Source: an uncultured Tenacibaculum sp. (GTDB lineage: Bacteria; Bacteroidota; Bacteroidia; Flavobacteriales; Flavobacteriaceae). Taken from it: 64,000 nt of DNA. The notes below the pieces were generated by a model. The model did no database searches. It was not told the DNA's origin and saw nothing but the letters and a program-made list of their open reading frames with translations. The stretch is from contig NZ_CANLTU010000002.1 in the NCBI RefSeq assembly GCF_947494125.1, positions 186,001-250,000 of the forward strand, given 5' to 3'. A program made the position numbers and the translations under genes. Below are positions 1 to 64,000 of the stretch, in pieces (within the stretch, counting starts at the first letter, position 1; each line of letters starts with the position of its first letter).

Positions 1-52
1 ATTACCAGAGTAAACTTTTTAATGAGAAAGCCTATCAATTTTGATAGGCTTT
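1..52 (+). repeat. First copy of a duplicated 3' end
   Basis: Its first 29 bases are identical to 454-482, and both copies end in a hairpin with the same AAAGCCTATCAA stem. The second copy lies directly after the cold-shock gene. By inference this copy follows another cold-shock gene that ends just outside the window, so the pair may be a tandem duplication. Confidence 0.75.
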
Positions 53-57
53 TTTAT
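27..57 (+). terminator. Intrinsic terminator of the gene left of the window
   Basis: A 12-bp stem (27-38 with 41-52) is followed by a run of T. It would end a plus-strand transcript entering from outside the window. Confidence 0.8.
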
Positions 58-192
58 TTTATATAAGAATAGAAAGTGAAAAACTTACTATTATAAACAG
101 TATTTTAAGTTTAAAATAAAGGGGGAAAGAAGAAAATTAAAAATTAATTATAATAAAATCAATATTTTACATTAAAATTAAAAATTTGGCAT

Positions 193-200
193 TACCTTTG
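193..200 (+). promoter_or_regulatory. Promoter -7 box of the cold-shock gene
   Basis: TACCTTTG matches the Bacteroidota -7 consensus TAnnTTTG. No clear TTG element is seen about 20 bases upstream. Transcription from here would give a leader of roughly 45 bases before the ATG at 253, long enough for the structured leader typical of cold-shock mRNAs. Confidence 0.55.
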
Positions 201-252
201 CATTACAATAAACGTTGTTAGCACTTAAGCAAGCAACACATAATTTTTTATA

Positions 253-444
253 ATGAGTAAAGGTACCGTAAAATTCTTCAACGAATCAAAAGGATTTGGA
301 TTTATCACAGAAGAAGGATCAAACAAAGAACATTTTGTACATGTTTCAGGATTAATCGACGAGATTCGTGAAAACGACGAAGTTGAATTCGAATTACAAG
401 ATGGAAGAAAAGGATTAAACGCTGTTAACGTAAGAGTATTATAA
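253..444 (+). CDS. Cold-shock protein, CspA family
   Basis: This 63-residue protein is a single cold-shock domain. The RNA-binding motif RNP1 is visible as KGFGFI at residues 13-18, and a slightly divergent RNP2 (HFVHV) at 27-31. The family binds single-stranded RNA and DNA and melts RNA structure in the cytoplasm. The gene stands alone between its own -7 box and its own terminator. The duplicated terminator region at 1-52 suggests a paralogue just to the left. The family is certain; whether this copy is induced by cold or expressed constitutively cannot be seen. Confidence 0.95.
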   Translation: MSKGTVKFFNESKGFGFITEEGSNKEHFVHVSGLIDEIRENDEVEFELQDGRKGLNAVNVRVL

Positions 445-453
445 TATATATTT

Positions 454-506
454 ATTACCAGAGTAAACTTTTTAATGAGAAAAGCCTATCAAAATTGATA
501 GGCTTT
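454..506 (+). repeat. Second copy of the duplicated 3' end
   Basis: This repeats 1-52: the first 29 bases are identical, then there is a one-base insertion and a loop change while the hairpin stem is kept. The conserved part reaches well beyond what a terminator needs. Confidence 0.75.
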
Positions 507-510
507 CTTA
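481..510 (+). terminator. Intrinsic terminator of the cold-shock gene
   Basis: A 12-bp stem (481-492 with 495-506) followed by T-rich sequence lies 37 bases after the stop codon. Confidence 0.8.
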
Positions 511-535
511 TTTTTAAATTTTAAAATATTATTAA

Positions 536-736
536 GTGAAAGACGGAAAGAATAGAAAGGATATAAAAGTTGGAATAGAGGTAGAAGTAGTTCAAAAGAA
601 CCATCAAAGAACTGGAGAATTAACTTTAGGTGTAGTGGGAAGAATATTAACGAAATCGTCAAATCACCCTCACGGAATTAAAGTCCAATTAGAATCAGGA
701 ATTGTAGGAAGAGTAAAGAATATAATTGAGAATTAA
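536..736 (+). CDS. YwbE family protein
   Basis: The 66-residue product resembles the YwbE/DUF2196 family. It has the pattern RxDIKVGxxVEVVxKxxQRTG at the N-terminus, then SSNHPHGIKVQLESG and a final GRV, which looks like one small beta-barrel. No function is established for the family. The start is a GTG at 536, because no ATG lies further upstream in frame before the preceding terminator. It is a single gene, convergent with the minus-strand gene that ends at 745. Confidence 0.8.
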   Translation: MKDGKNRKDIKVGIEVEVVQKNHQRTGELTLGVVGRILTKSSNHPHGIKVQLESGIVGRVKNIIEN

Positions 737-744
737 GAGTAAAA

Positions 745-957
745 TTATTCTTCGTTATTTTTTTTTAATTTTTTTACACCATCAATTAAAAACCAGCTAG
801 CGAATAATAATCGAATAATTAAAAATAGATATTTATTATCAGTATTAAAATTTAGGATAACTCTATAACTCTCCAAATCTAGAAAAAATCGAGAGAATGT
901 ATTTACCAAAATAAAAATTCCAATAGCGATGTATAAAAAAGGTAATATTTTTTTCAT
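745..957 (-). CDS. Small two-helix membrane protein
   Basis: I do not recognise this 70-residue protein. It has a hydrophobic segment at about residues 4-22 and a second at about 43-62, ending in a lysine-rich tail, so it probably sits in the inner membrane as a hairpin with both ends in the cytoplasm. Its ATG overlaps the stop codon of the lytic transglycosylase gene by one base (TAATG), which indicates co-translation and one operon with it. Confidence 0.6.
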   Translation of the reverse strand: MKKILPFLYIAIGIFILVNTFSRFFLDLESYRVILNFNTDNKYLFLIIRLLFASWFLIDGVKKLKKNNEE

Positions 958-1859
958 TAGTGAATAGGGATTTTAAGTGTGTATGATTTTCGACTTTTAT
1001 TGTTAAGTTTTGTTTCTCTCAACCATGGGTTTACTAACTTTAAATCTTTATAAGTTACTCCACAGTTTTTAGCAAAATTAGCAATATTTGTTATGGCACT
1101 ATCTACTTTAACTTCATAGGTATTAGGGTAGGTATAAAGATCATCCTGATCATAAACGAAACCATATTTCTTAGGATTAGACATAACTTCTTTTAAAGCT
1201 AAGATTCTAAAAACATACCTACCAGTTTCAGTATTTAAAAGTAAGTCGTAATAATCGTTTACTTGTTGTTGCTTCATCCGTTGCGAAATTCTACCATTTC
1301 CAGCATTATATGCCGCGGCTGCAAGTGTCCAAGAACCTAATTTTCTCTTAGCCTTTTTTAAATACTCAGCGGCAACTCTTGTCGATTTTTCTAAATTATA
1401 GCGCTCATCAACATTTCTATTTACTTCTAAGCCATATTCTCTACCTGTAGCAGGCATAAAATGCCAATAACCTGCAGCTCCTTTAGAAGAAGGGATATTG
1501 ATTAAAGCGCTTTCAGCTACACACAAATATTTAAAATCATCAGGTAATCCGTATTCTTTTAAAAGAGGTTCAATAATAGGAAAAAACTTGTTAGCTCGTT
1601 TTATAAGTAATAATCCGTTTGATTGCCAATAGGTGTTTACTAGCAATTCACGATCCATACGTTCTTTAATGTCTGCTCTTTCTAGGGGAACGCGCTCACC
1701 AGCCAACTCCATCTGACTAGGAACTTTCACAGCTCTAATTTCATAGGTTTCCGCTACATTTTTTATTTCTGGTTCGTTAGATTGACTAATGGTATTTGTA
1801 AATAATACACCTACAAAAACTACGGTGGTGAGTGATAAGAATCGTATAGATTTATTCAT
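957..1859 (-). CDS. Membrane-bound lytic murein transglycosylase (SLT domain)
   Basis: This 300-residue protein has an N-terminal signal or anchor segment at about residues 7-22 and a Slt/MltD-type transglycosylase domain. The catalytic glutamate is Glu116 in the AESAL motif. The supporting motifs GAAGYWHFMP (about 128-137) and AYNAGNG (183-189) are intact. The enzyme cleaves the MurNAc-GlcNAc bond of peptidoglycan with formation of an anhydro end. The C-terminal 60 residues resemble one degenerate LysM module, fewer than MltD usually has. It is co-translated with the small membrane protein downstream. Confidence 0.9.
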   Translation of the reverse strand: MNKSIRFLSLTTVVFVGVLFTNTISQSNEPEIKNVAETYEIRAVKVPSQMELAGERVPLERADIKERMDRELLVNTYWQSNGLLLIKRANKFFPIIEPLLKEYGLPDDFKYLCVAESALINIPSSKGAAGYWHFMPATGREYGLEVNRNVDERYNLEKSTRVAAEYLKKAKRKLGSWTLAAAAYNAGNGRISQRMKQQQVNDYYDLLLNTETGRYVFRILALKEVMSNPKKYGFVYDQDDLYTYPNTYEVKVDSAITNIANFAKNCGVTYKDLKLVNPWLRETKLNNKSRKSYTLKIPIH

Positions 1860-1893
1860 TTTTCTTTATTTTTTTGTTGAAGTTGTTTTGGTA

Positions 1894-2559
1894 TTATGTA
1901 CTCAAAAAGCATTCCTTTTCTAAAATTTTAGAGATAGTTTTTGCTTTATTTAATATCATAACGTGTGTTCCGTTATCAACTTCAATATAATTTTCTATAT
2001 GTTTTGTCGGAAATACTTCATCTTTATTTCCATGTATATGAATTACATTTTTTAAAGGCTCATTTTGTTGCCAATGCAAAACGTTATAAATAGCCCATTG
2101 TAAATATTGTTTATCTCTTACTGATAAATATATTTTATATAATTCAGCTCTTTTCTTTAAATAATCATTAAAGAAGTAATGTTCATAGCTTTCAATATTT
2201 GCTATAATTTTTGAAGGGAAAAGTTTATAAACTCTTGTTATTTGAGCTATTTTGAGACGTTTAGGGAATTCTTTATTAGATTTTATACTAGATATAATAA
2301 TAATTTTTTTACAATCGATGAGCTTACCCATTTCTTGTACCATAACACCTCCGAAAGAGACTCCTACTAATATAGGGTTTTTATGTTGAATATTGGCACA
2401 CATCCGTTGTGCATATTCTTCAATAGTTTCATTTATTGAAGTAGGTAGTAACCAACTTAAAAAATGAAGCTCAAAATGTTCATCGGGTAAAGAAATGTAC
2501 TCAAATATTTTTGTATTGGCTGCTAAACCAGGAACAAAATACACATGAGTTTTTGCCAT
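1894..2559 (-). CDS. Alpha/beta hydrolase
   Basis: The 221-residue cytoplasmic protein carries an alpha/beta-hydrolase triad: the nucleophile elbow GVSFGG with Ser68, a candidate acid Asp180 in HGNKDEVFP, and His199 in GTHVMIL. The oxyanion segment VPGLAAN is at residues 9-15. The substrate is unknown. The small size and the lack of a lid domain fit esterases or thioesterases. The ATG overlaps the stop of the upstream lipoprotein gene by one base (TAATG), so the two are co-translated. Confidence 0.8.
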   Translation of the reverse strand: MAKTHVYFVPGLAANTKIFEYISLPDEHFELHFLSWLLPTSINETIEEYAQRMCANIQHKNPILVGVSFGGVMVQEMGKLIDCKKIIIISSIKSNKEFPKRLKIAQITRVYKLFPSKIIANIESYEHYFFNDYLKKRAELYKIYLSVRDKQYLQWAIYNVLHWQQNEPLKNVIHIHGNKDEVFPTKHIENYIEVDNGTHVMILNKAKTISKILEKECFLST

Positions 2560-3305
2560 TAGTTAAAAAATTTCTTATCTAATAATATACCTTCAACATA
2601 TTCATGTACATTAATTAATTCATCAGGAATATCATTCCATAAACGAATCTTTATTTGCTTACCGTTATAAGTTATAAATGTACTAGCTAAATCGGTAATA
2701 CGTGGATTGTCGTATTCATCTTTAAAACTATCAAAATCACCAGCATTAAGCATTTCTGTTAGTTTTTTTAATTCTTCTTCAGAAAGTTTGAACTCATGTT
2801 TACCTTCTTCAATAACATATTGAATTCCGTTATAAATTACATTACCTTCTTTATCAATATTCAGATCATAAACAGGACAATCACCAAAACAAGGAGTTTT
2901 TCTAATAGATAGTAACCTATTTTCATATTCCTTTTTTAAATTATTTATGGTAAGTTCTTTATTTTTATCAACAGTTTCAAAAGAGCCAGATTCTTTTAAA
3001 CGTTGTGCCCAAAAATCAATTTTATCTTTAGGAACAGTAATTAAAGCAATTTTAAAATCTTTTTTATCAAAAACTATTTTATTCCAAGAAAGCCCACTGT
3101 TAGTAACAAGTGCTTTGACATCGTCAATATTTTTAGGATTTTTTAATACAAGGATTAATTCGTTTTCAATAACTTCAGGTACTTTGACTTCTTCTTTAAT
3201 AACGATTTCTTTTTCTTCATCCTTTACTTCGTTATTTTTTGTGTCCTTTTTAGGTGTACTACAAGCTATTGTAAAAACAAGGAATAATAACAGTAAATAT
3301 TTCAT
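2559..3305 (-). CDS. Lipoprotein with a DUF6438-like domain
   Basis: A short signal peptide ends in a lipobox with Cys15 (FTIAC), so the 248-residue product should be a lipoprotein. A lysine- and glutamate-rich linker follows. The second half has the pattern IRKTPCFGDCPVYDLNI (about residues 135-151), which resembles the DUF6438 family, with two cysteines that may pair. No function is known. It is the first gene of a two-gene unit with the alpha/beta hydrolase. Confidence 0.7.
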   Translation of the reverse strand: MKYLLLLFLVFTIACSTPKKDTKNNEVKDEEKEIVIKEEVKVPEVIENELILVLKNPKNIDDVKALVTNSGLSWNKIVFDKKDFKIALITVPKDKIDFWAQRLKESGSFETVDKNKELTINNLKKEYENRLLSIRKTPCFGDCPVYDLNIDKEGNVIYNGIQYVIEEGKHEFKLSEEELKKLTEMLNAGDFDSFKDEYDNPRITDLASTFITYNGKQIKIRLWNDIPDELINVHEYVEGILLDKKFFN

Positions 3306-3344
3306 AATTCAATTTATTTGAAGATTTTAATAATAAATCACAAT

Positions 3345-4679
3345 TTAAGCAATTACTTCTTTATTTACAAAGTCAAAACGTACTATACCATCTTCATCAA
3401 TTTTAGATAAAGTAACTGTATGTAAGGTGTTTATTAGTTCAGGATTCCAAGGACTTTTTACTTTTACATAATTTTCTGTAAATCCATGGATATAACCTTC
3501 TTTGTTTTCACTTTCAAATAATACAGTTAAGGTATTTCCTAGTTGAGTTTCATAAAAAGCTCTACGTTTTTTTACAGATAAACCACGTAACATTTTACTT
3601 CGCTTAGCACGTACTTTTTTAGGTACAACACCATCCATATTTACAGCCTCTGTATTTGGTCTTTCAGAATAGGTAAAAACATGTAAATATGAAATATTCA
3701 TTTCGCTTAGATAATTGTATGTTTCTAAGAATAATTCATCAGTTTCACCTGGAAAACCAACAATTACGTCAACACCAATACAAGCGTTTGGCATTACTTC
3801 TTTTATTTTAGAAACTCTATTAGTATACGTTTTTGTTAAGTAACGACGCTTCATTCTTTTTAATAAATAATCGCTACCAGATTGTAATGGAATATGAAAA
3901 TGCGGAACAAACGTATCAGATTTTGAAACAAAGTCTATGGTTTCATCTTTTAATAAGTTAGGCTCAATAGAAGAGATTCGTAAACGATGAATACCTTCAA
4001 CGTTATCTAATTCTTTAACTAATTCTAAAAAGGTGTGTTCATGTTTTTTATTACCAAATTCACCTTTACCATAATCACCAATATTTACTCCAGTTAAAAC
4101 AATTTCTTTAATTCCTCTTTCTGAAATTTCTTTGGCATTTTTTAAAACATTTTCTACAGTATCTGAACGAGAAATACCACGAGCTAAAGGAATAGTGCAA
4201 TAGGTACATTTATAGTCGCAACCATCTTGTACTTTTAAAAAAGCACGGGTACGATCTCCAATTGAGTATGCGCCTACATAAGAATCAGCTTCTTCAATTT
4301 CACAAGAATGTACTTCACCAATGTCATTTTTAGTTAAGTCGTTTATATAACTAGTAACGTTAAATTTTTCGGTAGCACCTAAAACTAAGTCAACTCCATC
4401 AACAGCAGCTAATTCTTCAGGTTTTAACTGTGCATAACACCCAACTCCAATAACAAAAGCTTCCTCATTTTTCTTTAAAGCAGATTTTACAATGCTTTTA
4501 AAACGTTTATCGGCATTATCGGTAACCGAACATGTGTTAATTACATATACATCTGCTTTTTCTTCAAATTCAACACGATCAAAACCTTCATTAACAAAGT
4601 TTCTAGCAATAGTAGAAGTTTCCGAAAAATTTAATTTACAACCTAAAGTATAAAAAGCTACTCTTTTATCTGCATTCAT
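3345..4679 (-). CDS. mtaB: tRNA (N6-threonylcarbamoyladenosine(37)-C2)-methylthiotransferase MtaB
   Basis: The 444-residue protein has the methylthiotransferase layout: an N-terminal UPF0004 domain with Cys14, Cys50 and Cys81 for the auxiliary iron-sulfur cluster, a radical-SAM domain with Cys154, Cys158 and Cys161 (CDYKCTYC), and a C-terminal TRAM-like region. MtaB adds a methylthio group to t6A37 of tRNAs decoding ANN codons. It could be confused with MiaB or RimO, but the start (RVAFYTLGCKLN) and length fit the MtaB group. It appears to be transcribed alone. Confidence 0.9.
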   Translation of the reverse strand: MNADKRVAFYTLGCKLNFSETSTIARNFVNEGFDRVEFEEKADVYVINTCSVTDNADKRFKSIVKSALKKNEEAFVIGVGCYAQLKPEELAAVDGVDLVLGATEKFNVTSYINDLTKNDIGEVHSCEIEEADSYVGAYSIGDRTRAFLKVQDGCDYKCTYCTIPLARGISRSDTVENVLKNAKEISERGIKEIVLTGVNIGDYGKGEFGNKKHEHTFLELVKELDNVEGIHRLRISSIEPNLLKDETIDFVSKSDTFVPHFHIPLQSGSDYLLKRMKRRYLTKTYTNRVSKIKEVMPNACIGVDVIVGFPGETDELFLETYNYLSEMNISYLHVFTYSERPNTEAVNMDGVVPKKVRAKRSKMLRGLSVKKRRAFYETQLGNTLTVLFESENKEGYIHGFTENYVKVKSPWNPELINTLHTVTLSKIDEDGIVRFDFVNKEVIA

Positions 4680-4789
4680 TCTTTTCTCAATCCTTAATAA
4701 AAAACAAAAACCTTGTGTAAGTCTTTAATTTTTTAGAAGTTCGTATAGTTTATGTTACTTAAACTGCCATAAGACAATTTTATAATTTG

Positions 4790-4797
4790 CAAAAATA
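4790..4797 (-). promoter_or_regulatory. Candidate -7 box upstream of mtaB
   Basis: The minus strand reads TATTTTTG, matching TAnnTTTG. It would give mtaB a leader of about 100 bases. No well-spaced TTG element is seen, so this is tentative. Confidence 0.35.
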
Positions 4798-4808
4798 CGA
4801 TAATATTC

Positions 4809-5309
4809 ATGATTTTTGAAACCCAAAGATTAGTCATTAGAAAATTGGAATTACTTGATTTAGAAGGCTTTTTTAAATTAGAAAGTAATCCATTGGTATT
4901 ACAATATGCTACTGGTGATGTAAAAACTCTTTTGGAATGTGAAAAAGAGCTTAAAAATTTGATAGAGAAGTATGATGAAGAGAATAACGATTTTTGGATT
5001 TATACTATTGAACATAAGTTAAATAATGAGTTTTTAGGTACTGTAGCATTGGTAAAAGATGATGAAGGAAATGATGAAATAGGTTATAGATTTATTCAAG
5101 AATATTGGGGTAACGGATATGCTACTGAAATTTGTGAAGCTTTAATAAACTATTGTAAGTCAATAGGAATGAAAAAACTTATTGGTTGCGTAGTTGACGA
5201 GAATATTGCCTCCGCAAAAATATTAGAACGTTTTAACTTTAAAGAAGTGGAGAAATTTGTTAGCGATGATATTGGTTTACCTGAAACTAAATATGAATTA
5301 GTATTATGA
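4809..5309 (+). CDS. GNAT family N-acetyltransferase (RimJ/RimL-like)
   Basis: The 166-residue protein begins with the TQRLVIRKLELLDLEGFF pattern of RimJ/RimL-type acetyltransferases. The acetyl-CoA loop is seen as QEYWGNGYATE at about residues 97-107, and the late strand as SAKILERFNFKEVE. Such enzymes move an acetyl group from acetyl-CoA to an amine; the acceptor here is unknown. Its stop overlaps the next ATG (ATGA), which marks co-translation with the small monooxygenase. Confidence 0.85.
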   Translation: MIFETQRLVIRKLELLDLEGFFKLESNPLVLQYATGDVKTLLECEKELKNLIEKYDEENNDFWIYTIEHKLNNEFLGTVALVKDDEGNDEIGYRFIQEYWGNGYATEICEALINYCKSIGMKKLIGCVVDENIASAKILERFNFKEVEKFVSDDIGLPETKYELVL

Positions 5310-5623
5310 TAGAAGATTCACTAACACCACCATATTATGCAGTTGTTTTTAGCACAGTTTTATCTGATGATATAGAAGGTTATGCAGAAATGGCAGAAAA
5401 AATGGAAATTTTAGCAAAACAACAAGAAGGTTATTTGGGAATAGAATCTGCTAGGGCAGAAATAGGTATTACAGTTTCATACTGGAAAAGTTTAGAAGCT
5501 ATTACAGTTTGGAAAAATAATATAGAGCATACTGAAGCTAGAGAAATAGGAAGAGAAAAGTGGTATAAGAAGTATCGATTGCGAATATGTAAAGTGGAAC
5601 GTGAATATGGATTTGAACAATAG
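5306..5623 (+). CDS. Antibiotic biosynthesis monooxygenase (ABM) domain protein
   Basis: This 105-residue protein looks like a single ferredoxin-like ABM domain. Typical patterns are the early YYAVVFST strand, a central QQEGYLGIESAR turn and SYWKSLEAITVWKNNIEH in the last half. Members dimerise and act as small cofactor-free oxygenases or as decomposition enzymes; the substrate is not predictable. It overlaps the acetyltransferase gene by 4 bases and lies 10 bases before the next gene. Confidence 0.8.
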   Translation: MIEDSLTPPYYAVVFSTVLSDDIEGYAEMAEKMEILAKQQEGYLGIESARAEIGITVSYWKSLEAITVWKNNIEHTEAREIGREKWYKKYRLRICKVEREYGFEQ

Positions 5624-5633
5624 AGTTAATTAA

Positions 5634-6146
5634 ATGTACGCAGTAATTTCAAAAATATTAAGTAAGTTTTTTAAACAGAATACTATTTTTAAACACGGTT
5701 TTAATATTTCACCCATGTACCGTAGATCTACAGGGAAAATTATTGAAGTATCAGAAGATTTACTAGAAGCTAAAGTTAAAATTCCTATTAGTTATAAGAA
5801 TAAAAATTATGTAGGTTCTATTTTCGGAGGCAGTCTATTTTCGGCTACTGACCCAGTTTTTATGATTCAATTAATGAATATTTTAGGAAATGATTATGTA
5901 GTTTGGGATAAAAGTGCTGAAATAAAATTTAAAAGACCTGCAAAAGAGAATTCATATGTAGATTTTATTTTTACAAAAGAAGAAATTGTAAAAATAAAAG
6001 AGCGAGTACTAGAAGAAAAAGAAATAGATTTAAAAAAAAAAATTAAAATCACTAATAAAGATGCTTCAATTATATATGCAGAAGTATCTAAAATCATATA
6101 CATTGCTGATAAAAATTATTATAAAAATAAAAGAAAGAAAAAATAA
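5634..6146 (+). CDS. DUF4442 hotdog-fold protein
   Basis: The 170-residue protein resembles DUF4442, a hotdog-fold family related to acyl-CoA thioesterases. The pattern NYVGSIFGGSLFSATDP (about residues 60-76) corresponds to the central helix and its entry. The substrate and activity are unknown. The last 25 codons are very rich in lysine and overlap, in another frame, the signal-peptide region of the following lipoprotein gene. Confidence 0.75.
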   Translation: MYAVISKILSKFFKQNTIFKHGFNISPMYRRSTGKIIEVSEDLLEAKVKIPISYKNKNYVGSIFGGSLFSATDPVFMIQLMNILGNDYVVWDKSAEIKFKRPAKENSYVDFIFTKEEIVKIKERVLEEKEIDLKKKIKITNKDASIIYAEVSKIIYIADKNYYKNKRKKK

Positions 6147-7737
6147 TTTTCTTGTTTTAGTATTGCTTTTACTAGGTGCTTATTCTTGTGCTAAAAAAGA
6201 AAGTAAGTATAGCGATACACAAGTTTTTCGTTATAATGAACATTCAAATATTACTTCGTTAGATCCAGCTTTTGCGAAAGATCAACGTAATATTTGGGCA
6301 GTAAATCAATTATATAACGGATTGGTTGAATTAGACGATAGTTTACATGTAAAGCCTGCTATAGCTAAAAGTTGGACAATCTCTGAAGATGGAAAAACAT
6401 ATAAATTTACCTTAAGAGATAATGTTCAGTTTCATAAACATCAACTATTTGGAAAAGATTCAACAAGAACAGTAAATGCTAGTGATTTTGAATATTCGTT
6501 CAATAGATTGTTAGATAAAAATGTAGTTTCTCCAGGAGGTTGGGTATTACAAAATGTAGATAGTTTTAAAGCAGAAAACGATTCTACTTTTACAGTAAAA
6601 TTAAAGCAATCTTTTCCTCCATTTTTAGGATTGTTAGCAATGAAATATTGTTCGGTAGTATCAAAAGAAGCTGTTGAATATTTTGGAAATACTTTTAGAG
6701 CAAATCCTATTGGTACAGGACCTTTTCAGTTTAAATTATGGGTAGAAAACACCAAATTGGTATTGCGAAAAAACCCATTATATTTTGAAAAAGACCTTGA
6801 AGGAAAACAATTACCTTATTTAGAAGCAGTAGCAGTTACTTTTTTACCAGACAAACAGAGTGAGTTTTTACAATTTATTCAAGGGAATTTAGATTTCATG
6901 AAGAGTTTAGACGCTTCTTATAAAGACGATATTTTAAATACTGATGGTACTTTAAAAGAAAAGTATGTTAATAAAATAACGATGCAAACAGGAGCTTATT
7001 TAAATACTGAGTATTTAGGAATTTATTTAGATGGAGAAAAAAGTTTACCAACGCAATCGAAGTTAATAAGACAAGCCATTAATTACGGATTTGATCGTGA
7101 AAAAATGATTACTTTTTTAAGAAATGGAATAGGAACACCTGCAACAAGTGGATTTATACCAAAAGGATTACCATCGTTTAACAATCAAAAAGGATATTCT
7201 TACCAGCCAGAAAAGGCAAAAGCATTAGTAGAACGATATAAAGTAGAAACAGGAAATAATTCACCACAAATAGCTATTACAACCAACAGTAATTATTTAG
7301 ATTTATGCGAGTTTATACAAAGAGAGTTACAAAAAATAGGATTACAAACTAAAGTAGATGTAATTCCTCCTTCAGCACTACGACAAGGAAAGGCGAGTGG
7401 TAAGTTACCAATTTTTAGAGCAAGTTGGATTGCAGATTATCCTGATGCCGAAAATTATGTGTCTTTATTTTATAGTAAAAACTTTACACCTAACGGGCCT
7501 AATTATACGCATTTTAAGAATGAGAAGTTTGATGAGTTATATGAGCAGTCAATTAAAGAAGTAGCAATTGAAAAACGTTATAAATTATACCAGAAAATGG
7601 ATAGTATTATAATAAGTGAAGCTCCAGTTGTTCCTTTATATTATGATGAAGTTATTCGTTTTTCTCAAAAAAATGTACAAGGCTTAGGTATTAATCCTAT
7701 TGATTTATTGAATTTAAAAAAGGTTAGTAAACAGTAG
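6103..7737 (+). CDS. Solute-binding lipoprotein, ABC transporter family 5
   Basis: The product belongs to the peptide/nickel-type substrate-binding family 5. It shows the early LDPAFAKDQRN segment, a SWTISEDGKTYKFTLRDNVQFH stretch and the late ASWIADYPDAENY motif. Its lipobox is LGAYSC, so it should be anchored in a membrane facing the periplasm. The start is uncertain. An ATG at 6061 would overlap the DUF4442 gene by 86 bases; a TTG at 6103 leaves a 29-residue signal peptide and is preferred. No permease or ATPase gene adjoins it, so it is an orphan binding protein. Confidence 0.85.
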   Translation: MLIKIIIKIKERKNNFLVLVLLLLGAYSCAKKESKYSDTQVFRYNEHSNITSLDPAFAKDQRNIWAVNQLYNGLVELDDSLHVKPAIAKSWTISEDGKTYKFTLRDNVQFHKHQLFGKDSTRTVNASDFEYSFNRLLDKNVVSPGGWVLQNVDSFKAENDSTFTVKLKQSFPPFLGLLAMKYCSVVSKEAVEYFGNTFRANPIGTGPFQFKLWVENTKLVLRKNPLYFEKDLEGKQLPYLEAVAVTFLPDKQSEFLQFIQGNLDFMKSLDASYKDDILNTDGTLKEKYVNKITMQTGAYLNTEYLGIYLDGEKSLPTQSKLIRQAINYGFDREKMITFLRNGIGTPATSGFIPKGLPSFNNQKGYSYQPEKAKALVERYKVETGNNSPQIAITTNSNYLDLCEFIQRELQKIGLQTKVDVIPPSALRQGKASGKLPIFRASWIADYPDAENYVSLFYSKNFTPNGPNYTHFKNEKFDELYEQSIKEVAIEKRYKLYQKMDSIIISEAPVVPLYYDEVIRFSQKNVQGLGINPIDLLNLKKVSKQ

Positions 7738-7739
7738 TT

Positions 7740-8717
7740 TTATAATTCGAAAGTATCATAAATTTCACCAATTCTAAATCCTTGTTTTTTAACCATTTTA
7801 GCTTCATCGCTATTTGGATTAATTACTGGATTTGTGTGATTGAAATGAATAAATACAATTTTGTTTTTTTCAGTTTCATTTATGTCTTTAAATTTTTCAA
7901 GACTTTCAATTATAAAAGGATGTGGAATTTGTGTAATATCTCTATTATTAATTTCTTTTCCACTATAAAAGGTAGCATCTAAAAAGGCATAGTCTACTTT
8001 TTTAATTTCATCAATAATATTTTTATTCCACTTATTCCATTTGTCAATATCTGGAATAAATAGAGCACTCTTATTTGGACCTGTAATTTTATAGCCTACA
8101 GTTTCTGAATATTCATCTCTATGTGGTACTAAAAAAGGTGTTACTTTAAGCGTATTAGAAAGATGAATAGTCTTTTCATCTTTCATTTCATTTAAAACTA
8201 TGTTTTTTCTAGTAATTAATTGGCTCCAAGGACCATTATTGATTAAATACTCTTTCATGCGTGGCATAGCAAATACAGGAATATTTGTGGCATTTGTAGC
8301 TTCCTTACCAAGAAACATAAGTCCTGCATAATGACCAATATGTGCATGAGTTAAAAATATACCATCAACAAATTCGGTTCTATCGCCAGTTTTGAAATTG
8401 GTAAGCTTTTTCATTTGCTTTCCTATATCAGGAGTAGCTTCAAATAAATAAGTTTTATCATTCGGAGTATCAACAACTCCGAGTGATATAACTTGTCTAT
8501 TATTATCTGGATTTTCGAAAAGGTTTACACAACATTTTTTGTTACATCCTATTTGCGGAGATCCAGCATCTTGTATAGTTCCAAGTATAACTATCGAGGT
8601 GTTTTTTATACTATCTATTTTATTAACAGTAGTATTTAAAACGGTTGTGGTAGTCGAACCTTTTTTTTGAGAACAAGAAATAAGAAAAAGTATAAAGAAA
8701 AGATGGTAAACTTTCAT
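7740..8717 (-). CDS. MBL-fold metallo-hydrolase lipoprotein (PqqB-like)
   Basis: The 325-residue protein has a signal peptide ending at Cys15 (FLISCS) and a metallo-beta-lactamase domain with the zinc motif THAHIGH. The stretch IQDAGSPQIGC followed by a CC pair resembles the PqqB-related branch of the superfamily. PQQ synthesis genes are not nearby and the protein is exported, so a role in PQQ synthesis is unlikely. The true substrate is unknown. It is convergent with the solute-binding gene, with two bases between the stop codons. Confidence 0.8.
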   Translation of the reverse strand: MKVYHLFFILFLISCSQKKGSTTTTVLNTTVNKIDSIKNTSIVILGTIQDAGSPQIGCNKKCCVNLFENPDNNRQVISLGVVDTPNDKTYLFEATPDIGKQMKKLTNFKTGDRTEFVDGIFLTHAHIGHYAGLMFLGKEATNATNIPVFAMPRMKEYLINNGPWSQLITRKNIVLNEMKDEKTIHLSNTLKVTPFLVPHRDEYSETVGYKITGPNKSALFIPDIDKWNKWNKNIIDEIKKVDYAFLDATFYSGKEINNRDITQIPHPFIIESLEKFKDINETEKNKIVFIHFNHTNPVINPNSDEAKMVKKQGFRIGEIYDTFEL

Positions 8718-8738
8718 TTTATAAGTATAAAAAGCTTC

Positions 8739-9878
8739 CTAAGAAACTAAATTTTTAATCTTTTGTTTTATGGTAGCTTTAATGTCTTTAGGGTAACTTC
8801 TGTCTCCATGAAAAACATCAGCCATAGCTTCGCTAAAACGCTGTCCAAATTTCTTTAATAGTAGATTACGAATTGTTTTTTGCTCGTAAAACCATTTAGA
8901 AAGCCATAAACCAGTAGTAATTTCAGGAAGTAAACGTTCCTCTAGTTTTTCTATGTATAATTTTTCTGCTAATTCAGAATCCTTATTACTTTCAATAATA
9001 GCTTCAGCAGCTAATTTACCACTGTATATTGCATTTGAAATACCTTCTGCAGTAATAGGATCGGCAAAACCAGCAGCATCACCAATTAGAAATACATTGT
9101 TTTTTACAAAACCATCAGTACGAGGAGATACAGGGATTTGAAATCCGTGTTGTGACTCGCTAATTACATTGGTAATCCCTAAGGTTTGCATGTAATCTTG
9201 GTAGAATTTTTTTAAATTTATTTTTGTTCTTCTTGCTGAAGCAACACCAATAGATAAATGATTCTTTTTTGGGAAACTCCAGGCATATCCATATGGAATT
9301 GCATCAATATCAAAACGAACTTCTTTAGATAAACGCTCAAAATCTTCTTCAGAAACTTCTACTTCATATTCTAAAGCTGGAATTAATTTACGAGTATCTT
9401 CTTTCCATCCCGCTAATTTAGCTGTTGGACTTAATGCTCCATCAGCAGCAATTACAAAATTTGCTGTTAGGTTTCCTTGTGAAGTTTCTAAAGTGATAAT
9501 ATCGTTATTAAAAGACAATCCTTTTAATTTATGGTTTTCTAATAAAGTAGCTCCAAATTCTTTTGCTTTTTTGGTAATCAAATTATCAAAAGAATCACGC
9601 ATTATCATAGAGATAGTAGGTTGTTCTCTATACGTTTTAAAATGAAGTTTTTCACCTAAATAAATATCTACAGTATGAAACTCTTTTTCAACAACCTCAG
9701 TAATGTCAAAAGGTAGATCTTTACGACCTCTAAAAACAAAACCACCTCCACAAGTTTTATAACGAGGTAAAGTTTCTTTTTCTATAATAACGGCAGAAAT
9801 ACCTTGTTTAGCTAAATGAAATGCGGTTGAGGCTCCAGAAGGACCACTACCAATAATTGCAACATCGTAATGTTTCAT
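8739..9878 (-). CDS. Geranylgeranyl reductase family FAD-dependent oxidoreductase
   Basis: The 379-residue flavoprotein starts with a Rossmann motif GSGPSG at about residues 10-15, has the family signature PRYKTCGGG at about 39-47, and a second FAD motif GDAAGFADPITAEGI in the last third. Relatives reduce isoprenoid double bonds. In flavobacteria, which have no archaeal lipids, the natural substrate is uncertain; a prenyl or quinone side chain is an inference. It lies 22 bases upstream of the metallo-hydrolase gene on the same strand. Confidence 0.85.
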   Translation of the reverse strand: MKHYDVAIIGSGPSGASTAFHLAKQGISAVIIEKETLPRYKTCGGGFVFRGRKDLPFDITEVVEKEFHTVDIYLGEKLHFKTYREQPTISMIMRDSFDNLITKKAKEFGATLLENHKLKGLSFNNDIITLETSQGNLTANFVIAADGALSPTAKLAGWKEDTRKLIPALEYEVEVSEEDFERLSKEVRFDIDAIPYGYAWSFPKKNHLSIGVASARRTKINLKKFYQDYMQTLGITNVISESQHGFQIPVSPRTDGFVKNNVFLIGDAAGFADPITAEGISNAIYSGKLAAEAIIESNKDSELAEKLYIEKLEERLLPEITTGLWLSKWFYEQKTIRNLLLKKFGQRFSEAMADVFHGDRSYPKDIKATIKQKIKNLVS

Positions 9879-9936
9879 AGATTTTATGTTTGATTTCGGG
9901 TAAAAATACAGTTTTTATTAAATAAAACCATATAAA

Positions 9937-10950
9937 TTACCAATGCAAACGTGACATAATAGGATAGTGGTCAGATAGTTTTATATTACTATAAGTTTTA
10001 TACTGATTTATAGTTGCTGTATTGTCTGCAAAAATAAAATCAATACGCATTGGATATATGTATCGAAATGATTTTCCTAAGCCAATTCCAGAAGTAATAA
10101 AAGCATCTTTTTTGTTCTTAGATAATTTATTGTAAACCCATGAATAGGCCGTGTTATTAAAATCGCCACAAACTATTTTTTTACCTTTCCAAGAATATTC
10201 ATGTTGTAAAATAAGTTCAGTTTGATCTACTTGTTTTTCAAAACCATTGGCTAAACGTTTAAACAAACGTTCTGAGTTTTTTTCGCCAAAATTCTCTTTT
10301 TTGGGATTTATTTTTAGCGATTCTAAATGCACATTATAAACACGTATGGTATCTTTATTTTTAACTAAATCAATAAAAATAGTATTGTTAGCACTGTTTT
10401 TAAAGTTTAAAGAACCCGAATTTACAATAGGATATTTAGAGTAAATAGCCAATCCGAATTGATTGGTTTTCGATTTTGTTTTTATGTATTTGTATGGGAG
10501 TTTAATATCTAATAATTCTGATTCATAAAACTCTTGCATCGCAATTACATCAGGACTTTCGTTATTAATAAACTCGTAAATCTGTTGTTCAGTAGTTATG
10601 TCATCTTCATGCTTGTAATGATTAAACAAACGAACATTATAACTCATTACTTTTAAATCGTTATTCAGAATAATCTCTTTGTTTGAGAATTTAATAAGTG
10701 GAGGAGAAGCAAACCAACCAATTAATAATATTAATAATGATACTAATGCATTTTTATGAAGTTTAAGAAGCCAATACACAAAAAAGGCAATATTTAGAAT
10801 CACTAATAAAGGAACAAACAAACTAAAAACTGCAACTGCCGGAATTGTTTTTGGAGAAATAAAAGGAAGAGCATAAGAAAATAACAAAACAGCTGCTAAA
10901 ACTGAATTGATAAAAAATAAGAGTTTATTTAGAATCGAATATTTCTTCAT
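9937..10950 (-). CDS. Endonuclease/exonuclease/phosphatase family membrane protein
   Basis: Three hydrophobic segments fill about the first 85 residues of this 337-residue protein. The rest is an EEP catalytic domain with SYNVRLFN, the metal glutamate in AMQEF, CGDFNN and the final SDHYPIM histidine motif. Enzymes of this fold cleave phosphodiesters in nucleic acids, lipids or inositol phosphates; the membrane anchor suggests a substrate at the envelope. It is the last gene of the mutL-rhomboid operon and starts directly next to the preceding stop codon. Confidence 0.85.
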   Translation of the reverse strand: MKKYSILNKLLFFINSVLAAVLLFSYALPFISPKTIPAVAVFSLFVPLLVILNIAFFVYWLLKLHKNALVSLLILLIGWFASPPLIKFSNKEIILNNDLKVMSYNVRLFNHYKHEDDITTEQQIYEFINNESPDVIAMQEFYESELLDIKLPYKYIKTKSKTNQFGLAIYSKYPIVNSGSLNFKNSANNTIFIDLVKNKDTIRVYNVHLESLKINPKKENFGEKNSERLFKRLANGFEKQVDQTELILQHEYSWKGKKIVCGDFNNTAYSWVYNKLSKNKKDAFITSGIGLGKSFRYIYPMRIDFIFADNTATINQYKTYSNIKLSDHYPIMSRLHW

Positions 10951-11811
10951 TTATTTTTTTCCTTGTTTAAATAAAAATTCCTTTTCGTCTTTGGTTAAAG
11001 TGTCGTAACCTGATTTTCCAATTTTATCAAGAATACTATCTATTTCTTGTTGATTGTTTGATTTATTATTAGTGAATTTTGATGCTTTTTTACCAGATTT
11101 ATAAACGGTTTTTAAAGGCTTGTCTTTTTTCTTAAATAAATTTTTAAAGAGTTTGAAAATTTCTAATTCTTTATTACTAGCACTGCTTACATATAAAAAA
11201 CCAAAAAGAGCACCACCTATATGTGCTAGATGACCTCCTGCATTATTTCCAGATATTTGAATGATATCTAGTATTAAAAAAAATATAGCAATATGCCAAA
11301 GTTTTATGTAACCAATTAAACGAACTTTAAAGGAATAATTAGGTATGTAAGTAGCTATACCAATTAATATAGCTGATGTTCCAGCTGAAGCACCTAATAA
11401 AACATTAGTGTTAATGTCTTCTGTAAAAAGAGGAAAGAAATTATAGCTAGCTATAAAGATAATACCACCAAAAAAGGTACCTAATAAATAAAAATTTAAT
11501 AATTGTTTTTTTGTAAAATAGTCCACAAATAAATTTCCAACAAAAAAAAGAATAATTAAGTTGAATAATATATGTATAAAACTTGCATGAAGAAATCCAT
11601 AAGTTATTATAGTCCATGGTTTTGACAGGAAATCATTAAAGTTTGCAGGTAAAGCAAACCAATCAACCATTAAATTGGTGTCAAATTGAAATAATTTACC
11701 AAAACTATTAACAAATAAAACAAGTAAAAAAACAGCAAGATTCGCATAGATAAGTTGTTCAACGATACCTGCGTTTTTAAATCGATATTTTAAGTTTTCT
11801 AATACATTCAT
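10951..11811 (-). CDS. Rhomboid intramembrane serine protease (second copy)
   Basis: The 286-residue protein has six predicted membrane segments. The catalytic serine lies in GASAGTSA, where the usual GASG has become GASA, and the histidine in GGHLAHIGGA. A 75-residue charged cytoplasmic tail follows the core. Rhomboids cleave single-pass membrane proteins within the bilayer. The gene lies 43 bases downstream of another rhomboid gene that differs clearly in sequence, so they are old paralogues. It adjoins the EEP gene with no gap. Confidence 0.85.
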   Translation of the reverse strand: MNVLENLKYRFKNAGIVEQLIYANLAVFLLVLFVNSFGKLFQFDTNLMVDWFALPANFNDFLSKPWTIITYGFLHASFIHILFNLIILFFVGNLFVDYFTKKQLLNFYLLGTFFGGIIFIASYNFFPLFTEDINTNVLLGASAGTSAILIGIATYIPNYSFKVRLIGYIKLWHIAIFFLILDIIQISGNNAGGHLAHIGGALFGFLYVSSASNKELEIFKLFKNLFKKKDKPLKTVYKSGKKASKFTNNKSNNQQEIDSILDKIGKSGYDTLTKDEKEFLFKQGKK

Positions 11812-11854
11812 TATTTATGCTCTCTTTTTCTTAATAGAAATCCAATATACTAAT

Positions 11855-12580
11855 TTAACGAAATTTAAATTGATTTTTTTTCCAATACCAAGCAATTATA
11901 AAACCAATAATAGCTCCACCTATATGCGCAAAATGTGCAATATTTCCTATAGAATATTTAGTTACTCCAAAAAATAAATCACCAAGAATCATTAACGGAA
12001 TAAAATATTTAGCAGCAATAGGAACTGGTAAAAAGATTAAAGCTAGTTTTGAATTAGGAAAGGCTAATCCATAGGCCACTAAAATACCATAAACAGCTCC
12101 AGATGCACCAACAGCAGGTGTATGATAGAGGCTGTAAAATTCACTCATAGTTTTATTAGAAAGTGTTATTAAACTATCATTATATTTACCTGTACTTAAA
12201 ATATTTTGGATTTCTGAAGGAGAAATTCCCATAGATACTAACTGTTCGTAAATCCCATTAAATTGATAATAATTGGCCAAAGTATAAATAAGTCCTGCGC
12301 CTATACCTGCTGAAAAGTAGAAAAACAGAAATTTATTTCTTCCCCACATTTGTTCTAACGGAGTACCAAAAGCCCACAAAGCATACATATTAAATAATAA
12401 ATGTGTAGGACTCCCATGCATAAACATGTGTGTAATATATTGCCAAGCACCAAAATGTTCATTTTTAGGGTAATGTAGCGCTAGAATATTAGTCAAATCT
12501 ATATTCAGGAATTGAGGAGCAAAATACAAAATCACGTTAATGATTATTAAATGCTTTATTGCGTCGGTTAATTTTCCCAT
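11855..12580 (-). CDS. Rhomboid intramembrane serine protease (first copy)
   Basis: This 241-residue, six-helix rhomboid has the canonical catalytic serine motif VGASGAVYG and the histidine motif FAHIGGA. A WGTPLEQMWG-like loop signature appears as FGTPLEQMWGRNK. It is preceded by mutL with three bases between, and followed by a second rhomboid. The substrate is unknown. Twin rhomboids next to mutL suggest a conserved operon; I infer co-transcription but see no functional link to mismatch repair. Confidence 0.9.
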   Translation of the reverse strand: MGKLTDAIKHLIIINVILYFAPQFLNIDLTNILALHYPKNEHFGAWQYITHMFMHGSPTHLLFNMYALWAFGTPLEQMWGRNKFLFFYFSAGIGAGLIYTLANYYQFNGIYEQLVSMGISPSEIQNILSTGKYNDSLITLSNKTMSEFYSLYHTPAVGASGAVYGILVAYGLAFPNSKLALIFLPVPIAAKYFIPLMILGDLFFGVTKYSIGNIAHFAHIGGAIIGFIIAWYWKKNQFKFR

Positions 12581-12583
12581 ATA

Positions 12584-14446
12584 TTATTTATTAAAAATGG
12601 TGTCAATTTCGTTTAAAGTCAATGTTTTAAACGTTGGTCTACCAAATGGTGATGTATTAGGTTCTTTACAAGAAAATAAATCATTCACTAAATTTTCTTG
12701 TTCTTTTATAGATAAAATAGTTCCCGTTTTTATAGCTAAAGATTTAGCAAAAGACTTAGCCATAACGTCAAAATGACTGAAACTAGTATCTGGAACCTCT
12801 AGTTTTATATCATCTAATAATTGTTCTAAAATCAATGTTATTTGACTTTCGCTTATTGAAGTTGGTATTCCTCCAATAACAACACTTTCTTTTGTAAACT
12901 CATCAAACATAAAACCAGCACTTTCTAAATCAGATTTTATTGTATAAATCATTTCAATATCCGCTGAAGAAAATGAAATACTTACAGGAAATAATAACTG
13001 TTGACTACTTGCTTCCTTTACCGTAATGTTTTCTAAAAACTCTTCATATAAAATACGTTGGTGTGCTAATGATTGATTAATTAAAACTACACCAGATTTT
13101 ATAGAACTTAATAAATATTTTTTCTGAATTTGAAAAGTTTTTCCAGTTTCAGTTTCTTGTTGACCTTCGAAAAGTTGTTCTTGTTTGCTCGCTGTTAAAG
13201 GTTCAGTATTTGTATATAAAGCTTCCCAATTTCCAGTATCTTTTTTAAAATTAGATTGATAACTTACGGAATTAGAATTGTTCGATCTATTTGGATTAGA
13301 TTCTGACTGGTAGCTTGTTTCTGTTTTAAATGGATTGAATGTAGGGTCTACAGTAATTGGTGGAATAGATGCAGGAGACGAAGATGAACTTTTCTTACTA
13401 TAATCATAAGGTGTATCTAAAGTAGCATCTCTATCAAAGTCTAATACTGGACTCACATTGTATTGACCTAAACTATGTTTAACAGTTGCTCGTAAAATAG
13501 CATATAAAGCTTTTTCATTATCGAACTTAATTTCTGTTTTTGTTGGATGTATGTTAATATCAATACTATTCGGTGGTACATCTAAGTATAAGAAATATGA
13601 AGGATGTGAACCGTGTTCTAATAAACCTTCAAAAGCATTAACAACGGCATGGTTTAAATACGAACTCTTAATAAAACGATTGTTTACAAAAAAGAATTGT
13701 TCACCACGTTTTTTCTTTGAAAATTCAGGTTTAGCAACAAATCCATTTATAGAAATAATATCAGTTTGCTCAGAAATTGGAACCAGCTTTTCATTCATTT
13801 TAGTACCAAAAATAGCCACAATTCTTTTACGTAAGTTGCTTTTTTTTAAATGGTAAATTTCATTGTTATTATGGTGTAATAAGAATGAAATATCAGGATG
13901 TGCTAAGGCTACTCTTTGAAATTCATCAACAATATGACGGGTTTCAATAGTATCTGATTTTAAAAAATTTCGACGAGCAGGAATGTTATAAAATAAATTT
14001 TTAACAGCTAAGCTTGTTCCTTTTGATGTAGAAATTGCTTCTTGAGAAGTTATTTTACTTCCCTCAATTTTTATTTGAGAACCTAATTCTTCGTTTTCTT
14101 GTTTGGTTTTCAGTTCAACATGAGCAATAGCGGCAATAGAAGCTAAAGCTTCACCACGAAAACCTTTAGTATTTAAATTAAATAAATCTTGTGCATCTTT
14201 AATTTTAGAAGTAGCATGACGTTCAAAACTTAAACGAGCATCGGTAGCGCTCATTCCTTTACCGTTGTCAATTACCTGAATTAAAGTTTTACCAGCATCT
14301 TTTAATAATAATTTAATAGAAGTGGCACCAGCATCAATAGAGTTTTCTATTAATTCTTTTACTACAGAAGCAGGGCGTTGTACTACTTCACCAGCAGCAA
14401 TTTGATTTGCAACATGATCAGGAAGTAATTGTATAATATCTGACAT
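12584..14446 (-). CDS. mutL: DNA mismatch repair protein MutL
   Basis: The 620-residue protein has an intact N-terminal GHKL ATPase: ELIENSIDAGA (31-41), DNGKGM (60-65) and GFRGEALAS (95-103). A low-complexity linker runs to about residue 435 and a MutL C-terminal domain follows. MutL couples mismatch recognition by MutS to strand removal. The C-terminal endonuclease motifs are eroded: the DQHAxxE site reads NQSLAHQ (457-463) and the CPHGRP zinc motif reads SPFGRP (599-604). It is therefore predicted to lack nicking activity. Its start overlaps the preceding stop by one base. Confidence 0.97.
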   Translation of the reverse strand: MSDIIQLLPDHVANQIAAGEVVQRPASVVKELIENSIDAGATSIKLLLKDAGKTLIQVIDNGKGMSATDARLSFERHATSKIKDAQDLFNLNTKGFRGEALASIAAIAHVELKTKQENEELGSQIKIEGSKITSQEAISTSKGTSLAVKNLFYNIPARRNFLKSDTIETRHIVDEFQRVALAHPDISFLLHHNNNEIYHLKKSNLRKRIVAIFGTKMNEKLVPISEQTDIISINGFVAKPEFSKKKRGEQFFFVNNRFIKSSYLNHAVVNAFEGLLEHGSHPSYFLYLDVPPNSIDINIHPTKTEIKFDNEKALYAILRATVKHSLGQYNVSPVLDFDRDATLDTPYDYSKKSSSSSPASIPPITVDPTFNPFKTETSYQSESNPNRSNNSNSVSYQSNFKKDTGNWEALYTNTEPLTASKQEQLFEGQQETETGKTFQIQKKYLLSSIKSGVVLINQSLAHQRILYEEFLENITVKEASSQQLLFPVSISFSSADIEMIYTIKSDLESAGFMFDEFTKESVVIGGIPTSISESQITLILEQLLDDIKLEVPDTSFSHFDVMAKSFAKSLAIKTGTILSIKEQENLVNDLFSCKEPNTSPFGRPTFKTLTLNEIDTIFNK

Positions 14447-14730
14447 TAGTTGTTTTTTGGTAAAAAGATTGAAAGATCAAAATCAATAATGAATAAGAAT
14501 AATAAAACTAAAATTATTATTATGATAATAATAGTTTTGTTAAAACCTCCGTGTTCAGAGTTTTTAAATTCATCTAAGGCTTGAATAAATTTCTTCTTTA
14601 AGCCTTTTCTTTTACCTACTGTAGATCGATATTCATCGAATTTATGTTTTACTTGGTATGGATTTCCGTCGCCCTTATAGTAGCGAGGCTTATAATCGAA
14701 TTTTTTATTTTCTCTTTTGATGAATCCCAT
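14446..14730 (-). CDS. Small basic protein with a C-terminal membrane helix
   Basis: This 94-residue protein starts with a strongly basic region containing FDYKPRYYKGDGNPYQVKHK and ends with one long hydrophobic segment at about residues 65-87. Similar flavobacterial proteins are sometimes labelled riboflavin synthase subunit beta, but nothing in the sequence supports an enzyme, and the real lumazine synthase lies just upstream at 14,912. It is the first gene of the operon containing mutL, and its stop overlaps the mutL start (TAATG). The function is unknown. Confidence 0.75.
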   Translation of the reverse strand: MGFIKRENKKFDYKPRYYKGDGNPYQVKHKFDEYRSTVGKRKGLKKKFIQALDEFKNSEHGGFNKTIIIIIIILVLLFLFIIDFDLSIFLPKNN

Positions 14731-14850
14731 AAAATAATGCTTCTTTTGAATGCTTTAGTGTAGCAAAAACCACACCAAATTAAGACGAAAATCAAAGTTA
14801 CTGAATTATAGAGAGGTGGTCAAAAATTATAGCTAAATTAAAGTTAAAAA

Positions 14851-14885
14851 GAGTCAATACTTTAGATGTATTGACTCTTTTTTTT
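14851..14885 (-). terminator. Bidirectional intrinsic terminator after ribH
   Basis: A perfect 10-bp stem (14,851-14,860 with 14,868-14,877) has a T-run on the plus side and a matching A-run that gives U residues for minus-strand transcripts. It ends the ribH unit and insulates it from the mutL operon. Confidence 0.85.
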
Positions 14886-14911
14886 AAAATATAATTTAAT
14901 AAGAATGTGTT

Positions 14912-15418
14912 TTAAAAACCTAAAGAATTTGGTTTTCTATCTTGATTTTTAATTGCTGCCATTTTAATAGCTGCTACAGCACATTCAATACCTTTATTTC
15001 CTAGTTTTCCTCCAGAACGATCTATAGATTGTTGTTTGATATTATCGGTTAATACACAGAAAATTACAGGAACATCATATTTAATGTTTAAATCTACAAT
15101 TCCTTGCGTAACACCATCACATACAAAATCGAAATGTTTCGTTTCTCCTTGAATTACGTTTCCAATGGCAATAATGGCATCTACTTTTTGAGTTTCTACC
15201 ATTTTTTTACAACCATAAACTAATTCGAAACTACCAGGTACATCCCAAGAAATAATATTATTCTCATCAGCACCACAGTCTATTAAAGTTTCTATAGCAC
15301 CTTTGTGCATATTACCAGTAATTTCAGGATTCCATTCTGAAACAACAATCCCAAATCGAAAAGATTTCGCATTTGGGATTGAAGCTTTATCGTAATAAGA
15401 TAAATTTGTTGTAGCCAT
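14912..15418 (-). CDS. ribH: 6,7-dimethyl-8-ribityllumazine synthase
   Basis: The 168-residue protein is lumazine synthase, which joins the ribityl-amino-uracil intermediate to dihydroxybutanone phosphate in riboflavin synthesis. It shows VSEWNPEIT near residue 27, the substrate strand DVPGSFELV, the AIGNVIQGETKHFDFV stretch and the C-terminal GGKLGNKGIECA. Such proteins form 60-subunit or decameric assemblies in the cytoplasm. It is co-translated with the upstream TPR gene through a TAATG overlap. Confidence 0.96.
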   Translation of the reverse strand: MATTNLSYYDKASIPNAKSFRFGIVVSEWNPEITGNMHKGAIETLIDCGADENNIISWDVPGSFELVYGCKKMVETQKVDAIIAIGNVIQGETKHFDFVCDGVTQGIVDLNIKYDVPVIFCVLTDNIKQQSIDRSGGKLGNKGIECAVAAIKMAAIKNQDRKPNSLGF

Positions 15419-16203
15419 TATTGAGCATATTTTGCGCTATTGATATATTTTTCAATATCTCTACCTTGATCGGTATTAGCGTATTTTTCTTTAATGGTTG
15501 TATATAATTTTTCAGCTTTACTATACTCTTTTAAATCCATTGCAATTTGAGCTGCTTTGAATAAGAATAAAGGAGAAGTAAATTGATTGTCTTTTTTGTT
15601 AGCTGCTTTTTCGTAATATACTAAAGCATCTTTAGGTTGGTTAATATCAGCGAAAGCATCACCAATAGCACCTAAAGCAGTAGGACCTAATAATTCATCA
15701 TCAGAACTAAAGTCACTTAAATATTCAATAGCTTTTTCATACTTCTTCATTTTTAAATAAGAAATACCAGCATAGTAGTTCGCTAAGTTTCCAGCTTTAG
15801 TTCCACCGTACATTGAAGCAATATCAGTAAAACCATATTTACCATCAACACCTCCAACAAGAGCTAAGTTGTATAAAGAATCAGCTTTTACACCTGCAGA
15901 TGTACTTGCTTTTTCAAATAAAACTCTTGGATAAGCTAAATTATTAGAAGCATCTCTTTCTGTTGGTTCTGCAACAAATTTAGTATAAGCTAAGTAGATT
16001 AAGATTAAAGCTGCGATAGTTACCAATCCGTAAAATAATGGCTTGCTATTTTTCTCAATCCATTCTTCTGATTTATTCGCAGTCTCATCTAAAGTGTTAA
16101 ATACTTCTGCTGTAGTACTTTGCGATTCGTCAAAATTTTCTTCTACTTCTTGTACAACCTTTTCTTTCTTAGGTTTGTAACCTCTTTTCTTGTATGTAGC
16201 CAT
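15418..16203 (-). CDS. TPR membrane protein (YfgM-like)
   Basis: The 261-residue protein has an acidic cytoplasmic N-terminus, one membrane segment at about residues 57-74 (FYGLVTIAALILIYLAY) and a periplasmic tetratricopeptide region. The arrangement matches YfgM-like proteins, which accompany envelope chaperone complexes in other bacteria; that role is an inference here. A candidate -7 box (TATTTTTG) lies just upstream, and the gene is co-translated with ribH. Confidence 0.8.
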   Translation of the reverse strand: MATYKKRGYKPKKEKVVQEVEENFDESQSTTAEVFNTLDETANKSEEWIEKNSKPLFYGLVTIAALILIYLAYTKFVAEPTERDASNNLAYPRVLFEKASTSAGVKADSLYNLALVGGVDGKYGFTDIASMYGGTKAGNLANYYAGISYLKMKKYEKAIEYLSDFSSDDELLGPTALGAIGDAFADINQPKDALVYYEKAANKKDNQFTSPLFLFKAAQIAMDLKEYSKAEKLYTTIKEKYANTDQGRDIEKYINSAKYAQ

Positions 16204-16226
16204 AATTGCTTAAAAATTAGTGGTCG

Positions 16227-16234
16227 CAAAAATA
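16227..16234 (-). promoter_or_regulatory. Candidate -7 box of the TPR-ribH unit
   Basis: The minus strand reads TATTTTTG, 24 bases before the TPR gene start. No TTG element is visible at the expected distance. Confidence 0.4.
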
Positions 16235-16318
16235 GTTTTTTTAATTGGATTTTAAAAACCGAATATTCGTAAAATTTTCAATAATTTGCGCTTTCTTTTC
16301 TGATAATAACAATCATTC

Positions 16319-17401
16319 ATGTATTTGCAAAAAATATCTTTGGTCAATTTTAAGAACATTGAAACTCAAACTTTTGATTTTCAAAAGAAAATAAATTGCT
16401 TTGTAGGGAACAATGGTATTGGGAAAACCAATGTTTTAGACGCTATTTATTATTTATCATTTGCAAAAAGTTATTTTAATTCTGTTGCTGGTCAGAATAT
16501 TCGACATGGTCAAGAATTTTTTATGATAGAAGGTGATTATTTATTAAATGATAGAAATGAGAAAATTGTTTGTTCTTTAAAAAGAGGGCAGAAAAAAGTT
16601 TTAAAACGTAACGGAAAAGCGTACGACAAGTTTTCTGAGCATATTGGGCAATTACCACTAGTTATTATTTCGCCTGCAGATAGAGATTTAATTGTAGAAG
16701 GAAGTGATACACGAAGGAAGTTTATTGATGGTGTAATATCTCAACAGGATAAAAAATATCTACAAACATTAATCTCATATAATAAAACTGTAAGTCAACG
16801 AAATGCGTTGTTAAAGTACTTCGCAGCGAATAGAACTTTTGATGCCTTAAATTTAAAGGTGTACGATGAGCAATTAGTTGAGTACGGAACCGTTATTTAT
16901 ACAAAGAGAAAAACTTTTTTAGAAGAGTTTGTACCTATTTTTAATGAGAAGCATCAAATTATATCAGGAGCTAAAGAGGAAGTGAATTTACGTTATAAGA
17001 GTCAGTTACATGAATTGCCTTTAGCAGATTTACTTGTTCAGAATTTAGAAAAAGATAGGATGTTGCAATACACCTCCGCTGGAATACATAAAGACGATTT
17101 AAATTTTGAAATAGGAGAGTATCCAATAAAAAAGTTTGGTTCTCAAGGACAACAAAAATCGTATTTAATAGCGCTGAAATTAGCACAGTTTGAGTTTATT
17201 AAAAAGCAGTCGAACGTAACACCAATTTTGTTACTAGATGATATTTTTGATAAACTTGATGAAAATAGAGTAGCTCAAATTGTTGATCTAGTTAATAACG
17301 ATGCTTTTGGTCAGATTTTTATAACGGATACGCATTTTGAACGTACAGAGAATGTAATTAAACAGAGTAATCAAGAGTATCAAATTTTTAAATTAAATTA
17401 A
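16319..17401 (+). CDS. recF: DNA replication and repair protein RecF
   Basis: The 360-residue SMC-like ATPase has a Walker A motif GNNGIGKTN at residues 30-38, the ABC-type signature region around FGSQGQQKS, and a Walker B stretch [16 protein letters not shown]. RecF loads RecA at gaps as part of RecFOR. It is followed 20 bases later by a DUF721 gene on the same strand, an arrangement also seen near replication genes elsewhere. The gene diverges from the TPR-ribH unit. Confidence 0.96.
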
Positions 17402-17421
17402 AAATATTTTATCAAGTAGTA

Positions 17422-17718
17422 ATGGCAAAAAGAGAAAGCGATAGTTTTTCAATAAAAGATTTATTAGGTAGTTATATTAAAGAGGGTAAATTAAATAAGG
17501 GTTTTCAGAAAATTCATATTGAAGAGGCGTGGGAGAAATTAATGGGAGCTGGTGTTGCATCTTATACTACTGAAGTAAAATTACAAAATGGAACTTTAAT
17601 TATTTGCTTGTCGTCTTCAGTATTGCGAGAAGAGTTAAGCTATGGGAAAGATAAAATTGTACGAATGATTAATGAAGAGATGGGAGAGGATTTGGTTAAG
17701 AAATTGATGCTGGTTTAG
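17422..17718 (+). CDS. DUF721 (DciA-like) protein
   Basis: The 98-residue protein resembles the DUF721 family. It shows the early FSIKDLLGSYIKEGKL segment, IEEAWEKLMG at about residues 36-45 and the KxxTLxIxLSSSVLREELSY strand-helix pattern at about 55-75. In other bacteria the family includes DciA, a loader of the replicative helicase DnaB; recF next door fits a DNA-metabolism role. Its stop overlaps the convergent gene by 4 bases. Confidence 0.8.
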   Translation: MAKRESDSFSIKDLLGSYIKEGKLNKGFQKIHIEEAWEKLMGAGVASYTTEVKLQNGTLIICLSSSVLREELSYGKDKIVRMINEEMGEDLVKKLMLV

Positions 17719-18005
17719 TTTTTTCTTAATTCAATTTTTAAGCTAGTAGTTAATTTCCATAATTGATTTTTTAGGTTTAAAAAATCAATATTATTATTTA
17801 AGTTCTTTGTTAAATATACGTCATTAAAAGATCCCATTCCAGCATAAACATTAAGGATGTCAGAAGTAGAGGTGTTAAGATTTTTATTTTGATTTAAATC
17901 GTATTTGATTTTTGAAAAAAATAAGACCCAGTTTTCTTGTTCTTCTTCTTTCAGTAAATCAATTAAATTGTCTAATAGATTTATAATTTGATCTTTCTTT
18001 TGCAT
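17715..18005 (-). CDS. Hypothetical protein, possibly DUF6966-like
   Basis: The 96-residue protein is mostly helical and acidic, with the pattern YAGMGSFNDVYL at about residues 50-61. That pattern resembles the DUF6966 group, some members of which may be immunity proteins; the match is tentative. No toxin gene is next to it. It converges with the DUF721 gene, overlapping by 4 bases. No function is assigned. Confidence 0.6.
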   Translation of the reverse strand: MQKKDQIINLLDNLIDLLKEEEQENWVLFFSKIKYDLNQNKNLNTSTSDILNVYAGMGSFNDVYLTKNLNNNIDFLNLKNQLWKLTTSLKIELRKN

Positions 18006-18069
18006 AAAATAGAATCTCTTTTATTCAGTAAAATACGGGTGAATTTATTATATAATAAGTTAAAAATAA

Positions 18070-18099
18070 AAAACTCGTCACAATTAAGTAACGAGTTTT
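18070..18099 (-). terminator. Intrinsic terminator of ndk
   Basis: A 9-bp stem, AAAACTCGT with ACGAGTTTT (18,070-18,078 and 18,091-18,099), lies 26 bases after the ndk stop. The T-run in the minus direction is short. Confidence 0.65.
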
Positions 18100-18124
18100 A
18101 AATATATTTAAAAAAGTGTTTTCC

Positions 18125-18544
18125 TTAAAACATTTCTCTACCAGAAAAATGGAAAGCACCTTCGATAGCTGCATTTTCATCAGAATCAGAACCGTGTACT
18201 GCATTTTCTCCAATAGAAGTAGCAAACATTTTACGAATAGTTCCTTCAGCAGCTTCAGCTGGATTAGTAGCACCAATTAAAGTTCTAAAGTCTTCAACAG
18301 CGTTATCTTTTTCTAAGATCGCAGCGATAATTGGTCCACGAGTCATAAACTCAACTAATTCACCAAAGAAAGGACGCTCGTTGTGCACAGCATAAAAAGC
18401 TTCAGCATCACGCTTCGTCATTTGAGTTTTTTTCATTGCTACGATTCTAAAACCTGCAGCATTAATTTTGTCTAAAATTGCACCAGTATGTCCGTTTTCA
18501 ACACCATCTGGTTTAATCATTGTAAAAGTTCTATTTGTTGCCAT
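18125..18544 (-). CDS. ndk: Nucleoside diphosphate kinase
   Basis: The 139-residue protein is a complete NDK, exchanging phosphate between nucleoside tri- and diphosphates. The phosphorylated histidine sits in the signature NAVHGSDS at about residues 114-121. The [10 protein letters not shown] start and the ERPFFGELV loop are canonical. It is transcribed alone, divergent from nrnA. Confidence 0.97.
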
Positions 18545-18638
18545 TATTATAAGTTTCTATAAATAAAGTAAATAAAAAATGTAAGTGCGAACTTCGCACA
18601 AATCGGCGCGAAATTACATAATTTTTTTAATTTAATTG

Positions 18639-18646
18639 TATCTTCG
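18639..18646 (+). promoter_or_regulatory. Candidate -7 box of nrnA
   Basis: TATCTTCG differs by one base from TAnnTTTG and ends only 6 bases before the nrnA ATG. If used, the transcript would be leaderless or nearly so. Confidence 0.35.
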
Positions 18647-18652
18647 CCACTT

Positions 18653-19681
18653 ATGATTTTAAAACACTTTAAAGAACTACAAGAATTTTTATCAGAACCT
18701 AAAAATATTGTGATAATAGGTCATAGAAATCCAGATGGTGATGCAGTAGGATCTACCTTAGGATTGAAGCACTATTTTGATAAAAAAGGACATACTACTC
18801 AGGTGTTAATGCCTAATGAATATCCAGATTTTTTACACTGGATTCCAGGCTCGGAAACTGTTAAGCGTTTCGATCGTCAAAATACGCAGAGTGTAAAAGC
18901 TTTAGACAAATCTGAAATTATTTTTTTGCTAGATTTTAATGCTTTTCATAGGGTAGGAGGCGATATGCAAAATACTTTAGAGAAGTATAAAAACAACTTT
19001 GCATTAATCGATCATCATCAACAACCAGATGATTTTGAATATATGTATTCAGATACGACAATGTCATCAACCTGTCAAATGGTCTATAATTTTATAGAAA
19101 TGATGGGAGATGTTAATTTGATTGATAAAAACATTGCTACTTGTTTGTATACTGGAATAATGACAGATACGGGTTCTTTCCGATTTAGGTCTACAACAAG
19201 TACTACGCACCGTATTATTGCAGACTTAATAGATAAAGGTGCTGAAAACGATAAAATTCATAGTAATGTACACGATGCAAACTCTTATAACAGATTATTG
19301 TTGTTAGGTCAGGCATTAAGTAATATGAAAGTTTTGCCTGATTATAAAACAGCATTTATAACCTTATCAGAAGAAGAAAAGAAACGATTTAATTACGAGA
19401 AAGGTGATACCGAAGGAGTTGTTAATTATGCATTATCTTTGAAAGGGATTGTATTTGCAGCTATTTTTATTGAAGATAAAGAGCAAGGAATAATAAAAAT
19501 GTCGCTTCGTAGTAAAGGTAAGTTTTCTGTAAATCAGTTTGCTAGAAATTATTTTAATGGAGGAGGGCATGATAATGCAGCAGGAGGAAAAAGTTTAGAA
19601 TCTATGGAAGATACTATTACTATGTTTACAGCGTTGTTACCTAAATATAAAAACGAATTAGAAACATCTTATGAAGTTTAG
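18653..19681 (+). CDS. nrnA: Bifunctional oligoribonuclease and PAP phosphatase NrnA
   Basis: The 342-residue DHH/DHHA1 phosphoesterase has GHRNPDGDAVGS (about 23-34), a DFNAF metal site, the DHH motif in LIDHHQQPDDFE, and the substrate-binding GGGHDNAAGG near the C-terminus. NrnA degrades very short RNA pieces to mononucleotides and removes the 3' phosphate from pAp. It overlaps gldI by 11 bases, so the two are translationally linked at the head of a five-gene run. Confidence 0.92.
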   Translation: MILKHFKELQEFLSEPKNIVIIGHRNPDGDAVGSTLGLKHYFDKKGHTTQVLMPNEYPDFLHWIPGSETVKRFDRQNTQSVKALDKSEIIFLLDFNAFHRVGGDMQNTLEKYKNNFALIDHHQQPDDFEYMYSDTTMSSTCQMVYNFIEMMGDVNLIDKNIATCLYTGIMTDTGSFRFRSTTSTTHRIIADLIDKGAENDKIHSNVHDANSYNRLLLLGQALSNMKVLPDYKTAFITLSEEEKKRFNYEKGDTEGVVNYALSLKGIVFAAIFIEDKEQGIIKMSLRSKGKFSVNQFARNYFNGGGHDNAAGGKSLESMEDTITMFTALLPKYKNELETSYEV

Positions 19682-20204
19682 AATTATTTTTTTTTCTTTG
19701 TTGGTCTTAGGAATAGTTTCTTGTAAGAAACCGGAGGCAAGGAGGCCTAAAAAGCAAGGGACTAATGATTTTTACAAGGAAATTATAGAGAAGAATAAAA
19801 AATTAAACGCTTTAGAGAAAAAATATATTGAAAATTGGATTTTAAAAGATACAATTAATAAATATGAAATAGCTTCTCAAGGTTTTTGGTATACTTATAA
19901 TAATAAAGATTCAGTAAATACTATAAAACCAGCTTTTGAAGATCATGTTTTAATTTCTTATGATATTACTGATTTGAATGGTACTATTATATATGAAAAA
20001 GAACAAAAAAGTTATAAAATTGATAAAGAAGATTTTATTCCAGCTTTACAAGAAGGAATAAAGTTGATGAAAAAAGGAGAAACTATTACATTTGTGATTC
20101 CATCATATAGTGCTTTTGGAGTTACAGGAGATGGAAATAAGATAGCTGTTAATCAGCCAATAAAAAGTACAGTAACATTAATAGATATAAAATCAAATAA
20201 ATAA
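19671..20204 (+). CDS. gldI: Gliding motility lipoprotein GldI (FKBP-type prolyl isomerase)
   Basis: The 177-residue lipoprotein has a lipobox ending at Cys18 (LGIVSCKK) and a C-terminal FKBP domain (VLISYDITDLNG, FIPALQEGIKLMKKGE, IPSYSAFG). Length and layout match GldI, a periplasmic isomerase needed for gliding in Flavobacterium johnsoniae. Gliding and type IX secretion share machinery, and a secretion-sorting domain appears elsewhere in this window. It overlaps nrnA by 11 bases and is followed by a second FKBP gene after 3 bases. Confidence 0.85.
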   Translation: MKFRIIFFSLLVLGIVSCKKPEARRPKKQGTNDFYKEIIEKNKKLNALEKKYIENWILKDTINKYEIASQGFWYTYNNKDSVNTIKPAFEDHVLISYDITDLNGTIIYEKEQKSYKIDKEDFIPALQEGIKLMKKGETITFVIPSYSAFGVTGDGNKIAVNQPIKSTVTLIDIKSNK

Positions 20205-20207
20205 AAA

Positions 20208-20939
20208 ATGAAATTAACCAAAATTTTAGCAGTTACAGTTGTAGGTTTATCAATTGTTTCATGTAGTAATAATACTAGCCAGTTTAAATCTAGTAATTCA
20301 TTAGCAACAGAAGTTGATTCTGTTAGTTACGCTCTTGGATTAGATATGGCAAATAAAATTAAGACAAGTTTCGATGAAATGAATCAAGATTTATTTGTTC
20401 AAGGATTTAAAAATGGAATTGATTCTACCAATCTTTTAGTTGAATCAAAAGATATCAATTTTATTTTACAATCATTTTTTCAAAAGAAACAACAAGAAAA
20501 AATGAAGAAACAACAAGAAGAGCAAGCTAAAAAAGCTGAAAAAGACTTTGGAGAATATAAAAAAGAAGGTGAAAAGTTCTTAGCTGAAAATAAAACAAAA
20601 GAAGGGGTTAAAACTACAAATAGTGGTTTACAATATATAGTGTTAAAAGAAGGAAAAGGAGAGGCTCCTACTGCAACTTCACGTGTAAAAGTACATTATC
20701 ACGGAACATTAACCGACGGAACTGTTTTTGATAGTTCTGTAGATAGAGGACAACCAAGTGAGTTTGGAGTAAACCAAGTTATTAAAGGGTGGACAGAAGG
20801 TTTACAGTTAATGAAACCTGGAGCTAAATACAAATTCTTTATTCCTCAAGAGTTAGCATATGGACCTCAACAAAGAGGGGCAAAAATTAAACCTTTTTCA
20901 GCTTTAGTTTTTGAAGTAGAATTACTTGAATCTAAGTAA
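20208..20939 (+). CDS. FKBP-type peptidyl-prolyl isomerase lipoprotein (FkpA-like)
   Basis: The 243-residue protein has a lipobox with Cys19, an N-terminal helical dimerisation region of about 100 residues ending in a glutamine- and lysine-rich coiled coil, and a full FKBP domain ([38 protein letters not shown]). This is the FkpA/Mip design. It should act as a periplasmic folding catalyst. It is the second of three isomerase genes in a row and is followed by a strong terminator. Confidence 0.9.
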
Positions 20940-20960
20940 TAAAAAATATAAATAAGTGAA

Positions 20961-20999
20961 AATCAATTAGGTTAGTATGTGTTACTAACCTAATTGATT
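20961..20999 (+). terminator. Strong intrinsic terminator between isomerase genes
   Basis: A perfect 16-bp stem (20,961-20,976 with 20,984-20,999) with a 7-base loop is followed by a short T stretch. It separates the first three genes of the run from the next two, or attenuates them. Confidence 0.75.
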
Positions 21000-21028
21000 G
21001 TTTATAAGAGAAACCTAAAATAAAATAA

Positions 21029-22075
21029 ATGAAATTATTTAAAATTTTAATAGCAGTTGTTGTGCTATTTTCGGCTTGTAAATCAATAAAATATCCTGAT
21101 TTAGAAAATGGAATATATGCTGATATACAAACAAACCGCGGAGATATTTTGATTAAGTTACATGAAAAGGAAGTTCCTATGACAGTTGCTAATTTTGTGT
21201 CGTTAGCAGAAGGTAGTAATCCTAAAATAACAGATTCATTAAAAGGAAAACCTTATTATGATGGAACAAAATTTCACAGAGTAATTAAAGACTTTATGAT
21301 TCAAGGTGGAGATATAACTGGAACTGGAGCAGGTGACACGGGGTACAAGTTTGATGATGAATTTCCTTTAGATCAAGATGCAAAATTAATATATAAACAT
21401 GATGGGCCAGGAGTATTATCTATGGCTAATTCTGGACCAGCATCTAATTCAAGTCAGTTTTTTATTACGCATAAAGAAACACCTTGGTTAAATGGTAAAC
21501 ATACAATTTTTGGAATAGTACAAAAGGGGCAAAATATAGTTGATACTATTAAGCAAAACGATTATATTAATAAAGTTGAAATTATACGTGTTGGAGGAGA
21601 AGCTAAGAAATTTGATGCTCCTATTGTTTTTGAAAGCGAAATAGCAAATGTAGAAGAAAGAAAAAAAGAAAGAGAAAGAGCTATTAAAGAAAAGAAAAGA
21701 AAATTTTTAGAAGAGAAAGGTTATTATAAATCTAAAACAACAGATTCTGGGTTAAAAGTCTTAGAAATCCAAAAAGGAAATGGTAAGAAAGTAAATTCAG
21801 CTATTCCTACTACGGTGCACTATACATTATATTTGCAAAATGGAAAGAAGATTGATTCTAGTTTGGATAAAGCCAAGCCATTTACATTTACTATTGATGA
21901 CCCTAATTTACCTCTAATAGCAGGATGGAAAGAAGGTGTAAAAGGAATGAGAGAAGGAGACAAAAAAAGATTTTTTATTCCTTATTATTTAGGTTACGGA
22001 GAAAGAGAATTGGGGCCTATTCCTTCTAAATCTGATTTAATTTTTGAAATAGAAGTATTAAAAGTAGGTAAATAG
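21029..22075 (+). CDS. Cyclophilin-FKBP fusion peptidyl-prolyl isomerase, lipoprotein
   Basis: The 348-residue protein joins two unrelated isomerase domains. After a lipobox with Cys17 (LFSACKS), residues about 28-200 are cyclophilin (FHRVIKDFMIQGGD, GVLSMANSGPASNSSQFFI). A charged helical linker follows, and then an FKBP domain (about 245-348: VHYTLYLQNGKKIDSS, IPYYLGYG). It should fold proteins at the envelope. Both active-site regions look intact. It lies two bases before the PAP2 gene. Confidence 0.92.
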   Translation: MKLFKILIAVVVLFSACKSIKYPDLENGIYADIQTNRGDILIKLHEKEVPMTVANFVSLAEGSNPKITDSLKGKPYYDGTKFHRVIKDFMIQGGDITGTGAGDTGYKFDDEFPLDQDAKLIYKHDGPGVLSMANSGPASNSSQFFITHKETPWLNGKHTIFGIVQKGQNIVDTIKQNDYINKVEIIRVGGEAKKFDAPIVFESEIANVEERKKERERAIKEKKRKFLEEKGYYKSKTTDSGLKVLEIQKGNGKKVNSAIPTTVHYTLYLQNGKKIDSSLDKAKPFTFTIDDPNLPLIAGWKEGVKGMREGDKKRFFIPYYLGYGERELGPIPSKSDLIFEIEVLKVGK

Positions 22076-22077
22076 GT

Positions 22078-22638
22078 TTGTTAGATTATATAATTCAAAA
22101 AGATAAAGAGCTTTTAATTTTCTTAAATAGTTTAGGGAATGAGCAATGGGATGGAATTTGGTTAACAATAACCAACCAATTTTCTTGGACACCGTTATTT
22201 ATATTAATACTCTTTTTAGTATTTAAATTTTTAGGATTAAAAAAAGGGATTTTTACAGTTGTATTTATAGCTTTACTAATTACTTTTTCAGACCAAATTA
22301 CTAATGTAATTAGAGGAGTTTTTGAAAGATTGAGACCCAATAATGACCCAGAGATTAAAGAGGTTTTAAGAACATTAATAAAGCCTCAGAGTTATAGCTT
22401 TACATCTGGACATGCAACAACATCTACAGTAGTAGCTATCTTTATAATTATGCTTTTAAAAGAGTATACAAACTATATTAAACTATTAGCATTTTTTCCT
22501 TTGATCTTTGCTTATAGTAGATTGTATTTAGGAGTACATTTTCCTTTAGATATATTATTTGGTTTTATAAACGGTACAATAATAGGTTGTTTATCATATC
22601 ATTTATATAAATATTTGAATTTAAAAATATTCAATTAA
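22078..22638 (+). CDS. PAP2 family phosphatase
   Basis: The 186-residue membrane protein has the PAP2 phosphatase motifs: RGVFERLRPNND (about 82-93), the central SGHATTS (about 112-118) and SRLYLGVHFPLDI (about 150-162). Such enzymes remove phosphate from lipid phosphates, for example undecaprenyl pyrophosphate. The start is a TTG two bases after the preceding stop, since no ATG fits. Its end overlaps the convergent sulfatase-family gene by 4 bases. Confidence 0.88.
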   Translation: MLDYIIQKDKELLIFLNSLGNEQWDGIWLTITNQFSWTPLFILILFLVFKFLGLKKGIFTVVFIALLITFSDQITNVIRGVFERLRPNNDPEIKEVLRTLIKPQSYSFTSGHATTSTVVAIFIIMLLKEYTNYIKLLAFFPLIFAYSRLYLGVHFPLDILFGFINGTIIGCLSYHLYKYLNLKIFN

Positions 22639-24632
22639 TTTTTTTTGTTGTTATAGTATAAATATTTTGTACTATAATAAATAGCATTCGTTAAACTATC
22701 CATTTTTTTATACAAATTTGGATAGTTTTTTTTGATATCCACTTTTTCTTTATCAGTATTCATATTATATAAATGACTATAATTACTATGTATAGTTTTA
22801 GAATATTGTAATGAATCTTTTAAAAGAGTTATTGCAGGTTCTCCTTTTATTTTTTGATAAAGAAAGGCAAAGTTTGCGTTACTATTTTTATCAAGGGCAT
22901 TACTTCCTAAAGTATAATTTGTATATTCAATATTAGCTAAGCTGGCAGCTGTAGGTAGTATATCAATTAAGTTTGTGTACTTCTTAATTTTACTTGGTTT
23001 AATATATTTAGGAGCATGTATAAAAAAAGGTACATTATGAAGGTTTAATTTATAGTCATATAATTTTTTAAATTTATTTACATGACTCATAGATGTGTTA
23101 TGGTCTCCAAAAAACAGAAAAATTGTATTATCATAATATCCAGATTTTTTAGCGCGTTTTAAAAACTTGTTTACATTAAAATCTAAATAACGTAAGGCAT
23201 TTAAACGCTTAATACCATCAAAGCCAGCTTCTTTAAGTAAAGAAGGAGGTATTTCATTTTCTTTTAAGGGTTTATAGCTCTCTTTTTGTTCAGGAACAGT
23301 AAAAGGCATATGATTGGTTGCTGTTTGAATATACGCAATAAAAGGTTTTTCTTTTTTATGTAGTTCTCGAAGTTCTAAATCAGACTCTTTAAAAAGTTCA
23401 TAATCATCAATACCCCAAACATCTGCTCTTTTTTCAGTTTTAAAACTCCCTTCTTCAAATATTTTTAATCCATTTATATTTGATTGAAAAACACCTCTAA
23501 TGTTTGCCCAATTGGCACTCCCTCCCAAGAAATATAACTTTTCATAACCTTTAAACTGATCAAAGACAATCCTTTGATCTATTATTCTTGGGTTTCTTGA
23601 TGCTGTTCTAATACCATCTATATCGGGTAAACCTGTAATACTAGCAAAAACACTTGCTGCTGTACCAGATTTATGAACATAAAAGTTAGAAAAACTAACA
23701 CTTTTATTTAGTAAGCTATCTATTTTAGGAGTTGTATTTATTGGATTTCCATAATAACTCATTGGAACAACACCTAGAGATTCTAACATAACAATAACCA
23801 CATTTGGTTTATTTGTTAAAGTATCATTTTTAATATTTTTTCTTTCAAAAGACAAGTTGTCTTTTGGTAAACCTAACTCTTTAGCAATAGAAGGGTAATA
23901 CTTTTTTGTTTTTTCAATATCAAAACCTTCATTTCTAAATTTAAAACTATCAAAAAAATACAAAACAGGATTTAATGCAAATTGATTTACGGCTGTGTTT
24001 TTTGAGAAAAAAGCTTGGCTCCATCGTAAAGGATAGTGAGTGAAACTGTTATAAATTCCAAAGGCGAATAAAAGAAATGGAATTATTATAAAAAAAGCTT
24101 TCTTTTTTTTAGAACTATTTTCGTTATTAAAAGTAAATATATTGTATAACCAGTTTGAGAACTTATACAATATGAATGTAAGTATGATAAAAGCAAATAG
24201 ACCTTTAAAAACAGGATAACTTTCAAAAAGTACTTGAGTAGATATTTTTAAATTACTTAAAAACCGCAAAGAAGCAGCATCTAAACGAATGTTTAAATAA
24301 TCGTAATAGCCAAAATCAAAAAGATGAAATAAGGTAATAATTAAGTAAACGGTTATTATATATATTGAACTAAATATTTTATAAAAGCGGTATTTAAAAA
24401 AACGATGATTAACAATGAATAGTAAAATAGCTAAGGGAAGAAAGCTAATTGAAGCTAATTTAATGTCAAATCGTAAACCTAATAAAAAAGCCTTGTATAC
24501 TTCAGAAGAGGAGGCTTTACTTAAACCTGTAAAGAAATTAAAAAAAAGTACTCTAAAAGTAAAGATATACAAGAGTAAAAAAAATGTATTTAAGGAAAGG
24601 AACTTAATATAATTAGGAATTCTTTTTAGCAT
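22635..24632 (-). CDS. LTA-synthase family sulfatase-fold membrane enzyme
   Basis: The 665-residue protein has about five membrane segments in the first 210 residues and an extracytoplasmic sulfatase-fold domain. The metal site is seen in VVIVMLESLG, the nucleophile region in KSGTAASVFAS (Thr candidate), and the later metal site in FFGDHNTSM. Relatives move glycerol-phosphate or phosphoethanolamine to lipids or glycans. Gram-negative bacteria lack lipoteichoic acid, so here the target is probably an envelope lipid or polysaccharide; that is inference. It is a single gene. Confidence 0.85.
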   Translation of the reverse strand: MLKRIPNYIKFLSLNTFFLLLYIFTFRVLFFNFFTGLSKASSSEVYKAFLLGLRFDIKLASISFLPLAILLFIVNHRFFKYRFYKIFSSIYIITVYLIITLFHLFDFGYYDYLNIRLDAASLRFLSNLKISTQVLFESYPVFKGLFAFIILTFILYKFSNWLYNIFTFNNENSSKKKKAFFIIIPFLLFAFGIYNSFTHYPLRWSQAFFSKNTAVNQFALNPVLYFFDSFKFRNEGFDIEKTKKYYPSIAKELGLPKDNLSFERKNIKNDTLTNKPNVVIVMLESLGVVPMSYYGNPINTTPKIDSLLNKSVSFSNFYVHKSGTAASVFASITGLPDIDGIRTASRNPRIIDQRIVFDQFKGYEKLYFLGGSANWANIRGVFQSNINGLKIFEEGSFKTEKRADVWGIDDYELFKESDLELRELHKKEKPFIAYIQTATNHMPFTVPEQKESYKPLKENEIPPSLLKEAGFDGIKRLNALRYLDFNVNKFLKRAKKSGYYDNTIFLFFGDHNTSMSHVNKFKKLYDYKLNLHNVPFFIHAPKYIKPSKIKKYTNLIDILPTAASLANIEYTNYTLGSNALDKNSNANFAFLYQKIKGEPAITLLKDSLQYSKTIHSNYSHLYNMNTDKEKVDIKKNYPNLYKKMDSLTNAIYYSTKYLYYNNKKN

Positions 24633-24749
24633 TCTTATGATTAATTTATAAATTACAAAGATATTTAAATTTAAAGCTTTTTAGGAGAGAAATATTCTTT
24701 TAAAAATATAAGATTAAACACAAATCTTTAAAATAAATAATAAAAAAAA

Positions 24750-24779
24750 AGAACCCTAGATTCTAGGATTCTTTTATAT
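24750..24779 (-). terminator. Imperfect terminator in a 334-base gene-free stretch
   Basis: A hairpin with one mismatch (24,751-24,760 with 24,762-24,771) is flanked by a run of A that reads as U in the minus direction. The rest of 24,633-24,966 holds no supported gene; the stretch 24,840-24,900 resembles a fragment of coding sequence without a start. Confidence 0.55.
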
Positions 24780-24966
24780 TAAATAATAAGTTCCCCAACC
24801 TATTATACATTATACTCTACTATATAAAATATGCAACAAATGTATTAGAAATTATTAGAGATGAAATTGTTCTTTACGTTAAAGAAAACTTAATTTTTTA
24901 GCTTACTTCTATTGTTTTAGAATTTGATTAAAAAGAAGTATTAACTCTAATTAATAAAATAAGAAA

Positions 24967-25527
24967 TTAACTTTCATATTTAAGTTTTATAGATAGTTTA
25001 GGCCATTTTTCACTCCACATTTTCTTTTTGATTCTGTTATTGTATATAGTAAGATTAAATTTGGGGGTTGGAATAACCATAAGATTAAAAAGATCTTCTA
25101 AACCATAAGGCGCTATATATTCAATTTTGTTTTTTTGTGTTATTCTTATGGCTATAGCAGTAGCAGTTTCTGGCCAAAAAGAAATTGCTTTTTCACAATT
25201 AGAATATGGCTCATGACCATTTCTAATATTCATTCTGAATTGGTTTTTTACCGACCAATTTAATATAGGGTCTATAAGTTTTAGTTTGTTTTCAATTAAT
25301 AAGTCATGTTTTTTAGAAGACTTGTTTTTGTCAAAATATATTACATCAATATCGTTCAACTTTGTTCGTTGATTCCTGTGTTTTTCATCCCAAATTTTAT
25401 TTCTAATAAATCCAGCGCCTATCCAAGAGTCATTCAAATTTAAATCTCTAACAGTTTTCAGAATAGTAATCATCCATTTGTCACTTTCTATAATTTTAAT
25501 TAACCCTTTTTCTAGCTTTGGTTTCAT
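24967..25527 (-). CDS. Nucleotidyltransferase family protein (DUF925-like)
   Basis: The 186-residue protein resembles the NTP_transf_6/DUF925 family: WIGAGFIRNKIWD at about residues 35-47, then LNDIDVIYFD with the two metal aspartates, and VKNQFRMNIRNGHEPY followed by the ATAIAIR segment. Substrates of the family are unknown. The gene stands alone between two terminators, next to htpG. Confidence 0.85.
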   Translation of the reverse strand: MKPKLEKGLIKIIESDKWMITILKTVRDLNLNDSWIGAGFIRNKIWDEKHRNQRTKLNDIDVIYFDKNKSSKKHDLLIENKLKLIDPILNWSVKNQFRMNIRNGHEPYSNCEKAISFWPETATAIAIRITQKNKIEYIAPYGLEDLFNLMVIPTPKFNLTIYNNRIKKKMWSEKWPKLSIKLKYES

Positions 25528-25541
25528 TTTTTAGAAATAAT

Positions 25542-25574
25542 AAAAGCCTCTTTTGAATTAAACAAAGAGGCTTT
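25542..25574 (-). terminator. Intrinsic terminator of htpG
   Basis: An 11-bp stem (AAAGCCTCTTT with AAAGAGGCTTT) lies 40 bases after the htpG stop. Confidence 0.75.
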
Positions 25575-25613
25575 AAATTTATGATTTGTTGCAAACATAA
25601 AATAGTAATTTTA

Positions 25614-27527
25614 CTATTTTATTAATTCGTAGCTACGCTTGATAAAGTTTGTTAATTCTTCACCATGTAATAAGTTTTGAGATAATTTAGCTAAGTCAAA
25701 TGCTTGCGTTGTTAAACGCTTTTGATCATCTTCGTTTGCATTTAAAATTTCAGAAACTAAAGGGTGATTGGTATTTACTACTAAATTGTACATTTCTGGT
25801 AAATTACCCATTCCCATCATTCCACCTCCACCACCAGAAGCTTGCATTTCTTTCATACGACGCATAAATTCTGGAACAGTGATTAAGAAAGGAGAGCTAG
25901 AAGAATCCATAGATTCTAATTGAACTGTATAATTAGTGTTATTAACTGCTCCTTCGATAACTGGTTTTAACTTCTCTTTTTCTTCGTCAGAAAGCTTCGA
26001 AATAACAGTATCATCTTTCTTAATTAAATTATCAATATGGTCAGCATCTACACGTGTAAATTGAACTTTAGTTTCACCAGAAGTTTCTAGTTTTTGCATT
26101 AAATGCGATACAATTGGAGAATCTAACACTAATACTTCATATCCTTTAGCTGTTGCATCTTGAATATAACTGTGTTGTGCATCTTTGTTGGAAGCGTATA
26201 AAATTACGTGATTACCATCTTTGTCAGTTTGTATGTCTTTAGTTTTTTCAACTAATTCCTCAAATGTAAAAAACGTATCGTTTACTGTTGGATATAAAGC
26301 AAATTTCTTAGCCTTGTCAAAGAATTTATCTTCCGATAACATTCCGTATTCAATAATAACTTTGATATCGTTCCATTTTTTCTCAAAATCTTCACGATCT
26401 TTTTTGAATAAAGAGCTTAGTTTGTCAGCTACTTTTTTAGTGATATAACCAGAGATTTTCTTTACTGCTCCATCTGCTTGTAAACCAGAACGAGAAACAT
26501 TTAATGGAATGTCTGGAGAATCGATAACACCTTTTAACATCTGTAAAAAGTCAGGTACAATTCCTTCAACGTTATCAGTTACAAAAACTTGGTTTTGATA
26601 CAATTGGATTTTATCCTTTTGCATGTCTAAATTCTGAGATAACTTAGGGAAGAATAAAATTCCAGTTAAGTTAAATGGGTAATCTACATTTAAGTGAATA
26701 TGAAATAAAGATTCTTCGAATTGCATTGGATACAACTCTCTATAAAAGTTTGTGTAATCTTCATCATTTAAATCAGCTGGAGCTTTTGTCCAAGCAGGAT
26801 TTGTATTGTTGATAATTGCGTCAACTTCAATTTGTTTATGAGGCTCTGTTGTTTCTTTACCTTCAGCATCCGTTGTAGTTTGAGGCGTAAAATCAGGATC
26901 GTTTACTTTTTTAGTTCCAAATTTAATTGGCACTTGGTTAAAACGATTGTATTTATTTAATAAACCAGAAATCTTGCTTTCTTCTAAAAACTCTAAAGAA
27001 TCTTCAGCAATGTGTAAAACGATTTCAGTTCCTCTATCAGCTTTATCATGAGCTTCTAAAGTAAATTCTGGAGAACCATCACATGTCCAATGAGCTGCTG
27101 GCTCATCTTTAAAAGATTTTGTAATTAATTCAACCTTATCAGCTACCATAAAAGCCGAATAAAAACCTAAACCAAAGTGACCAATTACACCAGTTTCGTT
27201 TTTATCATCTTTATATTTATCTAAAAACTCTTCAGCTCCAGAAAAGGCAATTTGGTTAATGTATTTTTCAACCTCATCAGCTGTCATACCTAAACCTTGA
27301 TCTTTAATAGTTAAAGTTTTTGCATCTTTATTAATGCTAATTTCAATCTTAGCATTACCTAATTCAGTTTTAGCTTCACCAATTGAAATAAGGTGTTTTA
27401 ACTTTGTGGTAGCATCTGTTCCGTTTGAAATTAACTCACGTAAAAAGATTTCGTGATCAGAATACAAGAATTTTTTAATCAGTGGAAATATATTTTCTAC
27501 CGATACATTAATGTTTCCTTTACTCAT
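25614..27527 (-). CDS. htpG: Chaperone protein HtpG (Hsp90)
   Basis: The 637-residue protein is a full-length bacterial Hsp90. The N-terminal ATPase motifs are FLRELISNGTDA (about 24-35), KDQGLGMT and the lid GVIGHFGLGFYSAF. The middle domain has VFVTDN and NVSRSGLQ, and a C-terminal dimerisation domain follows with a glycine-rich stretch near residue 570. It refolds client proteins in the cytoplasm with DnaK. It is transcribed alone. Confidence 0.98.
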   Translation of the reverse strand: MSKGNINVSVENIFPLIKKFLYSDHEIFLRELISNGTDATTKLKHLISIGEAKTELGNAKIEISINKDAKTLTIKDQGLGMTADEVEKYINQIAFSGAEEFLDKYKDDKNETGVIGHFGLGFYSAFMVADKVELITKSFKDEPAAHWTCDGSPEFTLEAHDKADRGTEIVLHIAEDSLEFLEESKISGLLNKYNRFNQVPIKFGTKKVNDPDFTPQTTTDAEGKETTEPHKQIEVDAIINNTNPAWTKAPADLNDEDYTNFYRELYPMQFEESLFHIHLNVDYPFNLTGILFFPKLSQNLDMQKDKIQLYQNQVFVTDNVEGIVPDFLQMLKGVIDSPDIPLNVSRSGLQADGAVKKISGYITKKVADKLSSLFKKDREDFEKKWNDIKVIIEYGMLSEDKFFDKAKKFALYPTVNDTFFTFEELVEKTKDIQTDKDGNHVILYASNKDAQHSYIQDATAKGYEVLVLDSPIVSHLMQKLETSGETKVQFTRVDADHIDNLIKKDDTVISKLSDEEKEKLKPVIEGAVNNTNYTVQLESMDSSSSPFLITVPEFMRRMKEMQASGGGGGMMGMGNLPEMYNLVVNTNHPLVSEILNANEDDQKRLTTQAFDLAKLSQNLLHGEELTNFIKRSYELIK

Positions 27528-27613
27528 AATTATATATTTTGTTTGATATTATTTTCTGATGATAGAGTAGTCAAAAAAAATACCAAATAAAGTTTTGTGA
27601 CAAGATGACAGAA

Positions 27614-28861
27614 TTATCTTCTTAGTTTCATCGTCTTATGTAAAAATATTGAAGCTAGTAAACCAATTATAGAGTTCGCTAAAAGGAAAATAAATAAATA
27701 TTGATAACCAACTTCACCTCCAATTTCATCTAAATAATATCCAATTAAAGGTCCCGTGAAAATATCCGGAAGAAAGCAAAATATAGATATTAGACCTATA
27801 ACTGTTCCTGTAATGGTTAAAGGAATATTTGTTTCTTCTAAAATAGTAAAATACACAACTCTTATAACATAAACTCCAATTAGGGTACTAACTAAAGAAG
27901 TTAAACCAGCAATATATGTTATTGATAAATTAAGACTTAATGTTAAAAATAAGCTACCAATTGCCATAATAGTAAAACCTATAATTAGCCATTTTGTAGG
28001 AGTTTTATCTTTAGCTAAAAAAATTACAACTAAACAAATTAAGGGTCTTAAATAAGCAAAAGCAACCCCTAAAGAAGCTGATTCTTTTTCATTGTAATTA
28101 TATATTTCACTGACATATTGTGTGAAAATATCCCCAATTCTAAAACCGGTATAAGCGGATAAAATAATTAACATTAATATCCATATGACAGGATATTTAA
28201 AAGATTCTAAAATGTTATATTTATAACTTTTAGTTGTTATTATTTTACTTTTTTCTTCATTACTATAATTTGGGAGTAATAAAAATAGACCAGCTAAAAG
28301 TATACTTAAAATAGAAATAATAAGGTATACTTTATTCATTGCTGTTTGTAATTGGATCTTCGATAGATTTGTTTCTGGAATAGTATAAGAAAAAAGAAAA
28401 ACGCCTAAAGTACCTATAATTGCAGCTACAATTCCTCTACCTCCTTCTAAAAAACCAAAACCAGTTATTTGTTTATCATTACCTCCCCATATGCGTGTAG
28501 CTTTTATTAAGGGAGACCAAAATAGTAGAATAGTAGTAACACCCCAATAAGCATATAAAATGTAAAGTGTAGTTAACGATGGGAAAAGAACCCAAAAAAA
28601 ACCTCCTAAGCCAGTTAAAAACAAAGCTAAACTCATTAAGTATTTAGGTTGATATTTATCTGCTATAATTCCTCCGAAAAAATAAGAAACTAAGGCAATA
28701 ATACCATATATAGTATAGCAGTAGCCTATATTAGTATTTGAAATATCAAAAGCATATAAAAAAGTAGGCCTAAAAATTCTTATGAATACATAAGGTAGCG
28801 CATAAATTATTTCAGCAGATAAAATAAATAAAATTAATTGGAATGTTTTTTTAAGGGGCAT
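27614..28861 (-). CDS. MFS transporter
   Basis: The 415-residue protein has about 12 membrane segments and an MFS-type loop between segments 2 and 3 (FGGIIADKYQPKYLM). The closest visible relatives are the sugar-phosphate or uncharacterised nucleoside-like MFS groups, but no substrate motif is decisive. It is a single gene, divergent from the FabH-like gene. Confidence 0.85.
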   Translation of the reverse strand: MPLKKTFQLILFILSAEIIYALPYVFIRIFRPTFLYAFDISNTNIGYCYTIYGIIALVSYFFGGIIADKYQPKYLMSLALFLTGLGGFFWVLFPSLTTLYILYAYWGVTTILLFWSPLIKATRIWGGNDKQITGFGFLEGGRGIVAAIIGTLGVFLFSYTIPETNLSKIQLQTAMNKVYLIISILSILLAGLFLLLPNYSNEEKSKIITTKSYKYNILESFKYPVIWILMLIILSAYTGFRIGDIFTQYVSEIYNYNEKESASLGVAFAYLRPLICLVVIFLAKDKTPTKWLIIGFTIMAIGSLFLTLSLNLSITYIAGLTSLVSTLIGVYVIRVVYFTILEETNIPLTITGTVIGLISIFCFLPDIFTGPLIGYYLDEIGGEVGYQYLFIFLLANSIIGLLASIFLHKTMKLRR

Positions 28862-28970
28862 AGACCTCTAAGAAAATACTTTTTTTTAAAATGGACAAAT
28901 TTTAAATAAAGAGTTGTGTGAGTTGCAATAATTGATTTGTATTTGGTATATAAAGATGTATTTATGCATA

Positions 28971-28978
28971 CAAATATA
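28971..28978 (-). promoter_or_regulatory. Candidate -7 box of the MFS gene
   Basis: The minus strand reads TATATTTG, an exact match to TAnnTTTG, giving a leader of about 100 bases. Confidence 0.45.
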
Positions 28979-28987
28979 TTAAGAGCA

Positions 28988-29018
28988 TTGTTACATTATA
29001 AATTAATTGCTACTTTTG
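28988..29018 (+). promoter_or_regulatory. Promoter of the FabH-like gene
   Basis: TTG at 28,988-28,990, a 20-base spacer and TACTTTTG at 29,011-29,018 match the Bacteroidota promoter well. The transcript should begin near 29,024, about 30 bases before the ATG. Confidence 0.7.
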
Positions 29019-29052
29019 AGAGTAGAAAAATCAAAAAAATCAACATTAAAAT

Positions 29053-30060
29053 ATGTATAATTCAAAAATAACAGGATTAGGTTATTATGTGCCAGATAAT
29101 GTGGTTACTAATAATGACTTAAAAGAGTTTATGGATACTTCTGATGAATGGATTCAAGAAAGAACAGGAATTAAAGAGCGTAGATGGATTGATCCAAAAA
29201 CAGGAGATACAACTGCTGTTATGGGGGCAAAAGCATCTAGAATTGCAATTGAAAGAGCTGGCTTAACTAAAGACGATATAGATTTTATTGTTTTTGCAAC
29301 TCTAAGTCCTGATATGTATTTTCCTGGGGGTGGGGTACAAGTACAAGAAATGTTAGATATGCCAACTATTGGAGCATTAGATGTACGTAATCAGTGTTCA
29401 GGTTTTATATATGCTATGTCAGTAGCAGATCAGTTTATTAAAACAGGAATGTATAAAAACATTTTAGTAATTGGAGCTGAGAATCATTCTGGAGGATTGG
29501 AGAAATCTACTAGAGGAAGAGGTGTAACTGTAATTTTTGGAGATGGAGCGGGAGCTGCTGTACTTTCTCGTTCTGAAGAAAAAGGAAAAGGTATTTTATC
29601 TTCTCATTTGCACTCAGAAGGAAAGCATGCAAAAGAGCTGGTTTTAGAAGGCCCGTCAACAAGTCGTTGGGTACCGGAAATATTAGAAAAGAATGATCCA
29701 GATGATGTTTCTTATTACCCATATATGAACGGACAATTTGTATTTAAACATGCAATAGGGCGTTTTTCTGAAGCAATTATTGAAGGATTACAAGCGAATG
29801 GATTAGAGAAAGACGATATTGATATGTTAATACCACATCAAGCAAATTTACGTATCGCACAGTTTATTCAAAAGAAATTTCAACTTTCTGATGATAAAGT
29901 ATATAATAATATTATGAAGTACGGTAATACTACTGCAGCTTCTGTTATTATAGCATTAACTGAAGCTTGGGAGAAAGGAAAAATAAAAGATAATGATTTA
30001 GTAGTATTAGCTGCTTTTGGTAGCGGATTTACTTGGGGGTCAGTTGTGATTCGTTGGTAA
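29053..30060 (+). CDS. 3-oxoacyl-ACP synthase III family protein (FabH-like)
   Basis: The 335-residue ketoacyl synthase has the full catalytic triad of the FabH family: Cys115 in VRNQCSGF, the histidine in IPHQANLRI and the asparagine in KYGNTTAAS. It condenses an acyl-CoA starter with malonyl-ACP, or a related substrate. It is slightly longer than the housekeeping FabH and stands alone, outside a fab cluster. It may be an accessory enzyme for branched or special lipids; that is inference. Confidence 0.9.
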   Translation: MYNSKITGLGYYVPDNVVTNNDLKEFMDTSDEWIQERTGIKERRWIDPKTGDTTAVMGAKASRIAIERAGLTKDDIDFIVFATLSPDMYFPGGGVQVQEMLDMPTIGALDVRNQCSGFIYAMSVADQFIKTGMYKNILVIGAENHSGGLEKSTRGRGVTVIFGDGAGAAVLSRSEEKGKGILSSHLHSEGKHAKELVLEGPSTSRWVPEILEKNDPDDVSYYPYMNGQFVFKHAIGRFSEAIIEGLQANGLEKDDIDMLIPHQANLRIAQFIQKKFQLSDDKVYNNIMKYGNTTAASVIIALTEAWEKGKIKDNDLVVLAAFGSGFTWGSVVIRW

Positions 30061-30080
30061 TTAATTATTAAATTAAAAAC

Positions 30081-30113
30081 AAAAAAACCGAAGTCATAAA
30101 CTTCGGTTTTTTT
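30081..30113. terminator. Bidirectional terminator
   Basis: A 14-bp stem (30,081-30,094 with 30,100-30,113) flanked by A and T runs lies between the convergent FabH-like gene and the beta-barrel receptor gene and serves both. Confidence 0.85.
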
Positions 30114-30133
30114 GTTTTTAAGTAGTAGGACTC

Positions 30134-32524
30134 TTACATAAAGCCACCGCCACCACTTTTTTCATTATTATCTCTATTTCTTCTACGTTTAGCTTTGTTT
30201 TTCCCTCCACCAAATCTATAGTTGAATCCTAAATAAGTAGTTCTACTTTCCCATTTAAAACGTCCGTTTTGTACAAAAGGATTTGTTGAGTTAAATTTAA
30301 AACGCATAGTGTTAAAAATATCATTTACTCTAAAAGTAAAATTTCCTTTTCCTTTTAAGACACTATAGTTAGCGCCTAAGTTAACCATTGTCATTGGATC
30401 TACATCCCATTGGATGTCTTTTCTTGGCCCTCTATACATAGCGAATAATTGTAAACGTAATTTCTTTGAAACCGTAAAACTATTACTAATTCTAGCATTA
30501 AAAATTTCAGTTTTTACTTCTCTTCTTGGAGCAGTTGGGTTACTAATATCATTCGTCCCAAATTGTTTTTGAGAGTAAAAATCCATACTAGCATTAGCTC
30601 TCCACCATTTTGCTATTCTGTAATTTGTAGAGAATTCTAAACCATATGCATCAGTATCATCAAAATTAGCATGTGTTAAAATTTGTCTGTTTGGATCACT
30701 AGGATCTTCATATGTTGCTCTATTAATTACATCATTAATATTTCTATAGAAAGTTCCAAATGTAACTGAACCACCTTTAATTCTTCTAGTATAATTAATC
30801 TCAAGAGAGTTTGTAAATTGAGGAACTAAATTAGGATTACCTACTGATGTAATTAATGGTGTACTCCATTCTCTAATTGGGTTTAATTGTCCAATTCCAG
30901 GTCTATCAACTCTTCTACTATAACTTAATTGAAATTGATTTTTATCCGTTGGGTTATAAGTGAAAAATGCTGAAGGATATACTGAGAATATTTTATCTGT
31001 AACTGTTGCCGATGGTTGCCCTACTTGGTTAAAAACCCCTTCAATTTCATAGTTTTCTAAACGAGCACCTAATTGCATGGTTACTTTACCGAATTTGTGA
31101 CCATAATTTACATACCCAGAGAAAATATCTCTATCATAAGTAAATGAAGAATTGCTAAATCCAACTTGAGTAGTTAAGTTAGTATTATCAGTTTTATTAA
31201 CTCTATATTCAAACCCTAATTCTAATTTACCATTTTTAGATACTGGATTTGTGTAGTCTAAGTTAATTAATGTATTGTTTCTATTATTATTAATATCATT
31301 AATATAGTCTTGTTGAGTGTTTAATAAAAAGTCATTATCTAATAAATTAGGAGATTCGTTTTTAGAATAAGTTGCTTCAAGTTCTATATTATGACCTTTC
31401 TTTTCAAAATCATGCTTAAAGTTAACGTTATAAGTTTGGTTATGACTATCAGATGTTTGAGTATTAGGTGAGTGTGCAGTCAAGGTGCCAGCTCCGTCAA
31501 AAATTTTAGCACGTCCACTAGCTTTACTATCAAACCAATTTTGAGTTGTATAAAAAGATAAAGTATTTTTATCGTTTAAATAAATATCTGCTCCAAATTT
31601 GAAAAGATGTGATTGATTATCATTCTTAAAAATAAAATCTTGATTGTTTACACCTGGTCTATTAACATAACCAAAGTTGTAACGGTCTCCACCATTAAAT
31701 CCATAATTCCCAAAAAAGTTAACTTTTCCAGTTTTATAGTTCATGTTGGTAGATGCATTGTAACGTACATAATGTCCAACTTCAAGTCCAGTATTAACAG
31801 AACCGTTAAAGCCCATGTTAGCATTTTTATTTAAAACAATATTAATAATACCACTCATTCCTTCTGGGTTATATTTTGCTGAAGGATTGGTAATTAATTC
31901 AACACTTTTAATTGAAGTTGATGGAATTTGTTTTAATAGTTGAGCAGCAGGAATATTTGTAGGTTTTCCATCAACTAATACACGTACGTTTTCATTACCT
32001 CTTAAGCTAATATTACCAGATTGACTATCTACGCTTACAGATTGCACATTGTTTAATAATTCAGATGCAGTTGCACCTGCAGAAGTTAAATCTTTACCAA
32101 CATTAATTACTTTTCTATCAACTTTTTGAGTTACAGAAGATGTTTCCGCTCTTACCTCAACCTCTTCAAGAGTGGTAGAATCTTCTGTTAAAGAAATAGT
32201 TCCTAGGTTAATTTTTCTTCTTTTATTATTTATAATTATTGGTTTCGTTACAGTTTTATATCCAATAAATTGAACCTCAACCATATTTTTACCTTCAGGA
32301 ATATTTTTTATTGAAAAAGTACCATTGTCGTTAGTAATACCACCAGTTAAAATTTTATTAGCAGTATCTTTGATTATAATGTTAACGTAAGGTAGTGGTT
32401 CTTTAGTTGTTTGGTCAATGACTTTACCGGATATGGAACCAGGTTTTGGTAAGTTACTTTTAGGCATTTGAGCAAATAAATTTACACTGAATGCTGTTAA
32501 AAGTATTAGTAATATGTTTCTCAT
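30134..32524 (-). CDS. Outer membrane beta-barrel protein (TonB-dependent receptor-like)
   Basis: The 796-residue protein has a signal peptide (about 1-19), a carboxypeptidase-regulatory-like domain (about 30-115, ISGKVIDQTTKEPLPYVNI), a plug-like region (LLNNVQSVSVDSQSGNISLRG and later GMSGIINIVLNK) and an outer-membrane barrel. It ends in a glycine-rich tail. The sequence fits the OMP_b-brl_3 group, whose substrate is generally unknown. No partner SusD-like gene adjoins it. It is transcribed alone. Confidence 0.88.
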   Translation of the reverse strand: MRNILLILLTAFSVNLFAQMPKSNLPKPGSISGKVIDQTTKEPLPYVNIIIKDTANKILTGGITNDNGTFSIKNIPEGKNMVEVQFIGYKTVTKPIIINNKRRKINLGTISLTEDSTTLEEVEVRAETSSVTQKVDRKVINVGKDLTSAGATASELLNNVQSVSVDSQSGNISLRGNENVRVLVDGKPTNIPAAQLLKQIPSTSIKSVELITNPSAKYNPEGMSGIINIVLNKNANMGFNGSVNTGLEVGHYVRYNASTNMNYKTGKVNFFGNYGFNGGDRYNFGYVNRPGVNNQDFIFKNDNQSHLFKFGADIYLNDKNTLSFYTTQNWFDSKASGRAKIFDGAGTLTAHSPNTQTSDSHNQTYNVNFKHDFEKKGHNIELEATYSKNESPNLLDNDFLLNTQQDYINDINNNRNNTLINLDYTNPVSKNGKLELGFEYRVNKTDNTNLTTQVGFSNSSFTYDRDIFSGYVNYGHKFGKVTMQLGARLENYEIEGVFNQVGQPSATVTDKIFSVYPSAFFTYNPTDKNQFQLSYSRRVDRPGIGQLNPIREWSTPLITSVGNPNLVPQFTNSLEINYTRRIKGGSVTFGTFYRNINDVINRATYEDPSDPNRQILTHANFDDTDAYGLEFSTNYRIAKWWRANASMDFYSQKQFGTNDISNPTAPRREVKTEIFNARISNSFTVSKKLRLQLFAMYRGPRKDIQWDVDPMTMVNLGANYSVLKGKGNFTFRVNDIFNTMRFKFNSTNPFVQNGRFKWESRTTYLGFNYRFGGGKNKAKRRRNRDNNEKSGGGGFM

Positions 32525-32572
32525 TTTGTTTGTTTTTGAATTGTTTTGATGCCTAATAGACTACTTATTGAT

Positions 32573-32580
32573 TACTTTTG
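32573..32580 (+). promoter_or_regulatory. -7 box of the CoA-binding protein gene
   Basis: TACTTTTG matches TAnnTTTG exactly. Transcription would begin near 32,586, downstream of the upstream in-frame start at 32,578, so the ATG at 32,620 is the real start. Confidence 0.5.
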
Positions 32581-32619
32581 TTACTTCATTTAACAGAGTT
32601 TAACGTATTATTAACAACT

Positions 32620-32982
32620 ATGAAAGCAATAACTTTAGTTCTCGGAGCATCTTTAAATCCAAATAAGTATTCTAACATTGCTCTTAAAAGATTGAGTGAG
32701 AGAGCAATCAAAATTCTAGCTATAGGTTTGAGAAAAGGAAAAGTAAATAATATTGATATTATAACTGAAAAAATAGTGTTTGAAAATATTGATACCGTTA
32801 CTTTATATTTGAATCCGAAAAGACAAGAAGAATATTATAATTATATATTAAAATTAAATCCTAGAAGAGTAATTTTTAATCCTGGTACTGAAAATTTTGA
32901 GTTCTCAAAAATGTTAAAGGAAAAAGGAATTAAGGCTGAAGTAGCTTGTACTTTGGTTTTATTATCAACCAATCAATATTAA
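32620..32982 (+). CDS. CoA-binding domain protein
   Basis: From the ATG at 32,620 the product has 120 residues and begins with a Rossmann strand (ITLVLGASLNPNKYSN), the pattern of the small CoA-binding YccU family. Later it has FENIDTVTLYLNPKRQEE and the RVIFNPGTEN turn. The function of the family is unknown. The 14 extra codons upstream would lie inside the promoter, so they are not used. It overlaps the convergent rnz gene by 4 bases. Confidence 0.85.
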   Translation: MKAITLVLGASLNPNKYSNIALKRLSERAIKILAIGLRKGKVNNIDIITEKIVFENIDTVTLYLNPKRQEEYYNYILKLNPRRVIFNPGTENFEFSKMLKEKGIKAEVACTLVLLSTNQY

Positions 32983-33920
32983 TTTAAAATTTCTATAGGG
33001 AAAGAGTTTGTAGAGTATTGTTTGCCAGCTTCGGCTAATTCAACATTATTAAAAACTGTTTGTGCTTCTTTTTTAAAGTCTTTTAAATTCGAATACCTAC
33101 TAGAATAATGTCCAATAATTAACTTACCTACATTTGCTTCGTTAGCAATAGTAGCAGCTTGTTCAGCTGTTGAATGTTTGGTTTTTTCACACAAATCTTC
33201 TCTGTCTTTTAAAAAAGTAGCTTCATGATACAATAGGTTAACATCTTTAATAATAGGTATTATACCAGGTTTAAAAGCAGTATCACTACAAAAAGCATAA
33301 CTTTTTGGTTTTGGAGGGTCAATTGTTAATTCACTATTAGGAACAATTTCTCCTGTAGATAATATAAAGTCTTTCCCAGCTTTTATATTATGAAAATCAC
33401 AAGTATCTATTTCATCATATTGCTGAATATTTTCAATATGCAATTTTCTTGGTTTTGATTTTTCTTTAAATAAAAAACCATTAGTATATACTCTATGGTC
33501 TAAGGGAATGGTGTGAACAGATATTTTATCATCTTCAAAAATTAATTCACTTTCTTTTGAATCTAATTCATGAAAAACAATATTGTATCTGGTCCAAGAT
33601 TTAGAAATTTTTAACTGAAGTACTGTAACTTCTTTAATTCCTTTAGGACCATAAATATGTAAGTCTTTTTCTCGGTTAAGTATTCCAAATGTAGATATTA
33701 AGCCAATTAATCCAAAAAAATGATCTCCATGTAAATGAGAGATAAATATGTGATTGATTTTAGAAAAACCAATCTTATATTTTCTCATTTGTCTTTGAGT
33801 GCCTTCTCCACAATCGATTAAAAAATGGCGATTATTAATTTCTAAATACTGAGATGTAGGGTGTGCATTAACTCTAGGGGTAGCAGAGTGGCATCCTAAA
33901 ATAGTTAAATGCAAACTCAT
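32979..33920 (-). CDS. rnz: Ribonuclease Z
   Basis: The 313-residue protein has the tRNase Z metal site SHLHGDHFFGL at about residues 60-70, the early LGCHSATPR and LIDCGEGTQRQM, and the late HSTAEQAA and GHYSSRY motifs. It removes 3' trailers from tRNA precursors. Its start is next to the stop of a small secretion-signal gene on the same strand. Confidence 0.95.
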   Translation of the reverse strand: MSLHLTILGCHSATPRVNAHPTSQYLEINNRHFLIDCGEGTQRQMRKYKIGFSKINHIFISHLHGDHFFGLIGLISTFGILNREKDLHIYGPKGIKEVTVLQLKISKSWTRYNIVFHELDSKESELIFEDDKISVHTIPLDHRVYTNGFLFKEKSKPRKLHIENIQQYDEIDTCDFHNIKAGKDFILSTGEIVPNSELTIDPPKPKSYAFCSDTAFKPGIIPIIKDVNLLYHEATFLKDREDLCEKTKHSTAEQAATIANEANVGKLIIGHYSSRYSNLKDFKKEAQTVFNNVELAEAGKQYSTNSFPIEILN

Positions 33921-34241
33921 TTATTTTATAACAAAACGTTTAGAAATAATGTTCTTATTACTTTGTATTGCATAAATATACATGCCAGATTTTAAATCAT
34001 CACGATTAAAAGGATAAGAGTTACGTCCTTTAGAAATATTTAATTCTTTTTTATACACTGTTTTGCCTAACACATTTCTAACAGTAAAAATAACAACTTG
34101 TTCGCTTTTAGAATTAAAAGAAATAGTTGTGTTATTGGTAAAGGGATTAGGTGAAGCAACTAACTTATCTACCTGTTTTTCTTGAGAAAAACTAGATAAT
34201 GTTATTGAGAATAAAAATAATAAAAGTATTTTTTTTACCAT
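33921..34241 (-). CDS. Small protein consisting of a type IX secretion sorting domain
   Basis: The 106-residue protein has a signal peptide (about 1-19) and then only a C-terminal sorting domain of the Por-secretion type: LVASPNPFTNNTTISF, a central VLGKTVYKKEL and the terminal SGMYIYAIQ with the KRFVIK ending. The sorting domain normally sits at the end of a larger cargo. Here no cargo is attached. It adjoins rnz with no gap. The function is unknown. Confidence 0.8.
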   Translation of the reverse strand: MVKKILLLFLFSITLSSFSQEKQVDKLVASPNPFTNNTTISFNSKSEQVVIFTVRNVLGKTVYKKELNISKGRNSYPFNRDDLKSGMYIYAIQSNKNIISKRFVIK

Positions 34242-34276
34242 AGGTTACTCGTTTTTAGGGGATTTGAATAATTAGG

Positions 34277-34609
34277 TTAAAAACCTAAATCACGCTGAAT
34301 ATTTTCCATTTCAATAATATCTTCTGCTTCAACTAGTGTTGGAACAATGTTTAATGACTCTGGAAATTCATCAATATTCACATCCTTTACTATGATTACA
34401 AAAGATGTGCCATTTATTTGATGCATGTGAGCGTATTTCAAAAATAATAAAATATTCTCTATAGAAGTGTTATTTTTTTCTGAAATTTTAATAACTAGGT
34501 GTTTTTCCTTAAGATTAACATGCTCTTTTTCAAATTTTAATAAAAAATCAGAGAAAGTATTGTCATCAGAATGTATTAAAATATATTCCTTTTTATTTTC
34601 TATTATCAT
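34277..34609 (-). CDS. STAS-like small protein
   Basis: The 110-residue protein has alternating strands and helices, with GTSFVIIVKDVNIDEFPESLNIVPTLVEAEDII-like patterning that recalls the STAS fold of anti-sigma antagonists. No conserved phosphorylatable serine is obvious. It lies 2 bases downstream of pyrB. The link with pyrimidine synthesis, if any, is unclear; the call is by fold only. Confidence 0.6.
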   Translation of the reverse strand: MIIENKKEYILIHSDDNTFSDFLLKFEKEHVNLKEKHLVIKISEKNNTSIENILLFLKYAHMHQINGTSFVIIVKDVNIDEFPESLNIVPTLVEAEDIIEMENIQRDLGF

Positions 34610-34611
34610 TA

Positions 34612-35544
34612 TTATCTTTTTATCTGTTGGGCTAACAAATATATAACAGCCATACGTGTAGCAACTCCGTTTTCTACTTGATTTAAAATAATAGATTGAT
34701 CGCTATCGGCAACATCGCTTGTTAATTCAACTCCTCTGTTTATAGGTCCAGGATGCATAATAACAATTTTCTTACCAAGATTATCTAATATCTCTTTATT
34801 AATACCAAATAATTGAGTGTATTCTCTAGTAGAAGGAAAGTATTTAATATCCATTCGTTCATGTTGAACACGTAAAACATTTGCAACATCACACCAGTCT
34901 AAAGCTTTCTTTAAATTAGTTTCCACCTCAACACCTAAACTAGAAATATACCTTGGAATTAAAGTTGTTGGGCCACAAACTTTAACTTTTGCACCTTGTA
35001 ATTGTAATGCGAAAATATTTGATAATGCTACACGAGAATGTAAAACATCTCCAACAATAACTATTTTTTTTCCTTTTAAATTACTGTTTAAAGCTTCACG
35101 CATTGAGAAACTGTCTAGTAATGCTTGTGTTGGATGCTCATGCGTACCGTCACCAGCATTAATAATTTTAGCATCTACATGTTTAGATAAGAAAATACCA
35201 GCACCTACATTTGCATGACGCATGACAACAATATCAACTTTCATTGATAAAATATTGTTAACAGTATCGATTAAGGTTTCTCCTTTTTTTACGGATGATT
35301 GTCCAGCAGAAAAATTAATTACATCTGCCGATAAACGTTTTTCAGCTAATTCAAACGATAACTTAGTACGAGTACTATTTTCAAAAAATAAATTAGCAAT
35401 GGTAATATCACGTAAAGAAGGAACTTTTTTAATAGGGCGGTTAATAACTTCTTTAAAATGAGAAGCAGTTTCAAAAATAAGCTCTAAGTCTGTTTTGTTA
35501 AGGTATTTAATACCTAATAAATGTTCAACGCTTAACTGCTTCAT
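34612..35544 (-). CDS. pyrB: Aspartate carbamoyltransferase catalytic subunit
   Basis: The 310-residue enzyme makes carbamoyl aspartate in pyrimidine synthesis. The carbamoyl-phosphate loop STRT is at residues 57-60, HPTQALLD lies in the middle, and HPGPINRGVE near the end binds aspartate. No pyrI regulatory subunit gene is adjacent, so it is probably a trimer. It follows pyrR by 24 bases in the same operon. Confidence 0.96.
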   Translation of the reverse strand: MKQLSVEHLLGIKYLNKTDLELIFETASHFKEVINRPIKKVPSLRDITIANLFFENSTRTKLSFELAEKRLSADVINFSAGQSSVKKGETLIDTVNNILSMKVDIVVMRHANVGAGIFLSKHVDAKIINAGDGTHEHPTQALLDSFSMREALNSNLKGKKIVIVGDVLHSRVALSNIFALQLQGAKVKVCGPTTLIPRYISSLGVEVETNLKKALDWCDVANVLRVQHERMDIKYFPSTREYTQLFGINKEILDNLGKKIVIMHPGPINRGVELTSDVADSDQSIILNQVENGVATRMAVIYLLAQQIKR

Positions 35545-35568
35545 TTTAGTTTATTTTTATAATCATAA

Positions 35569-36123
35569 CTAGTCAAGCTTAGCTTGCTTGGGTTCAAGGT
35601 AAATAGTATCTTCTTTATGAGTTTCTTGCCAATTAACAACAACCTTCTCGTTATTTATAGCATCAACTTGTCTTCCTCTATAATTTGGCTGAATTGGAAG
35701 GTGACGGCTAAAACGACGGTCAATTAACACTAATAATTCAATGTTTTCAGGTCTTCCATAGGATTGAATTGCTGTTAAAGCACTTCGTACACTTCTTCCA
35801 GAATACAATACATCATCAATAATAACAACTTTTTTACCTTCAATTAAAAAGTCAATTTGAGTTGATGTAGCTTCTAAAGGTTCATCTCTTCTACGAAAAT
35901 CATCTCGATAAAAAGTAATATCTAATAAACCCAATTGAAGATTTTGTATTCCATAATCATCCGTTAACAATTTAGCTAAGCGTTTTGCTAAGTATGTTCC
36001 TCTAGGTTGAAGTCCTATCAGTACAGTATTAGAGAAATTGTTATGGTTTTCGATTAACTGACAGGCTAATCGATGCAGAATGATTTGAATTTCTTTTGAT
36101 GTAAGTAATGTTTTTCTGCTCAT
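35569..36123 (-). CDS. pyrR: Bifunctional pyr operon regulator and uracil phosphoribosyltransferase
   Basis: The 184-residue protein has the PRPP-binding motif VVIIDDVLYSGRSVRSAL at about residues 94-111, and TVLIGLQPRGTYLAKRLA at about 33-50. PyrR either converts uracil to UMP or regulates pyr mRNA by binding an RNA hairpin. A perfect 7-bp inverted repeat lies in its own leader. It heads the operon with pyrB, the STAS-like gene and perhaps the sorting-domain gene and rnz. Confidence 0.92.
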   Translation of the reverse strand: MSRKTLLTSKEIQIILHRLACQLIENHNNFSNTVLIGLQPRGTYLAKRLAKLLTDDYGIQNLQLGLLDITFYRDDFRRRDEPLEATSTQIDFLIEGKKVVIIDDVLYSGRSVRSALTAIQSYGRPENIELLVLIDRRFSRHLPIQPNYRGRQVDAINNEKVVVNWQETHKEDTIYLEPKQAKLD

Positions 36124-36129
36124 TGGTTG

Positions 36130-36149
36130 CTATCAAATTGGCTTGATAG
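36130..36149 (-). promoter_or_regulatory. Hairpin in the pyrR leader
   Basis: CTATCAA (36,130-36,136) and TTGATAG (36,143-36,149) form a perfect 7-bp stem with a 6-base loop, ending 6 bases before the pyrR start. It lies inside the predicted leader and could be a PyrR or ribosome-control site; this is inference. Confidence 0.45.
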
Positions 36150-36158
36150 TTCAACGTT

Positions 36159-36189
36159 CAAAAATAAAGCAAAAAAATGCGTCCACAAA
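36159..36189 (-). promoter_or_regulatory. Promoter of the pyrR operon
   Basis: On the minus strand TTTG (36,189-36,186), a 19-base spacer and TATTTTTG (36,166-36,159) match the Bacteroidota promoter. The transcript would start about 30 bases before pyrR. Confidence 0.65.
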
Positions 36190-36233
36190 ATTAAAGTTAA
36201 TGAAACATAAAACTATATGAATAAAATTATCTT

Positions 36234-36241
36234 TACATTTG
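36234..36241 (+). promoter_or_regulatory. -7 box of the SulP transporter gene
   Basis: TACATTTG matches TAnnTTTG, 29 bases before the ATG. No good TTG element is seen upstream. Confidence 0.4.
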
Positions 36242-36270
36242 CCAACTTTTAGAATATACCTGTTGATATT

Positions 36271-38163
36271 ATGATGAAATACATTAAGAGTAAGAAGATT
36301 AACGTTAAAGATGATACTTTAGCGGGTATTACAGTTTCTTTAGCTATGATACCAGAAGTGGTAGCTTTTGCTTTCGTAGCACAAATTAGCCCAATAGTAG
36401 CATTATTTGGAGCTTTTGTAGTAGGAATAATCTCAGCAATTTTTGGAGGTAGACCAGGGCTTATTTCAGGTGCAGCTGGTGCTGTAGCTGTTATTTTTGT
36501 TCATATGATTCAAGAAGGACATGCGAAAGGACTTTTATTTGACAATCCTGTAGAAAATATGGGGTACTTTTATTTGTTAGCTGCTGTTGTTTTAATGGGG
36601 ATTATACAAGTACTAGCAGGAGTTTTAAAGTTAGGTAAATTTGTAAGATTAATACCGCATCCTGTAATGATGGGATTTGTAAACGGATTAGCTATAGTTA
36701 TTTTTATGGCTCAATTGGGAATGTTTACAGAAAATTCAAAAGATTTTTATGGACAGAACAAGCGTAAAACTATTGAGAAAGAGTTAGTTTATAACGTAAG
36801 TAATAATGAAGTAAAAGATGTATTATCAGGAACTGTTTTATATTCAATAAAAGAAAAGTCAGTTGTAAATAATCAAACAAATAAAGAAGTATTTGTAATT
36901 TCTGAAGGTCAGGTTTTTGATCCAATAACGAAAAAAGTTGTTTTTAATATAAAAGATAATGGTTTTTACTCTGTAAAAGATAGTGGGGTAGTAAAATCTA
37001 CAATGCAAGGAGAAAAGCTTTATATTATGATAGGCTTGGTTTTATTAACAATGCTTATTGTATGGGGTTTACCAAAATTAACTACAAAAATACCTGCAGC
37101 ATTAACTGCTATTTTAATAGTTACCTTAATTTCAATTTTTAGTGGTTTAAGCTCAATTAATGTTGGAGATTTCATTAGAGATGGAGGAGGAGCTGGTTTA
37201 AATGGGATTGATGAAATTTCTAAAAAACTTAATTTACTTGAACTTTGGAGCAACCTACCTTTTAATTTAGATACCTTAAAGTTTATAGCACCTTATGCTT
37301 TCTTAGCTGCTTCTGTTGGTTTAATAGAAACGTTAATGACGATGAATTTGGTTGATGAATTAACTGATACTAGAGGGAATGGAAATAAAGAGTGTGTGGC
37401 ACAAGGAGCAGGAAATATGGTAAGCGGTTTATTTGGTGGTACTGGTGGTTGTGGTATGATTGGACAGACTGTAATCAATATTAATGCAGGTGGTAGAGGA
37501 AGATTATCGGGAGTAATGATGTCGTTAACCTTATTAACTTTTATTCTTTTTGCTGATAAATACATAGAGCAAGTTCCTATTGCAGCTTTAGTAGGTGTTA
37601 TGTTTATGATGGTTATTGAAACTTTTGCATGGTCTAGTTTTAGAATTATGAATAAAATTCCGAAGTCAGATGTATTTGTTTTAATTATAGTATCAGCAGT
37701 AACAGTAATTTTTGATTTAGCAATTGCAGTATTTGTTGGTGTTATCATCTCAGCATTATCTTTTGCTTGGTCAAGTGCTAAGAAAATTAGAGCAAGAAAA
37801 CGATTAAAAGAAGATGGAACCAAGGTATATGAAATTTGGGGTCCATTATTCTTTGGAAGTATTACAGATTTTAACGCAAAATTTGATATTAAAAATGATC
37901 CAGAAAATGTAGAAATTGATTTTGTTGAATCAAGAGTTGCAGATCATTCTGCAATTGAAGCTATTTTTGGGTTGGTAGAAAAATATGAAGCAGCTGGTAA
38001 AAAAGTTACATTAAAACATTTAAGTGAAGATTGTAAAGTATTACTATATAAGGCAAGTCCTATTTTTACAGGAGTAATTGAAGAAGCGGTAGATGATCCT
38101 CGTTATCATTTAGCTGCAAATCCTGAAGATTTTCCTAAACCTTTATCAGAATATAAATTTTAA
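36271..38163 (+). CDS. SulP family inorganic anion transporter
   Basis: The 630-residue protein has a SulP transporter core: DTLAGITVSLAMIPEVVAFA at the start, FGGRPGLISGAAGA near residue 60, and the NMVSGLFGGTGGCGMIGQT stretch. A C-terminal STAS domain follows (about 520-610). It probably carries bicarbonate, sulfate or another anion with sodium or protons. Residues 171-238 form an extra hydrophilic insert of four 17-residue repeats between membrane segments, absent from typical SulP proteins as far as I recall. Two ATG codons stand in tandem at the start. Confidence 0.9.
   Translation: MMKYIKSKKINVKDDTLAGITVSLAMIPEVVAFAFVAQISPIVALFGAFVVGIISAIFGGRPGLISGAAGAVAVIFVHMIQEGHAKGLLFDNPVENMGYFYLLAAVVLMGIIQVLAGVLKLGKFVRLIPHPVMMGFVNGLAIVIFMAQLGMFTENSKDFYGQNKRKTIEKELVYNVSNNEVKDVLSGTVLYSIKEKSVVNNQTNKEVFVISEGQVFDPITKKVVFNIKDNGFYSVKDSGVVKSTMQGEKLYIMIGLVLLTMLIVWGLPKLTTKIPAALTAILIVTLISIFSGLSSINVGDFIRDGGGAGLNGIDEISKKLNLLELWSNLPFNLDTLKFIAPYAFLAASVGLIETLMTMNLVDELTDTRGNGNKECVAQGAGNMVSGLFGGTGGCGMIGQTVININAGGRGRLSGVMMSLTLLTFILFADKYIEQVPIAALVGVMFMMVIETFAWSSFRIMNKIPKSDVFVLIIVSAVTVIFDLAIAVFVGVIISALSFAWSSAKKIRARKRLKEDGTKVYEIWGPLFFGSITDFNAKFDIKNDPENVEIDFVESRVADHSAIEAIFGLVEKYEAAGKKVTLKHLSEDCKVLLYKASPIFTGVIEEAVDDPRYHLAANPEDFPKPLSEYKF
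36781..36984 (+). repeat. Four 17-residue repeats inside the SulP protein
   Basis: Residues 171-187, 188-204, 205-221 and 222-238 align without gaps. The common pattern is a hydrophobic pair, Tyr or Phe, any residue, Ile or Val, Lys or Ser, then a turn and Val or Phe. The repeats are diverged at the DNA level, so they are old. They look like beta-hairpin units exposed outside the membrane. Confidence 0.7.
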
Positions 38164-38166
38164 ATA

Positions 38167-38193
38167 AAAAATCCCGCAATTTGCGGGATTTTT
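38167..38193. terminator. Bidirectional terminator
   Basis: An 11-bp stem (38,167-38,177 with 38,183-38,193) with a GC-rich core and A/T tails lies between the convergent SulP gene and oxyR. Confidence 0.9.
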
Positions 38194-38199
38194 TATTGT

Positions 38200-39141
38200 T
38201 TAATTTTTGTTTAAAGGACTAATTATTTCTACATCACTAAAAGCTATTGCTCCTCTAATTACACCATCAATTGTGCTCTTTAACGCTTCAATTAATTGCA
38301 TTTTTAATTGAGACTTGTGGTAAATTAAACTGACTTCTCTTGCAGGAGGTGGCGTTTCAAACTCTCTTAAATGCTCTCTATCTTTTTCGTTTAAATCTAA
38401 AGTGTTTAAGTATGGTAATAAAGTCATACCTAAGCCATCTTTTGATAGTTTTATTAAAGTATCAAAGCTTCCACTTTCTAATTGAAAATGATTTGTAGAG
38501 CTTCTTTTAGTTGTTCTACATAAATTAATAACACTGTCTTTAAAACAATGCCCGTCCTCTAACAATAGTATATCATCAACTTCTAAATCGTCAACTTCTA
38601 TTTTCTTTTTTTCAAATAAACGATGTTCGCTAGGTATTAAACCAACAAAAGGTTCGTAATATAAAACACGTTCTTTTATGGCTTCATTTTCTAATGGAGT
38701 AGCAGCCAAGGCAGCATCGATATGACCGTCCATTAGTTTCCTAACAATTTCTTCTGTAGTTAATTCTTCTATTATTAATTGAACCTTAGGATAACTTCTA
38801 CTAAATGTTTTTAAAAACATTGGTAATAAGGTAGGCATAATAGTAGGAATTATTCCAAGTTTAAATTCACCTCCAACATAACCTTTTTGTTGATGTACAA
38901 TGTCAAGGATACGATTACTTTCATCAACAATAACTTTAGCTTGTTCAACTATTTTTTTACCTACTTCGGTTAATTCAATTGGTTTTTTAGAGCGGTTAAA
39001 TATTTTAGCGTCTAATTCATCTTCCAATTTTTGAATTTGCATACTTAAAGTGGGTTGTGTAACAAAACAATGCTCTGCTGCTATGGTAAAGTTTTTGTAT
39101 TCAGCAACAGCAAGGGTATATTTAAGTTGTGTAATTGTCAT
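38200..39141 (-). CDS. oxyR: Hydrogen-peroxide-inducible regulator OxyR
   Basis: The 313-residue LysR-type regulator has an N-terminal winged helix (FTIAAEHCFVTQPTLSMQI) and a C-terminal sensor domain. The redox pair Cys199 and Cys208 in DGHCFKDSVINLC has the same numbering and spacing as in Escherichia coli OxyR, which is strong evidence for peroxide sensing. It is divergent from dps across 109 bases that hold an inverted repeat. It most likely regulates dps and itself. Confidence 0.92.
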   Translation of the reverse strand: MTITQLKYTLAVAEYKNFTIAAEHCFVTQPTLSMQIQKLEDELDAKIFNRSKKPIELTEVGKKIVEQAKVIVDESNRILDIVHQQKGYVGGEFKLGIIPTIMPTLLPMFLKTFSRSYPKVQLIIEELTTEEIVRKLMDGHIDAALAATPLENEAIKERVLYYEPFVGLIPSEHRLFEKKKIEVDDLEVDDILLLEDGHCFKDSVINLCRTTKRSSTNHFQLESGSFDTLIKLSKDGLGMTLLPYLNTLDLNEKDREHLREFETPPPAREVSLIYHKSQLKMQLIEALKSTIDGVIRGAIAFSDVEIISPLNKN

Positions 39142-39167
39142 GTATAAAAATTTTTGATAAAGATATT

Positions 39168-39194
39168 AAAACTATCAATAGATCTTATAGTTTT
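39168..39194. promoter_or_regulatory. Inverted repeat between oxyR and dps, candidate operator
   Basis: AAAACTAT (39,168-39,175) and ATAGTTTT (39,187-39,194) form a perfect 8-bp inverted repeat with an 11-base spacer. The right arm abuts the place expected for the dps -33 element. The CTAT and ATAG half-sites resemble OxyR half-sites, but the spacing differs from the Escherichia coli consensus. Confidence 0.5.
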
Positions 39195-39211
39195 TTAAAT
39201 AAAAGTTGCGG

Positions 39212-39219
39212 TAATTTTG
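39212..39219 (+). promoter_or_regulatory. -7 box of dps
   Basis: TAATTTTG matches TAnnTTTG, 31 bases before the dps ATG. The -33 element is T-rich only, as expected for a promoter that depends on an activator. Confidence 0.5.
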
Positions 39220-39250
39220 ATGTAGAAAATTAAGAAAAACAAAATATAAT

Positions 39251-39721
39251 ATGAACACAACAGTTTTAGGTTTAGATAAGAATAAAACAGAAGAATTAGT
39301 TAAGGAATTAAATACTTTACTAGCAAATTTTCAAGTGTATTATCAAAATGTAAGAGGCCTACATTGGAATATTAAAGGGAAAAATTTTTTCGAATTGCAT
39401 GTTAAATTTGAGGAGTTTTACACAGATGCACAAGAGAAAGTTGATTTAATTGCTGAAAGAATATTAACATTACAAGGAACTCCTTTGCATACTTTTAATG
39501 ATTATTCAGCGTTATCAAAAGTACAAGTAGGTAAAAACATATCAAATGATGAAGAAGCTGTAAATTTAGTTGTAAACTCATTGTCAGAATTACTAAAAAT
39601 AGAGCGATCAATATTAGAATTAGCAGACGAAGCAGATGATGAAGGTACAAATTCTATGATGAGTGATTTTATTTCAGAGCAAGAAAAAACATTATGGATG
39701 ATGAATGCTTGGTTAGGATAA
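39251..39721 (+). CDS. dps: DNA protection during starvation protein Dps
   Basis: The 156-residue ferritin-like protein has the Dps ferroxidase ligands His38, His50, Asp65 and Glu69, with the same spacing as in Listeria Dps. It forms a dodecamer that oxidises ferrous iron with peroxide and stores it, protecting DNA. No lysine-rich DNA-binding tail is visible at the N-terminus. Its divergence from oxyR, with a shared inverted repeat, suggests peroxide induction. Confidence 0.95.
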   Translation: MNTTVLGLDKNKTEELVKELNTLLANFQVYYQNVRGLHWNIKGKNFFELHVKFEEFYTDAQEKVDLIAERILTLQGTPLHTFNDYSALSKVQVGKNISNDEEAVNLVVNSLSELLKIERSILELADEADDEGTNSMMSDFISEQEKTLWMMNAWLG

Positions 39722-39752
39722 AGGAGTTTAGTCATAAATAAAAAGGAGAGAA

Positions 39753-39780
39753 AAAAAGCAACGTATTTACGTTGCTTTTT
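39753..39780 (+). terminator. Intrinsic terminator of dps
   Basis: A 12-bp stem (39,753-39,764 with 39,769-39,780) with a 4-base loop lies 31 bases after the dps stop. Confidence 0.85.
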
Positions 39781-39850
39781 GTTTATACTAAAAATTGTAA
39801 CTATTTTTTTTAACTTTCGTCCTATGAGTATAATTAAAAACAACCAACCG

Positions 39851-41497
39851 ATGAAAAAAATAATTAAACTTAAAGTTTTTACTCTTTTATTTTTGTTAGC
39901 CAATGTAATATCAGCACAAAGTTTAGAATCAAAAATAGATGCAATTTTAAATAAACAATTTAAAAGTAATGAAACTGGTGTTTCAGCTTTGGTAGCAAAA
40001 AAAGGAAAAGTTGTCTATCGTAAAGCATTTGGAAAAGCTAATTTAGAATTGGATGTTAATATGACTTCAGAAAATGTTTTTGAAGTGGGATCTATAACTA
40101 AACAATTTACATCTGTTGGAATTTTAATGTTATTGGAAGAAGGCAAAATAAGTTTAGAAGATGACATCACTAAGTTCATTCCAGATTATCCAACACATGG
40201 AAAGAAAATAACTATTCATCATTTATTAACACATACTTCAGGGATTAAAAGTTATACTTCAATGAAAGGTTTTGGAAAAGTCATGACTCTTGATAAATCT
40301 CCTTTAGAGTTTATTGATTTCTTTAAAAATGAACCTATGGATTTTAATCCAGGTGAAAAATATAAATATAACAATTCTGGATATTTTCTATTAGGGTATG
40401 TTATTGAAAAAGTAAGTGGAATGTCGTATTCGAAATTCATAAAAGAACGAATTTTTGATAAAATAGGTATGAAAAATTCTTATTACGGAAATCATTCAGA
40501 AATAATAAAAAACAGGGCTTCTGGTTATAGTAAACGAGGAGGGGAATTTTCTAATGCACAATATATTAGTTTAACCTTACCCTATGCTGCTGGCTCAATA
40601 ATGTCTAACGTAGATGATATGTTAAAATGGCAAACAGCAGTAACAACGGATGTATTTGTAAAAGAAGCTACAATTGATAAAGCTTTTAAAAATTATACGT
40701 TGAATAATGGAGAAAAAATAAATTATGGATATGGTTGGAGTATTAATGAAATAAATAATGTTCCTACTATTGAACATGGAGGATCAATTCCAGGATATAA
40801 ATCAATGGGAGTCTTTATTCCAAGTAAGGATGTATATGTAATTGTATTTTCAAATTGTGGATGTAAATCACCAACAAATACAGCTTTAGAGATAGCGGCT
40901 TTAGCAATGGGAAAACCAAAGTTTGAAAAAAGTAATACAATTAAATTATCAATAGAAGAATTAAAAAAATGGGTTGGAACATATGAGTTTGATAATGGTG
41001 CTGTAAGGTATATTACTTTAAAAGGAAATCAATTATACAGCAAAAGAGAAGGGAGTCAGCAAGAGTTTAAAATTCACCCAACCTCATCAACTAATTTTTC
41101 GTTTGAAGATGGCTTTATTTCGTATGAATTTTCAAATAAAGGAGGTGAAAAAGAAGCATTTTTTAAGAATAGGATTAATAAAGTAAAAGGAAACTGGGTA
41201 AATAAGAAAGCGCCAAAAGAGAAAAAAGAAATTAAAGTTGCTGCAGAAATTTTAAAGAAATATGAAGGAGCTTATGAGTTACAACCAAATTTTATAATTA
41301 CTGTAAGAACAAGAGATGGTAAAATATATGCACAAGCAACAGGGCAGCCAGAATTTGAGTTATATGCAGAATCAGACACTAAATTCTTTTTAAAAGTGGT
41401 GAAAGCAAGTGTAGAATTTCATAAAGACGCTAAAGGAATAGTTAATGCACTAACTTTAAATCAAGGAGGAAGAGCCATGAAAGCACCTAAGAAATAA
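39851..41497 (+). CDS. Serine hydrolase (class C beta-lactamase family), exported
   Basis: The protein has a signal peptide (MKKIIKLKVFTLLFLLANV, cut after SAQ). Its class C-type active site is SITK with the nucleophile serine, the tyrosine motif YNNSG and HGGSIPG near the end of the catalytic domain. Two further C-terminal beta domains follow. It should be a periplasmic or surface esterase, D-aminopeptidase or penicillin-binding relative. An in-frame TTG at 39,779 lies inside the dps terminator, and an ATG at 39,824 gives an unlikely signal peptide, so the ATG at 39,851 is chosen. Confidence 0.85.
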   Translation: MKKIIKLKVFTLLFLLANVISAQSLESKIDAILNKQFKSNETGVSALVAKKGKVVYRKAFGKANLELDVNMTSENVFEVGSITKQFTSVGILMLLEEGKISLEDDITKFIPDYPTHGKKITIHHLLTHTSGIKSYTSMKGFGKVMTLDKSPLEFIDFFKNEPMDFNPGEKYKYNNSGYFLLGYVIEKVSGMSYSKFIKERIFDKIGMKNSYYGNHSEIIKNRASGYSKRGGEFSNAQYISLTLPYAAGSIMSNVDDMLKWQTAVTTDVFVKEATIDKAFKNYTLNNGEKINYGYGWSINEINNVPTIEHGGSIPGYKSMGVFIPSKDVYVIVFSNCGCKSPTNTALEIAALAMGKPKFEKSNTIKLSIEELKKWVGTYEFDNGAVRYITLKGNQLYSKREGSQQEFKIHPTSSTNFSFEDGFISYEFSNKGGEKEAFFKNRINKVKGNWVNKKAPKEKKEIKVAAEILKKYEGAYELQPNFIITVRTRDGKIYAQATGQPEFELYAESDTKFFLKVVKASVEFHKDAKGIVNALTLNQGGRAMKAPKK

Positions 41498-41512
41498 TTA
41501 AAGGAAGAACAC

Positions 41513-41565
41513 AATTAAAATATAAAGACTAACAAAGGCAATCAATAAAACGGTTGCCTTTTTTA
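41513..41565 (-). pseudogene. Remnant of the 3' end of a TSUP transporter gene
   Basis: These 53 bases match 45,165-45,217, the 3' part of the TSUP gene, at 47 of 53 positions in the same orientation. Read on the minus strand they give KKATVLLIAFVS against KKATALLIAFVS in the intact gene. Two of the differences are synonymous, which suggests divergence from coding sequence. The rest of the gene is absent. The remnant supplies the hairpin that ends the serine hydrolase transcript. Confidence 0.75.
41534..41564 (+). terminator. Terminator of the serine hydrolase gene
   Basis: AAAGGCAA (41,534-41,541) pairs with TTGCCTTT (41,554-41,561), followed by T residues. The hairpin lies wholly inside the TSUP gene remnant; one of the changed bases (C for T) completes the stem. 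Confidence 0.7.
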
Positions 41566-41567
41566 CT

Positions 41568-42605
41568 TTATGAATACAATCTTTCTTTTATTTGATAGTA
41601 TTGATTAAAAATTTTAATTATCGTTTCTTGATACTTATTAAAAGAGGTTAAATTGTTTTTAGTAATAAAATCATTAATACTATTACTTGCTTTTATAGCG
41701 CAATATATAGCATTAGAAATACCATGTGATGAAATAGGGTCAAAAGCCATAGCGGCATCACCAACAGATAACCAATTTTTACCTACAATTTTTTGTGGAA
41801 TTGAAGAGTTAGCTAATCTTCCAATAACTTTAAAATCTCCAGGAGGCAAATGTTTTTTTAATACTTGTGTATTGATTAATATTTCATCCCAATTTGAAAA
41901 AACTTTTAATTTTTTATGGAAAGCATCATTTTTTGATGAATAAAGCGTCATGATTCTTGTTGTTTCATTTAAATCAGATATGGTTCCCCATCCATTTTCA
42001 AAAGTTTCAGTAAAAAAACCATATTTAAGAGATGTTTTCGTTTTTGGTAAATAACCTATAAAAGCTATGTTATTGTCATGTGATATTATTGGTGTATTTA
42101 AAGAGTTTAAAACAGCTCGATTACGTCCAGTAGCGTCAATAATTAGAGAGCTTTCAATAACATATTTGGTGTTATTAGACTTAATAATAGTTGTTACTTC
42201 TGATGTTTTTGATGTTATATTTTTTAACTGGTTGTAGTTTATTATTCTTGACGCTACTTTTTTTTCTAATTCAAATATCACTTTCCTTTTGTTTAGCTTT
42301 AATCCATATTTAAATGGATTATGAGAAAAGAAATCTTCATTTTTAAAAATACCATTCCATATTGATTGGTACCCATAGGTTTTGGTAGCGCATTTCTCAA
42401 ATAGAGTAAGCATGTCAATGTCTTTTAAAAGACTAAGTGTTGAAGGTGGTATTGTTTCAGCAAGTATTGTAGCAGATGCAGTTACTTCTTTATTTAGTAG
42501 TATGCACTCAATTCCTTTTTTTTCTAATAAATAGGATAAAAGGAGTCCTGAGACTCCTTTACCAACAATCAGTATTTTTGTTTTTAAATGTGTCTCAGGA
42601 TTCAT
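41568..42605 (-). CDS. LodB-like FAD-dependent oxidoreductase
   Basis: The 345-residue flavoprotein has a Rossmann motif GKGVSG (about 13-18) and the second FAD motif SVGDAAMAFDPISSHGISNA, the pattern of tryptophan-halogenase and LodB-type proteins. LodB is needed to build the cysteine tryptophylquinone cofactor of LodA, the gene for which ends two bases upstream. The gene pair and order support this role. The sequence ends directly against the TSUP remnant. Confidence 0.8.
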   Translation of the reverse strand: MNPETHLKTKILIVGKGVSGLLLSYLLEKKGIECILLNKEVTASATILAETIPPSTLSLLKDIDMLTLFEKCATKTYGYQSIWNGIFKNEDFFSHNPFKYGLKLNKRKVIFELEKKVASRIINYNQLKNITSKTSEVTTIIKSNNTKYVIESSLIIDATGRNRAVLNSLNTPIISHDNNIAFIGYLPKTKTSLKYGFFTETFENGWGTISDLNETTRIMTLYSSKNDAFHKKLKVFSNWDEILINTQVLKKHLPPGDFKVIGRLANSSIPQKIVGKNWLSVGDAAMAFDPISSHGISNAIYCAIKASNSINDFITKNNLTSFNKYQETIIKIFNQYYQIKERLYS

Positions 42606-42607
42606 AA

Positions 42608-45031
42608 TTATTTAATAATTAGGTACATATTTGTAGCAGATTCATATCCACCACACTTATCCATATAACTAATTTCTATGGTAACAAAGTTATTGCTGTA
42701 TGGTTTTAAATTATTTGTAATATCCATAGGAGGAAGCGGTGTTATTTTACCACTACAACCATTACTAAAATCTTCATTTAACACAATGTTTCCATTAATT
42801 TTAAGCTCTAAAACGTCATCGACAGAAACCTCTCCTGTACCATCTTTAGTTGAGGATAAGAACATTTTTTTATCAGAAGGAAGCCAAACCATTTCTCTCA
42901 CATTTGAATAAAAAATGCTAGGAGGGGTTAACTTTACAGGTCTAGGTTTTATTTCTTTACCTAAAAATATAACTAGTTTATCTTTAACATTTTTACTGTC
43001 AGAAGCTACATAAACTATTTCAGGAACTCCATTTACATTAGAATTACGACCAGCTACTACACCTACATCTTTCCATTTATAAACCATATTAATTAAACCA
43101 TTTAAGTAGCCTCCTTCAGCATGATAACCAACATAACCTGTATCACTTGTCATTAACCAAGGGACTCTATTTGCATAAATATATTGTTTAGTTTCATTGC
43201 CTAAAGTAGTGTCTTGCATTTTAACTAAACTCTCTTCAGTTAATACATCAACAGGTAAGTTTGCAGCCCACCAAGCAGGTATAGGATATTGACTATCAAG
43301 AAAAACTTTTTGACAACTACCAGCATCTGATTGCCATGGAATTCCCATCCATTTAGTTAAATCTCCAGGAGTTGTTTTCCATAACCAGTTTTCTTTATTT
43401 GAAGGATTTAAAGAAGCTTTTACATCATCTGAATTCATTTGAAAACCAAAATCGTTATAAAATATATCAGATTGTTCGCTTTTTGTAGCAGAAGCAATAC
43501 GTATTTCACGTAATCCAAAAAAAGAAGCTCCTTCAGTAACATTTTTAAAGGTTAAATTATTTGCTGAATACATTTGTTCATGACGCATTGGCCAGGTAAG
43601 TTCTACTCCCGGGTGGAAACCACCACCATATAAAGTTTCTAAAACTGCACGTGTCATTAATAGAGCACTTTTTGTTTCATCTTTTGAAGCTTGTGTGTAT
43701 ATATTTTGATAATAAAGACCAATTTCATCCATATTTGTGAATTCAATATCTAAACTTTCAAAATTTCCATCTCTCCAACTTTCAAGTTGTTGGTATAAAA
43801 TAGGAGGTATAGCAAACCATTGTGCTGGGCTTCCTGGATAGTTAATCCCATCACCAGGATAAAAAGGATATTTTAATTCTTCTGTTCCACTACCAATATT
43901 TGTAATGTCTGTTGTGCTTTTACTAGGTATAGCAGGTTCGTTATTGTAAGTATAAGCTGGGTTTCTAAATAAACTGAATATTTTTTCTCTTAGCGGTTGT
44001 GCTTCATCAGAGTTATTATATAAATATTCAAATTCCTGAGTAGTTAATTGATCTATAACTTCTCTAAACGACGGAGCTAAGAAATCACTTGCATTTACCC
44101 ATTGCATTCTATATAATCTATATAAAATAGGAAAAACTAAGCTAAAATCTGTAGCGTATGTGTCATTAGAAGCACCACAAATAAGATCATACATTGTAGC
44201 TAATGGTTGTATTTGAGGCGCATAATCAGGTGGAGCGGTAGCTATCCAAGCGGCAGATTTAGGATCATTAATTTCATAGGTTTCTCCTTCTATTGTTATT
44301 TTAGCAGTAACTCTTCCGTCGCAAATATCATCGTACCAATTAGAATTATCAGCAAAATCAGTATTTAAATCTGAAGGATTTAAAGCAGCAGAAACTCCAT
44401 CACCTGGATAAAAAATTAAAGTACCATTGTCATGCTCAACAGTTCCTAAATTTACACTTTTACTTTCCATGTGCATTGCTTTAGCAATTTTACTTTTTCC
44501 TTGAGGTTGTAATGGAAAAGGAAATTGACCTCCAATTTTTTGCTTCTGATTACTAGAAGAAACACTTACAGGTGCTGGACTATTGACTAACTCTTTTCTA
44601 TAATTTTGATCATTCGAGTTAATTGATTTTTCGTTTAATACGTTAGGATTTCTACGAGAAGTGCTAATTCCTGGAGCAATTTTATCTGTATAAAATGCAG
44701 AGCTTAAGTTTTCATTATCAGTATTTACAGAAAGGTCTAAACTATTATTAAAATCATACCAAAATGGTTTTTTATTAGCTACTTCTACAGTCCATTCAAC
44801 TTGACTAATGTTAGGATCTATTTTACGAATAGGATTACCTTGATCGTCGCATTCATAAATATAAAAGCGTTGTGCTTGTTTTTTTAAGGCACCATCTGCA
44901 GTATGATATTCTTTATCTGTTTCATATAAATTAGCCCAAGGTACTTCTGGACTAAAAACAACATCTTCTTTTGTGGCAGGACCGTTACCCATTCGAGCAA
45001 TCCCTATTGACGGATAGATTTTAAAATTCAT
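42608..45031 (-). CDS. LodA/GoxA family quinoprotein oxidase
   Basis: The 807-residue protein begins with IYPSIGIARMGNG, typical of LodA-family oxidases that use a protein-derived cysteine tryptophylquinone. The motif WQSDAGSC (566-573) supplies the conserved Asp569 and the cofactor Cys573, corresponding to Asp512 and Cys516 of LodA. The cofactor tryptophan is probably one of Trp587, Trp588 or Trp625. Family members oxidise lysine or glycine and release peroxide and ammonia; the substrate here is unknown. No signal peptide is visible. The partner gene lodB follows after 2 bases. Confidence 0.88.
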   Translation of the reverse strand: MNFKIYPSIGIARMGNGPATKEDVVFSPEVPWANLYETDKEYHTADGALKKQAQRFYIYECDDQGNPIRKIDPNISQVEWTVEVANKKPFWYDFNNSLDLSVNTDNENLSSAFYTDKIAPGISTSRRNPNVLNEKSINSNDQNYRKELVNSPAPVSVSSSNQKQKIGGQFPFPLQPQGKSKIAKAMHMESKSVNLGTVEHDNGTLIFYPGDGVSAALNPSDLNTDFADNSNWYDDICDGRVTAKITIEGETYEINDPKSAAWIATAPPDYAPQIQPLATMYDLICGASNDTYATDFSLVFPILYRLYRMQWVNASDFLAPSFREVIDQLTTQEFEYLYNNSDEAQPLREKIFSLFRNPAYTYNNEPAIPSKSTTDITNIGSGTEELKYPFYPGDGINYPGSPAQWFAIPPILYQQLESWRDGNFESLDIEFTNMDEIGLYYQNIYTQASKDETKSALLMTRAVLETLYGGGFHPGVELTWPMRHEQMYSANNLTFKNVTEGASFFGLREIRIASATKSEQSDIFYNDFGFQMNSDDVKASLNPSNKENWLWKTTPGDLTKWMGIPWQSDAGSCQKVFLDSQYPIPAWWAANLPVDVLTEESLVKMQDTTLGNETKQYIYANRVPWLMTSDTGYVGYHAEGGYLNGLINMVYKWKDVGVVAGRNSNVNGVPEIVYVASDSKNVKDKLVIFLGKEIKPRPVKLTPPSIFYSNVREMVWLPSDKKMFLSSTKDGTGEVSVDDVLELKINGNIVLNEDFSNGCSGKITPLPPMDITNNLKPYSNNFVTIEISYMDKCGGYESATNMYLIIK

Positions 45032-45058
45032 AATAGTTTAATTTATATAATTAGAAAA

Positions 45059-45078
45059 ATAGTTATACGTAAAACTAT
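45059..45078. promoter_or_regulatory. Inverted repeat upstream of the lodA-like gene
   Basis: ATAGTT (45,059-45,064) and AACTAT (45,073-45,078) form an inverted repeat with an 8-base spacer, starting 28 bases upstream of the lodA-like ATG. The same half-sites occur in reverse order between oxyR and dps. The significance is uncertain in such AT-rich sequence. Confidence 0.3.
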
Positions 45079-45143
45079 AAATAGAAAGGTGTGTAATTAA
45101 AAAAATATCCATAAGCGCATTCTTTTGAAGAATAAGAACAAGG

Positions 45144-45923
45144 TTATAGAGAACTTAAATATTTAATTAAAATACGAATACTAACAAAGGCAATTAATAA
45201 AGCGGTTGCTTTTTTTAATTGAATAGGAGTAAATAATTTAGTACTCATTCTGCTACCAATTTGACCACCAATAAAAACGGTAACTAATAAAATAGAGGTT
45301 AAATTCCAATCAATAGTAAATTCAGGATTTGTATACTGTCCAACTAAGCCGGCAATAGAATTAACAAGAATAAAAAAACTAGCAGTAGCAGCAATTTTTT
45401 TAGGACGTTCCCAATTGGTTAGATGAAGTAAAGGAGCTAGGAAAATACCACCACCAATTCCCACCATTCCTGAAATGAATCCAATGATACCTCCGTAACT
45501 AGCATTTTTTGGTAAGCTTAAATGTTGGGTTTGTATATCTGAAGAAACATTTTTTTTAGAAACCCACATAGTAATGGCAGCGAATAGTAAAGTAAATCCT
45601 AAAAGAATAAAAAAGAAGGTTTGGTTAATACGCAAATACCCACCAATAAAAGCCATAGGAACACTAAATAAAACTAAAGGAATAACTTTTTTCCAATTAT
45701 ACTTTTTGTTTTGGATGTATAAAAATACATTACCAGAAACCACCATTATATTACAAAATAAAGCAGTAGCTCTAATTTGAGAAAAAGCTAAACCTGTAAG
45801 TGCTAAAATAGCCAAATAACTAGATCCTCCGCCAAATCCTACAGACGAGTATAATACGGCAACTATAAAAAATAACAAAACAATATGCCAGTTTTGTAAA
45901 AATGTGAGTATGAGAAAATCCAT
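45144..45923 (-). CDS. Sulfite exporter TauE/SafE (TSUP) family permease
   Basis: The 259-residue protein has about eight membrane segments and the family's glycine-rich first repeat FGGGSSYLAILAL and second repeat GMVGIGGGIFLAPLL. TSUP proteins carry sulfite, organosulfonates or related anions. It is transcribed alone. Its last 50 bases of coding sequence are repeated as a remnant on the far side of the lodAB-like pair. Confidence 0.88.
   Translation of the reverse strand: MDFLILTFLQNWHIVLLFFIVAVLYSSVGFGGGSSYLAILALTGLAFSQIRATALFCNIMVVSGNVFLYIQNKKYNWKKVIPLVLFSVPMAFIGGYLRINQTFFFILLGFTLLFAAITMWVSKKNVSSDIQTQHLSLPKNASYGGIIGFISGMVGIGGGIFLAPLLHLTNWERPKKIAATASFFILVNSIAGLVGQYTNPEFTIDWNLTSILLVTVFIGGQIGSRMSTKLFTPIQLKKATALLIAFVSIRILIKYLSSL
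45165..45217 (+). repeat. Intact partner of the 53-bp direct repeat
   Basis: This is the 3' coding end of the TSUP gene and is 89% identical to 41,513-41,565 in the same orientation. Together the two copies bracket the lodAB-like pair. Confidence 0.8.
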
Positions 45924-46032
45924 AGAAAATCGAAAATAGTAAAATAGCTATTCTTAAAAGCTTTTTTAGGTAAAAAACTATTATAAATTTTTAAAAAATT
46001 GTAGATTAGTTCGCTTAAATAAAAAGCAAACA

Positions 46033-47940
46033 ATGAGTAACTATCACGTAAAAACTTTAGAAGAGTATTTTCAGGTTTATAGAAAGTCAGTACGAAATCC
46101 TAAATTGTTTTGGGAAGAAATAGCTGAAGAGCACTTTGTTTGGAGAAAAAAGTGGGATACTGTTTTAAATTACGATTTTTCAAAACCAGAAGTAAAGTGG
46201 TTTGAAGGAGCAAAATTAAATATAACAGAAAACTGTATTGATCGTCATTTACAGATAAGAGGAGATAAAACAGCAATATTGTTTGAGCCTAATAATCCAG
46301 ATGAAGAAGCTGAACATATAACCTATAAAGAACTACATAAGAGAGTTTGTAAGTTTGCAAACGTTTTAAAAGAAAATGGTATAAAAAAGGGAGATAGAGT
46401 TTGTATTTACTTACCAATGATTCCTGAGTTAGCAGTTTCAGTATTAGCTTGTGCAAGAATAGGAGCAGTACATTCAGTAGTATTTGCTGGGTTTTCTTCA
46501 ACAGCATTATCAACAAGAATAAACGATTGTGAAGCAAAAATGGTGATTACTTCCGATGGTTCATTTCGAGGAGCAAAAACCATCGATTTAAAAGGAATAG
46601 TTGATGAAGCTTTACACGATTGTGAATGTATTGAAGCGGTATTAGTAGCGAAAAGAATTCATTCTAGTATTGAAATGAAAGAAGGGCGTGATAAATGGCT
46701 ACAACCGTTGTTGGATGAAGCATCAGATATTTGTGAACCAGAAATAGTAGATGCTGAAGATCCACTATTTATTTTATACACTTCAGGTTCAACAGGGAGT
46801 CCAAAAGGAATGCTACATACAACAGCTGGATATATGATATATACTGCATATACATTTAAAAACGTATTTAATTATAAAGAAAACGATGTGTATTGGTGTA
46901 CAGCTGATATAGGTTGGATTACAGGACATAGTTATATTGTTTACGGACCCTTAGCCAACGGAGCAACCACAGTAATGTTTGAAGGAGTACCTAGTTACCC
47001 AGATTTTGGGCGTTTTTGGGAAATAGTAGAAAAACATAAAATAAATCAGTTTTATACAGCACCAACAGCTATTAGAGCATTAGCAAAAGAAAAATTAGAA
47101 TTTGTAGATAAATACGATTTATCATCATTAAAAGTTTTAGGAACAGTAGGAGAGCCCATAAATGAAGAGGCATGGCATTGGTATAATGATAATGTGGGTA
47201 AAAAGAAGAGTCCTATTGTAGATACTTGGTGGCAAACAGAAACAGGAGGAATGATGATTTCTCCAATGCCTTATATAACGCCAACAAAACCAACCTATGC
47301 AACTTTGCCATTACCAGGAGTACAATTAGCATTAATGGATGAAAATGGAGAAGAAATAAAAGGAAATCAAGTAGATGGACGTTTATGTGTTAAGTATCCA
47401 TGGCCATCAATGGCAAGAACAATTTGGGGAAATCACCAACGATATAAGGATACTTATTTTTCAGCTTTTGAAAACAAATACTTTACTGGAGACGGAGCAT
47501 TACGTGATGAAGTAGGGTATTATAGAATTACAGGTAGGGTAGACGATGTAATTATTGTTTCTGGACATAATTTAGGAACAGCACCAATTGAAGATGCAAT
47601 AAATGAGCATCCAGCAGTAGCAGAGAGCGCTATAGTAGGGTTTCCGCATGATGTAAAAGGAAATGCATTGTATGGTTATGTAATTTTAAAAGATGTTGGA
47701 GAAGGAAGGAATCATGATAATCTACGAAAAGAAATAAATCAAATAATAACAGAACATATAGGGCCAATAGCAAAGTTGAATAAAATTCAGTTTACAATTG
47801 GGTTACCAAAAACACGTTCGGGTAAAATTATGCGACGTATTTTACGAAAAATAGCGCATAACGAGTTGGATAATTTAGGAGATGTATCAACATTATTAAA
47901 TCCAGAAGTTGTTCAAAGTATAATTGATGAACGGTTATAG
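46033..47940 (+). CDS. acsA: Acetyl-CoA synthetase
   Basis: The 635-residue enzyme activates acetate with ATP and CoA through acetyl-AMP. Visible are the AMP-binding loop YTSGSTGSPKG (about 250-260), WWQTETGG, the hinge aspartate region GRVDDVI, and the acetylation site lysine in RSGKIMRRILR near the end. It begins about 110 bases from the divergent TSUP gene and is followed 6 bases later by a Crp-type regulator. Confidence 0.96.
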   Translation: MSNYHVKTLEEYFQVYRKSVRNPKLFWEEIAEEHFVWRKKWDTVLNYDFSKPEVKWFEGAKLNITENCIDRHLQIRGDKTAILFEPNNPDEEAEHITYKELHKRVCKFANVLKENGIKKGDRVCIYLPMIPELAVSVLACARIGAVHSVVFAGFSSTALSTRINDCEAKMVITSDGSFRGAKTIDLKGIVDEALHDCECIEAVLVAKRIHSSIEMKEGRDKWLQPLLDEASDICEPEIVDAEDPLFILYTSGSTGSPKGMLHTTAGYMIYTAYTFKNVFNYKENDVYWCTADIGWITGHSYIVYGPLANGATTVMFEGVPSYPDFGRFWEIVEKHKINQFYTAPTAIRALAKEKLEFVDKYDLSSLKVLGTVGEPINEEAWHWYNDNVGKKKSPIVDTWWQTETGGMMISPMPYITPTKPTYATLPLPGVQLALMDENGEEIKGNQVDGRLCVKYPWPSMARTIWGNHQRYKDTYFSAFENKYFTGDGALRDEVGYYRITGRVDDVIIVSGHNLGTAPIEDAINEHPAVAESAIVGFPHDVKGNALYGYVILKDVGEGRNHDNLRKEINQIITEHIGPIAKLNKIQFTIGLPKTRSGKIMRRILRKIAHNELDNLGDVSTLLNPEVVQSIIDERL

Positions 47941-47946
47941 GTAATT

Positions 47947-48525
47947 ATGAGTATTGTAAATATTAGAACTTATTTAGAACAAACACTTACTATTGATGAT
48001 AGTGATTGGAATTTTTTTACATCTAAATTAGTGCTAAGAAAAGTAAAAAAACGTACACAACTTTTAAAAGTAGGGGAGGTAGAAAATTATATTTCTTTTA
48101 TAACAAAAGGAGTTGTACGTTTTTTTATACCAAAAGAAGAAAAGGAGAAAGAAATTACATTTGGATTTTGTTTTAAAGATGAATTTGTAAGTGCTTATGA
48201 TTCTTTTTTAACTCGAAGTTCATCATTGTATGCACTAGAAGCACTTACCAATACAGAAATGTGGAGTATTTCTTATAAGGATCTACAAGAGGTTTATAAG
48301 AAAACAAAAATAGGAAACACATTAGGAAGATTATCTTCAGAACGATTGTACTTAATAAAATCTAAAAGAGAACAATCGTTATTAAATGAAACAGCAGAAG
48401 AACGTTATTTAAATTTATTTGACGAACGTCCTAAGCTAATTAAAGAAATACCGTTAAAATATATAGCATCTTATATAGGGGTAACAGCACAGGCATTAAG
48501 TAGAATTCGGAAGCGAATTTCTTAA
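47947..48525 (+). CDS. Crp/Fnr family transcriptional regulator
   Basis: The 192-residue protein has an N-terminal cyclic-nucleotide-binding-like barrel (about 25-110) and a C-terminal winged helix ending in KYIASYIGVTAQALSRIRK. The phosphate-binding residues for cAMP are not evident, so the ligand is unknown. It follows acsA by 6 bases and probably shares its transcript. Confidence 0.85.
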   Translation: MSIVNIRTYLEQTLTIDDSDWNFFTSKLVLRKVKKRTQLLKVGEVENYISFITKGVVRFFIPKEEKEKEITFGFCFKDEFVSAYDSFLTRSSSLYALEALTNTEMWSISYKDLQEVYKKTKIGNTLGRLSSERLYLIKSKREQSLLNETAEERYLNLFDERPKLIKEIPLKYIASYIGVTAQALSRIRKRIS

Positions 48526-48584
48526 CTCAGGTTCATTTTTTATACCGTTCTAAGTTTGGTTCTTTGCAAGCTAAACTTACAAGA

Positions 48585-49310
48585 ATGACGGTAATAATTT
48601 TCATGATTTTTTTATGGTATTCAGGATTGTTTTTTCAAACCTTTTTTCTACATAGATATGCAGCACATCAAACTTTTACAATGTCGAGGTTTGCAGAAAA
48701 AGTATGTTTTGTATTAACATGGGTTTTTCAAGGTTCTAATTATTTAAGTGCCTATGGGTATGGGGTTATGCATAGATTACATCATGCGTACGCTGATACA
48801 GAAAAAGATCCACACTCACCAAAATATGATGAAAACTTATTTAAGATGATGTGGCGTACTAAAAATATATATCAAGATATAAATAACGAAAGAATAACGG
48901 TAGCAGAAAAGTTTACTAAAAATGTACCACAATGGAAACGTTTTGATGATTTTGCAAGTTCAAAAACTTCAAGATTAACTTGGTGTGCTTTATATACGTT
49001 GTTTTTTATAGTATTTGCAACAGCTTGGTGGCAGTGGTTATTTTTACCAGTAGCATTTTTAATGGCACCAATACACGGGGTAATAATTAATTGGTTTGCT
49101 CATATTTATGGTTATGTAAATTTTGATGTAAAAGATACTTCTAAAAACTTATTACCATTTGATTTTTTAATGATGGGAGAAGGCTATCATAATAATCATC
49201 ATGCTCATGGGGGACGCGCCAATTTCGGTGGAGTAAGATGGCATGAGGTAGATGTTACGTATTGTATAATGAAAGCATTGGATAAGCTAAAAATAATAAA
49301 GCTTAAATAA
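48585..49310 (+). CDS. Acyl-CoA (delta-9 type) fatty acid desaturase
   Basis: The membrane enzyme has the three histidine boxes of desaturases: HRYAAH, HRLHH and HNNHH, with hydrophobic segments between. It introduces a double bond into acyl chains using two iron atoms, oxygen and an electron donor. The ATG at 48,585 is chosen over an in-frame TTG at 48,564, because it begins the first membrane segment. Its end overlaps the convergent response regulator by 8 bases. Confidence 0.9.
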   Translation: MTVIIFMIFLWYSGLFFQTFFLHRYAAHQTFTMSRFAEKVCFVLTWVFQGSNYLSAYGYGVMHRLHHAYADTEKDPHSPKYDENLFKMMWRTKNIYQDINNERITVAEKFTKNVPQWKRFDDFASSKTSRLTWCALYTLFFIVFATAWWQWLFLPVAFLMAPIHGVIINWFAHIYGYVNFDVKDTSKNLLPFDFLMMGEGYHNNHHAHGGRANFGGVRWHEVDVTYCIMKALDKLKIIKLK

Positions 49311-49986
49311 AACCTTTGTCTCTAGCCATTAAGATAAGATCTTTATCGTCTGAGCTAGTAACACCAAACATTTGTTTTATTTGACGTTTTCTCTTTTCAA
49401 TACCAGGAAAAGAAAGCGGAATAATATTAGGTAAATCTTTCATTTTAGTACCAATAGAAAGCTCATATAACATTTTTCTATCTAGGTCGTCAATTAAATA
49501 TTCACTAGTAACTTCGTTTCTAAGAAGTTTTGTAATGGTTTTGCTGTAGTAGGGAGGGTCATTTAAGACTTCTTGTATAGCAGTAACCAATTCTTGAGGT
49601 GTGATATCGTTTTTTACTAAAAAGCCATCAGGATTGATATTTTTAAAAATACTATGCACTCTAAAATTGTCGTTAAAAGTTGTGGAGACAATTATTCTAG
49701 CTTCAGGCAACATGGCGTTTATTTTTAAACCTAAATCTTCACCAGATAAAATAGTTCCATCAGAGGAAGCAGGCAATCGCATGTCTAAAAAAATAATGTC
49801 TACTTTTTTAGATGCATCTGCGTGTATTTTTATAAGTTCATATGCGGTATCGCAATTGTGAGCAACATGTATTTCAAATGAAATATGTTCGTTTTGCTGA
49901 TCAATATAATTGAACGCACTTTTGTAAGCTTCAGAAATTAACGGATGATCGTCAATAATTAAAGCAGTGTATTTTTTATTGTTCAT
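49303..49986 (-). CDS. Response regulator transcription factor (NarL-like)
   Basis: The 227-residue protein has a receiver domain with Asp12 and Asp13 and the phosphorylated Asp68 in IIFLDMRLP. The C-terminal 65 residues are a LuxR-like helix-turn-helix that is shorter and more diverged than the standard one (IGTKMKDLPNIIPLSF). It overlaps the histidine kinase gene by 11 bases, so it is its cognate regulator. Confidence 0.88.
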   Translation of the reverse strand: MNNKKYTALIIDDHPLISEAYKSAFNYIDQQNEHISFEIHVAHNCDTAYELIKIHADASKKVDIIFLDMRLPASSDGTILSGEDLGLKINAMLPEARIIVSTTFNDNFRVHSIFKNINPDGFLVKNDITPQELVTAIQEVLNDPPYYSKTITKLLRNEVTSEYLIDDLDRKMLYELSIGTKMKDLPNIIPLSFPGIEKRKRQIKQMFGVTSSDDKDLILMARDKGFI

Positions 49987-51991
49987 TATTCATTGTATAA
50001 GGGGATTTAATTACTAAGGTGGTACCTTTATTTACTTCTGATATAAATTGTACAGTACCATTTAATTTTTCTACTCTCGATTTTATATTTTTTAAACCAA
50101 TACCTTTTTTACCTTTTTTAGTATTAAAGCCAACACCGTCGTCTTTTAAATTAACAATAAGGTTTTGGTTTTCGTTAGAAAATACTAAAGTAACATTTTT
50201 TGCTTTGGCGTGCTTTATAATGTTTTGTAACGCTTCTTGTACAATTCTATATACATTGGCTTTTGTTACTTCATTAATGTCTTTCCATGAGATATTTTTA
50301 TCAAAAGAAAAATTATAGGTAAAGTTACCTATGGTACTTTTATCTTTTAACAATTGTTCTATAATAGAAGTAAAATTAATATTAGAACTATCAAAATTAT
50401 CGCTCAGTTTATGAGAAACATCTCTAATTTCTTTTTCTATTTCCTGTAATTCATTTAAAAAGGATTGGTGTTTTTCTAACAAATCATCATCACCTTTAAT
50501 GGGTAAAAAACCAAGACCAAAACGAGTACCAAAAAGTTTCCCAAGAATACCATCGTGTAATTCTTCTGAAATTCTATTGCGTTCTTTTACTTTTTCTTCT
50601 TCAAGTTTGGCTTGTTGTTGTAGGGTTAAAACATATACTTCTTCATTCGCTTTTTGTTGTTCGGCTTCCAAGCTAAGTTTTTCGTTTTTTACTTTTTGTA
50701 CACGTAAAAAGTAGAGTAAACTTAAAATAAGAATACCACCAATACTGGTAATGAGTATCCAAATACGTTGTTGGTTTAAACGTTTGGTTTCTTCAATATA
50801 TTCATCGGTTTCAAATTCAATACGAGTAAACTTATTTTGGACTTTTCGTTCAGCACTAATTAAACTATCGTTAAAAACAATATAACGATCTAAGTATTTT
50901 TTAGAATTTTGTATGTCTAAATCGGCTAATTGCTTTAAAGTAGTTAGATAGTAGCCTCCATTTTTTATTTGTTTAGCTAATGTATTAGCCTCTTTAGCGT
51001 ATTTTAAAGCATTTATAGTATCTTTTATATATTTGTAATAGTCAGATATATTTTTATTTGAAGAAATAATATTAGTTTTATCCTTTAAGCTATCTCTAAT
51101 AGACAAAGCTAGAAATAATTCTTTTTTAATATTAATAGTATCATTCATTAACAATTTACAATAAGCTTTATTATTTAATAATCTTGCCAAGTGTTGTTTT
51201 TGTTTATTAATTTTAAGAGCCTTATTATAATATTCTAAAGCTTTATTGTATTTTTTATTCTTAAAATGTACTCTTCCAATGTTATTTAACAATATTTCAT
51301 AATATTTGTTTTTATATTTAGTTTTATTTAAATAGAATAAAGCTTTACTATAGTAATCTAAAGCCTTATTGTATTCTTTAATATCTATTTGTAGCAAGCC
51401 TAAATGATTATATGCACGATATAAATCTGTATTATTATTTAGATCTTTAAATAACTTTATTGCTTTGACGCTTAATATTTCACTACCTATATAATCTCTA
51501 TAGCGACCTTTAATTCTAGCCATACCATATAAAATTTGTGAGGCTTCTTTTTTATTGTTCTCTTTGATAAAATTTTCATAGGCTTTATTAAAATAATAAT
51601 AGGCTTTATCATATAGTTCTAATTTTATATAATGACCAGCATAATTCCAGTGAGCATCTCCAATAGCATAGCTATGTTTATTTTTGATTGCAGAATTTAA
51701 AGCTCTTTTATTTACTTTTAAAAAAGAAACAGTGTCTTTTAATACATGAAATTCATAAGCAATAGAGCTAAGTTCTAGAGGTAGTTGTTTATTATTATTT
51801 AAGATGTAATTATAGGATTTTAGTAAAATTTTAGATCTAGAAGTGCTATCTAACTTTTTATTTTTTGCTTTTTTTATCCATGTTTTAAGACTATCGTTTT
51901 GGAATCTATAATATTTAGAGGAAGAAAAACAGATTAAATTCCCTATATATATAAGGAATATAAAAACTATAGTTTTATTAAGAGGCTTCAA
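49976..51991 (-). CDS. TPR-containing sensor histidine kinase (HisKA_3 type)
   Basis: The 671-residue protein has an N-terminal signal or anchor (about 7-24), a periplasmic run of tetratricopeptide repeats (about 90-340), one membrane segment (about 410-429), a coiled coil and a HisKA_3 domain with the phosphorylated His479 in ERNRISEELHDG. The ATPase domain follows (NVYRIVQEALQNIIKHAKA, DDGVGFN, GIGLKNI). Signals probably bind the TPR region. It heads a unit with the response regulator. Confidence 0.92.
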   Translation of the reverse strand: MKPLNKTIVFIFLIYIGNLICFSSSKYYRFQNDSLKTWIKKAKNKKLDSTSRSKILLKSYNYILNNNKQLPLELSSIAYEFHVLKDTVSFLKVNKRALNSAIKNKHSYAIGDAHWNYAGHYIKLELYDKAYYYFNKAYENFIKENNKKEASQILYGMARIKGRYRDYIGSEILSVKAIKLFKDLNNNTDLYRAYNHLGLLQIDIKEYNKALDYYSKALFYLNKTKYKNKYYEILLNNIGRVHFKNKKYNKALEYYNKALKINKQKQHLARLLNNKAYCKLLMNDTINIKKELFLALSIRDSLKDKTNIISSNKNISDYYKYIKDTINALKYAKEANTLAKQIKNGGYYLTTLKQLADLDIQNSKKYLDRYIVFNDSLISAERKVQNKFTRIEFETDEYIEETKRLNQQRIWILITSIGGILILSLLYFLRVQKVKNEKLSLEAEQQKANEEVYVLTLQQQAKLEEEKVKERNRISEELHDGILGKLFGTRFGLGFLPIKGDDDLLEKHQSFLNELQEIEKEIRDVSHKLSDNFDSSNINFTSIIEQLLKDKSTIGNFTYNFSFDKNISWKDINEVTKANVYRIVQEALQNIIKHAKAKNVTLVFSNENQNLIVNLKDDGVGFNTKKGKKGIGLKNIKSRVEKLNGTVQFISEVNKGTTLVIKSPYTMNNEQ

Positions 51992-52021
51992 TAGTTGATG
52001 ATTTTAAGCAAAGCTAAAAAA

Positions 52022-52047
52022 AAAGCCCTTAACATTTGTTAAAGGCT
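52022..52047 (-). terminator. Terminator of the small lipoprotein gene
   Basis: An imperfect stem (52,024-52,033 with 52,038-52,047) with one bulge on each side is flanked by eight A, giving a U-run on the minus strand. It separates the lipoprotein gene from the kinase gene. Confidence 0.75.
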
Positions 52048-52064
52048 TGTGTTTATAAAAAGAA

Positions 52065-52295
52065 TTAATTTCCTTTAGTTCCATCAGCACCATCATCTCC
52101 ATCATCACCACCGGTATCTACAAATCCTCCAGAGGTATCATCATCATCATTAGTATTAAATCCAGTAACTAATTCTGTATTTTGTTTTTTAGTCTCAGGC
52201 ACTAAGTCTTCAGTGTTTAAGTCTGTACAACTTATTGTTAAAAGAGTTAGCATGCTGATTAGTAAAGTAGTTTTTAAAGTTTTCATAATTTTCAA
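52065..52295 (-). CDS. Small lipoprotein with an Asp/Gly-rich tail
   Basis: The 76-residue product has a signal peptide with the lipobox TISC and Cys23. The remaining 53 residues are hydrophilic, with DDDD near residue 51 and a repeated GGDDGDDGADG tail that could bind calcium. It is not recognised as any family. It lies upstream of the sensor kinase on the same strand and downstream of a structured non-coding region. A role as a secreted or surface ligand for the kinase is possible but unproven. Confidence 0.65.
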   Translation of the reverse strand: MKIMKTLKTTLLISMLTLLTISCTDLNTEDLVPETKKQNTELVTGFNTNDDDDTSGGFVDTGGDDGDDGADGTKGN

Positions 52296-52345
52296 TTTTA
52301 ATATTTGACATTAGTTTTCTAGGCCGCATATGCAGCTGTTATAGC

Positions 52346-52664
52346 ATCGAATTGGTTATTTCGATTTTTTTTAAGCCTTGGTTAAATCAAGGCAATAGTC
52401 ATCTAGCCCAAGTAATTTTGGGTAGTTAGTAGAATCAAGTTGATATGGAACATCAACACGTGAAGACTCATTACTGCTAAGGCCTATTGAGTACAACAGA
52501 CTTCAGGAATTCTACTTAGTCATAAATAAAGGAAGCGTTTTTGCAATTTTTAATGAACGCTAGTTGATTGTCATACTAAAATAGTGACATAGTTTGTGTA
52601 AACGAACACAATTTTAGTAAGCGTTGTTGTTTAGTGAGTAAACGTCCTTTTTCATTTAGTTTAC
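52346..52664. other. Densely structured gene-free region, candidate non-coding RNA or leader
   Basis: At least seven perfect stems occur in 320 bases: 52,346-351/360-365, 375-380/388-393, 407-411/418-422, an outer 428-435/509-516 enclosing 439-444/452-457 and 466-470/488-492 as a three-way junction, and 574-582/611-619 with 594-599 inside. AACGCT at 52,556-561 can pair with either 52,534-539 or 52,620-625, so two folds exclude each other. The part around 52,403-52,516 is clearly less AT-rich than its surroundings. No match to tmRNA, RNase P or SRP motifs was found. Confidence 0.5.
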
Positions 52665-52783
52665 GCAATTTTAATGTTTTCATAGCTTTCTGTTTCATCC
52701 AATTAAGATAGTGAAAAATAACGAATTATCCAAATTTTTTCATGCTTTTCTGTGCTGTATTCGTTGTTATTATTCCATAAAAA

Positions 52784-52807
52784 AAGGCGCCCTTTTAAAG
52801 GCGCCTT
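52784..52807 (-). terminator. GC-rich intrinsic terminator on the minus strand
   Basis: AAGGCGCC (52,784-52,791) and GGCGCCTT (52,800-52,807) form a perfect 8-bp stem; the minus-strand transcript ends in seven U. It ends the transcript of the 38-codon reading frame and shields the structured region. Confidence 0.85.
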
Positions 52808-52835
52808 CTGTATATACTATATTATTGATTTGTTG

Positions 52836-52952
52836 TTAACTCTTCATTAAATATTGCTTTTTACAATAAACATCCTTATTCATTTTTATATTACTGCCAT
52901 CACCACTTACAAATAGTATTTCGATGATTGGGTTTAAATAAATTAGTGTCAT
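52836..52952 (-). CDS. Very small gene, 38-residue peptide
   Basis: A 38-codon frame from an ATG at 52,952 ends at a TAA, 29 bases before a strong terminator. A well-formed promoter lies 60 bases upstream. The peptide starts with a hydrophobic part (MTLIYLNPIIEILFV) and ends in a lysine-rich polar part with one cysteine. I do not recognise it. A non-coding RNA containing a chance frame is the alternative. Confidence 0.45.
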   Translation of the reverse strand: MTLIYLNPIIEILFVSGDGSNIKMNKDVYCKKQYLMKS

Positions 52953-53011
52953 AATTTTTAAATATTAATTTGTTAAATAATCATTTAAAAACTATTCAAA
53001 TGATTACGGTA

Positions 53012-53041
53012 CAAATATACGAATATTTTAAATAAAAACAA
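53012..53041 (-). promoter_or_regulatory. Promoter of the 38-codon gene
   Basis: On the minus strand TTG (53,041-53,039), a 19-base spacer and TATATTTG (53,019-53,012) match the Bacteroidota promoter exactly. Confidence 0.65.
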
Positions 53042-53223
53042 GAAAAATATCAATTTAATTAATTGATTACCAAGTAGTTGTGTTGTTTTTAAGATAAGGA
53101 AGCCCTGTCCAGAAGTTATCTAGATTTAAGAGTTTAGCAACAGTTTGTTATTCAGTTGTTTAAGAGTCAAAGGGTGTTTTTTATATATTTAAATTAAAAT
53201 GTCATATTTTTTTAAAAAAGTAT
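53042..53223. other. Gene-free stretch, nothing supported
   Basis: About 180 bases between the two small units hold a short inverted repeat (ATCAAT with ATTGAT near 53,050) but no convincing gene or promoter. Confidence 0.4.
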
Positions 53224-53255
53224 AAAAAAAAGCGTCCAATTTACTTGGACGCTTT
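53224..53255 (-). terminator. Intrinsic terminator on the minus strand
   Basis: An 11-bp perfect stem (53,229-53,239 with 53,245-53,255) with a 5-base loop is followed on the minus strand by a U-run. It lies 26 bases after the stop of the 42-codon gene. Confidence 0.85.
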
Positions 53256-53281
53256 ATATAGTGTTAATTTTTATTGTTAAA

Positions 53282-53410
53282 TCATATTCGAAAACTGGTT
53301 AAAATAAACATACTACGTCCGTTTTTGGAAAATTGCCCATCAGCAACTTCACGAAAACTGCAAGTTGGCTCCATTAGCCCTTTAGTTATATGTAAATTTA
53401 TTTTCATCAT
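53282..53410 (-). CDS. Very small gene, 42-residue peptide
   Basis: A 42-codon frame starts with two ATG codons at 53,410 and 53,407 and ends in TGA. The middle (MEPTCSFREVADGQF) uses GC-rich codons unlike the AT-rich flanks, which suggests selection on the sequence. A TATATTTG box ends only 7 bases before the first ATG, so the message would be leaderless or nearly so. A terminator follows. The peptide has one cysteine, no signal peptide and no family I recognise. It may also be a conserved RNA or repeat element that happens to be open. Confidence 0.5.
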   Translation of the reverse strand: MMKINLHITKGLMEPTCSFREVADGQFSKNGRSMFILTSFRI

Positions 53411-53417
53411 AATAGAG

Positions 53418-53425
53418 CAAATATA
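53418..53425 (-). promoter_or_regulatory. -7 box of the 42-codon gene
   Basis: The minus strand reads TATATTTG, the same octamer as at 53,012-53,019. The -33 position carries TTT rather than TTG. Confidence 0.5.
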
Positions 53426-53511
53426 CATTATTTTTTGAAATGTTAAAGAAATGCTAATTTTTGAAACACCATTGTAGTGAAATCAAGGTTATTTTTATTG
53501 ATTAAGTAAAA

Positions 53512-53552
53512 AGTAAGTGTTTCACTTACTTTTAGTAAGTGAAACACTTACT
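53512..53552. promoter_or_regulatory. Four-half-site palindromic operator array
   Basis: AGTAAGTG, CACTTACT, AGTAAGTG and CACTTACT begin at 53,512, 53,523, 53,534 and 53,545, each separated by three A or T. The period is exactly 11 bp, so all four half-sites face one side of the helix. Each neighbouring pair is a perfect palindrome and the whole 41 bp is a 19-bp perfect inverted repeat. It ends 20 bases before a plus-strand -7 box, as expected for a repressor or activator site. Confidence 0.7.
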
Positions 53553-53572
53553 AGATTATGAAACATATGAAA

Positions 53573-53580
53573 TATCTTTG
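53573..53580 (+). promoter_or_regulatory. -7 box downstream of the operator array
   Basis: TATCTTTG matches TAnnTTTG. The transcript would start near 53,586. No TTG element is seen at the right distance, in keeping with control by a bound protein. Confidence 0.5.
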
Positions 53581-53585
53581 TATTG

Positions 53586-53744
53586 GTTAAAAATTAAGCT
53601 CTTAAATGGGTTAGATATAAACGGGGGTTTGTATCGAGTCGTCAGGGAAAATTTTATGAAAAAAGAAAACAAAATGAGTGTTTTACTCTAACCAAAGTAA
53701 AAAACTAAAATGCATGTCACAAAAACGTCTAATTGGACGTTTTT
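53586..53744 (+). ncRNA. Putative short transcript of about 160 bases
   Basis: It runs from the predicted start after the -7 box to the terminator at 53,721-53,744. Its only frame with an ATG of any length is 11 codons (53,656-53,691, MKKENKMSVLL). A small hairpin, GAGT with ACTC at 53,676-53,688, lies inside that frame. It may be a regulatory RNA or a leader peptide. The ends are inferred. Confidence 0.35.
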
Positions 53745-53750
53745 TGTTTT
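53721..53750 (+). terminator. Intrinsic terminator of the short plus-strand transcript
   Basis: A 9-bp perfect stem (53,721-53,729 with 53,736-53,744) with a 6-base loop is followed by a long T-rich tail. It lies 80 bases before the next gene and so isolates the short transcript. Confidence 0.85.
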
Positions 53751-53823
53751 TTATATAAATAATCTTATGTAAGTTTACCTCCAATATACGACATATGTTG
53801 CATCAACATAAACATTATTTAAG

Positions 53824-54591
53824 ATGAAAAGACTAGTTTTACTAATAGTTATTGCTGTAATTTCTATAGCATGTAAAAATGAATCAAAAAAAGAAATTCA
53901 AAAAGTAGCAACTTCACAAGCAGAAGTAAAAGTTAAACAATATCCAGAAGGATTAGCTGAGGTTTTTGATAAGCATGGTGGAATTGAGCAATGGAATAAG
54001 ATGAAAACGTTGTCATATAGCTTAAATAAAGAAGAGCATACAATTGATTTACATTCAAGAAAAACAGTAATAAATTCGTCAGAATACTCTTTAGGCTATA
54101 ATGGAAAAGATATTTGGGTTTCAGATACTACTGCTTATAAAAAAGACCCTAAGTTTTATTATAATTTATATTTTTACTTCTATGCAATGCCTTTTGTACT
54201 TGCTGATGATGGAATTGTTTATTCAGAAGCAAAAGCATTAGAGTTCGAAGGGAAAAAATATCCAGGAATTAAAATATCATACAAAGGTGCTATAGGGAGT
54301 TCTCCTGACGATAATTATTTTATATATTATGATCCAATAACAAAAGAAATGAGTTGGTTAGAGTATTCTGTTACGTATTTTAGTAAGAAGCCATCTGATA
54401 AGTTTAATATTATTAGGTATAATGATTGGGAAAATGTTAACGGTTTTTTATTACCAAAATCTATAACTTGGTACCAGAAAAATGAAGAGGGTACCCCTAC
54501 AGAACCTGCGGGAGAACCAATTGAATTTAAATTACCATTATTAAGTCAAGCATCATTAGCTACTAGCTTTTTTGACAAACCAAACAAATAA
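53824..54591 (+). CDS. DUF6503-like lipoprotein
   Basis: The 255-residue protein has a lipobox with Cys17 (ISIACK) and resembles DUF6503: an early EVFDKHGGIEQWNKMKTL segment and a series of strands with YYDPITKEMSWLEYSVTYF later. The LolA-like fold suggests binding of lipid or hydrophobic cargo, but that is inference. It is directly followed by the 35-codon membrane peptide gene and the symporter, so they form an operon. Confidence 0.75.
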   Translation: MKRLVLLIVIAVISIACKNESKKEIQKVATSQAEVKVKQYPEGLAEVFDKHGGIEQWNKMKTLSYSLNKEEHTIDLHSRKTVINSSEYSLGYNGKDIWVSDTTAYKKDPKFYYNLYFYFYAMPFVLADDGIVYSEAKALEFEGKKYPGIKISYKGAIGSSPDDNYFIYYDPITKEMSWLEYSVTYFSKKPSDKFNIIRYNDWENVNGFLLPKSITWYQKNEEGTPTEPAGEPIEFKLPLLSQASLATSFFDKPNK

Positions 54592-54699
54592 ATGAATAAA
54601 CAAAAATATACTTGGAAAAAAGAGTACACACTAGTACTATTTGCAAATTTACTTTATATAACAATATTCTATATTATTACAAATTTATATACTAGTTAA
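54592..54699 (+). CDS. Small membrane peptide preceding a sodium symporter
   Basis: A 35-residue product starts one base after the preceding stop codon. It has a basic, tryptophan-containing head (NKQKYTWKKEY) and one membrane segment (about 13-32), and ends 2 bases before the symporter ATG. Small one-helix proteins of this kind accompany some sodium-solute symporters. The tight spacing on both sides supports a real gene. Confidence 0.75.
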   Translation: MNKQKYTWKKEYTLVLFANLLYITIFYIITNLYTS

Positions 54700-54701
54700 C
54701 T

Positions 54702-56540
54702 ATGCAAATTATAGATTGGGTTGTACTCTCTTTAACATTATTGTTTATTGTTTTTTATGGAGCATGGAAAACAAGAGGAAGTAAAAATGTAGAAGAGTAT
54801 ATTAAAGGAGGAAACGACAGTAAATGGTGGACCATAGGTTTATCTGTAATGGCAACTCAAGCGAGTGCCATTACTTTTTTATCTACTCCAGGGCAAGCAT
54901 TTCATAGCGGAATGGGGTTTGTACAATTCTATTTTGGATTGCCTATTGCCATGGTTATTATTTGCTTAGTTTTTATCCCTATTTATCATCGATTAAAAGT
55001 GTATACGGCTTATGAATACCTTGAAGGTCGTTTTGATAAAAAAACACGAACGCTTACAGCAATTTTATTTTTAATTCAAAGAGGTTTAGCTGCTGGAATA
55101 ACCATTTTTGCACCTGCTATTATTTTATCGGCAGTTTTAGGTTGGGATTTAATATCGTTAAATATAATTATCGGTTTTTTAGTAATTATTTATACTGTTT
55201 CTGGAGGAACAAAAGCGGTAAGTGTTACGCAAAAGCAACAAATGGCAGTGATTTTTGCAGGTATGTTTATTGCTTTTTACATAATCTTACAATATTTACC
55301 AGACGGAATTACGTTTACAAAAGCATTAGAAATTGCTGGCGCTTCTGATAAAATGAAAGTACTCGATTTTTCATGGGATTTAAATAATCGCTATACAGTT
55401 TGGACTGGTATTTTGGGAGGAACATTTTTAATGCTTTCATATTTTGGAACAGATCAAAGCCAAGTACAACGTTATTTATCAGGAAAATCGGTAAGAGAAA
55501 GCCAATTAGGTTTAATTTTTAATGGTTTGTTAAAAGTACCAATGCAGTTTTTTATTTTATTGGTAGGGGTAATGGTATTTGTTTTTTACCAGTTTAATGC
55601 GTCTCCTTTAAATTTTAACCCGAAAGCAAATGAGGCAATAGAAAAATCTCAATACGCAACAGAATATAAACAGTTGCAAGAGAAACATATTGAAATAGAA
55701 AATACTAAAAAGACTTTAATTTTTGAAGGATTAACTGATGAAAATAAAAAACAACTTCAAGAGTTAAATGAGCAAGACAAGAATTTAAAAGCTGATTCAA
55801 AAGCAATAATTAAAAAAGCCGATGCTGAAGTTGAGACGAATGATAAGGACTATGTGTTTATTCATTTTATATTACATAATTTACCTAAAGGTTTAATAGG
55901 ATTGTTATTGGCTGTAATTTTATCAGCAGCCATGTCGTCTACAGCTTCTGAGTTAAATGCCTTAGCATCTACTACAGCGATTGATTTATACAAACGTAAT
56001 GTAACAAAAGAGCATAGTGATGAGCATTATGTGAAAATGTCAAAATGGTTTACATTAGGATGGGGGGTATTAGCTATTCTAGTTGCCTGTGTAGCCAATT
56101 TATTTGATAATTTAATTCAGTTAGTTAATATAATTGGGTCTATCTTTTATGGAAATGTATTAGGAGTGTTTTTATTGGCTTTTTTCTTTAAAAAAGTTAA
56201 AGGTAATTCTGTTTTTGGAGGAGCTTTGTTGACTCAAATTATAATTTGTTTGATATATTATTTTGGTATTTTTAAATTAGAAGAAAAAGGTTTACAGCCA
56301 GTAGTAAGTTATTTATGGCTAAATTTTATTGGATGTATTTTAGTATTATATTTTTCATTAGTATCTGTATTTAAATCAATAAATAAGAAAAGCAAAATTA
56401 CTTTATTACTTATTTCAATAGGGATTTTAAAAGTTGTTTATGATTTATTTAATGAAAGTCCATTAAGTATACTTCATGTAATTTATTTGATAATTTTATT
56501 TATTTACCTTGGGTTTGTAAATGCAAAAGAAGATAAGTAA
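54702..56540 (+). CDS. Sodium:solute symporter with a coiled-coil insert
   Basis: The 612-residue SSS-family transporter has about 13 membrane segments and the family motif region FGTDQSQVQRYLSGKS (about 248-263). The substrate is not evident; relatives carry sugars, amino acids or sialic acid. An insert of about 80 charged residues (about 305-383) lies between two membrane segments and is predicted to be a coiled coil. It overlaps the following acetyltransferase gene by one base. Confidence 0.9.
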   Translation: MQIIDWVVLSLTLLFIVFYGAWKTRGSKNVEEYIKGGNDSKWWTIGLSVMATQASAITFLSTPGQAFHSGMGFVQFYFGLPIAMVIICLVFIPIYHRLKVYTAYEYLEGRFDKKTRTLTAILFLIQRGLAAGITIFAPAIILSAVLGWDLISLNIIIGFLVIIYTVSGGTKAVSVTQKQQMAVIFAGMFIAFYIILQYLPDGITFTKALEIAGASDKMKVLDFSWDLNNRYTVWTGILGGTFLMLSYFGTDQSQVQRYLSGKSVRESQLGLIFNGLLKVPMQFFILLVGVMVFVFYQFNASPLNFNPKANEAIEKSQYATEYKQLQEKHIEIENTKKTLIFEGLTDENKKQLQELNEQDKNLKADSKAIIKKADAEVETNDKDYVFIHFILHNLPKGLIGLLLAVILSAAMSSTASELNALASTTAIDLYKRNVTKEHSDEHYVKMSKWFTLGWGVLAILVACVANLFDNLIQLVNIIGSIFYGNVLGVFLLAFFFKKVKGNSVFGGALLTQIIICLIYYFGIFKLEEKGLQPVVSYLWLNFIGCILVLYFSLVSVFKSINKKSKITLLLISIGILKVVYDLFNESPLSILHVIYLIILFIYLGFVNAKEDK

Positions 56541-56998
56541 TGATAACAACTAGAAAAGCTGTTTTAGAAGATTTACCCATTTTACTTGATTTTGAACAAA
56601 AGTTAATTAAAGCTGAACGTCCTTTTGATGAAACTTTAAAAGAAGGGAAGATATCGTATTATGATATTAAAGCTATGATTCTAGCAAAAGATGTTGAAGT
56701 CATTGTCGCTGTTCAGGATAATGAAATAATAGGCTCAGGATATGCTCGAATTGTAATTCCAAAAACATACTTTAAATTTGATAAATTTGCATATTTAGGT
56801 TTTATGTATGTGAAATCTTCTCATAGAGGTAAAGGAGTTAACAAATTTGTTGTGGATGCTTTGTATAGCTGGGTAAAATCTAATAATGTATTTGAAGTTC
56901 GTTTAGATGTGTATGCAGAAAATCATGGAGCTATTAGAGCTTATGAGAAAGTAGGCTTTAAAAGTCATTTAATAAACATGCGTAACGATTTAAAATAA
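56540..56998 (+). CDS. GNAT family N-acetyltransferase
   Basis: The 152-residue protein has the GNAT fold: RKAVLEDLPILLDFE at the start, YVKSSHRGKGVNKFVVDAL with the acetyl-CoA loop at about residues 93-111, and the final HGAIRAYEKVGF. The acceptor is unknown. It is co-translated with the symporter (TAATG). Confidence 0.88.
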   Translation: MITTRKAVLEDLPILLDFEQKLIKAERPFDETLKEGKISYYDIKAMILAKDVEVIVAVQDNEIIGSGYARIVIPKTYFKFDKFAYLGFMYVKSSHRGKGVNKFVVDALYSWVKSNNVFEVRLDVYAENHGAIRAYEKVGFKSHLINMRNDLK

Positions 56999-57010
56999 GT
57001 TAAGATTTTT

Positions 57011-58198
57011 TTAATTTTTGTTATTTAAATGTTTTGCTATATATACGCCCATACTAAAACAAGCTTGTAATAGGTACCCTCCAGTTGGAGCATTCCAGTC
57101 AAGCATTTCACCAATACAAAAACTGTTCTTTAGTTTGTTCAGTTCAAAATTTTCATTTACCTCGTTTAAAGGAATTCCACCGGTTGTTGATATAGCCTCA
57201 TTTATTGGAGCTGCATCATGAACAACAAGTGGTAAAGCTTTTATTTTTTTTGAAAGGATGGTTTTATTTGTGAATTCTTCTTTTGTTAATGTAGCTTTTA
57301 AAAGATGAATTTGGGGTTGGCTTAATTTTAATTTCCTTTTAAGAGTTTCTGTAAGCTTTAAATTTGAAGAGTTAATTTTTTTTAGAATATCAGTTGTGTT
57401 TAATGAAGGTTTTAAGTCTAAAAAAATAGTAACAGTTTCTTTTAAAGAAAGAGAAGGTTGTATCTCAGAGCTTAACGCATAAATAGCATTACCTTCTAAA
57501 CCAAATTTAGTGATAACAAGTTCTCCTTTTTGTTTTTTATTTAAACAAGAAAGCGCAATGTTTTTTAAAGGAAGTCCTTCATTTTTAGAAATAAATTCTT
57601 GAGGCCATTCAATTTTATAAGCACAATTAGCAGGAAGAAAAGGAAGTGTATTAATTCCTTTATTATTAAAAAGAGGCAACCAACTGCCATCAGAACCTGT
57701 AATTTCCCAACTAGCGCCTCCTAGTGAGAAAATAGTGTAATCTGTAGCTAATTTTATATTGTTATTAAAAATCAATTCATTGGTAGAGTTCCAACCAATC
57801 CATTCGTAATTGTGTATTATACGGACGTTATTATCTATTAAAACTTGTTTTATTTTATTGAGAACACTTATAGGTTTAATTCCTTTTTCAGGGTATATTC
57901 TATTACTACTACCAATAAATGTTGGTATTTCTATAGTAAGTAACCAAGAACGCAAGTCTTCGTTGGTAAAGTTTGACAAAGCATTTTTGAGAAAAGAGCT
58001 AGGAGTGTATCTGGTTATCATATCATCAATAGCTTCTCCATGACTAAGATTAAATCCTCCATCACCAGCTACTAAAAACTTTCGACCTAATGATTTCTTT
58101 TTCTCATAAATGGTGATATCAAATTTTTTAGAATCTAAGAAAGCGGCAGTAAAAAGAGCAGAAGGTCCGCCACCAATAATAGCTATTGATTTTTTCAT
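57011..58198 (-). CDS. BaiN-like flavoprotein (TIGR03862 type)
   Basis: The 395-residue FAD protein begins with IIGGGPSALFTA and the family signature KSLGRKFLVAGDGGFNLSH (about residues 35-53), and ends with GEMLDWNAPTGGYLLQACFSMG. The family is abundant and includes BaiN of bile acid metabolism, but most members have no known substrate. It converges with the acetyltransferase gene. Confidence 0.9.
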   Translation of the reverse strand: MKKSIAIIGGGPSALFTAAFLDSKKFDITIYEKKKSLGRKFLVAGDGGFNLSHGEAIDDMITRYTPSSFLKNALSNFTNEDLRSWLLTIEIPTFIGSSNRIYPEKGIKPISVLNKIKQVLIDNNVRIIHNYEWIGWNSTNELIFNNNIKLATDYTIFSLGGASWEITGSDGSWLPLFNNKGINTLPFLPANCAYKIEWPQEFISKNEGLPLKNIALSCLNKKQKGELVITKFGLEGNAIYALSSEIQPSLSLKETVTIFLDLKPSLNTTDILKKINSSNLKLTETLKRKLKLSQPQIHLLKATLTKEEFTNKTILSKKIKALPLVVHDAAPINEAISTTGGIPLNEVNENFELNKLKNSFCIGEMLDWNAPTGGYLLQACFSMGVYIAKHLNNKN

Positions 58199-58248
58199 TT
58201 TACAAAGTTACTATTTGTTTTATTTAGGTACTTATAAATAAATAAGAA

Positions 58249-58276
58249 AAATCCCAAAACCTAAGTAATGGGATTT
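58249..58276 (-). terminator. Terminator downstream of the serine dehydratase gene
   Basis: AAATCCCA and TGGGATTT (58,249-58,256 and 58,269-58,276) form an 8-bp stem with a U-run on the minus strand, 72 bases after the sdaA stop. Nothing else is seen between 58,199 and 58,348. Confidence 0.7.
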
Positions 58277-58348
58277 GTATAAAATGTATACTCTTTATAT
58301 AGTAAAAGATATTATTTCTTAATTTCAATCTTTAAAATAGCCTGATGT

Positions 58349-59773
58349 TTAACAATCAGCTAAACCTACAGTAACTGCTAAACCACCTTCAGAAGTTTCT
58401 TTATAGTTACGATTCATATCTTTAGCAGTTTCCCACATAGTATCAATAACTTTATCTAAAGGCACTAAAGATTCTTTAGGATTGGTTTCTAATGCCATTT
58501 CAGCAGCATTGATAGCTTTTATAGCTCCCATTGCATTACGTTCAATACAAGGTACTTGTACCAGACCACCAATAGGATCACAAGTAAGACCTAAGTGATG
58601 TTCCATGGCTATTTCAGCAGCAACTAAACACTGTCCTGGTGTTCCGCCTAATAATTCAGTTAAAGCAGCTGCAGCCATTGCAGAAGATACACCTATTTCA
58701 GCTTGGCATCCACCCATAGCAGCTGAAATTGTTGCATTTTTTTTAAAAATACTACCAATCTCTCCCGCGACTAGTAAAAACTTTTTAATATGCTCAAAGT
58801 TAGCTTCATGGTTTTCAATTACTAAATAATACATTAAAACTGCTGGGATTACACCAGCACTACCATTAGTTGGTGCTGTGACCACTCTACCCAAAGAAGC
58901 GTTTACTTCGTTTACAGATAAAGCTAAACAGCTAACCCATTTAAGTATTTCTCTAAATTTTACTTCTGTACCTCTAATTGCAGTTAGCCATTCTTCTTTG
59001 GTTGAATAAGTAGCTTCTTTTATTAGTTTTTTATGAGTTTCAAAGGCTCTTCGTTTAACATTTAAACCTCCAGGTAAAATCCCTTTTGTATGACAACCAA
59101 TATACATACATTCAAGCATGGTGTCCCAAATACGTTGTAATTCCGAATCTATAAGTTTAGCAGGTTTTAGAATTAATTCATTTTGATAAACAATATCAGA
59201 AATATTTTTGTTTTCATTTTCACAATATTCCTCTAATTCAGTAGCTCTATTTATGGGGAAAGGAAAATTCTTTTTATTTATTTGAATATTAGCAGTCTCA
59301 TTTATCTCTTCTTGAACAACAAAACCACCCCCTATAGAGTAATAGGTTTCTGTAGAAATTTCTTTTCCTTTATGAAATCCTTTAAAGGTTAAACCGTTGG
59401 AATGAAAAGGTAGAAAATCTTTATTGAAAACAACATTTTCAGGAGAAAAAACAATCATTTTTTCTGCATTAAAATGTAAGCGAGTAGTGGTGTTTATTTC
59501 ACTAATGATAGTATCTATATCTGCTACGGGAATATACTCTGGATCTGTACCACTTAATCCTAATAAAACAGATAAATCAGTTGCATGCCCTTTACCAGTT
59601 AAAGATAAAGAACCATATAGGTCAATTCTTATTCCATCAACTGTATTAAAAAGCTCATTGTCTTTTAATTTTTTAATCCATTGTTGGGCGGCTCTCCATG
59701 GTCCTAAAGTATGAGAACTAGAGGGACCAACACCAATTTTTAGCATATCAAAAACACTAATAAATTGCGACAT
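58349..59773 (-). CDS. sdaA: L-serine ammonia-lyase, iron-sulfur type
   Basis: The 474-residue single-chain enzyme turns serine into pyruvate and ammonia. It has the N-terminal [15 protein letters not shown], the catalytic loop [11 protein letters not shown], and cysteines for the 4Fe-4S cluster in [19 protein letters not shown] and VPCIERNA. Alpha and beta domains are fused, as is usual for Gram-negatives. It is transcribed alone. Confidence 0.95.
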
Positions 59774-59805
59774 AATATAGGTTGTTTATTGACGGCTAAA
59801 ATAGA

Positions 59806-59838
59806 CAAAGTCCTGTATTTAACGAATACAGGACTTTG
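59806..59838. terminator. Terminator between DUF2853 and sdaA
   Basis: A perfect 14-bp stem (59,806-59,819 with 59,825-59,838) lies 24 bases after the DUF2853 stop. It has T residues mainly on the plus side but also ends the minus-strand message. Confidence 0.75.
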
Positions 59839-59861
59839 TTTTTTATTTAAATAAAAGAATC

Positions 59862-60203
59862 TTACATTCCGTAAACAGACTCTTTGTCGAATTTCTTTGC
59901 TAACATGTAATATACTACTGCACGATATTTATTTCTTTCAGATCTTCCAATTCTTTCCATAACGTCATCAATAGCTTTGTCTAATTCTGGGCTATCAGCT
60001 AAACCTAATTTTTTCATTAAGAAGTTTTTCTTAACAGTTTCTAATTCCTTAGGGTCTGTACCTGAAACAGTTTCAGCATCTTTTTTATAAATAGATGGAC
60101 CTAAACCTTTTGTTACAGCTTTTAATAAATCAGTATTAGAACGAAGATCTCTATCGTCCATGAATTTTTTATACAATTCTACTTTTTCGTCAAATTTACT
60201 CAT
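59862..60203 (-). CDS. DUF2853 family protein
   Basis: From the ATG at 60,203 the product has 113 residues and is all helical. It begins SKFDEKVELYKKFMDD and has LKAVTKGLGPSIYKKDAE in the first half. The structure of the family is known in one case but no function is. The upstream in-frame start at 60,293 is rejected, because the promoter box at 60,257-60,264 lies inside it. Confidence 0.85.
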   Translation of the reverse strand: MSKFDEKVELYKKFMDDRDLRSNTDLLKAVTKGLGPSIYKKDAETVSGTDPKELETVKKNFLMKKLGLADSPELDKAIDDVMERIGRSERNKYRAVVYYMLAKKFDKESVYGM

Positions 60204-60256
60204 GATTTTTTGTTTAAAATTAGATTTTAATTTTTTGTAGATTTCTTTAATCCTTT

Positions 60257-60287
60257 CAAATATAGAAAAATAATTTGTTCTTTCAAA
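60257..60287 (-). promoter_or_regulatory. Promoter of the DUF2853 gene
   Basis: On the minus strand TTTG (60,287-60,284), a 19-base spacer and TATATTTG (60,264-60,257) match the consensus. The message would have a leader of about 48 bases. Confidence 0.7.
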
Positions 60288-60410
60288 TAGCAAAAAAAGA
60301 TAAGTGGTAATCTATTAAAATTGTTAATTAAATTGTTGAAAACAAAAACAGGTATAAGTAAAAAGGCACTGTTCTTGTAGTAAATTTATATAAATTCAAA
60401 TCTGTTGCCT

Positions 60411-61781
60411 ATGTCATTATCAAAATTTGAATCAATGTTGAAAACCAATGATGTATATTTTTTTGATGCTGTTGAATTTGAAACAATTATCGAGCATTAT
60501 TTAAATATAGGTAAACATTCGTTGGCTAAAAAAGCTGTACAGCTGGGGTTAGAACAGCATCCTACTTCAATTCAACTTAAATTAATGAAGGTTGAAATCT
60601 TAATTTTTGAAGATGAATTAGAAGAAGCTGTAAAAATGTTAACAAACGTTGAAGCTGTAGAACCTCATAATGATGAGGTTTATATTCAGAAAGCTGTTAT
60701 TTTATCAAAAAAGAAAAAGCATATAGATGCTATTTCAATATTAAAAGAATCTTTACAATACATTGAAGACCCAGCCGATATATGGTCTATGATGGGGATG
60801 GAGTATTTGTATTTAGATGATTTTGAAAATGCTCGTTTAAACTTTGCTAAATGTATTGATGTTGATTATGAAGATTATTCATCGTTATATCATATTGTGT
60901 ATTGTTTTGATATGGAAGAGAATCATGAAGAAGCAATTAAGTTTTTAAATTCTTATTTAGACAAAAATCCTTATTGTGAAGTTGCTTGGCATCAATTAGG
61001 AAGACAATATTTTGAAATAGGAATGTTTAAAGAGGCACTTACTTCATTTGACTATTCTGTATTAATAGATGAGAGCTTTATTGGAGGATACTTAGAGAAA
61101 GCTAAAACCTTAGAGGAGTTAAATAGATATGAAGAAGCAATTGAAAATTATTTGATAACTTTAGAATTAGACGATCCGACAGCTTTTGCATATGTAAGAA
61201 TAGGGGAGTGTTACGAACAATTAAATAATATTCATACTGCAATTCATTTTTATAAGAAAGCTGTTCATGAAGACCCTCTTTTAGATAGAGGTTGGATATT
61301 GTTAACTAATGCTTGTTATAGTAATAAAAACTATCAAAAAGCACTCTATTATATAAATAAAGCAATACAAATTGATGAAGCAAATGCGTTGTATTGGAGA
61401 AGGTATGGAGATATCAATTTAAAACTAAACTTTTATGAAGAAGCTGTTAAAGCTTTTTATACTTGTATAGAATTAGGAGATCAAGAAATAGAGTTATTTA
61501 TAGCTTTAACTGATTTATTACTGTTTTTAGGAGAATTTAATGATGCCTTAAAAATATTAATAAAAGCTAAAAAAATATACAAAGAGTTTGCAGAAGTAGA
61601 ATATCGTTTATGTGGTTTGTTTATGATTCTCGATAAAGAAGAGTATAGTTTAACACATTTAAAAAATGCATTAGCTATTGATTATGAATATCATTCAATT
61701 ATAAAAGAATTGTATCCTTCAGTTTATGAAAAAGAAAGAGTGCAGAAAATTATATCAAAATATAATAAGGCTATTCAATAA
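60411..61781 (+). CDS. Tetratricopeptide repeat protein
   Basis: The protein of 456 residues is almost entirely TPR repeats, with no signal peptide or membrane segment, so it is cytoplasmic. Patterns such as AWHQLGRQYFEIGMFKEAL and GDINLKLNFYEEAVKAF mark repeats. It probably scaffolds a complex, but no partner is evident. The ATG at 60,411 is chosen over the TTG at 60,405. It appears monocistronic. Confidence 0.85.
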   Translation: MSLSKFESMLKTNDVYFFDAVEFETIIEHYLNIGKHSLAKKAVQLGLEQHPTSIQLKLMKVEILIFEDELEEAVKMLTNVEAVEPHNDEVYIQKAVILSKKKKHIDAISILKESLQYIEDPADIWSMMGMEYLYLDDFENARLNFAKCIDVDYEDYSSLYHIVYCFDMEENHEEAIKFLNSYLDKNPYCEVAWHQLGRQYFEIGMFKEALTSFDYSVLIDESFIGGYLEKAKTLEELNRYEEAIENYLITLELDDPTAFAYVRIGECYEQLNNIHTAIHFYKKAVHEDPLLDRGWILLTNACYSNKNYQKALYYINKAIQIDEANALYWRRYGDINLKLNFYEEAVKAFYTCIELGDQEIELFIALTDLLLFLGEFNDALKILIKAKKIYKEFAEVEYRLCGLFMILDKEEYSLTHLKNALAIDYEYHSIIKELYPSVYEKERVQKIISKYNKAIQ

Positions 61782-61788
61782 AAAAAAT

Positions 61789-61814
61789 AAACCTCCTAAT
61801 TAATTAGGAGGTTT
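61789..61814. terminator. Bidirectional terminator
   Basis: A 12-bp stem (61,789-61,800 with 61,803-61,814) with A and T tails lies between the convergent TPR gene and the symporter gene. Confidence 0.88.
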
Positions 61815-61824
61815 ATTTTTTTAA

Positions 61825-63552
61825 TTAAGAAATGTGTTTCCAAATTTTACGTAAAATTAAAATACATACTAAGGTTAAAATAGAGAGTATAACTGCTAAC
61901 ATGGTTTTTCCATAAATCCAATTACCTGTAGCAAATAAGAAACTATATACACCAATAGTACCAGTTACAAATCCAACAATTTTTGCTCCTACATTTTTAA
62001 ATTTATCTTCACCATCAAAAATTAGGTTATTAAATTTGTTTACAGTGTTTTTGTCAGTAGGCTGAGTTAAAAGAGTTACTATAATCCATCCTATAGTTGT
62101 AATTAATACACCAATTATTAATTGCCAATAGCCAGCTATTTCAATTAGTGGATTGTCCATTTTTCCATTAATAAAAAAGAAAACAGCAATAAAAAAGGAG
62201 ATAACCATTGCAGCTATTTCACTATATGGGTTTATTCTACTCCAAAACCATCTTAAGATAAATAATAATCCGGTACCAGCTCCAATTTGTAATAATAAAT
62301 CAAATACATCTTTAGCGGACTGTAAATAAAAAGAAAATAAGGCAGCCAATAACATTAATAAAGCTGTAGATATTCTACCAACAACAACTTTTTGTTTTTC
62401 AGAAGCACTTTTATTAATGAATCTACTATAAAAGTCGTTAACTAAATAAGAACTACCCCAGTTTAATTGTGTAGAAATAGTACTCATAAAAGCAGCTATT
62501 AACGATGTTAATACAATACCTAATAAACCAGCAGGTAAATAAGTCATCATTGCAGCATATCCTACATCATGACCTTGCATGTCGGTAGTTAAACTAGGAA
62601 AAGCTTGATTCATACTCTCTAACGAAGGGAATATAACTAAAGAAGCTAATCCAACTATAATCCAAGGCCAAGGACGTAAAGCATAATGAGCAAAATTAAA
62701 AAACAGAGTCGCCCATGTAGCATTTTTTTCATCTTTAGCCGCTAACATTCGTTGCGCAATATATCCACCACCACCAGGTTCTGCACCAGGATACCAAGTA
62801 CTCCACCATTGTACAGCAAAAGGAATAATAAATAAGGTAATTAAAGCTTCCGTATTAGAAAAATCAGGGAACATAGCTAATTTGTTACTTACATTAGGAT
62901 GCGATAATAAATTAGATAATCCATTTATTTCTGGAAGATTTACAATATAAATAGTAGCCCAAACAGAACCAACCATTGCTATTAAAAATTGAACAAAATC
63001 AGTAAGTAAAACGCCTTTTAAACCTCCTAAAGAAGAATAAATTACAACAATAATAGAGGAGTATAAAAGCATTTCTCCTTGAGAAATACCTAATAAAATA
63101 TTTGCAATTTTAGCACCAGCTAAACACACTCCAGCCATGGTAATTATATTAAAAATAACACCTAAGTAAATAGCTCTAAAGCCTCTTAAGAAACTAGCCA
63201 TTTTACCAGAATACCGTAACTCATAAAATTCTAAATCGGTAGTGATTCCAGATTTTCGCCAAAGTTTAGCATAAAAGAATACAGTAAGCATACCAGTTAA
63301 TAGCATAGCCCACCAAACCCAATTACCAGAAACTCCATTTTTACGAACTAATTCAGTAACTAAACCAGGAGTATCTGCAGCAAAAGTTGTAGCAACCATA
63401 GAAACCCCCAATAACCACCAAGGCATGTTTCTTCCTGATAAGAAAAATTCAGAGCTGTTTTTTCCAGCAGATTTAGAAGCCCAAACTCCTATAAGTAATG
63501 AGATTATAAAAAATCCTATAATGATTATATAATCAATAGTGGTTAAAGTCAT
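61825..63552 (-). CDS. Sodium:solute symporter
   Basis: The 575-residue SSS-family transporter has about 13 membrane segments. It shows FFLSGRNMPWWLLGVSMVATTFAADTPG near residues 36-63, and YIAQRMLAAKDEKNA with the GGGGYIAQR loop. The substrate is unknown. It differs strongly from the symporter at 54,702. It is transcribed alone and divergent from pfkA. Confidence 0.9.
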   Translation of the reverse strand: MTLTTIDYIIIIGFFIISLLIGVWASKSAGKNSSEFFLSGRNMPWWLLGVSMVATTFAADTPGLVTELVRKNGVSGNWVWWAMLLTGMLTVFFYAKLWRKSGITTDLEFYELRYSGKMASFLRGFRAIYLGVIFNIITMAGVCLAGAKIANILLGISQGEMLLYSSIIVVIYSSLGGLKGVLLTDFVQFLIAMVGSVWATIYIVNLPEINGLSNLLSHPNVSNKLAMFPDFSNTEALITLFIIPFAVQWWSTWYPGAEPGGGGYIAQRMLAAKDEKNATWATLFFNFAHYALRPWPWIIVGLASLVIFPSLESMNQAFPSLTTDMQGHDVGYAAMMTYLPAGLLGIVLTSLIAAFMSTISTQLNWGSSYLVNDFYSRFINKSASEKQKVVVGRISTALLMLLAALFSFYLQSAKDVFDLLLQIGAGTGLLFILRWFWSRINPYSEIAAMVISFFIAVFFFINGKMDNPLIEIAGYWQLIIGVLITTIGWIIVTLLTQPTDKNTVNKFNNLIFDGEDKFKNVGAKIVGFVTGTIGVYSFLFATGNWIYGKTMLAVILSILTLVCILILRKIWKHIS

Positions 63553-63635
63553 AATTTTTTGGTTTATTGGCTAAATGTAATTAAATATTTTCAAACGTTA
63601 AATTGTAATTAAAACCGAAAACGATTTCGCAGTTT

Positions 63636-63669
63636 TTTGTTAGAGAAGTAGTATATTTAATTAATTTTG
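63636..63669 (+). promoter_or_regulatory. Promoter of pfkA
   Basis: TTTG (63,636-63,639), a 22-base spacer and TAATTTTG (63,662-63,669) fit the Bacteroidota promoter. The -7 box ends 12 bases before the ATG, so the leader is very short. Confidence 0.55.
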
Positions 63670-63681
63670 AAACTGAAATTT

Positions 63682-64000
63682 ATGAGAAAAATAAAAAAAA
63701 TAGCAGTAATGACTTCTGGAGGAGATGCTCCAGGAATGAATGCAGCAATTAGATCAGTTGTTAGAGCTTGTGCTTATTACAGAACAGAATGTATAGGGAT
63801 ATATAGAGGATATCAAGGAATGATTGAAGGAGATATGATTCCTTTAACAGCGAGAAGTGTAAATAACATAGTTCACAAAGGAGGAACCATATTAAAGTCG
63901 GCAAGATCTAAAGATTTTAGAACAGAAGAAGGGCGTAAGAAAGCTTATGAGAACTTACAAGAAAATAATATTGATGCTCTTGTAGTAATAGGTGGAGATG
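63682..64000 (+). CDS. pfkA: 6-phosphofructokinase, N-terminal part
   Basis: The first 106 codons are present and the gene runs off the window. They encode the start of ATP-dependent phosphofructokinase: IAVMTSGGDAPGMNAAIR binds ATP, GIYRGYQGMIEG follows, and the phosphate-binding GGTILKSARS is intact, with VVIGGD at the window edge. The enzyme phosphorylates fructose-6-phosphate in glycolysis. Confidence 0.95.
   Translation, partial: MRKIKKIAVMTSGGDAPGMNAAIRSVVRACAYYRTECIGIYRGYQGMIEGDMIPLTARSVNNIVHKGGTILKSARSKDFRTEEGRKKAYENLQENNIDALVVIGGD

Follow-up and report, generated by a model that had tools for sequence, protein, structure and literature searches.

A tandem palindromic array ahead of a predicted small RNA gene in Tenacibaculum as a candidate operator of a NarL/FixJ-type response regulator

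Control of small RNAs by a two-component system is exemplified by the GacS/GacA (BarA/UvrY) cascade and its RNAs rsmX/Y/Z and csrB/C. Excerpts of two papers give the GacA box as TGTAAGN6CTTACA, located upstream of small RNAs (PMC8523701, PMC11837529), and an excerpt of a third describes rsmX-2, a duplicated small-RNA gene (PMC7911923). The locus analyzed here, in a stretch of 64,000 nucleotides (the window) from the genome of an uncultured Tenacibaculum sp. (G000; 3.85 Mb in 72 contigs), likewise combines a two-component regulator of predicted NarL/FixJ type, a GTAAG...CTTAC palindrome, and predicted small RNAs, with gene duplication among relatives. By analogy, the locus would work like GacA-rsmX/Y/Z. 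It is not a member of the Gac/Rsm cascade, because the gap of the box, CsrA, and the type of RNA all fail to fit. The Gac/Rsm box is single and has a 6-base gap, whereas here the palindromes are in tandem with a 7-base gap; the half-site letters here vary within one genus, with many relatives lacking GTAAG; and the kinase is a TPR protein, the helix-turn-helix (HTH) of the regulator escapes Pfam, and the RNA has no Rfam match at the gathering score. CsrA was found in none of 20 genomes (12 from the genus, including that of the window, and 8 from the order), and the control was positive in 3 of 14 (E. coli, B. subtilis, and T. maritima). Several hairpin loops bearing GGA were not encountered in the RNA either: there is one conserved GGGGA-type motif, and it lies outside both covarying hairpins.

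In Vibrio, LuxO is an NtrC-type sigma-54 activator, and the Qrr RNAs are present in several, dispersed copies. The likeness is that of a response regulator driving multi-copy small RNAs, but the candidate regulator here is of the NarL/FixJ type and the copies are in tandem (at least eight in G110, four in G124, and two in G081). Regulators of the NarL/FixJ family bind an inverted-repeat site as a dimer, which the array resembles, and the fold predicted here is like that of NarL, LiaR/VraR, and RcsB; the recognition sequence differs, and the half-site class changed 11 times by parsimony on the tree of regulator receiver domains, some of these changes being of a single letter. With regard to the promoter, the -7 box is that of the Bacteroidota consensus, TAnnTTTG, as given in an excerpt of PMC7366714, but the operator sits here where the -33 element would be. 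Among the matches listed in the open-access literature, titles and abstract openings name no such locus; the portions seen of PMC9153119 and PMC9029176 hold nothing on it, the latter naming Tenacibaculum once, in a list.

The array occupies positions 53512 to 53552, belongs to neither strand, and is defined by its sequence and conserved geometry. Its letters are AGTAAGTGTTTCACTTACT-TTT-AGTAAGTGAAACACTTACT, a 41-mer in which the half-sites AGTAAGTG and CACTTACT alternate from starts at 53512, 53523, 53534, and 53545. All four are perfect and stand 20 bp ahead of TATCTTTG, exactly where the first-pass annotation of this DNA had placed them. The 11-bp period that it described holds for the half-site starts in the window, but the repeat conserved in relatives is one of 22 bp, made up of a 17-bp palindrome plus 5 bp. 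The two 17-bp units are GTAAGTGTTTCACTTAC at 53513-53529 and GTAAGTGAAACACTTAC at 53535-53551, 22 bp apart in period. Second-order Markov simulations of the window (n=40) contained on average 4.2 perfect 8-3-8 palindromes, compared with six in the real sequence, three of which are registers of the array, and none of the 40 contained a palindrome pair at 22 bp; by these counts, a lone palindrome is ordinary in so A+T-rich a window, but two in register are not. When up to three mismatches are allowed, the single palindrome has three matches in the window, where 0.38 would be expected, and the only mismatch-free matches in the whole genome are the two of the array.

The position of the array relative to the promoter is equally precise. 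The -7 box TATCTTTG, of the TAnnTTTG type, lies at 53573..53580 on the plus strand, 20 bases past the 41-mer and 21 past the last C of the array. A pattern built from the window site (GTAAGN7CTTACN5GTAAGN7CTTAC, at most two mismatches) was searched in 166 genomes of the genus and matched 39 sites in 24 of them; the reversed pattern, used as a control, matched in 0 of the 166. TnnnTTTG follows exactly 21 bases past the last C in 35 of the 39 sites and TAnnTTTG in 31, and at every other offset from 0 to 59 the box never occurs more than once. No -7 box stands at 21 in four sites: a three-unit array in G045 accounts for one, by its upstream register; G143 for two, one of which has TATATTTA in place of the exact box; and G084 for one, which is taken for a chance match. 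A blind grid combining 10 periods with 11 gaps (110 cells), applied to 40 contexts, scored cell (22,21) in 34; the other non-zero cells, (22,23) with 12 and (18,23) with 8, represent the same arrays read in a shifted register. Many array copies are also preceded by a run of A. The first-pass annotation had proposed an operator array that precedes a -7 box and whose spacing would suit two dimers on the same face of the DNA, and had set conservation in related genomes as its test beforehand; the array is indeed found in relatives, with its geometry fixed, which supports this part of its reading.

An ortholog of the neighboring response regulator, defined as a match of at least 283 bits, is present in 44 of the 166 genus genomes and is carried by 22 of the 24 pattern genomes and 22 of the 142 others (Fisher 2.9e-13, relatedness ignored). 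The two genomes with the pattern and no ortholog are G061, which is 70% complete, and G084, with no -7 box at offset 21. Conversely, 22 of the 44 ortholog genomes have the pattern at up to two mismatches, and diverged arrays of the same geometry, one of them weak, lie in the regulator locus of 18 of the remaining 22, which brings the array to 40 of 44 (diverged arrays were sought in ortholog genomes only). Among these, G035 matches with three mismatches and G089 with four, and 16 of the 20 further genomes keep the geometry in an array with other letters: GTGCGG/GTGTGG half-sites in G072, G080, G160, and G159; GTATGG in G115, G154, G137, and G123; GTACGG in G090 and G056; GTAGCC in G025; GTGTGG in G091; GTAGGG in G011; GTAAGG/GTGAGG in G162; a GAGG...CCTC array in G110; and the weak array in G039. 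The half-site types of the genus thus include GTAAGTG, GTAAGTC, GTAAGG, GTATGG, GTGCGG, GTACGG, and GTAGCC, at constant geometry. In the ortholog genomes G119, G044, and G063 the array was not found, and in G031 the contig ends before the array region. Of 80 named regulator loci, 25 gave an array in a sequence-blind scan, as did 0 of 400 shuffles; the scan misses weak arrays and called none in locus L147. The arrays were in records labelled Tenacibaculum and in four labelled Flavobacteriaceae or Polaribacter, and among the 80 loci no array was called in the rows for Aquimarina, Lutibacter, Psychroserpens, and Bizionia.

When the array is placed into the context of its locus, a candidate for the binding protein comes into view. 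The statement of the first-pass annotation that no regulator gene adjoins the array did not survive: a histidine kinase and response regulator pair lies 1.5-4.2 kb away in the same conserved block, and the predicted recognition helix of this regulator co-varies with the half-sites. The order of the locus is regulator, TPR kinase, lipoprotein, divergent short units, array, predicted small RNA, and terminator, and on the minus-strand side of the array one meets the divergent unit, two more short stretches, the lipoprotein, the kinase, and the regulator. The response regulator (49303..49986, minus strand) is the candidate array-binding protein on the grounds of Pfam Response_reg, a predicted NarL/FixJ-type HTH, an AlphaFold model with fold matches, and co-variation. 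The kinase (49976..51991, minus strand) has TPR repeats, HisKA_3, and HATPase_c by Pfam and adjoins the regulator in relatives too. This order recurs in the core loci of relatives, with kinase and regulator visible in the longer stretches; the locus of G143 differs in having a second regulator-like gene in between. Among the closest sequences in a scan with the regulator alignment were those of Tenacibaculum aiptasiae (96% identity), uncultured Tenacibaculum, T. ovolyticum, and T. caenipelagi.

The assignment of the regulator to the NarL/FixJ type combines domain and fold predictions. Its receiver domain matches Pfam Response_reg above the cut-off, with 36.8 bits, and Asp12, Asp13, and Asp68 are invariant among 16 aligned orthologs, as expected of the receiver of NarL/FixJ regulators. 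Pfam GerE gave no match in the regulator, and the NarL- and GacA-type models of NCBIfam match it below their cut-offs. In the AlphaFold model (mean pLDDT 80.8), the C-terminal helices span residues 162-177, 182-187, 193-207, and 214-223, and the third of the four, 193-207, is predicted to take the position of a recognition helix. The closest solved folds are RcsB, LiaR, spr1814, and VraR, all of NarL/FixJ type; the list of fold matches is dominated by receiver domains and says little on the HTH alone, and the full-length matches to RcsB, LiaR, and spr1814 span both domains at an rmsd of about 11-15. As a separate observation, the genome also encodes a paralog of the regulator (G000:C1:758556-759230, 49% identity), and a paralog is present in several relatives as well.

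Variation in the half-sites can be followed together with variation in the regulator across 36 genomes that have both, the set having lost four genomes without an array and G110, G056, G091, and G143, which were missing from the regulator set. Over 29 non-redundant pairs, half-site and HTH distances are correlated once the receiver distance is removed (r=0.41, reached by 0 of 2000 permutations), a treatment that removes shared descent only in part. Ranked individually, columns 190 and 194 come out on top of 161 variable columns and column 197 fifth, and the non-HTH columns 146, 48, 132, 44, 65, and 18 are also in the top ten. The co-varying positions presumably correspond to the base-contacting residues of NarL, according to an alignment by eye. 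TC at half-site positions 6-7 accompanies Ala204 in 12 of 12 genomes and is found in 0 of the 24 others, with three changes each on the receiver tree, and C at position 4 accompanies Arg194 in 5 of 5 against 0 of 31, with two changes each. Independent co-changes number one to three; on well-supported branches there are two for Ala204-TC and one for Arg194-C, all concordant, and sign tests cannot reach 0.05 because they are so few. The co-variation is hence strong as a pattern in the aligned sequences and weak as statistics. GTAAGTG itself is paired with two sets of residues, E197/R201/K204 in G000, G098, and G158 and Q197/S201/T204 in G116, and Pro194 of the G000 regulator is elsewhere seen with GTATG-type sites.

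Past the -7 box there is no gene of the usual size; there is instead a stretch that ends in a terminator (53721-53744) and is predicted to be a small RNA of approximate ends 53587..53750 on the plus strand, with a match to covariance model R1 at 53581-53668. A 341-base query retrieved related stretches in relatives, most of which have in common the 5' sequence GGTTAAAA, a pair of hairpins, the GTCGTC-GGGGAAAAT-CTATGAAAAA motif, the TTTACTCTAACCAAAGTAAA element, and the terminator; in G003, G002, G045, and G157, motif and terminator are kept and the 3' part is different and longer. In the window, all on the plus strand, alignment A4 places hairpins 1 and 2, with covarying pairs, at 53598..53611 and 53614..53635, and comparison of relatives adds a conserved single-stranded motif, GTCGTC-GGGAAAAT..TATGAAAAAAG, at 53638..53665 (also in A4) and a conserved 3' element, TTTTACTCTAACCAAAGTAAAA, at 53681..53702, followed by the called intrinsic terminator at 53721..53744. 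In a 10-sequence alignment of the 5' domain, on which the structure was set by eye and which therefore favors it, 96.9% of the cells of the two hairpins are paired, compared with 28-55% for slid-structure controls. Changes on both sides affect 5 of 13 pairs, a count that shuffles reach in 5 of 500, and pair types, one of five measures, are not above shuffles (161 of 500). An earlier 22-sequence alignment had yielded terminator pairs only in RNAalifold, MAFFT having misaligned the variable hairpins as judged by eye. The R1 model of the 5' domain matches in 24 of the 166 genus genomes, and 22 of these carry the ortholog of the regulator, the exceptions being G012, with a completeness of 67%, and G061, with 70%. 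At the gathering score, Rfam matched nothing in the window or in six relative loci, and the Rfam families considered for the array or the small RNA were dropped as sub-threshold, among them a plant microRNA model on the palindrome. A long-range GGTTA-UAACC pairing, seen in many of the RNAs, was likewise abandoned, being absent by eye in G028 and G162.

Duplication of the unit is most extensive in G110 (L125, about 4350-6733), where at least eight cassettes of array, promoter, small RNA, and terminator follow one another head to tail about 281 bp apart; up to the end of the stretch there are nine arrays, the last of them at the very end, and eight occurrences of the RNA motif. The R1 scores of these RNAs are weak (E of about 0.4). 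Cassettes are also found in tandem in G124 (L066, four copies) and G081 (L071, two copies), where each of two subtypes, told apart by their 5' ends, GGTTAAAA and GGTTGAAA, is present twice in G124 and once in G081.

The array is not confined to the small RNA, as 10 of the 35 promoter-linked arrays stand away from it. In all nine of these for which the core locus is known, the half-sites resemble those of the core; the tenth is in G061. In G003, the array-linked genes include one for a protein in which an EndoU nuclease domain scores 51 bits (cut-off 25), as well as two for double-glycine peptides whose bacteriocin or lantibiotic matches are weak and below cut-off. At locus L062 of G003, a short peptide pair with double-glycine-type leaders is followed by small membrane-protein genes, likely a bacteriocin-type locus in a Bacteroidota genome. 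In G002, a 968-residue open frame, running to the end of the stretch, scores 24.8 for SpvB overall against a cut-off of 22, with no single stretch passing. A DUF6973 protein in G055 and lipoproteins without a family are also among the array-linked genes, and three lipoproteins of G055/G111 (L063, L064, and L065) share an N-terminus, KQIANLLKLGVFLFG.SLLLWNC, and differ in their C-terminal parts, of which one has a weak, below-cut-off SprT-like match, one matches DUF6973, and one has no match. A common N-terminus with varied C-termini is what polymorphic toxins often have, and by this resemblance the proteins may be compared with them. The second array of G097 has its nearest gene at least about 175 bases off, and in G000 the core array alone was found. 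Judged from position, secreted competition genes are likely part of the regulon in some species, and since the same array precedes bacteriocin-like, EndoU, secreted, or lipoprotein genes there, the circuit probably serves competition or cell-cell signaling in those species.

Taken together, we put at roughly three in four the probability that the array is a tandem operator where the NarL/FixJ-type regulator whose gene lies 3.5 kb away would bind as two dimers and activate the predicted promoter of a candidate structured small RNA of about 160 nt. The array is likely to be the binding site of this regulator because its spacing stays fixed while its letters change with the predicted recognition-helix residues. 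Most probably the kinase phosphorylates the regulator, whose dimers would then occupy both palindromes on one DNA face with centers at about -42 and -64, assuming that transcription starts about 12 bases past the first base of the -7 box. Such a placement would correspond to a class II plus class I activator layout, in which the bound regulator could replace the -33 element and aid RNA polymerase; we infer the direction, activation, from the exact offset of the -7 box. The small RNA might in turn regulate other genes, base pairing with mRNAs being a plain guess as to how, and titration of CsrA is not expected because CsrA is absent from all 20 genomes searched.

The same operator might instead serve repression, with dimers covering the -33 region and blocking the small-RNA promoter. 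Where a palindromic operator overlies a promoter, it often serves a repressor, and the array, ending 20 bp ahead of the -7 box, covers the usual -33 position; yet repressor sites allow more positional freedom than the exact 21-base offset seen even at unrelated genes, and centers near -42 and -64 fit activation, which makes repression unlikely in our view. That the operator belongs to a different DNA-binding protein travelling with the locus would accommodate the six non-HTH columns in the top ten of the half-site correlation, but the two best columns fall in the predicted recognition region, Ala204-TC and Arg194-C match exactly, and the arrays away from the small RNA have core-like half-sites in nine of nine genomes with a known core, so we consider this less probable again.

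A nucleic-acid hairpin, either a cruciform or a leftward terminator, deserves comment since the whole array folds strongly, with a 19-bp stem and a 3-base loop followed by a minus-strand T-tract. The minus strand gives a terminator-like match, the A-run ahead of many copies would fit, and whole-array pairing averages 0.887 over 36 genomes, being complete in 14, with central triplets that pair across units in 75%. As an intrinsic terminator, however, the stem has 6 of 19 pairs G-C and is broken in several relatives: of 17 pairs, 10-11 are kept in G124, G081, and G074, 12 in G089 and G025, 11 in G011, and 9 in G039. A hairpin would also leave unexplained the fixed distance to the -7 box and the co-variation with the regulator, and we regard it as very improbable. 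The RNA hairpin that the first-pass annotation had offered as an alternative is weakened but retains some probability: it is broken in several genomes, yet averaged over the 36 it is maintained no less well than the symmetry within units. Indeed, mirror symmetry of the whole array equals that within units (0.887 each, 36 genomes) and exceeds what two independent dimers need; in genomes of the GTATGG and GTGCGG types, more is kept of the long pairing (14-17 of 17) than of the pairing inside the units (11-12 of 14), whereas G124, G081, and G074 have direct repeats as units. Dyad contact between dimers, correction of palindromes during replication, or a role of the hairpin could be the cause. Quasi-palindrome correction can perfect inverted repeats, and mirror symmetry is common in the arrays, as would suit a functionless repeat kept by mutational repair of palindromes; one promoter offset conserved before different genes, together with the failure of the reversed pattern to match in any of 166 genomes, leaves that explanation almost no weight.

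If activation by the NarL/FixJ-type regulator is correct, the locus would represent a response-regulator-to-small-RNA circuit for Bacteroidota, comparable to Gac/Rsm and working without CsrA. It would also set about 10 natural operator types against one regulator family, by which the DNA-recognition rules of NarL/FixJ-type proteins and their co-evolution become directly testable. A candidate regulator and a promoter are named here, together with an RNA family not represented in Rfam and, for some species, a linked set of bacteriocin- or toxin-like genes. A bolder proposal, tentative and in our estimate rather more doubtful than not, is that a Gac/Rsm-like switch arose independently in CsrA-less Bacteroidota, joining a new small-RNA family (at least eight tandem copies in one genome) to species-specific bacteriocin or polymorphic-toxin genes; the operator letters would have been rewritten about 11 times with geometry frozen and the recognition helix in step, and the lipoprotein or the short transcripts might be a signal in cell-cell communication.

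The lipoprotein and the short transcripts occupy the minus strand between kinase and array. The predicted lipoprotein, MKTLKTTLLISMLTLLTISCTDL... (52065..52295, 76 residues), is a conserved part of the locus and has no Pfam family. A divergent short transcript is predicted at 53282..53410, from the sequence of a TATATTTG -7 box at 53418..53425 and a terminator at 53229-53255, and holds a 42-codon open reading frame (ORF) of doubtful coding capacity, whose 42-aa product matched itself only in a large protein set. Pheromone peptides were considered for the short divergent ORFs of 35, 38, and 42 codons and set aside, coding being doubtful by pN/pS (0.71-1.29 for ORF35; 0.97-1.08 for ORF38, with 1.03 in the second clade without the 42-codon ORF of G049; 0.51-1.46 for ORF42). 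Two short units, at 52784-53020 and 53229-53425, each have a TATATTTG box and a 3' hairpin with a T-run and may be further small RNAs, as their ORFs show little protein constraint. Finally, about 400 bases ahead of the lipoprotein gene (52300-52700), a stretch with no Rfam match, are almost unchanged in G000, G098, G158, and G162 and by eye more conserved than other intergenic stretches of the same alignment, making them a candidate structured leader RNA.
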